A stretch of DNA of 47,979 nt from an uncultured Bacteroidia bacterium. Its GTDB lineage: Bacteria > Bacteroidota > Bacteroidia > J057 > CALLMJ01. The notes below the pieces were generated by a model. The model saw only the letters and a list, made by a program, of their open reading frames with translations. It did not search any database and was not told the DNA's origin. Position 1 is the first letter of the stretch. The number at the start of each line of letters is the position of its first letter. Positions 1 to 47,979 of this stretch are shown here, piece after piece. The translations under genes and the position numbers were made by a program. Where the stretch lies: positions 1 through 47,979 of the forward strand of contig CALLMJ010000031.1 in assembly GCA_938006875.1 (NCBI GenBank), given 5' to 3'.

Positions 1-50
1 TTTTGAGTTCAAAAACTACCAACAGAAAAAGTAAAAAGCATATTTCTAAA

Positions 51-758
51 CTATTTTTTTACAAATTTAAAGACTTTATAATTTTCATTTTTTGATTTAT
101 AAACAATTTTTTCTAATTTAAAGCCTTCGTTTTCAATTTCTTGGATTAAATTTTCTTGAGTTCTATGAAGACCACACTTTTTCATTTTGTTTTGTTTTTT
201 TTGAACATTTTCACCAATATATAAAATTCCATCAGGTTTTAAAATTTCATAAATATCTTTTAAATTTTGTTCAGGATTTTTAAATTCATGGTACACCAAT
301 CTTAAAACTACTTTATCAAAAGTATTTTTGGGCAAATTTGAATGATTGGTATCACCTTGAACCACATAAATATTCCCTTTTAATGGACCTTCTGCGCGCA
401 GTTTAGTAAAATGTTCTTTACCTTTTTGAATATTTTCTTCCGACAAACATCTAATATTCAAATCTTGAACATAAAAAGTTAAACTATCCTTAAAACACAT
501 GTTGCTTAATGAAAAAAACAAATTAGCTGCACCAATTTCTGCTATGACTTCACCTGGTTGAAATTCGTAGTTTTTATATTCTTTTTGATAAATTTTTTCT
601 AAAAGTTTATAGTCAGAAATATAAATATCGCATGTGTCTTCTTTTTCAAAAAATGATGCTATAATCCTATTTGGTGAGATTGTACAACCATTCAATAAAA
701 TCAATAAGAATGAAATCATCATAAATAGTGAAATGGATTTATGAATTAGTTTTTTCAT
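51..758 (-). CDS. Lipoprotein-like class I methyltransferase-fold protein
   Basis: The 235-residue product starts with a basic, hydrophobic leader ending in LLNGC, which reads as a type II signal peptide with the lipidated Cys at about residue 25. The rest resembles a class I SAM-dependent methyltransferase. A PGEVIAEIGAANLFFS segment (about residues 67-82) sits where motif I should be, and a later segment with YHEFKNPEQNL and LKPDGILYIGE matches motifs post-II/III. The motif I glycine loop is degenerate (GAANL instead of GxGxG), so SAM binding is doubtful. Family knowledge: secreted methyltransferase-like proteins of this architecture occur in Bacteroidota, but no substrate is known to me. 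A TAATTTTG -7 element lies just upstream. It is divergent from cas6. Fold fairly sure; enzymatic activity unsure. Confidence 0.75.
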   Translation of the reverse strand: MKKLIHKSISLFMMISFLLILLNGCTISPNRIIASFFEKEDTCDIYISDYKLLEKIYQKEYKNYEFQPGEVIAEIGAANLFFSLSNMCFKDSLTFYVQDLNIRCLSEENIQKGKEHFTKLRAEGPLKGNIYVVQGDTNHSNLPKNTFDKVVLRLVYHEFKNPEQNLKDIYEILKPDGILYIGENVQKKQNKMKKCGLHRTQENLIQEIENEGFKLEKIVYKSKNENYKVFKFVKK

Positions 759-773
759 ATAGCTTATTTTTTA

Positions 774-781
774 CAAAATTA
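774..781 (-). promoter_or_regulatory. -7 promoter element (TAATTTTG) for the methyltransferase-like gene
   Basis: The minus strand reads TAATTTTG about 16 bases before the start codon at 758, matching the Bacteroidota -7 consensus TAnnTTTG. No convincing -33 TTG was found at the usual spacing, so this rests on the -7 box and its position. Confidence 0.45.
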
Positions 782-944
782 ACAAATATATGTGAATAAA
801 GAAATTTTTTTAGGAAAACAAATAAGATATTATTTATTGATTAACAATTTATTAGAAAAATTTTTTTCTTTCAAAAGTTATAAACAGAAAATAGTTTTTT
901 CCACAAAGTATTCATAAAAAAGATTTTTGTAAGTGTATAATTTA

Positions 945-952
945 TAAATTTG
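945..952 (+). promoter_or_regulatory. -7 promoter element (TAAATTTG) for cas6
   Basis: TAAATTTG fits TAnnTTTG and ends 20 bases before the cas6 ATG at 973. A TTTG at 926-929 is the only -33 candidate and its spacing (15) is shorter than usual. The surrounding 759-972 spacer is very AT-rich and otherwise holds no gene and no CRISPR repeats. Confidence 0.45.
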
Positions 953-972
953 TAATTCAAATAGTTTTAAAA

Positions 973-1683
973 ATGATGAGAATTAAGTTTCATTTTCAAA
1001 CAAAGAATCAACCAGCCCTTTTTTCTATTTATTACCATACAGAAATTAAATCATGGTTTGAAAATATATTAAGTCAAGAAAATATTGATTATAAAACATT
1101 TAATTTTGGGAAACCTTTTTCAAATCATTTCCAAAAAAGGTTAGATAGATTTGAATTTCATGAATTTCCTATTTATTGGATTTTTTCTATTGCAACCGAT
1201 CAAAAATTTGATCCCAGCATTTTCATAGGAAAACAACTAATTTTTGAAGATAAGTTTTCAAAATGCGAACTTTGGATTGATAGTGTTGAATGGATACCTA
1301 AACCTAACCTTAATAATGAAGTAATATTCAAAACTTTAACACCCGTTTGTGCAACAAAAAGTGAAAAAGATAAAACTTTATTTTTAAGCCCTAATTACAA
1401 TAATTATGAAGAACTTTTAAAAACTTCATTAATTGATAAATATCAAAAAATTAATGGAAAATTACCAGAAAATTCTGATTTTCATTGTGAAATAAAAGAA
1501 ATGCTTTCTAGAACCATTATGATTAATTTGGAAGCTGTAGAACCTGGTTTAAAAATAAGAGGATTTGAATTTGAAATGAAACTTTCTGGTTCCAAAGAAT
1601 TAATTGAGTTTGCTTGGGAAGCTGGTCTCGGTGAATATACTGACTTTGGATTGGGTATGATTGATATCAAAAACTCTTTATAA
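973..1683 (+). CDS. cas6: CRISPR-associated endoribonuclease Cas6 (solitary)
   Basis: The 236-residue protein ends with a glycine-rich loop (GLGEYTDFGLGM, about residues 218-229), the hallmark of Cas6 family crRNA-processing RNases. The middle segment with FLSPNYNNYEELL followed by a Lys-Tyr (about residues 136-157) also matches the family, and the length is typical. Cas6 cuts the pre-crRNA repeat to give mature guides. A His in the N-terminal third (FEFHEF, about residue 62) could serve catalysis, but I cannot align it with certainty. The start is the first of two adjacent ATG codons, 20 bases after a -7 box. No other cas gene or repeat array is visible nearby, so partners must be elsewhere on the chromosome or lost. 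The reading frame is intact, arguing against a pseudogene. Confidence 0.85.
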   Translation: MMRIKFHFQTKNQPALFSIYYHTEIKSWFENILSQENIDYKTFNFGKPFSNHFQKRLDRFEFHEFPIYWIFSIATDQKFDPSIFIGKQLIFEDKFSKCELWIDSVEWIPKPNLNNEVIFKTLTPVCATKSEKDKTLFLSPNYNNYEELLKTSLIDKYQKINGKLPENSDFHCEIKEMLSRTIMINLEAVEPGLKIRGFEFEMKLSGSKELIEFAWEAGLGEYTDFGLGMIDIKNSL

Positions 1684-1688
1684 TTTTG
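1661..1688 (+). promoter_or_regulatory. Promoter TTG-N17-TAATTTTG for the SpoIIE sensor gene
   Basis: TTG at 1661-1663, a 17-base spacer and TAATTTTG at 1681-1688 match the Bacteroidota sigma-A type promoter (TTG, then TAnnTTTG). It overlaps the end of cas6 and places a transcript start about 10 bases before the ATG at 1704. This excludes the in-frame TTG at 1686 as the start. Confidence 0.6.
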
Positions 1689-1703
1689 CACGATTTTTTC
1701 TTT

Positions 1704-4700
1704 ATGAAAAAAATTTTATTTTTTTTGAGTTTAATTTTTCAAATTTTAAAAGCTCAAAATGGTTATTATTATGTAAAATCTTTTCAAACAGAGCTTCATA
1801 AAGAAACCAGTCCTATCGGTAAACTTGATTTGGCTCCAAATGGAATTATTTTCTGTTCTAGTTCTTATGGTATTTTAGGTTTTGATGGAAAAAGTTGGTT
1901 TATTACCTCAACAGAAAGTTCTGTTTATGATATCAAAGTAATACAAAATCAAATCTTTTTTATTACTGATAATTATATCGGAAAAATTTCCAATCTTGAT
2001 AAATTTCCATATAAACCTGAAAAATTTTTAGAATTAAAATCTAAATATAATCAGATTGAATTTCTCAATCAAAGCCTTTTTTTATTCTCTGAGGAAGAGA
2101 TTTTGGTTATATCCTTAGAAGAAAAAACACAAAAATCTATAAAAGTTCCTAGTGAAGGGGTATTTGGTGGTATGCTAAAATATAAAAATGAAATTTGGGT
2201 TTTAGACCCTTCATTAGGTTTTTTGAGTATTAATCCTAAAAATTATGAATTAGAACCTGTACAAAATAGCCAAATTTTTGAAAATCAATATTTACAAAAT
2301 TATTTTTCAACACCTGAAGTTCTTTATTTAGTTACATTAGACAATGCCATTTACAGTTACGAAAACCAAAATTTTAAGTTTTTAGGGCAATACAATTCTG
2401 CTAAAAATACTTATATTCAAGGAATTAGTGTAGTTGATGATGAAATTGTTGCAGCTACCAATAATCAAGGTTTATTAGTAATTAACAGAAATAATGGTAC
2501 TATTCAACAACAAATTAGTACTATTCATGGTTTACCAGACAATGAAATTCATTCTATATTTTTAGATAAAAATCAAGGAATTTGGTTAGTTCATCCGTTT
2601 CATTTTTCTAGAATTTATTGGAGTAAAAAATTTGAAGATTATACCAACGCAGTAGGTTTGATTGGTAATATTCATGTTCTAGCAAAAAATCAAGAACAAA
2701 TTTGGGTGGGTACCGATAACGGACTTTTCTATTTATCCTATGAAATACCCAAAGAATCTGAAATGCTATCATTTACTGTAAATAAAACAATTATCAAACG
2801 TGAAAATGTAGTTAAGAACATTCAAGATACCAAACCAAATAATCAAATTAAAAAAGAAAATACAGATGACCAAAAAGAAGATAAAAAAGAAAAAAAAGGT
2901 TTATTTAACAAACTGAAAGATAAATTTTCCAAAAAAGACAAAAAAATAAAGGATAATACCGAAGAAAATAAATCCAATTCTAACACTGTTCAAGAAGAAA
3001 AAAAACAAACCATTGTCGAAGAAAAAAAATACACTTATCAAGAAAACGTAAACCAAATAAATATCAAATCCGCTGAAAACTACAGAAGATATTTAGTTTT
3101 TCGCCCTATTCAAGGAATATCAGAAATGGTTTATGATATAAAAATAATATCTAACAGAGTTTTTGCAGGAACTCAGAAAGGTTTTTATGAAATTATTGAT
3201 AAAAAAATTGAATTCAAATTACCCGTTTTAACTTACAAAATCGTTGAACAAAATGGCAATATCTGGATAACCAGTAACCAAAAAGTAATACTATTACAAA
3301 AAAATGGAAAGTTATGGGAGGTTTCTAATACTTTTAATTCTGGACGTTTTATTAATAGTTTGGTAATTCAAGGAAATGAAATTTTAGGTGGTACATCCAA
3401 AGGTTACTTTAAAACTTCTTTTCAATTACAAAATGTTAAATGGTTTTTAGAAAATGAAGGGAATATTTATTTAAAAAAGTATCAAAATCAAATTTTTGGT
3501 TTGAGCCCAAAAAGCATATTCAAAATTGATAACCAAGCAAATTTTATTAATTTAACCCTTCCCTCTAATTATCAAATCATACCTTCTCATGAAGGAATAT
3601 ATTTATTTTCAAAATCTTTGATTTTAGCTTTTAATTCTAATTTATCGTGGGATACTTTATATTATAGCCGTATATTAGATGACGTTCCCTCCTTTATTCA
3701 TGAAGATAATCAGTATTTAATATCGGGTAAAAAATCATTATTAAAGTTTTATAAAGAAAATCCAAAGGACAAAAATCAAGTTTATGTACGTGGTTATATA
3801 ATTACAGGAAAATCATTCTGGGGAACAGTTTATAAAGACTCTTTGATTTATGACAATCAACTTTATCTACCTTATGGAGATTATAATATCAATGTAAAAT
3901 TATCAACTTCAAATTTATTCAATCCCGAGGCATCACAATATTTTGTAAGCATAAACAATGGTGAATGGACACTCGTAGAAGGTAAAGATTGGATTTTATA
4001 TAATCTACCATCAGGAAAATATTCTATAGGATTAAAAGCCATTTTACCCAATGGTCAAATCTCTGATATTTACACATTTGAAATCCATGTTGCCTATCCT
4101 TTTTGGAGAAGTTGGTGGTTTTATCTTTTTGTAATTAGTATTTTTGTTTCATCAGCTTATTTTTATACAAAATATAAACTTCGTAAATTAGAAGAAGAAA
4201 AAAGAAAAATTGAAGAAGAAAATCAAATATTAGAACAAAAAGTTGAAGAAAGAACGCGAGAAATTGCTGAGCAAAAACAAATTATTGAAGAAAAAAATAT
4301 GGAAATTATGGATAGTTTGAGATATTCAGAAAGAATACAACAAGCTATGTTACCAAAAGAGCAACAAATTCATTCAATATTTGAAAACAATTGTTTTGTT
4401 TTATACATGCCCCGAGATGTTGTAAGTGGTGATTTTTATTGGGTTTATGAAAAAAATAATCAGCTATTAATAGCTGCTGGTGATTGCACTGGGCATGGTG
4501 TTCCCGGTGCTTTAATGAGTATGATTGGTATTTCTATGCTCAATAAAATTGTGGATAGTGGTGTATATGAACCCGCAAAAATTTTATCTCTCTTACATAA
4601 AGAAATTCATGAATCCTTAAAACAAGGTTCTAATAATCAAGTACTTGATGGTATGGACATCGCTATTGTTCTTTATGAACTTCAAAATAATAAATTTACC

Positions 4701-5051
4701 TTCGCTTCTGCTATGAGACCCGTTTATTTATTAAGAGACCAAGAAATCATTATCTATAAAGGAGATAAAAAACCGATTGGTGGTCGTGAACCTGAAAAGT
4801 TCTTTTCCTCTCATGAAATATTTCTTGAAGATGGAGATATATTCTACTTATTTTCTGATGGTTACGCTGACCAATTCAATCCTGACAATCAAAAGTACCA
4901 ATTAGGAAAATTTCGTAAAAAACTTTTAGAAATTCATCAAGAGCCTTTAAAAAAACAGCATGAAATTCTTAAACAAGAAATATTAAATTGGAAAGGCAAT
5001 GCGGAGCAAGTTGATGATATAATGGTTATTGGAATTAAACACAAAAAGTAA
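1704..5051 (+). CDS. Beta-propeller / Y_Y_Y membrane sensor with SpoIIE-type PP2C phosphatase output
   Basis: This 1115-residue protein has a signal peptide (about 1-18, ending LKAQ), repeated two-component-regulator-like propeller blades (for example GLPDNEIHSIFLDKNQGIWL and QIWVGTDNGLFYL), a Y_Y_Y-like Ig domain (about 742-802), one transmembrane helix (about 802-822), a charged coiled coil (about 825-875) and a C-terminal SpoIIE/PP2C domain. PP2C motifs are visible: SGDFYW, GDCTGHGVPGA, DGMDIA, SDGYADQ and the terminal DDIMVIG, with the metal-binding Asp residues present. The likely role is sensing outside the inner membrane and dephosphorylating an anti-anti-sigma or similar protein in the cytoplasm. 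A Lys/Glu-rich, low-complexity insert (about residues 362-452) interrupts the propeller. The start is ATG 1704, since the upstream TTG lies inside the promoter. Confidence 0.9.
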   Translation: MKKILFFLSLIFQILKAQNGYYYVKSFQTELHKETSPIGKLDLAPNGIIFCSSSYGILGFDGKSWFITSTESSVYDIKVIQNQIFFITDNYIGKISNLDKFPYKPEKFLELKSKYNQIEFLNQSLFLFSEEEILVISLEEKTQKSIKVPSEGVFGGMLKYKNEIWVLDPSLGFLSINPKNYELEPVQNSQIFENQYLQNYFSTPEVLYLVTLDNAIYSYENQNFKFLGQYNSAKNTYIQGISVVDDEIVAATNNQGLLVINRNNGTIQQQISTIHGLPDNEIHSIFLDKNQGIWLVHPFHFSRIYWSKKFEDYTNAVGLIGNIHVLAKNQEQIWVGTDNGLFYLSYEIPKESEMLSFTVNKTIIKRENVVKNIQDTKPNNQIKKENTDDQKEDKKEKKGLFNKLKDKFSKKDKKIKDNTEENKSNSNTVQEEKKQTIVEEKKYTYQENVNQINIKSAENYRRYLVFRPIQGISEMVYDIKIISNRVFAGTQKGFYEIIDKKIEFKLPVLTYKIVEQNGNIWITSNQKVILLQKNGKLWEVSNTFNSGRFINSLVIQGNEILGGTSKGYFKTSFQLQNVKWFLENEGNIYLKKYQNQIFGLSPKSIFKIDNQANFINLTLPSNYQIIPSHEGIYLFSKSLILAFNSNLSWDTLYYSRILDDVPSFIHEDNQYLISGKKSLLKFYKENPKDKNQVYVRGYIITGKSFWGTVYKDSLIYDNQLYLPYGDYNINVKLSTSNLFNPEASQYFVSINNGEWTLVEGKDWILYNLPSGKYSIGLKAILPNGQISDIYTFEIHVAYPFWRSWWFYLFVISIFVSSAYFYTKYKLRKLEEEKRKIEEENQILEQKVEERTREIAEQKQIIEEKNMEIMDSLRYSERIQQAMLPKEQQIHSIFENNCFVLYMPRDVVSGDFYWVYEKNNQLLIAAGDCTGHGVPGALMSMIGISMLNKIVDSGVYEPAKILSLLHKEIHESLKQGSNNQVLDGMDIAIVLYELQNNKFTFASAMRPVYLLRDQEIIIYKGDKKPIGGREPEKFFSSHEIFLEDGDIFYLFSDGYADQFNPDNQKYQLGKFRKKLLEIHQEPLKKQHEILKQEILNWKGNAEQVDDIMVIGIKHKK

Positions 5052-5069
5052 TAAGGACTTTAAATTTAT

Positions 5070-5095
5070 TCGTTATTTCTCACGAATTTTTTTAC
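5070..5095 (+). terminator. Possible intrinsic terminator after the SpoIIE sensor gene
   Basis: ATTCGT (5070-5075) pairs with ACGAAT (5084-5089) around an 8-base loop and is followed by six T. The stem is short and AT-rich, and it touches the stop codon of the convergent pcm gene. Confidence 0.45.
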
Positions 5096-5742
5096 TCTTT
5101 CCAACCTTTATCACCAATCAAGGGAACAAATTTAAAATCATCAAAAATTTGAGTTTCATAGGTATTTTCATGAGTTTTTATTACTTTATACATTTTCTGA
5201 GTATCCCTATCTCCAACAGGAATTACTAAAATACCTCCAATAATTAATTGTTTTAATAAAGTTTCAGGAACTTGAGGGCTTGCCGCAGTAACCAAAATTC
5301 TATCATAAGGAGCAAAAGTTTGCCAGCCTAAAGTTCCATCTCCTATTTTGATTTGAACGTCATAAACCAAATTTTTTAATCTTTCTTTGGTTAATAAAGC
5401 TAATTCTTTTAATCTTTCTACTGAAAAGACTATAGCACCCATTTCACATAAAACCGCCGCTTGGTACCCAGAACCTAATCCAATTTCTAAAACCCTTAAT
5501 CCTTTTTTTACTTCTAATAATTGAGTTTGAAAAGCAACGGTATATGGTTGGCTAATGGTTTGGTTTAGAAGAATAGGCAAAGCTCTATCTTCATAAGCTG
5601 ATTCTTGAATTAATTCATCTACAAAAAGGTGTCTTTTTACTTTTTCCATAGCAAAAAGTACTTGTTCATCAGAAATTCCTTTTTTTCTTAATTCCTTAAC
5701 AAGTTTTTCTCTTAACCCTTTGAACTTATATTCTTTATCCAA
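5092..5742 (-). CDS. pcm: Protein-L-isoaspartate O-methyltransferase
   Basis: The 216-residue product matches PCMT, which uses SAM to methylate isoaspartyl residues in damaged proteins and start their repair. Visible signatures are the ALPILLNQTISQPYTVA block (about residues 54-70), motif I VLEIGLGSGYQAA and the later DRILVTAASPQVPETLL. The length is normal for a cytosolic PCMT. Its start lies one base after the ychF stop, so it is the last gene of an apt-ychF-pcm operon and ends convergently with the SpoIIE sensor gene. Confidence 0.95.
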   Translation of the reverse strand: MDKEYKFKGLREKLVKELRKKGISDEQVLFAMEKVKRHLFVDELIQESAYEDRALPILLNQTISQPYTVAFQTQLLEVKKGLRVLEIGLGSGYQAAVLCEMGAIVFSVERLKELALLTKERLKNLVYDVQIKIGDGTLGWQTFAPYDRILVTAASPQVPETLLKQLIIGGILVIPVGDRDTQKMYKVIKTHENTYETQIFDDFKFVPLIGDKGWKE

Positions 5743-5743
5743 C

Positions 5744-6841
5744 TTATGCAGAAGTTAAAAAGTGCATGATATCACCATCTTGAACAACATAATCTTTTCC
5801 TTGTACTGCCATTTTACCGGCTTCTTTAATAGAAGCTTCTGAACGATATTGGATATAATCTTCGTATTTGATTACTTCAGCACGAATAAAATGTTTTTCG
5901 AAGTCGGAATGAATTTCTGCGGCAGCTTGAGGGGCTTTTGCACCTTTTTTGATAGTCCATGCTCTAACTTCCTTCACACCAACTGTAAAATAAGTTTGTA
6001 AACCTAATAAATCAAAAGCAGAACGTATCAACTTATCTAAGCCTGATTCATTCAAACCATATTCCTGTAAAAACATTTGTTTTTCTTCTTTTTCTGGAAT
6101 TTCAGCAATTTGAGCTTCTAGTGCAGCACAAATTCTTAAAACTTGAGCATTTTCATTTTTTACGGATTCTCTTAATGCTTTTACATAGTCATTATCTTCA
6201 TGTAACGAAGATTCATCAACATTTGCTACATACATCATGGGCTTCATGGTTAGCAAAAATAAATCACTAATTACTTCTTTTTCTTCATCTGAAGCATCTA
6301 AATTACGAGCATTTTTACCTTGTTCAATATGTTCTTTAAATTTTTGATATACTGCTAATTCTTGTTTTGCTTTTGCATCACCTGCTTTAGCACTTCTTTC
6401 AACTTTGCCTATACGAGAATTAAGAGTTTCTAAATCTTTAATTTGAAGTTCAAGTTCAATAATTTCTTTGTCTAAAACGGGGTCAATAGGGCCTGAGGAA
6501 CGCACGATATTAGGGTCATCAAAACAACGAACCACATGAACAATAGCATCTACTTCACGAATATGCGTCAAAAAGGCATTACCTCTACCTCCTCCTTTAC
6601 TTGCACCTTTTACCAAACCAGCTATATCTACAAATTCAACATTGGCATAAACTACACGTTGTGGGTTTACAATTTTTGCAAGTTCCTCTAAACGATTATC
6701 TGGAACATCAACAATTCCGATGTTAGGGTCTATTGTAGCAAATTCATAATTAGCTGCCACGTTTTGTATATTAGTTAACGCAGAAAAAAGCGTTGATTTC
6801 CCAACATTCGGTAATCCTACTATACCACATTTTAATCCCAT
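5744..6841 (-). CDS. ychF: Redox-regulated ATPase YchF (OLA1 family)
   Basis: This 365-residue Obg-related P-loop NTPase has a G1 motif GLPNVGKST (about residues 8-16), a G3 DIAGLVKGASKGGG segment and an NVDE motif in place of NKxD. That replacement is the family signature explaining its preference for ATP. The C-terminal TGS-like domain contains AWTIKKGAKAPQAA and IHSDFEKHFIRAEV. YchF proteins associate with ribosomes and stress responses. It sits 25 bases downstream of apt and one base upstream of pcm. Length and motifs leave no realistic alternative. Confidence 0.97.
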   Translation of the reverse strand: MGLKCGIVGLPNVGKSTLFSALTNIQNVAANYEFATIDPNIGIVDVPDNRLEELAKIVNPQRVVYANVEFVDIAGLVKGASKGGGRGNAFLTHIREVDAIVHVVRCFDDPNIVRSSGPIDPVLDKEIIELELQIKDLETLNSRIGKVERSAKAGDAKAKQELAVYQKFKEHIEQGKNARNLDASDEEKEVISDLFLLTMKPMMYVANVDESSLHEDNDYVKALRESVKNENAQVLRICAALEAQIAEIPEKEEKQMFLQEYGLNESGLDKLIRSAFDLLGLQTYFTVGVKEVRAWTIKKGAKAPQAAAEIHSDFEKHFIRAEVIKYEDYIQYRSEASIKEAGKMAVQGKDYVVQDGDIMHFLTSA

Positions 6842-6866
6842 ATCTTTTTAGTATTCAATTTTTTGT

Positions 6867-7406
6867 TTAATATTCAATTAAGTATTCAATCTTTGATGAA
6901 ATTTTTGATAATTTTTCGTAACCTCCTAAATTTTTTAAGTTAATTAAAAAAGAAAAACCTGCCAATTTTGCATTTTTTTGCTGAACAAATTGAGCAGCAG
7001 CAGAAGCTGTACCGCCAGTTGCTAATAAATCATCATGTATTAAAACTACATCATCACTATGAATTGCAAATTCTGGCATTTCAATAATTGCGGAACCATA
7101 CTCTAAATCATAACTAACCTCCAAATTTTGAGGAGGCAATTTTCCTTTTTTTCTAACAATCACAAAACCTGCGTTTAACTCTTGTGCCATCAAACTTCCA
7201 AATATAAAACCTCGACTTTCAATTCCTATAATTTTTGTAATTCCATAATTACGAAAAGGCTCACATAAACCTAAAACAATATCTTTTACTAAACTTGGTT
7301 TAAGTAATAATGGACTAATATCTTTGAAAAGTACACCAGGAATAGGAAAATCAGGTACTTCTCTTATGTTTTGATATACTTCTTTTTGAAGTGCAGCAAA
7401 GTTCAT
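6867..7406 (-). CDS. apt: Adenine phosphoribosyltransferase
   Basis: This 179-residue enzyme converts adenine and PRPP to AMP in purine salvage. It carries the PRPP-binding motif VVLIHDDLLATGGTA (about residues 121-135) and the upstream GIESRGFIFG segment typical of Apt. It is the first gene of the apt-ychF-pcm operon. The 3' end carries a short tandem duplication: TATTCAAT-like octamers repeat three times between the apt terminus and the ychF start, and two of them encode the terminal IEYLIEY. Confidence 0.96.
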   Translation of the reverse strand: MNFAALQKEVYQNIREVPDFPIPGVLFKDISPLLLKPSLVKDIVLGLCEPFRNYGITKIIGIESRGFIFGSLMAQELNAGFVIVRKKGKLPPQNLEVSYDLEYGSAIIEMPEFAIHSDDVVLIHDDLLATGGTASAAAQFVQQKNAKLAGFSFLINLKNLGGYEKLSKISSKIEYLIEY

Positions 7407-7618
7407 GGTAAAATAAAATGCGAAATTACAAAATCAGAATTTTTTTTCAAAAACAACTTTGCAAATCTATTTAATGTCTTATTTATTTTTCGTGATTCGC
7501 TCTCACTTTTTATTAGTTTCTCTAAACTATTCTACTTTGTAAATTATGAAATAAATTCGTTGTTTATTTAAAATGGCATAATGTTTGATAACTAAACAAT
7601 AGCTTTAAATTTAAAAAA

Positions 7619-8203
7619 ATGAAAAAAATTGTTTGGTTCTTGATGGTAATGGGTTTGTTTTTAAACCAAAATTTATCTGTAAATGCACAACCTCATATGA
7701 AACATGGTGGTGGAATGATGATGAGCAAAAAGTTAATAGAAACTAATGATGTTCCACAAGTTGTAAAAGATGCTCAACAAAGATTGTTTCCTGGTACTTC
7801 AGTAGAAAAATGGTTTATTACAGAAAGAGGTAATAAAGAGAAAGGTAATTCAAATAAACCTGAAATTTATATTGCAAGATTTAAAGATAAAGAGGGTTTT
7901 TTAACTCATTGCCGTATTAAGGAAGATGGTGAAATTAGAGGCTCTATGACCATGTTACAAGGGGAAAAAGGTTTACCTCAAAATATTAAAGATGCAGTAT
8001 TAAAACGTTTTCCTGGCTATAAAATTCAAGCTTCTCAGCGAGTTTACCACGCCAAAAATAATCAAAAGGCTTATCGTGTAGTTTTATTCCAAAATTCTAC
8101 AAAAATTATTACCTTTACTGATGAAAATGGTAACGAAATTAAAGAAGATAAATTAGCACCAGAAATTAAAGAAAATATTATAGAAACTCCTGATAAACAA
8201 TAA
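7619..8203 (+). CDS. Secreted protein with two PepSY-like (DUF2874) repeats
   Basis: The 194-residue protein has a signal peptide (about 1-24, ending VNAQ), then a His/Met-rich stretch (PHMKHGGGMMM) that could bind metal. Two related modules follow: DVPQVVKDAQQRLFPG with a trailing KEDGEIRG, and LPQNIKDAVLKRFPG with a trailing DENGNEI. This 'P-v-K-da-rFPg ... DG' pattern is typical of periplasmic PepSY-like/DUF2874 proteins of Bacteroidota, whose function is not established. The gene is monocistronic with a strong terminator. The 212-base spacer upstream (7407-7618) is AT-rich and shows no gene. Confidence 0.75.
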   Translation: MKKIVWFLMVMGLFLNQNLSVNAQPHMKHGGGMMMSKKLIETNDVPQVVKDAQQRLFPGTSVEKWFITERGNKEKGNSNKPEIYIARFKDKEGFLTHCRIKEDGEIRGSMTMLQGEKGLPQNIKDAVLKRFPGYKIQASQRVYHAKNNQKAYRVVLFQNSTKIITFTDENGNEIKEDKLAPEIKENIIETPDKQ

Positions 8204-8227
8204 ATTTCATTATTTGTTGTTTGTTTT

Positions 8228-8255
8228 CTCCTTACTTTTCGTAAGGAGTTTTTTT
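8228..8255 (+). terminator. Intrinsic terminator after the PepSY-like gene
   Basis: CTCCTTAC (8228-8235) pairs perfectly with GTAAGGAG (8241-8248) around a TTTTC loop, and a run of T follows directly. It lies 25 bases after the stop codon. Confidence 0.9.
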
Positions 8256-8275
8256 GTAATAAATTGGGAATTTAT

Positions 8276-9679
8276 TTATCTTAATGGTATAACCAAATCA
8301 AAAAACCAATTCCATTGTTTTAAATGATTATAGGTATATTCAAAACGAACTAAAGAATCATAAATAAATGGAATTTGAATTCCCCAACCTGTACTATAAA
8401 GCCAACGGTCTTTTAAAAAATGGTCATCATTATTAAAACTTATATCATTTACCATTCCTAAATCATTTAACCAAACTAAATAAACACCAAAAGGAAAATC
8501 TTTAAATTTACCGGGTAAACGTTTTGAAGAGGTTATTCTTTTTGGGATAATAGCAAATTTTAAATCGGTTTTAGCCATAAAAATGCTTGTACCATCAACA
8601 ATATACTTTTCATATCCTCGTAAAAAATCACCAAAACCTAAAAAAAATTTATCATAATAAGGAATTTTGTATCCAAAGGTCTGATGAAAATACCCTGCAT
8701 AACCAAAATTCCATCGTTTTCCAATAGGATGAAACCGAGAATAATTTAATTTTAACTTAATAAAATTAGAAGTACTAAATTTTGCTAATCCATTATATTC
8801 CGCAGATGCAAAAAATTTATATCCATCTAAAGGAAAAGCAAAAACATCTCTTTTATCATAACGATAGACTAAACGAAAAGTGGGATAATATTCCATTCCA
8901 TAGTGATTGGTTAAATAATTGGTTCGGAAAATATATAATGAGTCATGAAATGATTTATAAGTAAAAGCCACCTCCAATATTGCTTTTTTGATATTAGATA
9001 ACCTTTTTGATATTGATAAAAGATATTTATGAGTTTCCTGAAAATCATTATCTACCAAAAAATGTCTTTCAATTTTTCCTTCATGAGAACCAATATTTAC
9101 TTCTTTGTTTTTTTGATAAAGACCATAAAAATAAATGTCTAATTTTGATTTTGGGAAAGCAAAGGGTAAATAATAATAACCAAAAAAACGCTTTGAATAG
9201 CCAAGAGTAAAACCTGTCCATATATTATCTAATCTTCCTGTAAAATTTTGCCAATCTACACCCATGCCATAAGTTAGACGTTTAGAAGAGGGTTCCTTAA
9301 CAAAATCTGTAAATGTTCTTTCTTCTAAAAGGAAATAGGGTTGCGGAAATATATACCAACGTTCTTTTACAAAAATTTTTAGATACAATGAATCTTGTAT
9401 AATCGTATCTTGAATATCAATTCTATTAAATAAACCAGTATTATATAAATTACGTGAAGATTGTTCTAGTAGCTCAGGTAATCGATTTTCAGCAATAATA
9501 TCATCATCATCAAATTCAAGGAAACGTATTAATGCTTGTGGTTTTGTTTTTTTTAAGCCAAAAAACTCAACTTCTTTTAAATAAATGGAATTTTGAGCAA
9601 AAGAGCACAAAAAAATAACTTGAAATTTTACTAATAAAACCCCCCAAATAAGAAAATGATTTTTCTTGATGCTTATCAC
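8276..9679 (-). CDS. BamA/TamA-like outer-membrane protein (POTRA plus beta-barrel)
   Basis: A signal peptide (ending CSFAQN) is followed by a POTRA-like domain (VEFFGLKKTKPQALIRFLEFDD and SSRNLYNTGLFNRIDI). The rest is rich in alternating aromatic beta-strands and ends in a C-terminal strand suited to outer-membrane insertion. This matches surface-antigen/TamA-type proteins that have fewer POTRA domains than BamA. I set the start at GTG 9679 (467 residues). The TTG that would extend it to 9688 is part of a TAATTTTG -7 box and cannot be transcribed from that promoter. The substrate is unknown. A house-keeping BamA is unlikely because only about one POTRA domain is present. Confidence 0.78.
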   Translation of the reverse strand: MISIKKNHFLIWGVLLVKFQVIFLCSFAQNSIYLKEVEFFGLKKTKPQALIRFLEFDDDDIIAENRLPELLEQSSRNLYNTGLFNRIDIQDTIIQDSLYLKIFVKERWYIFPQPYFLLEERTFTDFVKEPSSKRLTYGMGVDWQNFTGRLDNIWTGFTLGYSKRFFGYYYLPFAFPKSKLDIYFYGLYQKNKEVNIGSHEGKIERHFLVDNDFQETHKYLLSISKRLSNIKKAILEVAFTYKSFHDSLYIFRTNYLTNHYGMEYYPTFRLVYRYDKRDVFAFPLDGYKFFASAEYNGLAKFSTSNFIKLKLNYSRFHPIGKRWNFGYAGYFHQTFGYKIPYYDKFFLGFGDFLRGYEKYIVDGTSIFMAKTDLKFAIIPKRITSSKRLPGKFKDFPFGVYLVWLNDLGMVNDISFNNDDHFLKDRWLYSTGWGIQIPFIYDSLVRFEYTYNHLKQWNWFFDLVIPLR

Positions 9680-9685
9680 AATGAA

Positions 9686-9693
9686 CAAAATTA
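9686..9693 (-). promoter_or_regulatory. -7 promoter element (TAATTTTG) for the outer-membrane protein gene
   Basis: TAATTTTG on the minus strand ends 6 bases before the GTG at 9679. It implies a very short leader and decides the start codon choice. Confidence 0.5.
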
Positions 9694-9772
9694 CAAAAAA
9701 ATTAGGTTTTTGAAATTTTTATTTTACGTATACTTTCCTTATGTTAATCCTTACAATTCTTAAAAAATTTTT

Positions 9773-9780
9773 TATCTTTG
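9773..9780 (+). promoter_or_regulatory. -7 promoter element (TATCTTTG) for the aminotransferase
   Basis: TATCTTTG fits TAnnTTTG, with a weak TTA at 9751 as a -33 candidate (19-base spacer). It lies 35 bases before the ATG at 9816 and downstream of the in-frame ATG at 9741, so the shorter start is preferred. Confidence 0.5.
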
Positions 9781-9815
9781 TAACATTATTTTTTAACTCC
9801 ATCTCAAATTTTATT

Positions 9816-11015
9816 ATGGAATACAAAGGTTCTCAAAGAATTACACAAGTTTCTGAATCAGAAACTCTAGCAATGGCAAAATATGTTCGTCAGTTAAAAT
9901 CTCAAGGAAAGGACATTATTTCATTTACTTTAGGTGAACCAGATTTTCCTACACCCAAACATATTTGTGAATCGGTTTATCCTATTTTAGAACAAGGTCA
10001 AATCAAATATACTCCTGTTGCTGGAATTTTAGAGTTACGTGAAGCTGTTGCCCAATTTTTTCAACTCACAAGTCATATACCTTATAAAACAGAAAATATA
10101 ATTATTTCTACTGGTGCAAAACAATCAATTTTCAACGCTGTTATGGCATTAGTTAATCCAGATGAAGAAGTAATTATACCGACACCATTTTGGGTGTCTT
10201 ATGCAGCAATGGTTCATTTAACTGGAGGAAAACCTGTTTTTATTCCAACAACAGATAAACAAAACTTTAAAATTACTCCTGAACAATTAGAAAAAGCCAT
10301 TTCTCCAAAATCTCGCTTAATCATATTTAGTTCACCATCAAATCCTACGGGAAGTATTTATACAAAAAGAGAATTTGAAGCATTAGCCAAAATTATATTA
10401 AAATATCCGAATTTATATGTGATTTCTGATGAAATCTATCAGTTAATTAGCTATGATGAACCTGCGGTTAGTTTAGCATCAATACCTGAAATTTTTGATA
10501 GAACCATTACCATAAACGGAGTATCTAAGGCTTTTTCAATGACGGGTTGGCGAATAGGTTTTTTAGGAGCTCCTAAATGGATAGCTGATTTATGCGAAAA
10601 ATATCAAGGTCAAGTAACCAGCGGAGCGAATTTCGTAGCACAAAAGGCAGCACTTACAGCTATTTCTTCTGATTTAACACCAACTTATGAAATGGTAAAA
10701 ACCTTTAAAAATCGAAGAGATTTTGGAATGAAATTATTTCAAGAACTTTTACCAGAACTTCCTTTAGATTGCCCAAGTGGTGCTTTTTATTTCTTTCCGA
10801 ATATAAGCCAGTATTTGAATAAAAAAACTCCTGATAATAAAATAATTAATAATTCAGAAGAGTTAGCATTTTTTTTAGTTGACAATGGAGTTGCTACGAT
10901 ACCAGGATCAGCATTTGGTGCAAATGACTATATTCGTTTATCTTATGCTTGTAACGAAAAAGATATTCATGAGGGTATTCATAGAATGGCTAAAGCTTTG
11001 AAGTTATTATGCTAA
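9816..11015 (+). CDS. Class I/II pyridoxal-phosphate aminotransferase (aspartate aminotransferase-like)
   Basis: This 399-residue fold-type I PLP enzyme has the FTLGEPDFPTP segment near the N-terminus, the NPTG motif (SSPSNPTGSIY), ISDEIYQ, and the PLP-binding lysine in SKAFSMTGWR (Lys238). The terminal IRLSYACNE holds the substrate-carboxylate Arg. It matches subgroup I-gamma aspartate aminotransferases (about 395-400 residues), which interconvert aspartate and oxaloacetate with glutamate. The true start is ATG 9816, because the upstream in-frame ATG at 9741 adds 25 hydrophobic residues not found in the family and lies before the promoter. It converges on the Ig-like lipoprotein gene with 13 bases between. 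Confidence 0.92.
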   Translation: MEYKGSQRITQVSESETLAMAKYVRQLKSQGKDIISFTLGEPDFPTPKHICESVYPILEQGQIKYTPVAGILELREAVAQFFQLTSHIPYKTENIIISTGAKQSIFNAVMALVNPDEEVIIPTPFWVSYAAMVHLTGGKPVFIPTTDKQNFKITPEQLEKAISPKSRLIIFSSPSNPTGSIYTKREFEALAKIILKYPNLYVISDEIYQLISYDEPAVSLASIPEIFDRTITINGVSKAFSMTGWRIGFLGAPKWIADLCEKYQGQVTSGANFVAQKAALTAISSDLTPTYEMVKTFKNRRDFGMKLFQELLPELPLDCPSGAFYFFPNISQYLNKKTPDNKIINNSEELAFFLVDNGVATIPGSAFGANDYIRLSYACNEKDIHEGIHRMAKALKLLC

Positions 11016-11028
11016 ATTTAAAGTCTAT

Positions 11029-12603
11029 TTATTGAACCTTAATTTCCAGGTTCTCTATTTTCATTTGAGGTTTAATTTCAATTTCTTGAGGATAAATATA
11101 TATATCTTCTGGTAATTTTAAAGTATTAAGATTACCTGTTGACCATAATCCGTTGCCATCTTCATCATCAATTAAAACAATTTGATATTTTCCTGGATTT
11201 AACTCATTAAAAATCAAATTTTTATCATTAAAAACTTTTATTTCTTTTGTTTGAGTATTTTTTAAGAATCCTAAGAAATTTGGATAATCACATTGAATAC
11301 TGATTTTTAAATATCCATAAAATTCATCTTCTGATTTAGGTTTAATTTTAAATAGAAGTGTTGAATCTAATTTTTGATTCTGATACGATAAAAATAAACT
11401 ATCTATTAAAACTGTATAAACTTGTCCTGTATCGACTTTGTCTTTAACGTCAATCTTTATTATGTTATCATTTACATAAATAGGAAGCGGTAAAACCTTT
11501 TGTAAGCTATCTAAAACCTTTATGTAAAGTAAATTTTTTTCTTGTAATACAGTATTAGCTTTAAAAGTCCAATATTTGGGTGTAATTTCTGGTTTTTCAA
11601 TTTGAAATGTTCGTGTATAAGCATTGGTTTTATTTAATGCAAAATTAAAAACTGTATCCAAAGAATTTCCTAAGGTATCTAACACATTCCATAATTTTAT
11701 ATTTAAACTATCTTTAATGGGTTCGGGAAAATAAATTTCTAATTTTTGTTCGTTAGCAATAAATTTACAATTAGTAGATGCTTGAATTTTTAAAGAATCT
11801 TTTATAATAGGTTCTGAAAATTCAAACCAATAATTAATACTATCTTTCCAATAAGATTTCTTTATTTTAGGTGCTTGTACATCATTAGGAAAACAATATA
11901 AATCAAATTCTTGTTTAAAATTCTTATTTAAATCAATAGTAATTTGTTCATCAATACCTATATTTTCACCATCATTAAATTTATAATCATTATTTTTATC
12001 TTGAACCGCTAAAATTTTATATTTTCCAGGTTTAACATAGCTTACTTTATATTGATAATTTTCATTCACCAAACCAAAATACATGGGAATTTGATTATGA
12101 AAATTTAGAGAAGAAATGCTATCTTGGTCATATAAAAAAACCATAAAATTATCAAGTTTCATTTTGGGATGCGTTTTAATTAATTCACCATAGACACTAC
12201 ATGTATCAAACTCATTTGACTTTGTAAAAGGAAATTGTTGAATTTGCCTTAAAGTATTACCTTCATTAAAATCTTTAATATTTTTGCCGATAGTTAATAA
12301 ATAAGTTAAATCATTATCCAAATTATTGGGGAGAATAATTTTAATTTTTTTTCCATAAGTTAAAACTTTTGCTGGGGTTTTTAAAGGTGGGGAAAATAAA
12401 ATTTCTTTTGTATAATCTTCATTTCTAATATACTCATTAAATTTTAGTTCAATTTTTTTTTCATTAAAACGAGTTTTGGGTAAATCAGGTTGAATAGTTT
12501 TAATTAAAGGAGGTTCTTCATCTTTGGGTCCTCCCTCTGGATAACGAATAGAAGCACAGCCCAATATCAAAATTAAAATAAACGGCAAACAAAATTTATT
12601 CAT
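11029..12603 (-). CDS. Ig-like domain lipoprotein (SbsA Ig-like / Big_5 type)
   Basis: The 524-residue product begins with a lipoprotein signal (LILILGCAS, lipidated Cys at about 16), followed by the YPEGGPKDEEPP motif. That motif is characteristic of a widespread Bacteroidota family with an N-terminal SbsA-type Ig domain (IELKFNEYIRNEDY onward). Further segments contain two EF-hand-like acidic loops (DKNNDYKFNDGE and DDEDGNGLWSTG) in Cna-B-like contexts. The protein is probably an outer-membrane-anchored lipoprotein of unknown role. It is the last gene of the nadA operon; its ATG overlaps the mnmG stop (TAATG). Orthologues often lie near mnmG in this phylum (recollection, not checked). Confidence 0.85.
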   Translation of the reverse strand: MNKFCLPFILILILGCASIRYPEGGPKDEEPPLIKTIQPDLPKTRFNEKKIELKFNEYIRNEDYTKEILFSPPLKTPAKVLTYGKKIKIILPNNLDNDLTYLLTIGKNIKDFNEGNTLRQIQQFPFTKSNEFDTCSVYGELIKTHPKMKLDNFMVFLYDQDSISSLNFHNQIPMYFGLVNENYQYKVSYVKPGKYKILAVQDKNNDYKFNDGENIGIDEQITIDLNKNFKQEFDLYCFPNDVQAPKIKKSYWKDSINYWFEFSEPIIKDSLKIQASTNCKFIANEQKLEIYFPEPIKDSLNIKLWNVLDTLGNSLDTVFNFALNKTNAYTRTFQIEKPEITPKYWTFKANTVLQEKNLLYIKVLDSLQKVLPLPIYVNDNIIKIDVKDKVDTGQVYTVLIDSLFLSYQNQKLDSTLLFKIKPKSEDEFYGYLKISIQCDYPNFLGFLKNTQTKEIKVFNDKNLIFNELNPGKYQIVLIDDEDGNGLWSTGNLNTLKLPEDIYIYPQEIEIKPQMKIENLEIKVQ

Positions 12604-14471
12604 TATCTACCTATAAAAATCAAAAGAGCGGAGATATCAGCTGGAGAAATTCCACTTATTCTTGAAGCTTGACCAATACTTTGAGGTTTTATTTTTAATA
12701 ATTTTTGTTTGGCTTCATTAGATAAACCATGGCAATTTTCATATTTTAAATTTTCTGGTAAACGAATATCTTCAAGTTTTTTCATTTTATCTACGAGAGC
12801 AATTTCTTTTTCTATATATCCTTGATATTTAATTTCAATTTCGGCGGCTTCTAATGCTTCATAGGCATATTCATATAATTTAGCAGATAATTTAGGATTC
12901 ATCCAACGTAGATTTTCCAATTTAACATTAGGTCTTAATAAAACATGAGCTGCTTTTTGACGAGTTTTTAAGGGTTGTTCATTTAAGTATTCTAATATTT
13001 CATGAGAATTTTCAGGTTCTATATAAAATTGATTAAGCAATTCAGAAATTTCGGAAATCTCTTTTTCTTTTTGTAAAAGTTCTTGGTATCTATCTTCTTT
13101 GGCTAGGCCAATATTATAACCGATTTTAGTCAAACGTCTATCCGCATTATCTTGCCTTAAAAGAATACGATATTCAGCACGTGAAGTGAACATTCTATAA
13201 GGTTCATCAGTACCTTTTGTTACTAAATCATCAATTAAAACACCAATATAAGCTTGGTCTCTTTTGAGAATTAAGGGTTCTTGATTTTTTATTCTTAGTG
13301 CTGCGTTAATTCCTGCCATAATTCCTTGAGCTGCAGCTTCTTCATATCCTGTTGTACCATTAATTTGACCTGCAAAATATAAATTTTTAATCAATTTAGT
13401 TTCTAAGGTTAATTCTAATTGGTGAGGTGGGAAATAATCATATTCAATTGCATAACCGGGTCTAAACATTTTAGCATTTTCTAAACCGGGGATATGTCTT
13501 AACGCTTCATATTGAATTTCTTCTGAAAGTGATGAAGAAAAACCATTTAAATAAATTTCATGGGTTCTCCATCCTTCAGGTTCAATAAATAATTGATGTC
13601 TTTCTCTTTCTGAAAAACGAACAATTTTATCTTCAATGGATGGACAATATCTTGGACCTAAACCTTGAATTCTTCCAGTAAATAATGGGGATTTTTCAAA
13701 ACCTTTTTGAAGTATTTCATGAACTTTCGGATTGGTATAGGTTATATAGCAAGGTAATTGTTTATGTTCTATAGGAAAATCGAGAAAAGAAAATTTTCTT
13801 TTGGGTTTATCACCTTCTTGGATTTCAGTTTTAGAGTAATCAATGGTTCTTCCATCAATTCTAGGAGGTGTACCCGTTTTCATTCTACCGGATTCAAAAC
13901 CTAATTCATTCAATTGTTCAGTTATACCTTTGGCAGCTTTTTCACCTGAACGACCACCTGAGAATTGTTTTTCACCAATATGGATAATTCCGTTTAAAAA
14001 AGTCCCATTAGTTAAAATAACGGTTTTACTATAAAATTCTTTACCCATAGCAGTAATCACTCCTTTTACATAATTATCCTTTACAATAATTCTAGCGACC
14101 ATATCCTGCCAAAAATCTACATTAGGAGTATTTTCTAAGGTATATCTCCATTCTTCTGCAAATTTTAATCTATCGTTTTGAGTTCTGGGGCTCCACATTG
14201 CAGGTCCTTTCGATCGGTTAAGCATTCTAAATTGGATAGCTGTTTTATCAGAAATTATACCTGAATAACCACCTAAAGCATCAATTTCTCTTACAATTTG
14301 TCCTTTTGCTACACCACCCATTGCTGGATTACAAGACATTTGAGCTATGGTAGTCATGTTCATAGTAATTAATAAAACTTTACAACCCATATTTGCTGCC
14401 GCTGCCGCTGCTTCGCATCCAGCGTGACCTGCACCCACTACTATAACATCATAATTATCTTTTATACCCAT
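12603..14471 (-). CDS. mnmG: tRNA uridine-5-carboxymethylaminomethyl(34) synthesis enzyme MnmG
   Basis: This 622-residue FAD enzyme works with MnmE to modify wobble U34 of several tRNAs. It shows the dinucleotide-binding motif VVGAGHAGCEAAAAAANMG near the N-terminus, the family blocks CNPAMGGVAKGQIVREIDA and GYEEAAAQGIMAGINAA, and the C-terminal GISPADISALL. The length is standard. It is the seventh gene of the nadA operon. A parS site lies in the 54-base gap before its start, fitting the old name gidA and the origin-proximal location seen in many bacteria. Confidence 0.98.
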   Translation of the reverse strand: MGIKDNYDVIVVGAGHAGCEAAAAAANMGCKVLLITMNMTTIAQMSCNPAMGGVAKGQIVREIDALGGYSGIISDKTAIQFRMLNRSKGPAMWSPRTQNDRLKFAEEWRYTLENTPNVDFWQDMVARIIVKDNYVKGVITAMGKEFYSKTVILTNGTFLNGIIHIGEKQFSGGRSGEKAAKGITEQLNELGFESGRMKTGTPPRIDGRTIDYSKTEIQEGDKPKRKFSFLDFPIEHKQLPCYITYTNPKVHEILQKGFEKSPLFTGRIQGLGPRYCPSIEDKIVRFSERERHQLFIEPEGWRTHEIYLNGFSSSLSEEIQYEALRHIPGLENAKMFRPGYAIEYDYFPPHQLELTLETKLIKNLYFAGQINGTTGYEEAAAQGIMAGINAALRIKNQEPLILKRDQAYIGVLIDDLVTKGTDEPYRMFTSRAEYRILLRQDNADRRLTKIGYNIGLAKEDRYQELLQKEKEISEISELLNQFYIEPENSHEILEYLNEQPLKTRQKAAHVLLRPNVKLENLRWMNPKLSAKLYEYAYEALEAAEIEIKYQGYIEKEIALVDKMKKLEDIRLPENLKYENCHGLSNEAKQKLLKIKPQSIGQASRISGISPADISALLIFIGR

Positions 14472-14490
14472 ACCTTATACTTAAATTAAA

Positions 14491-14506
14491 TGTTCCACGT
14501 GGAACA
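14491..14506. promoter_or_regulatory. parS site 1 (ParB-binding centromere), perfect palindrome
   Basis: TGTTCCACGTGGAACA is a perfect 16-base palindrome and matches the known chromosomal parS consensus (TGTTNCACGTGNAACA). It lies in the mnmG-ybeY gap, 38 bases from a second copy. No T-run follows, so it is not a terminator. ParA/ParB genes are not in the window. Confidence 0.88.
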
Positions 14507-14525
14507 AAATAAATATTTAAAAAAT

Positions 14526-14969
14526 TCATGTTCCACGTGGAACTTTTAAAGAATAAAAATAAAAAATATATTTATCTTCGGTTTCTCTCATTAATAGTTC
14601 ATCAGAATCAGTTGTATCATTATATCCAATACAATGTAAAATACCATGAATCATTACTCTTAATAATTCATTCATGAAATCAACCTTGTATTCCCTAGCA
14701 TTCTCTTCTACCCTATCCAAACTAATAAAAATCTCCACTTGTAAATTTGAATCTTCAGAATAATCAAAAGTGATTATATCCGTATAATAATCATGATTCA
14801 AAAAATTTTTATTAATACGTAATATATTCTCATCATTACAAAAATGATAATGCAATTTTTTTATATGAAAATTATTTTCTTTAGAAATATGATTAGCTAA
14901 TTGTTTGAAATGTTCCTTAAAAGATTTGATTAAAAATTTAGGTCTTTGGTCAAAACTGTAGCTAATCAT
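14526..14969 (-). CDS. ybeY: rRNA maturation endonuclease YbeY
   Basis: This 147-residue metalloprotein of the UPF0054 family acts in 16S rRNA 3'-end processing and ribosome quality control. The metal motif reads HGILHCIGYND, so the third ligand of the usual HGxLHxxGYDH is an Asp preceded by Asn rather than His. I recall similar variants in other Bacteroidota. The upstream INKNFLNHDYYTDIITFDY block matches the family's N-x-x-F-x-x-x-D-x-x-T-D-V-L-x-F-x-Y. The start overlaps the stop of the preceding ATPase gene by 4 bases (ATGA). The last codons coincide with a parS site. Confidence 0.93.
   Translation of the reverse strand: MISYSFDQRPKFLIKSFKEHFKQLANHISKENNFHIKKLHYHFCNDENILRINKNFLNHDYYTDIITFDYSEDSNLQVEIFISLDRVEENAREYKVDFMNELLRVMIHGILHCIGYNDTTDSDELLMRETEDKYIFYFYSLKVPRGT
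14529..14544. promoter_or_regulatory. parS site 2, inside the 3' end of ybeY
   Basis: TGTTCCACGTGGAACT matches the palindrome at 15 of 16 positions. On the minus strand it encodes the last residues of YbeY (VPRGT) and runs into the stop codon, so the ParB site and coding sequence share these bases. Confidence 0.85.
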
Positions 14970-15382
14970 ATATTAAATTTTAGTTCTAACATTGTACCAT
15001 TATCATGATAAATTAAATCATCAGATAAATGTTTCATAACAAAAACTCCTCTTCCATTTTCAGAAAAGATATTCTCCATTAAGGTTGGATCCTTAATGTT
15101 ATTCAAATCAAAACCATTTCCACAATCCTTAATAAATAAAGATAAAGAATATGGATTATTTAATTTTGCTGTTAAATAAACTCTTTTAGATGAATCGTTT
15201 TTATTACCATGAATAATAGCATTGTTTACAGCTTCTGTTACCGATATAATAATATTTGCAAAAACAGTTTCTGATAAATTTAAATCATTTTGTAAACGAT
15301 CTAAAAAAAGTTCAACACTGGATAATTCATTAATATCTGATGGTATATTTAATTCTTGATGATATTTTTCAAAGGTAAGCAT
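14966..15382 (-). CDS. RsbW/SpoIIAB-type anti-sigma factor ATPase domain protein
   Basis: This 138-residue single-domain protein has the HATPase_c_2 fold: an N-box with ITEAVNNAIIHGNKND (about residues 49-64), a G1-like KDCGNGFD and a G2-like GRGVFVMKHLSDDL. Such proteins are serine kinases or anti-sigma factors in partner-switching systems. No STAS anti-anti-sigma gene or sigma gene is adjacent. The SpoIIE-type phosphatase at 1.7-5.1 kb is a conceivable partner, but that is inference only. It sits between the DUF4175 gene (3-base gap) and ybeY (4-base overlap). Confidence 0.85.
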   Translation of the reverse strand: MLTFEKYHQELNIPSDINELSSVELFLDRLQNDLNLSETVFANIIISVTEAVNNAIIHGNKNDSSKRVYLTAKLNNPYSLSLFIKDCGNGFDLNNIKDPTLMENIFSENGRGVFVMKHLSDDLIYHDNGTMLELKFNI

Positions 15383-15385
15383 AAA

Positions 15386-18300
15386 TTATTTGATTTTGTT
15401 ATAATAGTTATCAATAATCATTTGGTATGTTTTGGTATAATTAATTTTTGTACGATTAATATTTTCTTTGTTAATAAAGATATTAGGATTTGATTCAAAA
15501 ATGTTATTAGGAGAATTACGATTAATATCCTTACCAGTAGTTGATTGTCTTTTATTATCTAAATCTCTTTGTCTAATTGATTTATCATAATCTAACATTC
15601 TTGAAAGAATCTGTTGCTGACGTTTGAGAAGTTCGGCTGTTAATTGTTTATTAAATAATTCCTTTTCAGTTTCCTCCATATCTTGTAATATTTTAGACAT
15701 ATTACCTAAACCTCCCTTTTCGCCCATTTCTTTTGATATTTTATCAAACATTTCTTTTAAACCTTTTCTAATAGCTTCTTGTTCTTTACCCATTTGTTCT
15801 AACCTAGCAGGATCTTGTCCACTTTGATTCATCATATCTTGAAGCATTTGGTTAAGTTTAGATTGTTGCTTTGCTAAACCTTGCATAGATGGATTATTTC
15901 CACCAGGCTTTTTACATGCTCCACCACCACCCTTTTGATTTTGCTGTGCTTTCATTTGTTGCTGCATTTGATCAAGAGATTCCGTTAACATATTAGCGAG
16001 ATTATTTAAACTCGTCATTACGTAGTGTTGAGAATTATTAGCATTTGGTACTTGTAGTTGTGATAAAAATTTAATGGTATTATCCATATGAAGATTGATA
16101 ATATTCACTTCATCAGTAACATATTTTTTAATTTGAAAAACTCTTTTTGCAAGTTCTTGTAAGGAATCTTTAACCATTTCCATGTTATCTCTTAATTTTT
16201 TTTGTTCAATGAGATACTTTTTAAGTAATGGGTCATTATATTTTAACTTTTTCGTTTTATCACGTAAATCTTCTTGATTAAAGGATAATTTTAAAAGGTT
16301 TTTGAGAAGATTGCGTAAAGATTCATAATTTTCGGCAGTTTCATCGGATTCTTCTTCTTGCATCATATCAGAAATTTGCTGCTGCATCTTTTCCATATTC
16401 TTTGTAGCATTTTGCTGACTTTGAGATGCTTTAGATTTTTGATTTTGATTTAACTGTTCAGAAGATTTTTGTAAATCTTGTTGAATATCTTGTTGAGTTT
16501 TATTTATATCCTGCATCTTATCTGATATATCTCTTCCAGCATCTTTATTCAATTTTTCTAAATCCTTTAAATCTTCTTTTAATTGGTTCATTTTATTTTC
16601 TAATTCCTTCTCTTTCTCTGCAATCTTTTTTAAGTCTTCTTTATCGTTCTTTTCTTTTGTTAATTGATTCAAAGTTTCTTGTTGCTGCTTAATATCTTCT
16701 AATTTTTTTTGTATTTCATCAGCTTTTTGATTGGCTTTTAATTGTTTATACAATTGTTGAATACGTTCTAAATCATATTGTAAATTCTCTTGTTTATATT
16801 GTATTTGTTCCATTTGCTGTTTAATAGAACGATTTTCATCATTCTTGTTTAATTTATTGAGTAGTTCATCTAATTGCTTTTTTAAATCAGAATTTTCCAT
16901 TTCCTTTATAAGATTTTGAAGTTGCTCCATTTTCTGAAGCGTTTCATCATTATAAAGATCATTCATTTGAGAATTCTGTTTAATTTCATTTAAATCTTCT
17001 TTAAGGTTTTGGATATTCTCAAAAACTTTTTGTTGTTGTTTAATAAATTCTTGTATTTCTTTCTTTTGTTCATAATCTAAGGTTTTATTTTCTAATAACT
17101 TCTTTTGAAGTTTATCAAATTTTTCGTTTAATTTTTCATTATCATTTATAGAATTTTCTAAATTTTCTTCAACTTTTTCTTGTAGCTTTTCATTGTTTTC
17201 GTATAATTCATTTACTGACAAATAATTAACTTTGTATAATTGTGAAGTTGAAGATTTGAAACCAGAAACAGCATCATTATCAAATATTGTCAAAGAATAT
17301 TCAATTAAATCACCTTGCTCCATATTTAAATCAAAGAAATCTAAGTTGATTTCATTTCTAATAAACTTAGAATTAAATTGTTTAGATAATACTTTAGTTT
17401 TGAAATTCTTAGAAACCTTAGAAGGATTATTGGATTTTAAAAATCTATAATTTAATAGTAACGACGAAAAACCATAATCGTCATTGATTTCATATACTAA
17501 TGGTAAAAACCCATTATTGGGCAAAGAAAATTCTGGATTAGGAGAAATAATTTGAACTTCGGGAAATTTATCTTCAATTACTTGTATTTGATACCTTACA
17601 GTGTCAATATTAGTTAAATTTTGATTGGAAATTAATTGAATAAAATAAGATTCAGAATTGAGAATGTTCTTGGTAGCTTTTTGATTTTGAAAAGGTATTA
17701 TAGAATTAAAACCTAAAAAAGCTTCTTTAATATTTCCTTTTGGATTTAATTTCCATTCAACATTAGAACCCTTTAATACAGAAAAATCACCAACATTAGG
17801 CAAAAGTTTTTCAGAAGGTAAACCTGTATAAGAAGGATAATAAATAGTGACTTCAAAATCTTGTATGTAAGGTCTTTTAACAACATCAACATTATAGATT
17901 TCAGTTTTGAATAAATCATTACCCACATAAAATTGAAAATCATTATGGACAGAAGAAAATAAATGATGAAACTTAGAAGTATTAATTTTCTTTAAACTAA
18001 TAGGCTGAAAATCTGAATTTTGATTTTCTTTGTAATAAAGAAACAATTCTTTGGGTAATTGGGAACCATTTACTTCAATATTTAATTCATATGAATCATT
18101 ATCAATAATTTTGGATGGAAGATTTTTTATAATAATTGTAAAAGGTGGTGGAGGAGAAAAAGGTTTAGAGAAATTAATTAAACGGTAAGTTCCTTTTGTA
18201 ATTACTTCGGGTGCTAATAAAAATAAAAATAAAAGAAAAAGCAAAGGAATTAAAACATAACGAGATTTTTTTAAATTTACGTTCAAGTTTATAACTTGTT

Positions 18301-18718
18301 TGAAATCAAAAGGTAAAACGTTAAACTTCTTTTGTTCAAGAGCCGCTAAAAAGATAGCATTAGCTTGTTCATTTTTTGATAATTGAATATAGTTCAAAAG
18401 TTTATCAGAAATTTCAGGAAAATGTTCACCAATAATTTTTGATGCTTCTTCATCTGAAATAGGTTTTTTTATTTCAAAATAATTCAAAAGAGGGAAAAAT
18501 AAAGTTTTATAGAAAACAAAAGAAGGTACAAAAACTAATGATAGAAAAAATAAAGTCCTTATAAAAGGAGTAAACCAAAAAATCCCTTCAAAAGTTACAA
18601 ACAATGAATAAAGAGCAAGAAATGAAAGAAATGTAAAAATAGAACCTCTAATAATTTGATTGAGGTAATATTTTTTTCTAAATTCATTAAGCTTATCGTA
18701 TATAGTTTTATCTATCAT
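15386..18718 (-). CDS. DUF4175 membrane protein with long coiled coil
   Basis: The 1110-residue protein has two N-terminal hydrophobic helices (about residues 25-75), another helix at about 150-165 (VLIPLLFLLFLFLLAP), an extracytoplasmic beta-rich region (about 170-490), and then a very long Gln/Lys/Glu-rich coiled coil to about residue 1000. This layout matches Bacteroidota DUF4175 proteins of unknown function. ATG 18718 is chosen over the in-frame codon at 18733 because it gives an ATGA overlap with the xth stop, as in three other junctions of this operon. A Cys next to a Gly/Pro-rich patch (GGGGACKKPGGNNP) near residue 950 is unusual in the coiled coil. Confidence 0.85.
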   Translation of the reverse strand: MIDKTIYDKLNEFRKKYYLNQIIRGSIFTFLSFLALYSLFVTFEGIFWFTPFIRTLFFLSLVFVPSFVFYKTLFFPLLNYFEIKKPISDEEASKIIGEHFPEISDKLLNYIQLSKNEQANAIFLAALEQKKFNVLPFDFKQVINLNVNLKKSRYVLIPLLFLLFLFLLAPEVITKGTYRLINFSKPFSPPPPFTIIIKNLPSKIIDNDSYELNIEVNGSQLPKELFLYYKENQNSDFQPISLKKINTSKFHHLFSSVHNDFQFYVGNDLFKTEIYNVDVVKRPYIQDFEVTIYYPSYTGLPSEKLLPNVGDFSVLKGSNVEWKLNPKGNIKEAFLGFNSIIPFQNQKATKNILNSESYFIQLISNQNLTNIDTVRYQIQVIEDKFPEVQIISPNPEFSLPNNGFLPLVYEINDDYGFSSLLLNYRFLKSNNPSKVSKNFKTKVLSKQFNSKFIRNEINLDFFDLNMEQGDLIEYSLTIFDNDAVSGFKSSTSQLYKVNYLSVNELYENNEKLQEKVEENLENSINDNEKLNEKFDKLQKKLLENKTLDYEQKKEIQEFIKQQQKVFENIQNLKEDLNEIKQNSQMNDLYNDETLQKMEQLQNLIKEMENSDLKKQLDELLNKLNKNDENRSIKQQMEQIQYKQENLQYDLERIQQLYKQLKANQKADEIQKKLEDIKQQQETLNQLTKEKNDKEDLKKIAEKEKELENKMNQLKEDLKDLEKLNKDAGRDISDKMQDINKTQQDIQQDLQKSSEQLNQNQKSKASQSQQNATKNMEKMQQQISDMMQEEESDETAENYESLRNLLKNLLKLSFNQEDLRDKTKKLKYNDPLLKKYLIEQKKLRDNMEMVKDSLQELAKRVFQIKKYVTDEVNIINLHMDNTIKFLSQLQVPNANNSQHYVMTSLNNLANMLTESLDQMQQQMKAQQNQKGGGGACKKPGGNNPSMQGLAKQQSKLNQMLQDMMNQSGQDPARLEQMGKEQEAIRKGLKEMFDKISKEMGEKGGLGNMSKILQDMEETEKELFNKQLTAELLKRQQQILSRMLDYDKSIRQRDLDNKRQSTTGKDINRNSPNNIFESNPNIFINKENINRTKINYTKTYQMIIDNYYNKIK

Positions 18719-19479
18719 AAATTTAACAAACAAATTATAGGTAAATGGTCAGAAAAATTAAAATTTTTTTTAATTTTTATATCAGTTACAAAATTACAAA
18801 AAGAATAATTACAAATTGCGTAATCTATTCTCCAACCTTTATTATTGTTCTTAGCGTTGGCTCTATAAGAAAACCAACTGTATTCAATTTGATTAGGATA
18901 TAAATTTCTAAACAAGTCTATATGCTGATTATCCAAAAATTCAGTAAACCAATTTCTTTCATATGGTAAAAAACCTGATGTTCTGGACAATCCTTTAGGA
19001 TTATGAATATCAATTTCTTGATGAGCAATATTAAAATCACCCACTATTAAATAAGGTTTTTTAAAATTCTGATTTTTTAACCATTCATTAAAAATAACTA
19101 AAAATTTATCTTTAACTTTCTGCCTTTCTTTTCCCATAGTTCCAGAAGGAAAATAAACATTCACTAAATAAAATTTTTGATATTCATTTACCACTAACCT
19201 CCCCTCTAAATTAAACAAATCAACATCAAAATTGGTTTGTATAAATAATGAATTTTCTTTAGATAAGGTAACTACACCAGAATATCCTTTTTTAATTGCG
19301 TAATTAGATGTCAAAGAAAAATGTTGAAAATAAGGATTATTTAGAAAAATAGAATCATCATTTATTTTTACTTCTTGAAAAGTAATAAAATCAGGATTTT
19401 CAGCCTCCAAAAAAGAAATTAAACCTTTATTTAAAGCAGCACGAATACCATTAACATTCAAATTGATTAGTTTTTTCAT
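18715..19479 (-). CDS. xthA: Exodeoxyribonuclease III (AP endonuclease)
   Basis: This 254-residue enzyme belongs to the exonuclease III/APE1 family and cleaves DNA at abasic sites. Motifs are in order: LNVNGIRAALNKG at the N-terminus, TFQEVKI with the metal-binding Glu, NVYFPSGT, VGDFNIAH with the catalytic Asp and Asn, SGFLPYERNWF, and the terminal SDHLPI with the catalytic Asp-His. Its start overlaps the thiL stop and its stop overlaps the DUF4175 start, both by ATGA. Confidence 0.95.
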   Translation of the reverse strand: MKKLINLNVNGIRAALNKGLISFLEAENPDFITFQEVKINDDSIFLNNPYFQHFSLTSNYAIKKGYSGVVTLSKENSLFIQTNFDVDLFNLEGRLVVNEYQKFYLVNVYFPSGTMGKERQKVKDKFLVIFNEWLKNQNFKKPYLIVGDFNIAHQEIDIHNPKGLSRTSGFLPYERNWFTEFLDNQHIDLFRNLYPNQIEYSWFSYRANAKNNNKGWRIDYAICNYSFCNFVTDIKIKKNFNFSDHLPIICLLNL

Positions 19480-20528
19480 GATTTACCAAAATGATGATAA
19501 CCATAAGGTTTTAATGGAATATAACTTTCATCTAATTGTAACAACATAGGTTCAGAAAACTGTTCTGTCATGTAACCAATTATACGAATATCTTTATTTT
19601 TAGTAACTTCATTATATTTTTGAGGTGAAATTGTAAATATTAATTCATAATCTTCACCACCATATAACATAAAAGTAGTTAAAGGAATATTTAACAATTC
19701 GGAAACTTTTTGAGTTTGATAATCAGAATAAAGTTTATCTTGATAAATCACTGCACCTAGTTTGGAAGCTTTGGATAAATGATTAATTTCATTCGATAAA
19801 CCATCAGAAATATCTATCATAGAAGATGGTTGTAATTGATTTTCATTAAAAAAACGAATCATATCATACCTAGCTCTGGGTCTTAACTGCCTTTCTATTA
19901 CATAATCATATTCATTCAAATCAGGTTGGACGTTAGGATTTTGTAAAAAAACTTGTTTTTCTCGTTCTAAAATCTGTAAACCTGCATAAGCAGCACCTAA
20001 ATCACCTGTAACACAAATTAAATCTGCATGTTTTGCACCGGAACGATAAACAATTTTTTCTTTATCAAAAATAGAATTAACTGTAATAGAAATTATTAAA
20101 TCCTTTCTCGATGATGAAGTGTCACCACCAATTAAATCTACTTGTAATTCATCACAAGCAATTTGTATACCTTGATAAATTTGTTGAATTAACTCAAATG
20201 AATGAAAATTAGAACAAGCAATTGATACCGTAATAGAAGTGGGCATAGCATTCATAGCTATAATATCAGAAAAATTTACCATCGCTGATTTATAACCTAA
20301 ATGAATAGGTGGTGTATAACTCAAATCAAAATGAACACCCTCAACCAATAAATCTGTAGATGTTAATAAAACTTGATTTTCTGATATTTGCTGAACAGCG
20401 CAATCATCACCAATTCCTTTCAAAAGATTTGGATGATACTGTTTAAAATTTTTAGTCCATTCATGAATTAATTCAAATTCATTAAACTGAATTAAAGGTG
20501 TAAACTTGACTTCCTTGTTTTCTATCAT
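19476..20528 (-). CDS. thiL: Thiamine-monophosphate kinase
   Basis: This 350-residue ATP-dependent kinase makes thiamine diphosphate from thiamine monophosphate. Family blocks include KGIGDDCAV near residue 40, LLTSTDLLVEGVHFD, DIIAMNAMP, DLIGGDTS and the C-terminal IDISDGLSNEINH. The length is typical. It is translationally coupled to nadA upstream and xthA downstream through 4-base ATGA overlaps; no thiamine biosynthesis gene is adjacent. Confidence 0.95.
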   Translation of the reverse strand: MIENKEVKFTPLIQFNEFELIHEWTKNFKQYHPNLLKGIGDDCAVQQISENQVLLTSTDLLVEGVHFDLSYTPPIHLGYKSAMVNFSDIIAMNAMPTSITVSIACSNFHSFELIQQIYQGIQIACDELQVDLIGGDTSSSRKDLIISITVNSIFDKEKIVYRSGAKHADLICVTGDLGAAYAGLQILEREKQVFLQNPNVQPDLNEYDYVIERQLRPRARYDMIRFFNENQLQPSSMIDISDGLSNEINHLSKASKLGAVIYQDKLYSDYQTQKVSELLNIPLTTFMLYGGEDYELIFTISPQKYNEVTKNKDIRIIGYMTEQFSEPMLLQLDESYIPLKPYGYHHFGKS

Positions 20529-21538
20529 AATCCCAATTGAGCTGAAATATCTAACATTCTTTGAATAGGAACTAATGCCTTTTGAATAGTTTCACTATCT
20601 AAAAGTAATTCTGGAACTTCATATTTAAGGCAAATATATACCTTTTCTAATGTATTCAATTTCATATGGGGGCAATTATTACAGGCACAAGCATGATTGG
20701 TTGGTGCTGGTATAAAAATTTTATTAGGTGATGACTTTTGCATTTGATGTAAAATACCCGGTTCTGTAGCAACAATAAATTTATTAGTTATAGATTTTTT
20801 TGTGTATTCTAATAATCCATATGTAGAACCTATATATTTCGATAAACTTAAAACAGAGGCTTCACATTCAGGATGTGCTATCAATTCAGCATCTGGATGA
20901 TCAGATAATAAATCAGCTATTTTTTTATGATTAAAAATTTCATGTACCATACATGCACCATTCCATAAAACCATATTTCTTCCAGTTAATTGATTAATAT
21001 AAGCTCCTAAGTTTTTATCAGGAGCAAAGATTAAAGGCTGATCTTTTGGATATGAATTGACAATTTGAACAGCATTTTTTGAAGTAACAATAACATCAGA
21101 CATTGTTTTTAAAGCAGCAGAACAATTCACATAAGTAATTACTTTATGTTCAGGATACTTCTTTTTAAATTCAGCAAATAAAGGTGCAGGTGCTGAATCT
21201 GATAATGAACAACCAGCATTCAAATCAGGTAATATTACCTTTTTGTTAGGACATAAAATTTTTGCGGTTTCAGCCATAAAGTGAACACCAGCAAACAATA
21301 TGATATTAGCATTAGTTTTGGCGGCTTGTTGAGCTAATCCTAATGAATCTCCTACAAAATCTGCTATATCCTGAATATCTGAATCTTGATAATAATGTGC
21401 TAATATAATAGCATTTTTTTCTCTCTTTAGTTTTTCTATTTCTTCAAATAAATCTAAACTAGGATCTACTTCTACATCGTAGAATCCTTTTTTTTCAATT
21501 TCTTTTAATTGAGGTTTATCAACAATTACCATTTTCAA
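20525..21538 (-). CDS. nadA: Quinolinate synthase A
   Basis: This 337-residue 4Fe-4S enzyme condenses iminoaspartate with dihydroxyacetone phosphate to quinolinate in NAD synthesis. It shows ILAHYYQDSDIQDIADFVGDS near the N-terminus (in part), LNAGCSLSD, WNGACMVHEIF, AHPECEA and CNNCPHMKLNT. The three cluster-ligand cysteines expected for NadA (in GCSL, near GACMVH, and in CNNCPH) are all present. It is the first gene of the eight-gene operon and faces the DnaA-box spacer. No nadB or nadC is nearby. Confidence 0.97.
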   Translation of the reverse strand: MKMVIVDKPQLKEIEKKGFYDVEVDPSLDLFEEIEKLKREKNAIILAHYYQDSDIQDIADFVGDSLGLAQQAAKTNANIILFAGVHFMAETAKILCPNKKVILPDLNAGCSLSDSAPAPLFAEFKKKYPEHKVITYVNCSAALKTMSDVIVTSKNAVQIVNSYPKDQPLIFAPDKNLGAYINQLTGRNMVLWNGACMVHEIFNHKKIADLLSDHPDAELIAHPECEASVLSLSKYIGSTYGLLEYTKKSITNKFIVATEPGILHQMQKSSPNKIFIPAPTNHACACNNCPHMKLNTLEKVYICLKYEVPELLLDSETIQKALVPIQRMLDISAQLGL

Positions 21539-21958
21539 TCAACTATAAGTATATTTTTTTAATAAAATACTTAAAAAACATAGTAGTAGTAATAAAGACG
21601 TGAATATCTTAATAACTACACTTTGTTCCTTTACTAATATTTTTACGCACAAATTGACCACAAAGTTTTATAATTGTTTTAAAATTTTAAATTTTATTTA
21701 TCTGATAGTTATAAAAAACTATCCACAATTCTGAAATCATTTTATTTTTCAATTGTGAATAAGATTTATTAACATTATTCGTTTTTATTTATTAGAATTT
21801 CTGTGAATAAGATTGGAGAAACAATCATATTTAAAAAAATAGAAATATTATCAAGATACTTGAACATAACTCTAATATAAAATGTGGAAATTTTATGAAT
21901 AAGTTGAAATTAAAAACATGAAATTATTTAATCTATAAATTTGCAACTTGTAAACTTT
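21539..21958. other. AT-rich divergent spacer with clustered DnaA boxes (candidate oriC)
   Basis: This 420-base gene-free spacer between divergent nadA and the LysM transglycosylase holds two exact DnaA boxes on the minus strand (TTATTCACA at 21754-21762 and 21802-21810). It also holds 8-of-9 matches at 21719-21727 (CTATCCACA, plus strand) and 21894-21902 (TTATTCATA, minus strand). Flanks are extremely AT-rich, suitable for unwinding. Two parS sites lie about 7 kb away. dnaA itself is not in the window, and single DnaA boxes are expected by chance at this GC content, so only the cluster plus parS supports an origin. Confidence 0.45.
21936..21943 (+). promoter_or_regulatory. -7 promoter element (TAAATTTG) for the LysM transglycosylase
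   Basis: TAAATTTG fits TAnnTTTG and ends 15 bases before the ATG at 21959. The -33 element is not clear. It rules out the in-frame TTG at 21941 as the start. Confidence 0.5.
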
Positions 21959-23527
21959 ATGAAAAAAGGATTTATATTTTTTTTGATGACGGCTTCCTAT
22001 TTATTAAGTTTTTGTAAAGTGATTGTACCTAATCAAATAGAATATTGTGGAATGAAATTAATTTTTTCACAAGGAGCTAGAATACAAATACAAAAATATG
22101 TTGATAAAATCATGGAAAATGACCTTTATTTCTATAAAATGATAGAAAAAGCGTCTTTAAAATTTCCAATTATAGAAGATGCTTTTAGATATATGGGATT
22201 ACCAGAAGACATTAAATTTATTTGTATTCAAGAAAGCGGATTAAAAGGTGATGCGGTTTCTTCATCGTTTGCTGTTGGATATTGGCAATTTAAAGATTTT
22301 ACAGCTGAAGAGGTGGGTCTAACTATCAATTATTTAATTGATGAAAGAAAACATTTGTATCGTTCGTCAGTGGGTGCTGCTAAATATTTCTATCGTCAAT
22401 ACAGCAAATATAAAAATTGGGTTTATGCAGTTACTGCTTATTATACAGGAACTACAGGTGCCTTGCCTTTTGTGAAATCAGAATATGTGAATTCCAATTC
22501 TATGTATGTAACTGAAGATGTACATTGGTATGCTTTAAAAGCAATAGCTCATAAAATTGCATATCAAAATTATTTAGAAAAAACACCAATTTCTCAAAAA
22601 AAATTAGTACCTTTTCCTACAAATGGTGAAACCCATTTAGAAACTCTTGCAAAAAAACATAATATTTCTGTTTCTGAATTAAAGTACTTAAACCCTTGGA
22701 TGATTAACCAAACATTACCCACAAATCCTATCAGTTATTATGTTTTAGTAGAAGGTAATTTTAATTTATCCGATCCTTATCAGTTAGTTTTTTCTAAACC
22801 TTTACCCATAAAATCTCAACCTTATATTACAACAAATCAAGATAAATTTGTGCATGCTAATCAAAAAGTATTGATAGATACTTCTTCTGTAAATACTTAT
22901 AAAGTAGAATATGATTCTTATTATTATATCCAAAAACAAAAAGAAAATCAAGAAATTTTTCAAAGATTGTCTATTAGTTCAGATTTTACTAAATTATCCA
23001 TTCAAACCGATCCACTTTATAGTATAGAATTTTTTGTAGTGGGTGAAGAAACACTGGAAGAAATTTCTAAACGCTTTAAAGTATCTGAAAAAAAATTAAT
23101 TGATTATAATCGTTTAATAAGTAAAAATCTACAAAAAAATCAAATATTATATTTAGTTTCACCTAAAAAATCCAAAATTCATATTTTAGTAAAAAATGAA
23201 ACTTTGAATGAAGTCTCTGAATTTCATCAAATTAAATTAGAAAAAATTTTAAAAAATAATCAATTAGATTTAGACAACTTGGATTTAGTAGAAAATCAAA
23301 AAATATATTTGAGGATTTCAAAACCCACTTTTGAAAAAAAAATAATTTATAAACTTCCTTATGAAGATGCAAACCAATGGATAACTCATGAAGTAAAACA
23401 AGGAGAAACTTTGAATAGCATAGCCAAAATGTATCAAATAAAAGCAGAAGAATTGAAAAATATAAATTTTTTACCCAATTTTCAAGTAAAAGCAGGTCAA
23501 ATTTTAAAAATTAAACAGAATAAATAA
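21959..23527 (+). CDS. MltD-like lytic murein transglycosylase with LysM repeats
   Basis: The 522-residue secreted protein has an N-terminal signal sequence (about 1-20) and a GH23/SLT domain with the catalytic Glu in IQESGLKGDAVSSSFAVG (Glu92), followed by GYWQF and AVTAYYTGTTGAL. Four LysM-like peptidoglycan-binding modules follow, with cores GETHLETLAKKHNIS, EETLEEISKRFKVS, NETLNEVSEFHQIK and GETLNSIAKMYQIK. It should cleave glycan strands to 1,6-anhydro ends during wall remodelling. The start is ATG 21959. rnhB follows after 4 bases, probably co-transcribed. Confidence 0.93.
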   Translation: MKKGFIFFLMTASYLLSFCKVIVPNQIEYCGMKLIFSQGARIQIQKYVDKIMENDLYFYKMIEKASLKFPIIEDAFRYMGLPEDIKFICIQESGLKGDAVSSSFAVGYWQFKDFTAEEVGLTINYLIDERKHLYRSSVGAAKYFYRQYSKYKNWVYAVTAYYTGTTGALPFVKSEYVNSNSMYVTEDVHWYALKAIAHKIAYQNYLEKTPISQKKLVPFPTNGETHLETLAKKHNISVSELKYLNPWMINQTLPTNPISYYVLVEGNFNLSDPYQLVFSKPLPIKSQPYITTNQDKFVHANQKVLIDTSSVNTYKVEYDSYYYIQKQKENQEIFQRLSISSDFTKLSIQTDPLYSIEFFVVGEETLEEISKRFKVSEKKLIDYNRLISKNLQKNQILYLVSPKKSKIHILVKNETLNEVSEFHQIKLEKILKNNQLDLDNLDLVENQKIYLRISKPTFEKKIIYKLPYEDANQWITHEVKQGETLNSIAKMYQIKAEELKNINFLPNFQVKAGQILKIKQNK

Positions 23528-23531
23528 TAAA

Positions 23532-24131
23532 TTGTTAAGTTTTTATCAAACAAAAAAAATAGAATGTGGAGTTGATGAAGCTGGAAGAGGCTGTTTAGCT
23601 GGTCCTGTAGTTGCTGCTGCTGTAATTTTACCTTTTGAATTTTATAATTCTGATATTCAAGATTCTAAAATTATCTCTGAAAATCAACGATATAAATTAA
23701 GAGACATCATTCTTAAAGAAGCACTTGCATGGAATATCGGTATAAGTTCTGTTGAAACCATTGATAAAGTTAATATATTAAATGCAACATTTTTAGCAAT
23801 GAACGAAGCAATTAATGGTTTATCTCTAAAACCTGAAATTTTAATTATTGATGGAAACCGGTTTAAAAATCAAACAGATTATGAACATATTTGTTTAATT
23901 AAAGGGGATAGTAAAAATTTAAATGTTGCCGCAGCATCTATTTTAGCAAAAACTTTTAGAGATGATATAATGAACTTATTAGATTTTGAATATCCTGAAT
24001 ATCATTGGAATAAAAATAAAGGATACCCAACTATGAAACATAGAGATGTAATTGAAAAAATAGGGCTAAGTAAATATCATAGAAAAACGTTTCAATGTTT
24101 ACCACCAAAAAATTTATTTTCTGAATTATAA
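23532..24131 (+). CDS. rnhB: Ribonuclease HII
   Basis: This 199-residue RNase HII removes ribonucleotides and RNA primers from DNA. The DEAGRG motif carries catalytic Asp15 and Glu16; the third acid lies in LIIDGNRF and the fourth in the AKTFRDD segment. KNLNVAAASILAKTFRD is the usual family block. The start appears to be TTG 23532, since no ATG or GTG precedes the catalytic motif in frame. It lies 4 bases after the LysM transglycosylase stop, so the weak start may rely on coupled translation. Confidence 0.95.
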   Translation: MLSFYQTKKIECGVDEAGRGCLAGPVVAAAVILPFEFYNSDIQDSKIISENQRYKLRDIILKEALAWNIGISSVETIDKVNILNATFLAMNEAINGLSLKPEILIIDGNRFKNQTDYEHICLIKGDSKNLNVAAASILAKTFRDDIMNLLDFEYPEYHWNKNKGYPTMKHRDVIEKIGLSKYHRKTFQCLPPKNLFSEL

Positions 24132-24189
24132 ATTTTAGATTAAATGAATAACATTTTATTAAACAAAATCTTAAAAATCTTAAAAATAA

Positions 24190-24221
24190 TTTGCATAATA
24201 AATAAAAAAAAAGTATTTTTG
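24190..24221 (+). promoter_or_regulatory. Promoter TTTG-N20-TATTTTTG for the T9SS cargo gene
   Basis: TTTG at 24190-24193, a 20-base spacer and TATTTTTG at 24214-24221 form a textbook Bacteroidota promoter, 31 bases before the ATG at 24253. Confidence 0.75.
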
Positions 24222-24252
24222 CATTTCCAATATACAATAATTTAATAAAGAT

Positions 24253-26238
24253 ATGAGGAAATTAAGTGTATTTATTACAGGGACATTGCTCGGAGGTTTG
24301 GTTGTAGCTCAATCAACAAAAGTAAAATCTTATAATCAATCGCAAAATATTGCGAAATATAGTCCCTATGAAAAAGCCTTATCAGAAGATAAGTCAAGCA
24401 ATTTTATGAACGGTCCTATTACGCAGGATCAATTCATGAATAATCATGCAAATAAGACAAGTGCAATCAATGTTGTTCAATTAGGAATGTCAGGTAACGC
24501 CTATACAAATGTTACATCAGAGGTAAATTTGTTGTCAACAGTACCAGGTCAAAATTGGGTAACCTTTATTCATAGACATAATCAACAAGATTTCGGTGGA
24601 CATAACGGGCAAATGCGTGTAGATGTTTCTGATGATGGAGGGCAAACATGGGTACTTGATAACGATGGAAATGACGCTTTTAATCCTAATGTAGCACCCT
24701 ATGGCAGAATTCCACAAGCTACAATTTACAATCCTACTGGAAACACTGATATTTGTAATGCAAAATTAATATGGGTAGCGGCTGGGCATAAAACTCCTAA
24801 TCCTTCAAATACAGGACCTAATGCGGCATGGGGGCATTTCGTACATGGTACGGCTCACGAAATATATCCGAACTGTACTGATCCTTATAATGGTTCTTAT
24901 AATTCTTGGCAGACCGGTGAATTCCTTTATACTACGGGATTAAGCAAATCTGCTCCTGATCAGTACTGGTCCATAGGAGTAAAATTTAACCGAGATGCTC
25001 AACAAGTTCAAGATAAATTATACTTAATGCGAGGCGATTATATTCCTGCTAATAATGCCGCCGCTTGGTATATTTATGATTCCTTGACATTTAACCCATT
25101 ACAATCTACAAGTAATGGACAACCCGCAGGTTACCAAATAGGAACTCCTAATATGGCATTCTCTCCTAACGGACAATATGGTTGGATTATAGTTTCAGGA
25201 ATGCCTAATCAACCTGCGCCTTATAAACATCAGTTATACTACTGGAAATCTAATGATTTCGGGCTTACTTGGACTCCAGGTATGATTGATATCGCCAATA
25301 ATCAACAACTTATTGATTCCTTAACTACTATCTTCTATACTGACACTACGATGACTACCCTTGATACTGTAATAGGCAAACCCTTCCCTATTGATTATGA
25401 TTTAGCAGTGGATTGGAGAGGAAATCCCCACATTGTTTGCACCTTCTTCAATATGTATAAAGGCGCATTATATTCTACTGATTCTCTTGGATATTTATCT
25501 CCCGGTTTAGCAAAAAGCATTTGGGATATTACTACTACAGATTTTGGTGGCTCTTGGAACTTTACTTATCTACGCGAACTCAATACATTTAGAGGTTCCT
25601 CTGGAGATTTAGGTTGGTCGGCAGGATGCCAAGCGGCTACTAACTATTCAGGTGATGCCTTCGTTTATGCTTGGGTAGATGATACTTCCGCAAATTCTTC
25701 TGATGCTATGCAACCTGATTTATGGACTTTCCATTACGATATGCATAGCGCTATAAATCTTTCTAATATTAAGGATTGGACTTCCGATGATCCTAGTTGG
25801 AACGGTAAAATTATTCTTCCAACCATGGCTCCCTTCCTCCTTCAAACAGGACCTCAAACTTATGAAGCTCCTACTGCCTTCTGTAAAATTCTAACCGATG
25901 CGGCAAGCCCCGTTGAAAATTGGTTTATTAAAGATCCGAATTACAAGTTTACGTTTAGTACAACTACCTACCGTGCCGCAGAATCAGATATTTTATCTAT
26001 GAATGTTTATCCTAATCCTTCTAATGGTAATTTTCAAGTTGCATTAGATTTGAAAGGTACAGGCAATGTAGATATTCGTATTTACGATGTGATAGGTAAA
26101 GAAGTATATCAAGTATCAGAAAATGGTGTTTCAAGCTTTGTAAAAGATATCAATATCGGTAATTTACCTGCGGGAGTTTATGTAGTTAAAGCACAAACTA
26201 CTCAAGGAGCTGTAGAAACCAAAATCGTTAAACAGTAA
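24253..26238 (+). CDS. T9SS type A cargo protein with BNR/Asp-box (sialidase-like) propeller
   Basis: The 661-residue protein has a signal peptide (about 1-20, ending VVAQ). The long central region carries Asp-box-like turns (SDDGGQTW, SNDFGLTW, TTDFGGSW) typical of BNR beta-propellers. The last ~80 residues form a type A sorting domain (YPNPSNGNFQV, IYDVIGKEV, LPAGVYVVKA, ending KIVKQ). It should cross the outer membrane by the type IX system and be attached or released. Catalytic residues of true sialidases are not evident, so the activity is unknown. The gene is richer in G+C and C-ending codons than the preceding genes, consistent with strong expression or different ancestry. It has its own strong promoter and terminator. 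Confidence 0.85.
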   Translation: MRKLSVFITGTLLGGLVVAQSTKVKSYNQSQNIAKYSPYEKALSEDKSSNFMNGPITQDQFMNNHANKTSAINVVQLGMSGNAYTNVTSEVNLLSTVPGQNWVTFIHRHNQQDFGGHNGQMRVDVSDDGGQTWVLDNDGNDAFNPNVAPYGRIPQATIYNPTGNTDICNAKLIWVAAGHKTPNPSNTGPNAAWGHFVHGTAHEIYPNCTDPYNGSYNSWQTGEFLYTTGLSKSAPDQYWSIGVKFNRDAQQVQDKLYLMRGDYIPANNAAAWYIYDSLTFNPLQSTSNGQPAGYQIGTPNMAFSPNGQYGWIIVSGMPNQPAPYKHQLYYWKSNDFGLTWTPGMIDIANNQQLIDSLTTIFYTDTTMTTLDTVIGKPFPIDYDLAVDWRGNPHIVCTFFNMYKGALYSTDSLGYLSPGLAKSIWDITTTDFGGSWNFTYLRELNTFRGSSGDLGWSAGCQAATNYSGDAFVYAWVDDTSANSSDAMQPDLWTFHYDMHSAINLSNIKDWTSDDPSWNGKIILPTMAPFLLQTGPQTYEAPTAFCKILTDAASPVENWFIKDPNYKFTFSTTTYRAAESDILSMNVYPNPSNGNFQVALDLKGTGNVDIRIYDVIGKEVYQVSENGVSSFVKDINIGNLPAGVYVVKAQTTQGAVETKIVKQ

Positions 26239-26264
26239 TTATAATAATCATTTCAATAGTTAGT

Positions 26265-26300
26265 AGGGTTACTCTTTAAAGGGGTAACTCTGTTTTGTTT
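26265..26300 (+). terminator. Intrinsic terminator after the T9SS cargo gene
   Basis: AGGGTTAC (26265-26272) pairs with GTAACTCT (26284-26291), with one G-T pair, around an 11-base loop. A T-rich tail (GTTTTGTTT) follows. It begins 27 bases after the stop codon. Confidence 0.7.
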
Positions 26301-26400
26301 AGATTGAATGTTATTCGGAACGAATTAGCGAGTTAAAGAGAGATTACTTCCGAATGACAAGAGCAGTATCATTAAGTGAAACGCCAATCTCTTTCAACAC
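26301..26400. repeat. Nested inverted repeats, possible decayed interspersed palindromic element
   Basis: ATTCGGAA (26313-26320) is repeated inverted as TTCCGAAT (26348-26355). AGAGATT (26339-26345) is repeated inverted as AATCTCT (26386-26392). The motif ATTCGGAACGAA plus a GAGATT downstream resembles small palindromic repeats common between genes in some Bacteroidota (recollection). There is no ORF. The element lies between the terminator and the convergent gpsA stop. Confidence 0.35.
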
Positions 26401-26426
26401 TACTCAAGGAAGAGCATAAATTAGAT

Positions 26427-27398
26427 TTATAAATGCTTCAGTAAATCTGTTAAATAAGAAGGGGAAAGGGTAGGATTATCTAAACAGCATTTTGTAAAAT
26501 GTAAAATGGGAAAATCATGGATATTTAATTTTTGAGGGAGTTTTTGGATAGTAAAAAAACCTTCAGGAATGGTATTCAGTTCTTTAAAGATAGTTTTGAT
26601 GGATTTTCCTTGTCCTATTCCGATACCTAAGTTACGGTTTCTGCTGTGAGAGCTGTAAGCGGTTACCAATAAATCCCCCAGGTAACCATATTGTAGAAAG
26701 TCATCCACAGGATAATGTAGAGATTGAAAAATTTGCATAGTTTCTTTGCTAGAGGCAGTACATAAAGCGGCACGAAAATTATCGCCGTAGTTTAAACCTT
26801 TTACAATTCCAAGACTTATTGCATACACATTTTTTAAGATACCTGCTAATTGTAAACCCAAATAATCATTTGTATTTCTTACTTGGAAGTAATCACTTTC
26901 AAAGTAATGGCTGTAATTATTAAAATTTTGCAGGGAGCCCCATTGTAAAAAAGTAATTTTTTGTTGAACAACTTCTTCGGCGTGGGAAGGACCTGATAAA
27001 ACGGCAAATTGGGCTGGTGTTACTCCAAACTCTTGCTCTAAATACTCTGATACAAACAAAGCTTTTTCACCGATAAAACCTTTAATCGCAGAAATCACAA
27101 ATTTATTTTGAAAGTGATGTTTATGAATATTTTGTAAATTAAAAGGTAGATAAGCAGAAGGGCAAGCCAAAAGAATAACCTCGCAATCTTCAAAAATTGA
27201 TTGGTTTTCGTTAGTTAATATAAGATAATCCAAATTGAATTTTACATCAGGAAAGTGATTAGGATTTGCATGATGTTTAAGTAGATAGTTTAGAGCTTGT
27301 TCATCATGGAAATACCATTTCACTAAAATACCTTTCTTATTGAGTACTTTGACTAATGCGGTACCCCAAGAACCTGTACCAATAACACCCATTCTCAT
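26427..27398 (-). CDS. gpsA: NAD(P)-dependent glycerol-3-phosphate dehydrogenase
   Basis: This 323-residue enzyme reduces dihydroxyacetone phosphate to sn-glycerol-3-phosphate for phospholipid synthesis. The N-terminal dinucleotide fold reads GVIGTGSWGTALVKVL. Family blocks include VLSGPSHAEEV, the catalytic-lysine region LAGILKNVYAISLGIV, and YLGDLLVTAYSSHSRNRNLG. The open frame runs upstream to 27521, but the preceding 41 residues are Phe/Tyr-rich and foreign to the family, so ATG 27398 is chosen. It is divergent from the small secreted protein gene. Confidence 0.95.
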   Translation of the reverse strand: MRMGVIGTGSWGTALVKVLNKKGILVKWYFHDEQALNYLLKHHANPNHFPDVKFNLDYLILTNENQSIFEDCEVILLACPSAYLPFNLQNIHKHHFQNKFVISAIKGFIGEKALFVSEYLEQEFGVTPAQFAVLSGPSHAEEVVQQKITFLQWGSLQNFNNYSHYFESDYFQVRNTNDYLGLQLAGILKNVYAISLGIVKGLNYGDNFRAALCTASSKETMQIFQSLHYPVDDFLQYGYLGDLLVTAYSSHSRNRNLGIGIGQGKSIKTIFKELNTIPEGFFTIQKLPQKLNIHDFPILHFTKCCLDNPTLSPSYLTDLLKHL

Positions 27399-27561
27399 AC
27401 AATGCTCAAAATAAACTGTTTTAAACGATTTATAGGCATAGAGGTAGAAAGAATTATTCACAACATAAAAAAAGAAAAATTTACAAAAAGTGGAAAGATT
27501 TTTTCGTGAACAAACAAACAAATGGAATTTTTGTCAGTCCATTTAGATGGCATTTTTTTTG

Positions 27562-27569
27562 TAGTTTTG
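27562..27569 (+). promoter_or_regulatory. -7 promoter element (TAGTTTTG) for the small secreted protein
   Basis: TAGTTTTG ends 20 bases before the ATG at 27590 and shares the TTTTGCACGA extension with the SpoIIE gene promoter (1681-1694). No -33 box at normal spacing is obvious. Confidence 0.5.
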
Positions 27570-27589
27570 CACGAAGGATATCTCATTTT

Positions 27590-28084
27590 ATGAAATTAAA
27601 AATAATTTGGATTTTTTTATTAGCCAATGTAACGGTCTCCTATGCCCAAGATGACGCTCTGAATAAATTTGTTCAAGATGTATATAATACGATTGTAAAT
27701 AATAATTATGAAGCATTCAAGATTTATACAGTAAGTAAAACCGATTACCCGGAATTAAATAGTAAACAAATTTTTAAAGATGAAACGACAAGAAAAAATT
27801 ATTTGAGTAATCAAGAAAAAGTAGTCTCAAATCACCAAACATCGATGAAGTTTTACTTTGAGAAAGTTCAAAAAAATGCAAAAAATGCAGGTATTCAATG
27901 GTCAGATTGTAAATATACAGGTTACAGAGTGATAAAAAAAACCCCTATCAAAAGTAGTCATAAATATGACATTGCATTGCAATTTGTTTATAAATCGGTT
28001 GGGAATTATGAAATTCATTTGAACGATTGTTACCAACTAAAAAAGGGATGGGTGATATGGAAATTGATTGGTGGACCATGGTAA
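27590..28084 (+). CDS. Small secreted protein of unknown function
   Basis: The 164-residue product begins with a clear signal peptide (MKLKIIWIFLLANVTVSYAQ). The mature part is mixed alpha/beta: a helical start (DDALNKFVQDVYNTIV), then basic strands and a C-terminal WVIWKLIGGPW. Two Cys residues (in SDCKYTG and LNDCYQL) could form a disulfide. The layout of a short helix then NTF2-like strands resembles DUF4878/SnoaL-type periplasmic proteins, but I do not recognise the family. ATG 27590 is chosen over an in-frame start at 27506 because of the signal peptide and promoter position. The CBS gene follows after 46 bases. Confidence 0.7.
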   Translation: MKLKIIWIFLLANVTVSYAQDDALNKFVQDVYNTIVNNNYEAFKIYTVSKTDYPELNSKQIFKDETTRKNYLSNQEKVVSNHQTSMKFYFEKVQKNAKNAGIQWSDCKYTGYRVIKKTPIKSSHKYDIALQFVYKSVGNYEIHLNDCYQLKKGWVIWKLIGGPW

Positions 28085-28130
28085 AACTTTTTGTTTCATT
28101 TTTACGTATTATAAATAAAACCCATAGATT

Positions 28131-28790
28131 ATGTTAGTACAATTATTTGCTCAGAAGCCCTTGCTACTTTCAGCTGACCACTCTTACCAAGAAGCGTTGG
28201 AATGGTCAAAAGAACATTACCTACGTTATGTTCCCGTGCTAAATGGTTCGTACTTGATGGACTATTTAAATTTAGAAGCCTTACAATCCCAAGCTATATC
28301 CCCAAAAACACCTATTCAAGATTTACTAACCTTTTCGGGAGTGCCGCTTTTTATTTATGCTGATGAGCATATCTACGATGGGCTTCTCAAACTTCAGTAT
28401 CAAGATACAATCGTAGTACTCAATTCGCAAGGGGAATATGCAGGTATAATCAGTATTCACCAAATCCCTGAAATCTTAAAACATTTACAATTACACAATT
28501 TTACAGGAGGAACATTAGTATTGACTATCGGATATAGGGATTACTGTTTATCAGAAATAGCAAGAATTGCAGAATCTTGTGATGCTAAAATCGTTTCTTT
28601 ATTTTTATCACAACACCCTAACGAAAATAAATGGTATTTGAATTTAAAATTTAATACCGAAGATTTAAGTAGAATTGTCTCCGCTTATGAAAGATTTGGA
28701 TACGAAATTGCTTACGTAAATCAAAAACAACTCACCCTTTCTGATACTTCCACAAATTATGACTCTTTAATGAAATACTTGGAAATTTAA
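28131..28790 (+). CDS. CBS-domain pair protein with ACT-like C-terminus
   Basis: The 219-residue cytosolic protein has two CBS motifs (ADHSYQEALEWSKEHYLRYVPVLN and GLLKLQYQDTIVVLNSQGEYAGIIS, described in part) and a C-terminal regulatory-looking half with SEIARIAESCDAKIVSLFL and VSAYERFGYEIAYV that suggests an ACT-like fold. CBS pairs bind adenosine nucleotides. It is probably a nucleotide-sensing regulator; the target is unknown. It lies between a small secreted protein and a LolA-like gene. Confidence 0.82.
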   Translation: MLVQLFAQKPLLLSADHSYQEALEWSKEHYLRYVPVLNGSYLMDYLNLEALQSQAISPKTPIQDLLTFSGVPLFIYADEHIYDGLLKLQYQDTIVVLNSQGEYAGIISIHQIPEILKHLQLHNFTGGTLVLTIGYRDYCLSEIARIAESCDAKIVSLFLSQHPNENKWYLNLKFNTEDLSRIVSAYERFGYEIAYVNQKQLTLSDTSTNYDSLMKYLEI

Positions 28791-28797
28791 TTTTTTG

Positions 28798-28805
28798 TAA
28801 TTTTG
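28798..28805 (+). promoter_or_regulatory. -7 promoter element (TAATTTTG) for the LolA-like gene
   Basis: TAATTTTG ends 39 bases before the ATG at 28844. A TTG at 28779-28781 (16-base spacer) could be the -33 box. Confidence 0.5.
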
Positions 28806-28843
28806 GAACACTTTTTGACAACTCTACAACGTAGTCGTTAGTT

Positions 28844-29494
28844 ATGAAAAATATTTGGGCTTTAGTTTTTTATTTTTTTTGTGTTTTTATACATCATAGT
28901 TATGGACAAATAGATCCCAAGGCTGACAAAATCATAAAAAGTTCAAGAAAGAAAATCCATAGTTATAATGATATGACTTCCGATTTTATATGGACAATGG
29001 AAAATAAAGCCACTCAACAAGCCCCCTCCATAAAAAAAGGAAAAATTTATATTAAGAAAGATAAATACAAAATTATTTTCCCTGAGCGAGAAATGTTTTG
29101 TGATGGAAAGAATCTATGGGACTACCTCAAAAAAGAAAAGGAAGTAAACTTATCCAAAAACAATCCTAAAGAAGGCATGAATTTTCAAAAAATCTTTAAA
29201 ATGTATGATGAAGGCATGAAAGTTCGGTATGACAACCTTGAAACGTTAAATGGTGTAGGTGTTCATAAGATGACCTTATTTCCTATACAGGAGAAAGAAT
29301 TTTTTAAAGTAGAATTATGGATTGAAGATAAATCGGAAAATATACGCAAGATTAAAATCCACTATCGCAATGGAACTACGCATCAATTTGAAATGAATGC
29401 AATACAAATCAATACCAATTTAACCGATGATATGTTCATTTTTGATATGAACAAATATCCGGGAGTAGAATTAGTAGATTTAAGAGAGGAATAA
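28844..29494 (+). CDS. LolA-like outer-membrane lipoprotein carrier protein
   Basis: The 216-residue protein has a signal peptide (about 1-21, ending YGQ) followed by a LolA/LolB-type half-barrel sequence: a helix (PKADKIIKSSRKKIHSYNDM), strands with KKGKIYIKKDKYKIIF, FCDGKNLWDYLKKEKEV, and GVGVHKMTLFP. LolA carries lipoproteins across the periplasm to the outer membrane. Bacteroidota encode several LolA-like paralogues, so the exact client is uncertain. It has its own promoter and is convergent with the TPR gene. Confidence 0.85.
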   Translation: MKNIWALVFYFFCVFIHHSYGQIDPKADKIIKSSRKKIHSYNDMTSDFIWTMENKATQQAPSIKKGKIYIKKDKYKIIFPEREMFCDGKNLWDYLKKEKEVNLSKNNPKEGMNFQKIFKMYDEGMKVRYDNLETLNGVGVHKMTLFPIQEKEFFKVELWIEDKSENIRKIKIHYRNGTTHQFEMNAIQINTNLTDDMFIFDMNKYPGVELVDLREE

Positions 29495-29506
29495 TTGATT
29501 GTAGAT

Positions 29507-30520
29507 TTATTTACAATAATTTTGGTAATTTTTAGGGGCATATAGATTTTCTTTCAGGCTTATGGCCCTTTTCCAGTCGTTACAAGCTTCTTTCATTTTT
29601 CCCATTTCATAATGAATTACTCCACGGGTATTGTAAGTAATACCATCATTAGGATTTAAAGCTAAAGCTTTTTGACAATCTTTAATAGCATCTTGGTGCT
29701 TGCCCATTTTCAGAAGTACATAGGCACGATTAGTGTAGGCGACATAATAACTAGGATTGAGTTGAATAGCTTTTGAGAAATCATCATAAGCGGCTTGCCA
29801 ATTTTGTAATTGTGTTTGTACAGTACCTCTTTGGTCATAAATAGTTGCTTCATTTGGTTTTAAGGCAATGGTTTTATTGTAGTTTTCTAATGCTTCTAAA
29901 TATCTTTGTAGATAAGTTAAAGAAATAGCTTTTTCGTAATAAGCCTCTGAATTTAGGGGATTGATAGCAAGCGCTTCATCGTATTGAGCAATTGCTTTTT
30001 CATATTCTTCCATATCATGGTAAATAGTACCTTTAAGGACCCATGCTTCTTCGTATTTGGGTTCCATTTTTAAGCAAATATCTATAAAATACAAAGCGGA
30101 GTCATACATTTCGATGAGTTGGTAAGTCCAAGCTAAATTATAATAAGCATCCACAAAGGTAGTATCTAACTCTACAACCGTGGCGTAATGGTCTAAAGCT
30201 TTATTAAAGTTCTTTGTAGTTAAATAAACATTAGCTTTTGAGAAATAAGCAATTGGAGAAAGGGGATTAAGTTTTAGAGCTTTATCAGCATCGGCAATAG
30301 CATTTTTGTGGTCTCCTAATAAAAAATTTACACTACTTCTCAAGGACCAAGCCTCAGGACGTTGGGGATCTATTTGTATAGCTTTAGTAAAATATTCATA
30401 AGCTTTTTTTAGGCTATCCGCTTCATAAGCATCTTTTCCTCTTACCAAATAGTCATGGTAATCTTGAGCATATAACACACCAAAAAAGAAAAGGGTAATA
30501 TTACTTATGAAACGAAACAT
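29507..30520 (-). CDS. Secreted TPR-repeat protein
   Basis: The 337-residue product has a signal peptide (about 1-18, ending YAQ) and about nine tandem tetratricopeptide repeats covering nearly the whole mature protein, for example AYEYFTKAIQIDPQRPEAW, AIADADKALKLNPLSPIAY and AIAQYDEALAINPLNSEAY. TPR superhelices scaffold protein complexes. A periplasmic or outer-membrane-facing role is likely; the partner is unknown. Its start lies 3 bases after the DinB-like gene stop, so the two are probably co-transcribed. Confidence 0.88.
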   Translation of the reverse strand: MFRFISNITLFFFGVLYAQDYHDYLVRGKDAYEADSLKKAYEYFTKAIQIDPQRPEAWSLRSSVNFLLGDHKNAIADADKALKLNPLSPIAYFSKANVYLTTKNFNKALDHYATVVELDTTFVDAYYNLAWTYQLIEMYDSALYFIDICLKMEPKYEEAWVLKGTIYHDMEEYEKAIAQYDEALAINPLNSEAYYEKAISLTYLQRYLEALENYNKTIALKPNEATIYDQRGTVQTQLQNWQAAYDDFSKAIQLNPSYYVAYTNRAYVLLKMGKHQDAIKDCQKALALNPNDGITYNTRGVIHYEMGKMKEACNDWKRAISLKENLYAPKNYQNYCK

Positions 30521-30523
30521 ATT

Positions 30524-31063
30524 TTAAGATTGTACTTTTTGAAGAGTTCTCTTAATCTGTTTGATATGGTGTTTCGTATGCAATATAAAAAAGTCTAACA
30601 TATCCTCGATGGTCATATAGCCAGTGATGGGATGTTTGAAAAAAGCTTTATGATAAGAACCTTCTGGAACTTTTTCAATGACCTTCCAAAGTTCTTTGCG
30701 GGTCATATCCCAAATCATATTAAGATCAGAAAAAGTTTTAGGTGCCGGGATTTGCGTTACGGTTTTTGGTGCTTTAAATTTTAATGGTAGTTTTAAGGCA
30801 ATTTTCAATAAAATCGTTTTAATTTTACTTTTAAAATTTACAGGCTTGGCTTGGTCTGCTTTTTCTATTTTATTTCGTATATAACCGATAGATAACTGCT
30901 CAATAACCATCAAATGATTGCATATCTCTAAAACAGACCATTCATTTTCAGAGGGTTTTTTTTTGAGAATATCGTTTTCTTTACCTTCTGTTAATTTGAG
31001 AATATCTTTTCTTAAACTCTCTAAAGTTTCAAATTGTGCTTTCCATTGAGTAGGATTTGCCAT
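30524..31063 (-). CDS. DinB-like superfamily protein
   Basis: The 179-residue four-helix-bundle protein has a putative metal site made of CNHLMVIEQ (His in the second helix) and LHTKHHIKQIKR near the C-terminus, matching DinB/YfiT-type proteins. These include thiol-dependent S-transferases and many uncharacterised members. It is the first gene of a two-gene unit with the TPR gene. A TAATTTTG -7 box lies 8 bases before its start. Confidence 0.85.
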   Translation of the reverse strand: MANPTQWKAQFETLESLRKDILKLTEGKENDILKKKPSENEWSVLEICNHLMVIEQLSIGYIRNKIEKADQAKPVNFKSKIKTILLKIALKLPLKFKAPKTVTQIPAPKTFSDLNMIWDMTRKELWKVIEKVPEGSYHKAFFKHPITGYMTIEDMLDFFILHTKHHIKQIKRTLQKVQS

Positions 31064-31071
31064 ATAAAAAA

Positions 31072-31079
31072 CAAAATTA
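31072..31079 (-). promoter_or_regulatory. -7 promoter element (TAATTTTG) for the DinB-TPR unit
   Basis: The minus strand reads TAATTTTG 8 bases before the start codon at 31063, implying a very short leader. No -33 match was found. Confidence 0.4.
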
Positions 31080-31133
31080 CATTTTTTCTAATTAAAACCG
31101 ATTAGTAATAAGTCATTTTTATTAGTGATATAA

Positions 31134-32165
31134 CTAAAAATTTTTGATGAAAGCGGAACGAAGAAAGTGCTTTTCTACATCAAAAGTAGATTTTTTACCT
31201 ATATTATCCCAATTTTCTTGGAGCCATTTGTCTGCGATTTCTCTTCCTTTATCTCTTAATTTACATAAGAATTGCCAATTAGTATTCATTTTAGAGGATT
31301 GAGAAAGTTCTTTTACTGCCTCATAAGCAGAAATGGAATGAATAAAAATTTCTTTATTGTTTTTACCCGGTAATTGCACACCATTCTGAATTAAGTAATT
31401 TCGGTAGTGAATAAGTTTGATTTCATTAATCATACTTGAATTAAACGAAATTTCGTTGACTCTATCAGCAATATCACGAGCAGTACAAGGAACGTTATCA
31501 ATATTTACCGAGTTAATTTTTACGAGCAGAATATCACTTACGGGGGTCTCTTCAATTAAAGGAAACATAGGAGGGTTACCCATGTAACCACCGTCCCAGT
31601 AGTATTCTCCATCAATTTCAACTGCTTGAAATAGGTAAGGTAAACAAGTAGAAGCTAAAAGTACATCAACTGTAATTTCTTCATTATGAAATACTTTGGC
31701 TGAGTTTGTTTTTACATTGGTTGCACAGATAAAAAGTTTCTTTTTATTGTATTTACGGAGTTCTTCAAAGTTTACAATATCTTCGAGAATATCTCTCAAG
31801 GGATTAATATTAAAAGGGTTAAACATATAAGGAGAAAAATATTGTATCAAGGTATTGAACCACAAATAACCGGGAGATGTAAACATATTGCCGGATTTAT
31901 CAAAGAGGATTGGTTCAAATAAAACAGAGCCATATTTAGAAATATTTTTCCATAATTGAAAAAGAAGTTCTTTTGCTTTTTCGGGGCCTCCGATATGTAA
32001 ACCATAAGCGGTTACCACAGCATTGACAGCGCCTGCACTAGTGCCACAAATTCCCTCAGCTATCAAATTATCCTCCTCTAAAAGCCTATCTAAAACCCCC
32101 CATGTAAATGCTCCATGAGACCCTCCCCCTTGAAGAGCAAGTCCTATTTTTTTGATTTCGTTCAT
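31134..32165 (-). CDS. Patatin-like phospholipase
   Basis: This 343-residue serine lipid acyl hydrolase has the oxyanion segment GGGSHGAFTWG near the N-terminus, the nucleophile elbow GTSAGA (catalytic Ser) and the catalytic Asp in WDGGYMGNPP. No signal peptide is seen, so it is likely cytosolic. The GGGxHGAFTWGVLDRLL start is typical of a common bacterial patatin subgroup acting on phospholipids or other acyl esters. It is divergent from dgt. Confidence 0.92.
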   Translation of the reverse strand: MNEIKKIGLALQGGGSHGAFTWGVLDRLLEEDNLIAEGICGTSAGAVNAVVTAYGLHIGGPEKAKELLFQLWKNISKYGSVLFEPILFDKSGNMFTSPGYLWFNTLIQYFSPYMFNPFNINPLRDILEDIVNFEELRKYNKKKLFICATNVKTNSAKVFHNEEITVDVLLASTCLPYLFQAVEIDGEYYWDGGYMGNPPMFPLIEETPVSDILLVKINSVNIDNVPCTARDIADRVNEISFNSSMINEIKLIHYRNYLIQNGVQLPGKNNKEIFIHSISAYEAVKELSQSSKMNTNWQFLCKLRDKGREIADKWLQENWDNIGKKSTFDVEKHFLRSAFIKNF

Positions 32166-32241
32166 ACTTGCTTGTTTAGTTACTTGTATAACACAAATTT
32201 TTTTACAAAGGTCTATAATTTCTTTTAAAAAAACAAATTTC

Positions 32242-32249
32242 TATTTTTG
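32242..32249 (+). promoter_or_regulatory. -7 promoter element (TATTTTTG) for dgt
   Basis: TATTTTTG ends only 4 bases before the GTG start at 32254, so the transcript may be leaderless or nearly so. The -33 element is not clear. Confidence 0.45.
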
Positions 32250-32253
32250 CGTA

Positions 32254-33576
32254 GTGAATTTAGAAAATATTTTAAATTTTCGGCGGTTAAATCAAATAAC
32301 CCAAGACCAAAAATCTGCTAGGAGTGACTTCCAAAGAGATTTTGATAGATTGATTTTTTCGTCTCCATTTAGGCGTTTACAAAATAAAACACAAGTTTTT
32401 CCCTTACCAGGGTCTGTTTTTGTGCATAACCGCTTAACTCATTCATTAGAGGTCTCTACTGTGGGGCGTTCCTTAGCTTCATTATGTTCTTGGGAATTTA
32501 TTCCCGAAGGAAAAAATGGTTTTGAAAATGCCATGGACTGGGGCAATGCTGTTGCCGCCGCTAGTTTAGCCCATGATATCGGAAATCCCCCTTTCGGACA
32601 CTCCGGTGAAGCCGCTATCGCTAACTTCTTCCAAAAAAATGCTCAACAAACTTGGTTTGAAAGTCTTTCCCAAAAACAAAAAAATGACTTTTTACTGTAT
32701 GATGGTAACGCAAATACTTTTAGGGTACTTACTCATTCTTATCCCACCAAAAGACCCTATGGCTTCGGACTTACATATACTGTCCTTGCTTCTATTGTAA
32801 AATACCCTTGGGCTTCTGTAGAAACCAATCAACATAAATTCGGTTTCTTTCAAGCCGAAAAAGAAATTTTTTATCAACTCTTCCAAAATCATCATTTAAT
32901 TGATAAGATGAAAAAATTTTTCCGTCATCCCTTTGTTTATCTTCTAGAAGCCGCTGACGATATTTGCTATACCATTATAGATTTAGAAGATGCTCACAAA
33001 CTGAATATCGTAAATACTCAAATAGTTCAAGAATGGTTTTTAGAACTTTTAGAAGATTCTCTCAAACAAGATGCGTTCTTTGAACTTGATTTAATACAGG
33101 ATAATAACGAAAAAATAGCTTTCTTACGTGGCAGAGTTATCCATCAACTCATTTTAGACTGCAAAGAGGTCTTTTGCGAAAATAAAAATAAATTATTAAG
33201 CGGGGAAAAAATACCATGCTTAATGGAACAGCTTCCCCCTAAACGGCAAAAAATAATTAACGAAATTAAACTTTTTAGCCAAAAAGATATTTATAATGAT
33301 CGCCGAGTTATTGAGATTGAAATCGCAGGAAAAAAAATTCTCGGAGGATTGTTAGAAGAACTTATAGAAGGTTGGTTTACACATGAAGCCAATCCTAAAG
33401 ACCGATTTGCACAAAAGATAGTAAATCTAATTCCTAAACAATTTCAAGTAGGCAAAGAAACTTCTAACTACGATAAAATATTACATATCGTAGATTTTAT
33501 TTCAGGGATGACCGATTTATTTGCGGTAGAACTTTTCCAAAAATTAAAAGGTTATATATTTCCTAAATTTTCGTGA
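32254..33576 (+). CDS. dgt: Deoxyguanosinetriphosphate triphosphohydrolase (dGTPase)
   Basis: This 440-residue HD-domain enzyme cleaves dGTP to deoxyguanosine and triphosphate. It shows the SARSDFQRDFDRLIFSSPFRRLQNKTQVF block (in part), NRLTHSLEVSTVGRSL, and the HD motif AHDIGNPPFGHSGE, plus EAADDICYTIIDLEDA. The open frame extends upstream to 32152, but that extension lies before the -7 box and overlaps the divergent patatin start, so GTG 32254 (MNLENILNFRRLN) is chosen; it agrees with family length. The stop overlaps the start of the next gene (GTGA). Confidence 0.93.
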   Translation: MNLENILNFRRLNQITQDQKSARSDFQRDFDRLIFSSPFRRLQNKTQVFPLPGSVFVHNRLTHSLEVSTVGRSLASLCSWEFIPEGKNGFENAMDWGNAVAAASLAHDIGNPPFGHSGEAAIANFFQKNAQQTWFESLSQKQKNDFLLYDGNANTFRVLTHSYPTKRPYGFGLTYTVLASIVKYPWASVETNQHKFGFFQAEKEIFYQLFQNHHLIDKMKKFFRHPFVYLLEAADDICYTIIDLEDAHKLNIVNTQIVQEWFLELLEDSLKQDAFFELDLIQDNNEKIAFLRGRVIHQLILDCKEVFCENKNKLLSGEKIPCLMEQLPPKRQKIINEIKLFSQKDIYNDRRVIEIEIAGKKILGGLLEELIEGWFTHEANPKDRFAQKIVNLIPKQFQVGKETSNYDKILHIVDFISGMTDLFAVELFQKLKGYIFPKFS

Positions 33577-33923
33577 AAAAAGAAAGCATAGTATTAATAT
33601 GGATTTTTTTATGCTTTTTATATCTATTGAATGATGCCTACTTTCGTAAATTAGAAATAGGATTTTATACGAATTATTGGAATGATTTGATTGCTTTACC
33701 CTGGGTTTTTGCAAGCATTACACTGATTTACCGATATATGTTAAAAGTAAAATTGTATTACGTAACGGGATATCAGATTTATTATACTTTATTAAGTTTT
33801 TCTGTAATTTTTGAGGGGATATTACCTATTTGTTTTCCAGAACGATATTATGCGGATATTTATGATGTAGTAATGTACACAATCGGGAGTTGCATATGGG
33901 GATTTATCAGGAAAAAGATATGA
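33573..33923 (+). CDS. Small integral membrane protein of unknown function
   Basis: The 116-residue protein has about four hydrophobic segments (IVLIWIFLCFLYLL, LIALPWVFASITLIY, IYYTLLSFSVIFEGIL, VVMYTIGSCIWGFI) and ends with basic RKKI. The GTG start overlaps the dgt stop by 4 bases, supporting translation. I do not recognise the family; small membrane proteins of this size are common in Cytophagales. No functional motif is visible. Confidence 0.7.
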   Translation: MKKESIVLIWIFLCFLYLLNDAYFRKLEIGFYTNYWNDLIALPWVFASITLIYRYMLKVKLYYVTGYQIYYTLLSFSVIFEGILPICFPERYYADIYDVVMYTIGSCIWGFIRKKI

Positions 33924-33930
33924 ATAAAAA

Positions 33931-34278
33931 CTAAAGCGGTAAGCCGGGTTCTGTATTAGGTTATCATTTATCTAAAATGCTTTTTACAAATACATTTTAA
34001 GCGACCTACCCACTGGCATCAGGCGAGCTACCTTCAAGCGCCAGCCTATTTGGTCTTGCGGCTTCTGAGGTTTGCCCTGTAAGTTAGTCACCTAACCTAC
34101 ACGTGGTCTCTTACACCACGATTTCACCCTTACCTATTCTTCATAGGCGGTATGTTTCTGTTGCACTGTCTGTTACTTAACATTGCTGATAAGCACCTTG
34201 CCGTTAGCAAGCAGAATGCTCTACGCCGCCCGGACTTTCCTCTGATAGTTCTATCTACCAGCGATAACCCCGCTTTAG
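33931..34278 (-). ncRNA. rnpB: RNase P RNA (bacterial type A)
   Basis: The minus strand contains the 5' conserved block GAGGAAAGTCCGGGC (around 34227-34241) and the 3' block ACAGAACCCGGCTTAC (around 33940-33955), both diagnostic of bacterial RNase P RNA. The ends form helix P1: CTAAAGCGG near the 5' end pairs with CCGCTTTAG at the 3' end (plus-strand 34270-34278 and 33931-33939). The length of about 348 nt is typical. A TAATTTTG -7 box ends 5 bases before the 5' end, and a T-run (GTTTTTATT) follows P1 as a likely terminator. The RNA cleaves 5' leaders from pre-tRNA. Confidence 0.97.
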
Positions 34279-34283
34279 TACCA

Positions 34284-34291
34284 CAAAATTA
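34284..34291 (-). promoter_or_regulatory. -7 promoter element (TAATTTTG) for rnpB
   Basis: TAATTTTG on the minus strand ends 5 bases before the first base of the P1 helix, the expected distance to a transcription start. No -33 match was found. Confidence 0.6.
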
Positions 34292-34328
34292 TAAAACAAT
34301 ACAATTCATAACCATTAAAATTGCTAAA

Positions 34329-35993
34329 CTAATATTTTTTATTTCTATGATTTATCCGCGTAGCAGTTTGGTATTTAGAAACAGGACTTAAATTATCCAT
34401 ACCTTTTATTTGTATAATCTTGTGCTCGGTTTTAAGTTCGTCTTTTAAAACTTCAAGGTTTTCTAAAACCGTGTGGTCAATAATTTGCGTATTTTTGAAA
34501 TTAAGCTCAATAATAGAATGATGCGGTATTTTTTTGAGTTGCGATTTGAGTATGAGGAAATTCGTAAAAACTAATGCTCTTCTAATGTAAATAATGTAAG
34601 AACCATTACCGTTATCCACTATTCTAAACCGCAAAGAAATCAAATCTTTTAAACGAGTTTTTCCTTCGTACATATCTAATAACAGGTTAATGATTGTCCC
34701 ACAAAATACACCAATAAGTAAATCCGTGGCAACAGTAATGATAGTAGTGGAAAGAAAAATGAGTAACTGCCCTTTACCAATTTTGTAAGCATGAAAAAAA
34801 TGTTCGGGAGCAGTTAATCGGTAGCCTGTATAGATGAGCAATGCGGCTAATGCAGCAGTAGGGATGCGATGAATAATATTTGGAAAGAAAATCACAAATA
34901 TCAACATAAAAAAACCATGAAAGAAATTCGCCCAGCGAGTTCTTGCACCAGCACTCACATTAGCAGACGAACGAACAATCTCCGCTATCATCGGAATACC
35001 ACCAATCATTCCAGCAATAATATTACCTAATCCAATTGCTTTTAAATCTTTATTCAGATTAGAATGCCTGCGGTAGAGGTCTAATTTATCTATCGCCATA
35101 GCGGCTAACATAGACTCCAAACCTTGTACGAAGGTAATAGTAAAAACAATAATCCAGAAACTTCCTGTTGCAATTTGTGACCAATTGGGATAAGTAATCG
35201 CCTCTACCAAATTATCAGGAATATTGATTAAATCTCTTTGCCCTAAATGGTATTGGCTCCCAAAAATAACAACTTCATGTTCATGTTCTAAATCTAATAA
35301 CCAACTTGCGAGTAACGCTAAAATAATAACTATCATAGGTGCAGGAACTTGTTTCAGTATAGGATTTTTAGTAATATTGAAATAAATAACAACTAACAAC
35401 GAACCGAAACCAATCAGAGCAATTGGTAGGTTCATGGATAAAATAGAATGGGGTATTTCTAATAATAAATGAAGAGGTTCCGAACCTTCGGGTTTAACGC
35501 CTAACGCGACATGGATTTGTTTGGAGATAATGATAATTCCTATTGCCGCCATCATACCATGAATTACTGACGAAGGAAAGAAATCCCCTAAAACACCTGC
35601 ACCAATGAAACCGAATAAAATCAGGAGTAACCCACTTACTACTACTGCCGCTAACATAGCTTGATAGCCAAGGATAGGGTCTCCTTTACCTAACGTTTCT
35701 ACTGCTCCTAAAATAACGACAATTAAACCTGCGGCTGGTCCCATAATAGTTAAATGGGAACCACTGAAAAACGATACTATCATACCCCCCACAATAGCCG
35801 AGAAAATTCCCGCCGTTACAGGAACACCACTCGCAAGCGATATCCCTAAACATAAAGGCAATGCTATCAAAAAAATAATAAAACCACTCTTTACATCGTA
35901 TTTCCAATACTTAATTAACCCACTAAAATCACTCTTAGGAGAGGCTGTCCATTTTACATGTAATTCCTTGTCTATTAAAGTAGGATACGTCAT
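34329..35993 (-). CDS. SulP-family inorganic anion (probable bicarbonate) transporter with STAS domain
   Basis: The 554-residue inner-membrane protein has about 12 hydrophobic helices and a C-terminal STAS-like domain (about the last 110 residues). SulP signatures include DVKSGFIIFLIALPLCLGISLASG, TAGIFSAIVGGMIVSFFSGS, GPAAGLIVVI and GIPMIAEIVRSSANV (given in part). SulP proteins carry sulfate, bicarbonate and other anions. Position downstream of dabA/dabB favours bicarbonate. ATG 35993 is preferred over the longer start at 36044 because it makes an ATGA overlap with the DUF2490 stop. The STAS domain has no obvious phosphorylatable Ser at the usual position. Confidence 0.92.
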   Translation of the reverse strand: MTYPTLIDKELHVKWTASPKSDFSGLIKYWKYDVKSGFIIFLIALPLCLGISLASGVPVTAGIFSAIVGGMIVSFFSGSHLTIMGPAAGLIVVILGAVETLGKGDPILGYQAMLAAVVVSGLLLILFGFIGAGVLGDFFPSSVIHGMMAAIGIIIISKQIHVALGVKPEGSEPLHLLLEIPHSILSMNLPIALIGFGSLLVVIYFNITKNPILKQVPAPMIVIILALLASWLLDLEHEHEVVIFGSQYHLGQRDLINIPDNLVEAITYPNWSQIATGSFWIIVFTITFVQGLESMLAAMAIDKLDLYRRHSNLNKDLKAIGLGNIIAGMIGGIPMIAEIVRSSANVSAGARTRWANFFHGFFMLIFVIFFPNIIHRIPTAALAALLIYTGYRLTAPEHFFHAYKIGKGQLLIFLSTTIITVATDLLIGVFCGTIINLLLDMYEGKTRLKDLISLRFRIVDNGNGSYIIYIRRALVFTNFLILKSQLKKIPHHSIIELNFKNTQIIDHTVLENLEVLKDELKTEHKIIQIKGMDNLSPVSKYQTATRINHRNKKY

Positions 35994-36793
35994 AAATGAC
36001 TCTTTTTTATATCCTGCCGCCCATTTTGATTGATTATCTTCCATATCTTTCTCCTGTTTTTAATTGCTAATTTTTTTCTTTTCAATTTATAATGATAATG
36101 TAAACTTATTTGTAACGTATGATTTATTTCTTCATGAATACCATCGGCTTTCGCAATTATCTGGTTGAGATACCCTAAACGAATTATTGTATGATTACGA
36201 ATAGTCCACCCTATTGCAGCATACAAACGGTTTTGGTCTAATAAATTTTTTTCTACATTCTTTGCGAAATTTATGAAAATTTCATCGTATAAACTAAAAA
36301 AAATTTTGAATTTCTCTGCAGTATAAATTGTTTTCTCTAACCATAATTGGTAACGAAATCTATTAAGATATCTCCAAGAAGATATAGTTTGTAACCAACG
36401 CTGTTCAAAACGGTAACGATGTTTGAAGTTCCATTTATGGATTTCTTGGTTTAATAATGCTTGTTGCCATAAACGATGTTCTAAAAACATTGTTGGGATA
36501 GGTTGTTTACCATAGGGATAAGTAAGAACATGCCCGTAACCCAATGTAATGGATAGTGAAGGATTGAACGTATAAATAATCCCTAAACGAGTTAAAGATT
36601 GTTGCCAATTACGAATAATATCATTTCTACGCCATTGGTATTCACTATGCAACCCTATTTTATTCGTCAAAAAATGGCTTCCAAAATACATATACCAACT
36701 ATTATAATGATAGTCAACAACACGATTTTGGGCAGGTACAAGGCTGTAAAACATCAATCCAAGAAAATTAAGCATAGCGATACGGTAATTCAT
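35990..36793 (-). CDS. DUF2490 outer-membrane beta-barrel-like protein
   Basis: The 267-residue protein has a signal peptide (ending LVPAQ) and a beta-barrel-like sequence rich in Trp, Tyr, Arg and His, with family blocks EYQWRRNDIIRNWQQSLTR, TLGYGHVLTYPYG, and EHRLWQQ ... FKHRYRFEQRW (in part). This matches DUF2490, presumed outer-membrane barrels of unknown function. It overlaps dabB at its start (26 bases, or 8 if the Met at 36775 is used) and SulP at its end, so it belongs to the carbon-uptake operon. An inferred role is passing bicarbonate or CO2 across the outer membrane. Confidence 0.82.
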   Translation of the reverse strand: MNYRIAMLNFLGLMFYSLVPAQNRVVDYHYNSWYMYFGSHFLTNKIGLHSEYQWRRNDIIRNWQQSLTRLGIIYTFNPSLSITLGYGHVLTYPYGKQPIPTMFLEHRLWQQALLNQEIHKWNFKHRYRFEQRWLQTISSWRYLNRFRYQLWLEKTIYTAEKFKIFFSLYDEIFINFAKNVEKNLLDQNRLYAAIGWTIRNHTIIRLGYLNQIIAKADGIHEEINHTLQISLHYHYKLKRKKLAIKNRRKIWKIINQNGRQDIKKSHL

Positions 36794-38648
36794 GGTAATT
36801 TTTGATATGAGGTCCTAAGAAAAGTAATGAATAAATCCGAATTAAAGCAATTCCAATAAATACAAAGTTTAAAGAGCTTATAAATGCGAGATACAATTCA
36901 TATTCACGGATATGACTAAAAATTAAATCCTCTCCAATAAAAGAAGGCGAAATGGGAAAACCCATCATTGTTATACAAGCAATAAAAAATATGATGGCTT
37001 GGACGGGGTGTTCATACGAGTGCCCTAAATAATTTTTTAAATAAAAATATTCCTTTTCTCGTTTTTTGAGTTGTAATAAGCTCCATACACCTACTAATAA
37101 AGCCACGCAATGTCCACTCATGAAAATATAAAGTTCTTGGAGATTAAAGTTCTCCTGAAAAAGCGTAGAATAAGCAGTAAATAAATGCGAAAAAAATACA
37201 TTTACATATGCTACAATAGGGTCTTCTTTTTCAGCATAAGATTTTAGTACTGCTAGAAAACCAAACGATAAAAGTAGACTCATAATAATTTCTTTACTTA
37301 ATCCTAAAATTTTGGGGTTGTCATAAAAACTAATAACCGCAATACTAATAATTATAGTAAGCAATAAACTGATTTTCAGATTGATAAACTTAAAGAATCT
37401 ACCAATTCTTTTAGCGGGGTAGAATATAAGCTTTCTTAATGCATATTCTAAAAACCACTCTTTTAAAGAAATCCAAAATATTGTATAATGAATTTTTTCG
37501 CCTAATGAAAATTTAAAAGGGTTATTTTGTTTATGGAATTGGTAAAACTGTTCACGAATTAAGTAATTAACAACTGAGGGCGTAATTAGTAATTGATAAG
37601 TACGTAGAAAAGCATTACCGATAAAATGAACTAAAACCCAGTTTTCTAGACCTATCGCTAGTTCTATGAACATCAAACCGATTTGGGTTATGGAAGCATA
37701 AGCAATTTGGCTTTTGACATTGGATTGAACGCGTGCTATAAAGAAACTAATTCCTGCGGTCATAAAACCGACTAATGCAATAAGTATTCTAGCTAAATCT
37801 TGGGCTTCCCAGAAGGGTTTAGTTCTTAATAACAAAAATACCCCCATGTGAATAGACAAGGCACCATAAAAAATAGCACTAGAGGGAGTAGGTCCTTCCA
37901 TAGCCCTTGGCATCCAATAACTAAAAGGTACTTGTGCAGATTTCACGCTTGCCGCTAATAGTAACATGCTGGCAATAAACAGACCTATCACGCTGTGGTC
38001 TAATAATTTTTCGTGTACCAAATCTAAATTGTAAAGTTTAAAAAAGGTGATATTTTCGTGCCATAGGTGATGGCTCGCCCACATCGCCAATAATAAACCG
38101 ATATCCCCTAACCGATAAACCGCAAAAACTTGATTAGCATTGTTGATGGGTAAATACCTATGCCTGTAAAAAGCAATCAAGAAAAAGGATGATACACCCA
38201 AAAACTCCCAACCAACATACAAAGTCTCGAAATTCCCTGCAATCACTACTAAATTATACCCTAAAATAAAGGCTGTTAAAGTAACAAAGAACCGCTTAAA
38301 ACCTATTTCTCGATGCATGTAAACACTGCTATACCGAACGATTAACCATATCAATAAACTTCCTATCCATAAAAAAATAAAGCTGTTCTTGTCTAATATA
38401 AAATCAATAATAAAAGCGTAATCATTACTTTGATAGAATTCAAATTCCTTAAAATTCAAAGGTATACCACCATTGGTAATCCATATTCCTGAAAGTAGTA
38501 TAGTTAATATAAAGTTGCTAATTGCTAGGGCATTGATAGTGAATAAAATTTGTTTTTCTTGTTTTTCCTTTTGAAAAATTATGATACCGAACGTTATCAA
38601 AGGAAAAAACCAAAGAAAATTAATCATGGAGTTAAGGTCCCAATTCAT
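36768..38648 (-). CDS. dabB: DabB, proton-conducting membrane subunit of the DIC pump
   Basis: The 626-residue polytopic protein resembles NuoL/MrpA (proton antiporter-like). It has LYVGWEFLGVSSFFLIAFYRHR, VFAVYRLGDIGLLLAMW, SAQVPFSYWMPRAMEGPTPSSA and FFIARVQSNVKSQIAYASI (in part), including a conserved TM5-type Glu and TM7-type Lys region. In the DAB system this subunit couples proton flow to DabA-mediated CO2 hydration. It starts 3 bases after the dabA stop. Only this one NuoL-like gene is present and no other nuo/mrp genes, which supports DabB over complex I. Confidence 0.93.
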   Translation of the reverse strand: MNWDLNSMINFLWFFPLITFGIIIFQKEKQEKQILFTINALAISNFILTILLSGIWITNGGIPLNFKEFEFYQSNDYAFIIDFILDKNSFIFLWIGSLLIWLIVRYSSVYMHREIGFKRFFVTLTAFILGYNLVVIAGNFETLYVGWEFLGVSSFFLIAFYRHRYLPINNANQVFAVYRLGDIGLLLAMWASHHLWHENITFFKLYNLDLVHEKLLDHSVIGLFIASMLLLAASVKSAQVPFSYWMPRAMEGPTPSSAIFYGALSIHMGVFLLLRTKPFWEAQDLARILIALVGFMTAGISFFIARVQSNVKSQIAYASITQIGLMFIELAIGLENWVLVHFIGNAFLRTYQLLITPSVVNYLIREQFYQFHKQNNPFKFSLGEKIHYTIFWISLKEWFLEYALRKLIFYPAKRIGRFFKFINLKISLLLTIIISIAVISFYDNPKILGLSKEIIMSLLLSFGFLAVLKSYAEKEDPIVAYVNVFFSHLFTAYSTLFQENFNLQELYIFMSGHCVALLVGVWSLLQLKKREKEYFYLKNYLGHSYEHPVQAIIFFIACITMMGFPISPSFIGEDLIFSHIREYELYLAFISSLNFVFIGIALIRIYSLLFLGPHIKNYHELPYRYA

Positions 38649-38651
38649 AAT

Positions 38652-41162
38652 TTAAACACTTTGATAGACAGGTAAATTATCAATTTCTTGGCGGAAAATT
38701 TTCTCGTAATCAGTATCTTTTAAAGCTAAGAAAGGTAGTTCAGTAACTTCATATATTATAAATTGTTGATTTTGATAGCGATAAAATTGTTTTTGTGTAG
38801 GATGGTAAACCATAAGGTGTATCCATTCATTTAGGTACCATTCATGGGTTTGGGGGTTATCGGATAATACTTTTTGTACCACATCAGGGAAATGTTCCAC
38901 AATCATGCAAAGCCTTAGAGGGTCATGAATTTCTACCATTTGGTAGGGTAAACCTGTTCTTAAATCTCCATAAGCACCATTAGCTACGCCAATTAAGCCC
39001 ATCACATTATGAGGTAATTTGGTACCTGCACCGAGTTTTTGTCTATCCATTCTTGAAAAATAGTATTCTAAATTGATACCACCACAAACAGGAGTTACAG
39101 CGTTTAAGATTTTGGTTAGATAAATGCCATCGGGGTCTAATTTGTAGTTATATGAGTTAAGGAAAGCTCTACGGTCTAGGAATAAGTGTTCAGTTAGAGT
39201 ACGGTTTCCTATGATACAAAGCGCGTTAGTTGCGTGATTATATTCAGGACGAGGCTCAAATAAAGACCACGCACGTTTTTTTACTCTTTCATGAATAGCT
39301 TTTAAAGTTCCTTTATGGTTCATGTTATCAAATCGGCGGGAACGTTCAAAAGTATTCCAATCAGTTGCTAAATCAAAAGTAATTAAATTTTGTTGGTGAA
39401 GTTTAAGATTTTCTGGCGTGAGGCTATCTACATCAAAAAAATCAATGGTATCTTTGGTAGTATCGTGTAGCCCTGCTAAAAATTGGGTAGTTTCAGGGAT
39501 AATAATATGATGTTCACGTAAGATTTCTCGGACCTTGGGATGATTAAGCATGAAAGCGGCTACTCTTGCATTTACGGAGCCGGGTCTTCCGGAGCAAGCA
39601 CCACAATCGTATCCCGCATAATAACTATTATTTACGCTACTTGCACCGTGTCCTATGATGTACACAATCTCTCCGAAGTTTTGTTGTAACCCAATACTTT
39701 TTAATAGCCCCAGCATTCTTTCAGCCATCTCAGAGACTGTAAAACCTACTTGTAAACCATTGATTTTTTCCTCAGGATTTTGATTTTCTATACTTAACTT
39801 TACTTGGCTGTCCATATAATGACTTGAAGCGATACAAATAGGAGTTTCAGAGGGAAAAAAAATGGATTTGATTAAATCCCATACGGTATAAATTCCAATT
39901 GTTTGAGAGGTTATAGCGCCTCCTAATAAACTGAGTGTATTCTTTTTTAAGTGAAGGTCATTACGGTGATGTTTAACGGCTTCACATTCCTTGATGATAT
40001 GCTGAGGTTGGACAGGAGGAGGACAGGACTTGGTATAAAATTTTGCTTCATAAGGCTGAAAATAAAATTCTACATTGAAAAAACCAGCTGTTCCGTAAGT
40101 TTCAAACGCAGGATTAAGTTTTTCTAAATATCTCCTAAAAGAGCAATATCGATCATCAATACAGAAAATAGCTTGAAATTTCTTATGCGTAGTGGAAAGT
40201 TCCGTAGTGCTATCATAGGACTTTAAAATACCATTTAAGATTTGTTCGTAATAAGAGAATTCAAAGGCTTCTTGCCATAAAGCTAAAACTTCATAAATTT
40301 CTTGAGATGTTACATTTTCAAATAAATCATACTGAAAATTAGAGGGTATAAGTTCTGATAATGGTTTCCAAGAGGTATTACCATAATGATTGTCTAAAAA
40401 ATCTATTTCTAATAACAGTTCAAACAGGATAAATCCTTTTAAAGTAATATTTCTTTTATCGAGCAAAAAATGGGGATTATGCTCTAAAACGGAAACCATT
40501 CCGATCCAACCGGGGTGATTGAATTGCTGGTCAAATAAATATTTCTCGTACCATCTTTCATCACCTACTACAATTTGAAGTAAATCTTTTAAGTTTGTAT
40601 TTTCAAGGTTATTTAATAGATTTTGAACTCTTTTGCTTTTGAAAATAGGTATAAAACTGTTCTTTTGTACATATTGAACGGATTCAATAAAACAAGAGAT
40701 ATTATCAGGGAAATGGTGTTGACTAACTCCTTGGTCTAAATAACTACTTATCGTAGCAAATAGAATAGGATGAATGCTTTTATCGGGATTTTTTCCTAAA
40801 ACCGATTTCCAATAATTTCGTAGTTTTCCAATACGTGCTTGTAAATCAATAGAATAAGAACCCTGTGTTAATTTCACTAACCATCTTGCAATGTTTTCCT
40901 TTCCTTTACGATGACCAATTACTTTATTAAGAATATCTACATGAATTTTTCCTTCGTAATATAATTGTCTATATTCATGAAGTTGTAAGTAGACTTTGTA
41001 CCCAAATATTTGCGATGCTTCTCTTATTCCATCATAAAAAGGCTTATGCTGAAATGCGTGTAATGTATTATGATGCGCAAAGTCCTTTAAAGGATTTTGT
41101 GAAGGTAAATAATGTTTTAGATGCTCAAGGGTATGTTGTTCGTTAAAAGAATGATTTTCCAT
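38652..41162 (-). CDS. dabA: DabA (DUF2309), carbonic-anhydrase-like subunit of the DIC pump
   Basis: This 836-residue soluble DUF2309 protein has the family start NPLKDFAHHNTLHAF. Putative zinc-site residues are in CIDDRYCSFRR (Cys334, Asp336) and in GHGASSVNNSYYAGYDCGAC (His505, Cys520). Their spacing (2, 169, 15 residues) closely follows the Cys-Asp-His-Cys set reported for Halothiobacillus DabA, a beta-carbonic-anhydrase-like site. With DabB it forms an energy-coupled unidirectional CO2 hydration pump that accumulates bicarbonate in the cytosol. It is the first gene of a dabA-dabB-DUF2490-sulP unit. No TAnnTTTG box was found in the 126-base upstream spacer. Confidence 0.95.
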   Translation of the reverse strand: MENHSFNEQHTLEHLKHYLPSQNPLKDFAHHNTLHAFQHKPFYDGIREASQIFGYKVYLQLHEYRQLYYEGKIHVDILNKVIGHRKGKENIARWLVKLTQGSYSIDLQARIGKLRNYWKSVLGKNPDKSIHPILFATISSYLDQGVSQHHFPDNISCFIESVQYVQKNSFIPIFKSKRVQNLLNNLENTNLKDLLQIVVGDERWYEKYLFDQQFNHPGWIGMVSVLEHNPHFLLDKRNITLKGFILFELLLEIDFLDNHYGNTSWKPLSELIPSNFQYDLFENVTSQEIYEVLALWQEAFEFSYYEQILNGILKSYDSTTELSTTHKKFQAIFCIDDRYCSFRRYLEKLNPAFETYGTAGFFNVEFYFQPYEAKFYTKSCPPPVQPQHIIKECEAVKHHRNDLHLKKNTLSLLGGAITSQTIGIYTVWDLIKSIFFPSETPICIASSHYMDSQVKLSIENQNPEEKINGLQVGFTVSEMAERMLGLLKSIGLQQNFGEIVYIIGHGASSVNNSYYAGYDCGACSGRPGSVNARVAAFMLNHPKVREILREHHIIIPETTQFLAGLHDTTKDTIDFFDVDSLTPENLKLHQQNLITFDLATDWNTFERSRRFDNMNHKGTLKAIHERVKKRAWSLFEPRPEYNHATNALCIIGNRTLTEHLFLDRRAFLNSYNYKLDPDGIYLTKILNAVTPVCGGINLEYYFSRMDRQKLGAGTKLPHNVMGLIGVANGAYGDLRTGLPYQMVEIHDPLRLCMIVEHFPDVVQKVLSDNPQTHEWYLNEWIHLMVYHPTQKQFYRYQNQQFIIYEVTELPFLALKDTDYEKIFRQEIDNLPVYQSV

Positions 41163-41288
41163 AAAAATTTCAATGATTGAAGATTGAATAAATTTTTGAT
41201 AAACAAAAATTTTAATAATGAAGAGTAACTTCGTCAGAAATTAAAAATTGTTTTGAATTAAAATCTTAAATGAAATGAAACAAAATAA

Positions 41289-41666
41289 TCAATTTCTATT
41301 ACAGCAGTGAAGAATGTGAATGCTAATGCTATAAATAAGTGCCTTATAAAAAAATAGACTGAATAGTTCTCGTTTAGTTAAATTAATGAGATGGTAATAA
41401 CTATAAGCATGGAAACAGGTCAAAAAATGTTTGGAAAAATGGTTTTTGTTTTCTGTATCTTTTTCGTCTACTTCCTTTTCTTCTTTTTCTTTATTAGGAG
41501 TAGGAAATTCTTCAGCAGGCAATGATAAAGGAGGATAAGAATTAGTTTGAGGTTTAATAGTCAGTTCACAAATTGGAGAGACATGTAATTTAGTGATATG
41601 CCCTTTTGCATGCATAAGAAAGTTAACTAAATGAAAAGCAATAAAGAGCAAAGTTACTTTTAGCAT
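41289..41666 (-). CDS. Small putative membrane protein of unknown function
   Basis: The 125-residue product has an N-terminal hydrophobic helix (LKVTLLFIAFHLVNFLM), a central polar stretch with Pro and a Lys/Glu-rich run (PTPNKEKEEKEVDEKD), and a C-terminal His/Cys-containing hydrophobic region (ISIHILHCCNRN). I do not recognise it. A TATCTTTG -7 box lies 25 bases upstream of the ATG, which supports expression. It may precede dabA in one transcript (126-base gap) or be independent. Confidence 0.5.
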   Translation of the reverse strand: MLKVTLLFIAFHLVNFLMHAKGHITKLHVSPICELTIKPQTNSYPPLSLPAEEFPTPNKEKEEKEVDEKDTENKNHFSKHFLTCFHAYSYYHLINLTKRELFSLFFYKALIYSISIHILHCCNRN

Positions 41667-41691
41667 ATCACTTTTTAATCAATTCAAGCTA

Positions 41692-41699
41692 CAAAGATA
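41692..41699 (-). promoter_or_regulatory. -7 promoter element (TATCTTTG) upstream of the small membrane protein
   Basis: The minus strand reads TATCTTTG 25 bases before the ATG at 41666. No -33 TTG is visible. Confidence 0.4.
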
Positions 41700-41873
41700 C
41701 GATATTTTTGAAATAAAAAAATAATTTAATCCTAAGATTTATTTTTTTTCTATTTTTACTTTTTTTGAGTTCATTTGGTTTAATTATTTGAAAATCAAAT
41801 TGTTAGGCTATACTAAATTGTAAAGTTATCTAAACTCTACGTATTTAAAATAAAAAAGCGGCTCTTCATGGCT

Positions 41874-42128
41874 TTATTGTTTAAGATTATTTTTTGTTAA
41901 GTACTTATGGGGTTCCTTCAAAAACTCTTCCTTACAGTGTTCTGCACAAAAGAAATAAGTTTTACCATCATATTCCGCTGTATAAGTACTATCGGATACC
42001 TCCATACCACATATTAAATCTTTTCCTAATACTTTTTCTGCGTTAGTAGCATGGTTCATATGTGAACTATGATTGCTCTGACAAGCACAAAATAACGACA
42101 CCATTAAAGTAATAACAAATAACTTCAT
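41874..42128 (-). CDS. YHS-domain lipoprotein
   Basis: The 84-residue protein has a lipoprotein signal (MKLFVITLMVSLFCAC) and a His-rich linker (NHSSHMNHA). A YHS domain follows: DLICGMEVSDSTYTAEYDGKTY and FFCAEHCKEEFLKEPHKYL (in part), with the CGM and FCxxxC cysteines. YHS domains are often found in metal-handling proteins, so a periplasmic copper or other metal role is plausible but unproven. It has a good promoter upstream. The spacer 41667-41873 downstream is AT-rich and holds no gene. Confidence 0.88.
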   Translation of the reverse strand: MKLFVITLMVSLFCACQSNHSSHMNHATNAEKVLGKDLICGMEVSDSTYTAEYDGKTYFFCAEHCKEEFLKEPHKYLTKNNLKQ

Positions 42129-42145
42129 TTGTAATATCTGTGCAA

Positions 42146-42176
42146 CAAAGTTACGATATTTATGTTATAAAAACAA
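42146..42176 (-). promoter_or_regulatory. Promoter TTG-N20-TAACTTTG for the YHS lipoprotein
   Basis: On the minus strand, TTG (42174-42176), a 20-base spacer and TAACTTTG (42146-42153) match the Bacteroidota promoter, 17 bases before the ATG at 42128. Confidence 0.65.
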
Positions 42177-42284
42177 CATTTTGTAAAAAAAATCTAATCT
42201 AAAAAGTTAATTTATTTAGTTAAAATTTATTTTAAAAATTTAAAAAATTATGATTCTAATTTATAGATTTGTTATTTAGTTAGA

Positions 42285-42490
42285 TTATATAATCAAAGTT
42301 CCTGCGATGTGGTCATGCAAACCTTGTTTTCTCATTAAAGAATATCATTAAAAATCGAATACACAGAATTAGCGATGACAAAATTTTTCCAAATAATCTA
42401 CCCGTAGCTTTTCTAAATGAAATTTTATTACCCTCTAAATCAACCACTTTAAGTCCTAATACCATTTTACCGCCAATTCTCTCCAAAAAT
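42285..42490 (-). pseudogene. RDD-family membrane protein remnant (truncated, frameshifted)
   Basis: Minus-strand translation from 42490 gives ERIGGKMVLGLKVVDLEG, then NKISFRKATGRLFGKILS and a hydrophobic stretch ending IFFNEK, the typical middle of an RDD protein. After a one-base frame change at a short A-run, the next frame continues KQGLHDHIAGTLII and a stop, which is the normal RDD C-terminus. In the original frame a stop follows within a few codons. The N-terminal transmembrane segment is not recognisable upstream. The rest of the 42129-42675 gap is AT-rich and shows only the YHS promoter. Confidence 0.8.
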
Positions 42491-42675
42491 TAGCATACTA
42501 AAATGTTTTCTGAATATTTTCTTCCATAATTACAAATACAATTATTAATGACAAGCCTCTTACAATGATTTATCAAAGCTATACAATTCAATTTTAATTA
42601 TTATATTACCTACACTGGTCATGCCTATGTAATTTATGTAATTAAAGTTACGTTATTAGAGCAAAAATAAAAAAA

Positions 42676-43857
42676 TTACAAAAAACATTTTCCCTCACCC
42701 CTATAAGTTAATATTTCATCTATAATTGTTTGATTATCAAATACAAAAATTTTATTAAAACGTTCACAAAGTTCACCTGCCTTGGCATGACGTAAGAAAA
42801 TACAATCCCCTATTTTTAAAGAATTTTTTGAATAAAATGGAGTTTGCACTTCTCCGAAACCTTCTTCTTTTATGAACTGAACATCATGAGGAAAGAAAAT
42901 TTTGGGTTGTTTCTCTATACCAATAGCCCCTGATGCGATATATCCCCCACCAGCACAAGTATATATATTAGGTTCGGGATTTCTTGTGATTTCTATTCCA
43001 AAAAATAAAGATGGTTCATGACAAAAGTCTGAATACATATCAAACAAACCACTAGAATACAACCCTGAACCCACAGTAACCTCATTGATATAAGGCTCTT
43101 GCAAGGTTTTTTCTATACTTCCCGTTCCACCACCATTCACAATAGAAAGTGTAAAACCCTCTTTTTGTATCCATTCATACATAGTCCTACGATGCTTTGC
43201 TAATCTTAGGACAGATATTTTTTTTAGCCATGGTACAACCAAACGTTTTAAGAAATTAGGTTGTTTTTCACCAAGCCCCGCAATCTGTGCCTCATAGCCC
43301 ATAATCCCTTTTAAATCAATAAAATTCAAAGTTCTAATCAAATTTAAGCGTTGTTTCAAGTCTTCTAAATTCCTGATAGAAGAACGTTTGACACCAAACC
43401 ATATCCACCCAAAATCTGTCGACATATCCAAATCTAAGCATATAGGAACTTTAATTTCATATCTTCTACCTAAATCGTTTAAAATTTCTAAATGATATGG
43501 TAAATCGACCATAAAAACAATGTTCTTACCGTTTTTAATTTGTAGAATTAGCGGTTTTAGAGCCTCATAAAAAGTAAAAGGATAACCTATGAGTAAATTG
43601 TCAAAACCGTTTTCGGAAAGCCAAAGGGTTTCTTCGGGGTGATAAGTCATAAGTCCTTGATATTGAGAATTTTGTTGTAAAACATAATTTAAGACCCATC
43701 GGCAACGAACGGACTTGGAAGCAATTCTAATCGCAACATTTCTTGCTCTAACCGCAATATCTTGAACATTTTTTTGTAAAGCAGGTAAATACAAAGCGGC
43801 AAATGGACGTGGTATCTCTGAAAAAATAGTATTTAATTGCTGATAATCCATACGCAA
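42676..43857 (-). CDS. PLP-dependent alanine-racemase-fold enzyme (amino acid deaminase/aldolase type)
   Basis: The 393-residue protein has the alanine racemase N-terminal TIM-barrel pattern: PFAALYLPALQKNVQDIA and RIASKSVRCRWVL, with the likely PLP lysine in ASKS at about residue 48. Downstream are SLDLDMSTDFG-like and GYEAQIAG segments, SIVNGGGTGS for phosphate binding, and EVTVGSGLYSSGLFD, with a C-terminal D-serine-dehydratase-like domain (FSKNSLKIGDCIFLRHAKAGEL). It is related to D-threonine aldolase and D-serine deaminase; the substrate cannot be fixed. Start is either the first Met or the Met two codons later. Divergent from ahcY. Confidence 0.85.
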   Translation of the reverse strand: MRMDYQQLNTIFSEIPRPFAALYLPALQKNVQDIAVRARNVAIRIASKSVRCRWVLNYVLQQNSQYQGLMTYHPEETLWLSENGFDNLLIGYPFTFYEALKPLILQIKNGKNIVFMVDLPYHLEILNDLGRRYEIKVPICLDLDMSTDFGWIWFGVKRSSIRNLEDLKQRLNLIRTLNFIDLKGIMGYEAQIAGLGEKQPNFLKRLVVPWLKKISVLRLAKHRRTMYEWIQKEGFTLSIVNGGGTGSIEKTLQEPYINEVTVGSGLYSSGLFDMYSDFCHEPSLFFGIEITRNPEPNIYTCAGGGYIASGAIGIEKQPKIFFPHDVQFIKEEGFGEVQTPFYSKNSLKIGDCIFLRHAKAGELCERFNKIFVFDNQTIIDEILTYRGEGKCFL

Positions 43858-43885
43858 AAATAATCAGATTCGAACAAAAAAAGAA

Positions 43886-43917
43886 TTTGGATTGTTTATG
43901 AATTATTGATAACTTTG
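43886..43917 (+). promoter_or_regulatory. Promoter TTTG-N20-TAACTTTG for ahcY
   Basis: TTTG at 43886-43889, a 20-base spacer and TAACTTTG at 43910-43917 match the Bacteroidota consensus, 17 bases before the ATG at 43935. Confidence 0.75.
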
Positions 43918-43934
43918 TAAAAAATTTCATTATA

Positions 43935-45248
43935 ATGGTAAAAACAGAAGTGTTCACAGATTATAAGGTCAAAGATATGTCTTTGGCAGAATGGGGCAGA
44001 AAAGAAATACGTTTAGCAGAAGCTGAAATGCCGGGTTTAATGGCAATACGTGCAGAATACGCGCCCTCACAACCTTTAAAAGGAGCTAGAATAGCAGGTT
44101 GTCTTCATATGACAATACAAACTGCGGTGCTCATTGAAACCTTAGTAGCCTTAGGTGCAGAAGTTCGTTGGTCTTCTTGCAATATTTTTTCAACACAAGA
44201 CCACGCCGCCGCCGCTATTGCCGCCGCAGGTATTCCCGTCTTCGCCTGGAAAGGAATGACCGAAGAAGAATACACTTGGTGTATAGAACAAACTTTGTTC
44301 TTCGGTAGCCCTGATAGACCGCTCAACATGATTTTAGATGACGGTGGTGACCTCACCAATTTGGTCCTAGATAAATATCCTCATTTAGCAAAAGGTATTA
44401 AAGGAGTTTCCGAAGAAACTACTACCGGTGTATTGAGATTATATGAAAGAATGAAAGCAGGTACCCTACCCTTCCCTGCTATTAACGTTAACGACTCAGT
44501 AACAAAATCAAAATTTGATAACAAATACGGTTGTAGAGAATCATTAGTAGATGGGATTCGCAGGGCTACGGATATTATGATTGCAGGAAAAGTAGCAATT
44601 GTTGCGGGATATGGAGATGTAGGAAAAGGTTCTGCACAATCCTTAAAAGCGGCTGGAGCAAGGGTGTATGTAACTGAAATAGACCCTATCTGCGCTTTAC
44701 AAGCCCTTATGGAAGGTTTTGAAGTACGTAAAATGGATAACATCGTCCATTTAGCAGATATCATCGTAACCGCAACCGGTAATTTTAATGTTGTAACCGA
44801 TAGACACTTCAAAAAAATGAAAGATAAAGTTATCCTCTGTAATATCGGCCACTTTGATAACGAAATTAACATGGCTTGGCTTAACCAAAATTATGGACAT
44901 ACCAAAATAAATATTAAACCTCAGGTGGATATGTACAACGTAGAAGGTAACGATATCATTGTGCTTGCAGAAGGTAGATTAGTGAATTTAGGTTGTGCAA
45001 CAGGGCATCCTTCCTTTGTAATGTCTAACTCTTTCTCTAATCAGACACTCGCTCAAATAGAATTATGGAATCATGCAGATAAATATAAAAACGAAGTTTA
45101 TACTTTACCCAAACATCTTGATGAGAAAGTTGCCGCTCTGCATTTAGCCAAATTAGGCGCTGAACTTGAAGAACTTACAGATGAACAAGCAGAGTATATT
45201 AAAGTCCCGAAAAACGGTCCATTCAAACCTGATTATTATAGATACTAG
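43935..45248 (+). CDS. ahcY: Adenosylhomocysteinase
   Basis: This 437-residue NAD-dependent enzyme hydrolyses S-adenosylhomocysteine to adenosine and homocysteine, relieving methyltransferase inhibition. It shows the N-terminal substrate domain ([34 protein letters not shown]), [13 protein letters not shown], the NAD-binding motif [12 protein letters not shown] and the C-terminal PFKPDYYRY. The length and ending are standard. It has a strong promoter and a strong terminator, so it is monocistronic. C-ending codons are more frequent than in the left half of the window. Confidence 0.98.
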
Positions 45249-45256
45249 AAATTTAA

Positions 45257-45287
45257 GGCTACCCAAAAGGTAGCCTCCCTTTTTTTA
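45257..45287 (+). terminator. Intrinsic terminator after ahcY
   Basis: GGCTACC (45257-45263) pairs perfectly with GGTAGCC (45269-45275) around a CAAAA loop, followed by TCCC and eight T. It begins 9 bases after the stop codon. Confidence 0.92.
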
Positions 45288-45842
45288 TAAGGGTAATCTT
45301 TCCCAAGCCCAAAATAAACTTATACTAAATGTTAAAATATAAACAATTTTTTTAATGAGATAAGGATACTTTATCCATGTATTGAAAACCAAAATAATAG
45401 AAATCCAAAAAATTTGGGCAATTTCTAAACCGACATTAAACGGAAGCAGGGTGTTCATTACGCTCCACTCTATCCCTTCTAAAAGGCTTTTTAGTAAACC
45501 AGAAAATCCATAACCATGAATCAGCCCGAAAATAACTACCATTCCATACATACTCCTATAAAATTTCCATTCAAAAAAGTTTAAAACCGCTGTTAAAGCG
45601 ATTGTAAGAGCAATTAAAAATTCAATCCAACTCGTTAATTCTGTTTGTGGGTTTGTAAAAACTGCTATCGCTAATGTGATAGAATGCCCCACTGTAAAAG
45701 CAGTTGCTAAAAAAAATAATTTCTTCCAATCCTGTATCGAATAGGGTAAAGCCAGCATCAAAATAAAAAAGATATGGTCTGGAGTATTAATATCTAATAA
45801 GTGTTCAAAACCAAGTCGTAAATACACACTAAATTCTTGCAT
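45285..45842 (-). CDS. HupE/UreJ-like membrane protein
   Basis: The 185-residue protein has about six hydrophobic helices. It carries the family motif GFEHLLDINTPDHIFF near the N-terminus, a second TAFTVGHSITLAIA motif, and FGLIHGYGFSG, with His and Asp residues expected to bind a metal within the membrane. HupE/UreJ proteins are linked to nickel or similar metal import, but no hydrogenase or urease genes are nearby. Orthologues with this short form are common in Bacteroidota. A TAATTTTG box lies at 45849-45856. It is convergent with ahcY. Confidence 0.85.
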   Translation of the reverse strand: MQEFSVYLRLGFEHLLDINTPDHIFFILMLALPYSIQDWKKLFFLATAFTVGHSITLAIAVFTNPQTELTSWIEFLIALTIALTAVLNFFEWKFYRSMYGMVVIFGLIHGYGFSGLLKSLLEGIEWSVMNTLLPFNVGLEIAQIFWISIILVFNTWIKYPYLIKKIVYILTFSISLFWAWERLPL

Positions 45843-45848
45843 AACTCA

Positions 45849-45856
45849 CAAAATTA
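45849..45856 (-). promoter_or_regulatory. -7 promoter element (TAATTTTG) for the HupE/UreJ-like gene
   Basis: TAATTTTG on the minus strand ends 6 bases before the ATG at 45842, implying a near-leaderless transcript. No -33 match was found. Confidence 0.4.
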
Positions 45857-45910
45857 AAATATAATGTCAATTTTTTTAGATATCATTATTAGGAACCTTT
45901 CTAAAATTTG

Positions 45911-45946
45911 TAAAAATAAACAGAGGTAACCATTAAGCTACCCCTG
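45911..45946 (-). terminator. Intrinsic terminator after the large T9SS cargo gene
   Basis: On the minus strand CAGGGGTA pairs with TACCTCTG (one G-T pair) around a 10-base loop, followed by TTTATTTTTA. It starts 29 bases after the stop of the gene ending at 45976. Confidence 0.7.
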
Positions 45947-45975
45947 CTTAAATTATAAAATAGTAAAGAAGTAAA

Positions 45976-47979
45976 TTATTGTTTTACGAATTTACCTACC
46001 AAATTTAAACTTTCATTTTGTATTTTGTAGGTATAGTATCCCGCTGGAAAATTAATTAAAGAAACTTGCGTTTGATTTTCAAAAGCGGTCTCATAAACTA
46101 ATTTGCCTGCTACATCGTAGATTTGGAGTTGCGCGGAAGTACCTGACAACATAAAATGAATGTTATCTTGGGCAGGGTTTGGATAAACCATTAAAGGTGT
46201 ATTAGAAGGTTGAACAAAAACCTCTACGATAGAAGAATAATGCGTAGCACCGTTTAAATCTACTTGTTCTAAACGATAGTAATTTCTTCCGAAAGAAGGT
46301 TTTTCATCAACAAATTGATATTGATAAATTTCATTGGTAGTACCCTTACCATTTACTTTACCTATATTTTCAAAACGGACACCGTCCAAACTTCTTTGTA
46401 TATTGAAGTGACTATTGAGCAATTCAGAGGCAGTAGCCCAGTTTAATTGAACTTGTAAGTTAGGTAATAAGAGCCCTGAAAAATCTAACCATTCAACGGG
46501 GAGCGTAGTAGAGACTGCTATACCAAAATCGGAGAAGGAAGTTAGACCATTTCGGGAGGAGATTAAAGTTGCGGCGTTGGTACAACCTGCGGGAGTTCCG
46601 GGTTTTTTCCATGTACTTGAAACATCATTTCTTTTTACAACGATACAATTAGAAGCGGCATTTGAAGAACCATTCAAATTTAAAGTAATGTCGTAAGAAC
46701 CTGAAAAAGTACCGGAGGCAGGCTCAATAGTCCAGATACCACCATCTGCCATAGTAGTGTAATGATAGAATGCTTCAATTAAATTAGGGGGAGTGCCTCC
46801 GATAGTAGTACTGAAAGACGCATCTAATTCATTGATTCCCAGTGGAGAAGCACCAAAAGTTATTGTCGCTAATTGATAATGCATATTAGAACCTACAGGG
46901 AAGTCATAAATTTGCCCATTAATCACCTCTCTTCTTAATTTTCCTACAACATAACGATTGGCATTATAATTTTGGATACCTCCTGTAACAGGGTTAGGAT
47001 CAAATGGCATAATGTCTAAATAATTTGTTCCGTTATTGAACACTTTACCATTCTCAAAGCGGAAAAACTCTTGCACTTGCGTAATTTGGTTTAAAGTAAG
47101 ACCATTTGCATTATCTAAAACTATTCTACCGAAGGTTTCTGGTTGTGCGGCATTGATATTTTGCATAGCAGAACCCACAAAATGCACACGGCTTCTTAAA
47201 CCTTCATCAAAAGCGGCATTACTTGCATTGTTCGCCCAATTTCCTCTTAAAAGGATTAAACCATCAATAGATGCTGGATTACCATCGTTCATGTCTAATG
47301 TACCGCCATTGATGGTAAGGTTACCAAAAACCTCTAATGTATCCGCTAATTTGTCTATTTCTAAAATTCTACCGTTCAAAGTTAGATTATTACATTTGGC
47401 TACATAGCCATATTTGCCCGCATTAGGAGAAGTTCTATCTACGTGACAGTCGTTTAAAGCGGAAGGTGGTATAACTACATTCACACTCTGATTAGGGACT
47501 TGTAAATTATCCCAATTACGGCAATTGAACCAGTCTGTATTCACATTTCCTACCCATTGCCCATCAATCGCAAAAGAAGTAACATTCAAATAATCTTTCG
47601 GGCAAGCACAACTATGAGCAATACAGTTAGGGTCATTCACATCGCCTACACCTGCGTTGCCCCAGTCTACATAACTAGCATTACCGGGAGAATAAACCAC
47701 CCAATTCGTTACAAAATTAACTATATTAGAGAGTAAGACGTGCTGAGAGCCCGTTTTAGTAGAGAAATTGTATCGAGCACCATGAACTGCTGGTGAGGTT
47801 GCGGCTTGAATACTGAAACACTCAATATCAGGATGCTTACGAGAAATCCTTAAAGCTGATCCTGTCAAAGAAGTTAAGTCATCCGTAAATTCATACCATA
47901 CTCCACCATCTTGAATTCCTGCAAGTACTCTACCAACAAAAGTAGAACCAGCATAATCAAAATTAAAAGTTCCTTGCAT
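45976..47979 (-). CDS. Large T9SS type A cargo protein (5' end outside the window)
   Basis: At least 667 residues are visible and the frame is open to the window edge; the ATG at the very edge may be an internal Met. The C-terminal ~75 residues form a type A sorting domain (VYPNPAQDNIHFML, IYDVAGKLV, FPAGYYTYKI, ending GKFVKQ), so it is exported by the type IX system. Upstream is a typical Bacteroidota surface-protein region with DWFNCRNWDNLQVPNQSVNVVIPP and repeated NLTLNG/LTING strands suggesting a beta-helix or adhesin-like stalk, and a fibronectin-like segment (VEWLDFSGLLLPNLQVQLNW). Substrate or ligand unknown. Its base composition is richer in G+C than the left half of the window. Confidence 0.88.
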   Translation of the reverse strand: MQGTFNFDYAGSTFVGRVLAGIQDGGVWYEFTDDLTSLTGSALRISRKHPDIECFSIQAATSPAVHGARYNFSTKTGSQHVLLSNIVNFVTNWVVYSPGNASYVDWGNAGVGDVNDPNCIAHSCACPKDYLNVTSFAIDGQWVGNVNTDWFNCRNWDNLQVPNQSVNVVIPPSALNDCHVDRTSPNAGKYGYVAKCNNLTLNGRILEIDKLADTLEVFGNLTINGGTLDMNDGNPASIDGLILLRGNWANNASNAAFDEGLRSRVHFVGSAMQNINAAQPETFGRIVLDNANGLTLNQITQVQEFFRFENGKVFNNGTNYLDIMPFDPNPVTGGIQNYNANRYVVGKLRREVINGQIYDFPVGSNMHYQLATITFGASPLGINELDASFSTTIGGTPPNLIEAFYHYTTMADGGIWTIEPASGTFSGSYDITLNLNGSSNAASNCIVVKRNDVSSTWKKPGTPAGCTNAATLISSRNGLTSFSDFGIAVSTTLPVEWLDFSGLLLPNLQVQLNWATASELLNSHFNIQRSLDGVRFENIGKVNGKGTTNEIYQYQFVDEKPSFGRNYYRLEQVDLNGATHYSSIVEVFVQPSNTPLMVYPNPAQDNIHFMLSGTSAQLQIYDVAGKLVYETAFENQTQVSLINFPAGYYTYKIQNESLNLVGKFVKQ

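Follow-up and report, generated by a model that had tools for sequence, protein, structure and literature searches.

In many bacteria the chromosomal origin of replication, oriC, adjoins dnaA. In the draft genome of an uncultured Bacteroidia bacterium (GCA_938006875.1) dnaA sits on one contig, C156, and a conspicuous group of DnaA boxes lies on another (CALLMJ010000031.1, positions 1 to 47,979, here called the window), in the spacer between nadA and a divergently oriented gene for a lytic transglycosylase. A sequence-only reading had proposed this spacer as a candidate origin. Is it the site at which replication of the chromosome starts?

The nadA-mltD spacer and its DnaA boxes

The spacer extends from the start of nadA (21538, minus strand) to that of the transglycosylase gene, either TTG 21941 or ATG 21959 on the plus strand (Table 1). 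It is about 400-420 bp long with an AT content of 72-88% in 50-bp windows, in agreement with its first description as an AT-rich divergent spacer of 420 bases. Megablast against phage records gave no match, and the DNA fold of the spacer scored z = -2.75, a value judged to be without clear meaning for duplex DNA.

Table 1. Coordinates of the putative origin, its elements and neighbouring features in the window.
Feature	Position	Strand	Basis
nadA, quinolinate synthase; conserved neighbour of the putative origin	20525..21538	-	NCBIfam
Putative oriC (AT-rich spacer; flanking genes nadA and mltD-like, divergent)	21539..21940	.	Sequence, stability, relatives
Putative DNA unwinding element	21540..21590	.	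Nearest-neighbour stability
DnaA-trio-like tract TTATTACTACTACTA (3'-AAT AAT GAT GAT GAT-5' on the + strand)	21581..21595	-	Sequence
DnaA-box-like ATATTCACG, two mismatches, 3 bp from trios	21599..21607	-	Counterpart upstream of nadA in relatives
Box TTACGCACA, one mismatch	21643..21651	+	Within block similar in sister species
Box CTATCCACA, one mismatch	21719..21727	+	Within block similar in sister species
Exact DnaA box TTATTCACA	21754..21762	-	Consensus match; not conserved in sister species
Box TTATTAACA, one mismatch	21766..21774	+	Consensus match
Exact DnaA box TTATTCACA	21802..21810	-	Consensus match; not conserved in sister species
Box TTATTCATA, one mismatch	21894..21902	-	Consensus match
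MltD-like lytic transglycosylase, LysM-type repeats	21941..23527	+	NCBIfam weak match, below cut-off
parS site TGTTCCACGTGGAACA	14491..14506	.	Genome motif scan, at most one mismatch
Second parS site TGTTCCACGTGGAACT	14529..14544	.	Genome motif scan, at most one mismatch

When mismatches are scored against the DnaA box consensus TTATNCACA, the two exact and two 8-of-9 boxes originally read at 21719-21902 are indeed present, CTATCCACA reaching 8/9 only with position 5 left free. The spacer thus holds an intergenic DnaA-box cluster, one of the features by which a DnaA-dependent bacterial oriC is recognized. Within the window the clustering exceeds chance, as had been claimed: no 300-bp box cluster score there is higher than that of the spacer region (10, versus a maximum of 8 in 100 Markov-1 simulations, none of which reached the window value). 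Genome-wide, however, the cluster is less special. Exact TTATNCACA occurs 222 times, which leads to the expectation of approximately 0.8 pairs within 48 bp by chance, and at least two other close exact pairs exist, so that clustering alone is suggestive and no proof. Box counting by itself was rejected as proof of an origin on the grounds of this expectation. The other pairs, C23:4221/4262 (4221-4270) and C19:6466/6499 (6466-6507), lie beside unrelated genes and may be regulatory sites, titration sites or chance occurrences.

A putative unwinding core

A basal unwinding system has been described in which no more than 16 bp separate a DnaA box from a run of three or more DnaA-trios, 3'-GAT-5' being preferred (PMC8287927). 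Read on the minus strand toward nadA, the spacer has the order ATATTCACG-TCT-TTATTACTACTACTA (21607-21581), followed by an unstable stretch at 21540-21590. This arrangement comprises a box with two mismatches, a 3-bp gap and five NAN trios, three of them GAT, where the orientation of the trios (3' end of the trio strand toward the box) is our interpretation of the motif notation in PMC8287927. The trio tract has the only TAGTAGTAG of the window, and nowhere else in the genome do three consecutive TAG adjoin a box core. The stretch at 21540-21590 ranks among the most unstable 50-bp stretches in the window, its instability being equalled or exceeded at 0.4% of positions, and it is a candidate for the AT-rich, easily unwound element sought in an oriC. 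The search for a DnaA-trio and an unwinding element, which had been suggested as a check, therefore located candidates for both kinds of element (21581-21595 and 21540-21590). The functional core probably occupies 21540-21607; boxes do occur within the limits first drawn for the origin, 21719-21902, but this likely core falls outside them.

Core forms such as ATATTCACACCCCTAATAGTA and ATATTAACACTCCTAATAGTAGTA are found at a similar position in relatives. Upstream of nadA, a strict box-plus-trio pattern was present in 13 of 75 loci (0.04 expected) and a loose one in 29 of 75 (2.6 expected); these expectations are guides and no strict tests, because the patterns were composed after the sequences had been inspected. 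The window copy fits the loose pattern only, since TTA stands where the strict pattern has CTA.

The spacer shares with the Bacillus subtilis type of basal unwinding oriC the boxes, a set of three or more 3'-NAN-5' trios, GAT repeats among them, with a box at most 16 bp away, and the AT-rich stretch (PMC8287927). Unlike that type, it lies away from dnaA, its trio-side box has two mismatches, TCT replaces the GC-rich gap, and its activity is predicted from sequence.

Conservation in relatives, parS sites and GC skew

With nadA as the guide, the orthologous place was located in 80 named loci and in 22 genomes out of 40 that represent the genus, order and class. Box enrichment was counted in 75 named nadA loci by comparing the 800 bp upstream of nadA with the remainder of the loci. 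There are 71 exact boxes upstream (1.18/kb) versus 0.072/kb elsewhere. The reversed motif occurs five times upstream, and 300 letter permutations gave a mean of 3.5 and a maximum of 20, so AT-richness does not explain the boxes. In these 800 bp no exact box was found in 14 Saprospiraceae-type loci and one cyanobacterial locus, and at least one was present in 35 of the remaining 60; three genomes of the same order (G011, G019 and G004) have 6, 7 and 3, respectively. Position and boxes are thus conserved in relatives, another mark of an oriC, with strong boxes turning over in the sister species.

This turnover is seen in the sister species G001. Identity in the spacer alignment peaks at 0.70-0.80 at 21631-21750 and drops to a minimum of about 0.4 around 21778-21879. 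Kept are the CTATCCACA and TTTGTGCGTAA blocks as well as TTATTAAGATA at the core start, and the trio tract is only partially conserved. The two exact TTATTCACA boxes are absent from the aligned positions, while a TTATCCACA is carried at another place in the G001 spacer. Conservation of the boxes therefore holds as nadA-upstream enrichment in other genera but not for the two exact boxes, which are not conserved in G001. The gene across the spacer from nadA also appears to be different in this species.

In six Pedobacter loci (L040, L045, L049, L050, L055 and L064) the 800-bp region upstream of nadA lacks an exact box; their origin may rely on weaker boxes or have moved. The same loci carry a parS pair about 6.5 kb from nadA. 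Over the long loci, the cross-table of boxes and parS was borderline (p = 0.052), partly because many Pedobacter loci carry parS without an exact box.

When up to one mismatch is allowed, the 2.87-Mb genome has no parS sites other than those at 14491 and 14529. These two lie about 7.2 kb from the box cluster, as in the original estimate of about 7 kb from the spacer, and supply the nearby parS that is looked for at an oriC. The parS pair of G001 has the identical 38-bp spacing and is about 7 kb from nadA, and many loci of Chitinophagaceae and Sphingobacteriaceae, as well as G006, G008 and G011, have parS no further than 10 kb from nadA. The neighbourhood includes mnmG (12603-14471), as does that of the enterobacterial gidA (mnmG)-mioC oriC (PMC10225481); unlike in the latter, the boxes are 7 kb away from mnmG, and it is the parS pair that abuts this gene.

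Over the first 35 kb of the window the cumulative GC skew is lowest at 21,750, a position within the spacer, and toward the right end it falls again; for the window as a whole the change point lacks significance (p 0.53). On contig C5 of G001 the change point is at 49.5 kb and the cumulative minimum at 51.9 kb, with nadA at 50.6-51.6 kb, and on contig C14 of G031 the change point is at 70.0 kb, with the nadA start at 69.9 kb. Both change points were unreached in 5000 permutations of 500-bp blocks. The fine skew of Chitinophaga sp. E66 changes at 5,614 kb (p 0.0026) versus nadA at about 5,617 kb, and coarse sampling of this complete chromosome gave negative skew ahead of the nadA region and mostly positive skew beyond. 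The skew also changes sign close to nadA in G042 and G044; in the latter this happens about 25-65 kb ahead of the gene. The pattern is reversed at 80-90 kb on contig C18 of G006, of the same order, where a cumulative maximum lies at about 80 kb near parS and nadA.

The spacer as probable chromosomal origin

We consider the nadA-mltD spacer to be oriC with a probability of about 0.9, because box enrichment, the trio core, parS, skew turns in five other genomes and a dnaA locus without a cluster all point to it. The proposal of a candidate origin thus gains support from the nadA-upstream boxes, the box-trio core, the unique parS pair and the skew turns in relatives. Several observations count against it: the window skew (p 0.53), the reversed G006, the exact boxes not conserved and the trio tract only partially conserved in G001, the two mismatches of the core box, and the many Pedobacter loci that carry parS and lack exact boxes upstream of nadA. 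The origin would very probably be of the ordinary DnaA type, situated beside nadA instead of dnaA at a place common to many relatives.

It could be argued that the origin adjoins dnaA on C156, as it does in so many bacteria, and that the spacer is an accessory DnaA-binding (titration) site; one exact box indeed lies 1.9 kb from the dnaA match. An origin next to dnaA had been named beforehand as a result that would speak against the spacer. No box cluster was found at dnaA, the examined dnaA loci holding at most one exact box, and the genome scan revealed no parS with at most one mismatch there. Moreover, dnaA and nadA are about 0.78 Mb apart in E66 and 0.94 Mb apart in Pedobacter frigiditerrae, and in both the sampled skew turns near nadA and not at dnaA, which makes a dnaA-linked origin highly improbable.

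DnaA is also a gene regulator in other bacteria, and the boxes are located in a divergent promoter region. They might accordingly belong to DnaA-regulated promoters of nadA and the transglycosylase gene, with the origin elsewhere. We regard this as unlikely in view of the skew turns at nadA in relatives, the nearby parS, the unwinding-type core and the apparently different gene beyond the spacer in the sister species. That AT-rich DNA produced the cluster by chance agrees with the number of close exact pairs expected and found genome-wide and with the poor conservation of the exact boxes, but is very unlikely given that boxes at the orthologous position are enriched in other genera well beyond permuted motifs, and given the conserved core and parS.

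If the spacer is oriC, its workings may be inferred from model origins. DnaA would bind the outer boxes (21719-21902) and the box-like site (21599-21607), and would then polymerise onto the single-stranded 3'-GAT-5' trios (21581-21595), opening the AT-rich DNA on the nadA side. A helicase loader, perhaps DciA, would load the replicative helicase for bidirectional replication, and ParB, acting at the parS pair 7 kb off, would move the new origins apart. The dnaA, parB and dciA genes are all present in the genome, and its DnaA protein carries RDHSTV, the box-recognition signature of other DnaA proteins.

Bacteroidota origins have been predicted from parS and GC skew, and their adjacency to dnaA is not universal (PMC10197239). 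Our assignment likewise relies on parS and skew, with dnaA not always adjacent; those origins, however, were from gut species and drew on Hi-C and read coverage, whereas here a draft genome was used and the origin was placed by comparison, with nadA as the neighbour. We found no description of a nadA-oriC linkage in Bacteroidota in the open literature, and origin databases (DoriC) may already list the nadA site. It is a tentative suggestion, at somewhat less than even odds, that the nadA-linked oriC represents a previously undescribed location conserved across several Bacteroidota families, in which the box-NCC-(C/G)TA-ATA core is kept and the strong outer boxes turn over. The origin is assigned here in a draft genome through comparison, without whole-chromosome skew. 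A simple rule would follow for the broad range of Bacteroidota in which dnaA gives little guidance: inspect the region upstream of nadA and expect parS nearby. An origin whose core persists while its outer boxes change would also be a natural system for finding out which of its parts are indispensable.

Box arrays were also seen downstream of nadA. In a Chitinophaga sp. MAG (L068:12117-12974, NZ_JAFAIX010000012.1) ten exact boxes form a tandem array at intervals of about 62 or 123 bp. This array, located about 1-2 kb downstream of nadA, could be a DnaA titration site or a component of a second origin module. A group of five exact boxes lies about 7 kb downstream of nadA in Chitinophaga sp. E66 (L093:18229-18691), and four of the five are spaced at about 71 bp.
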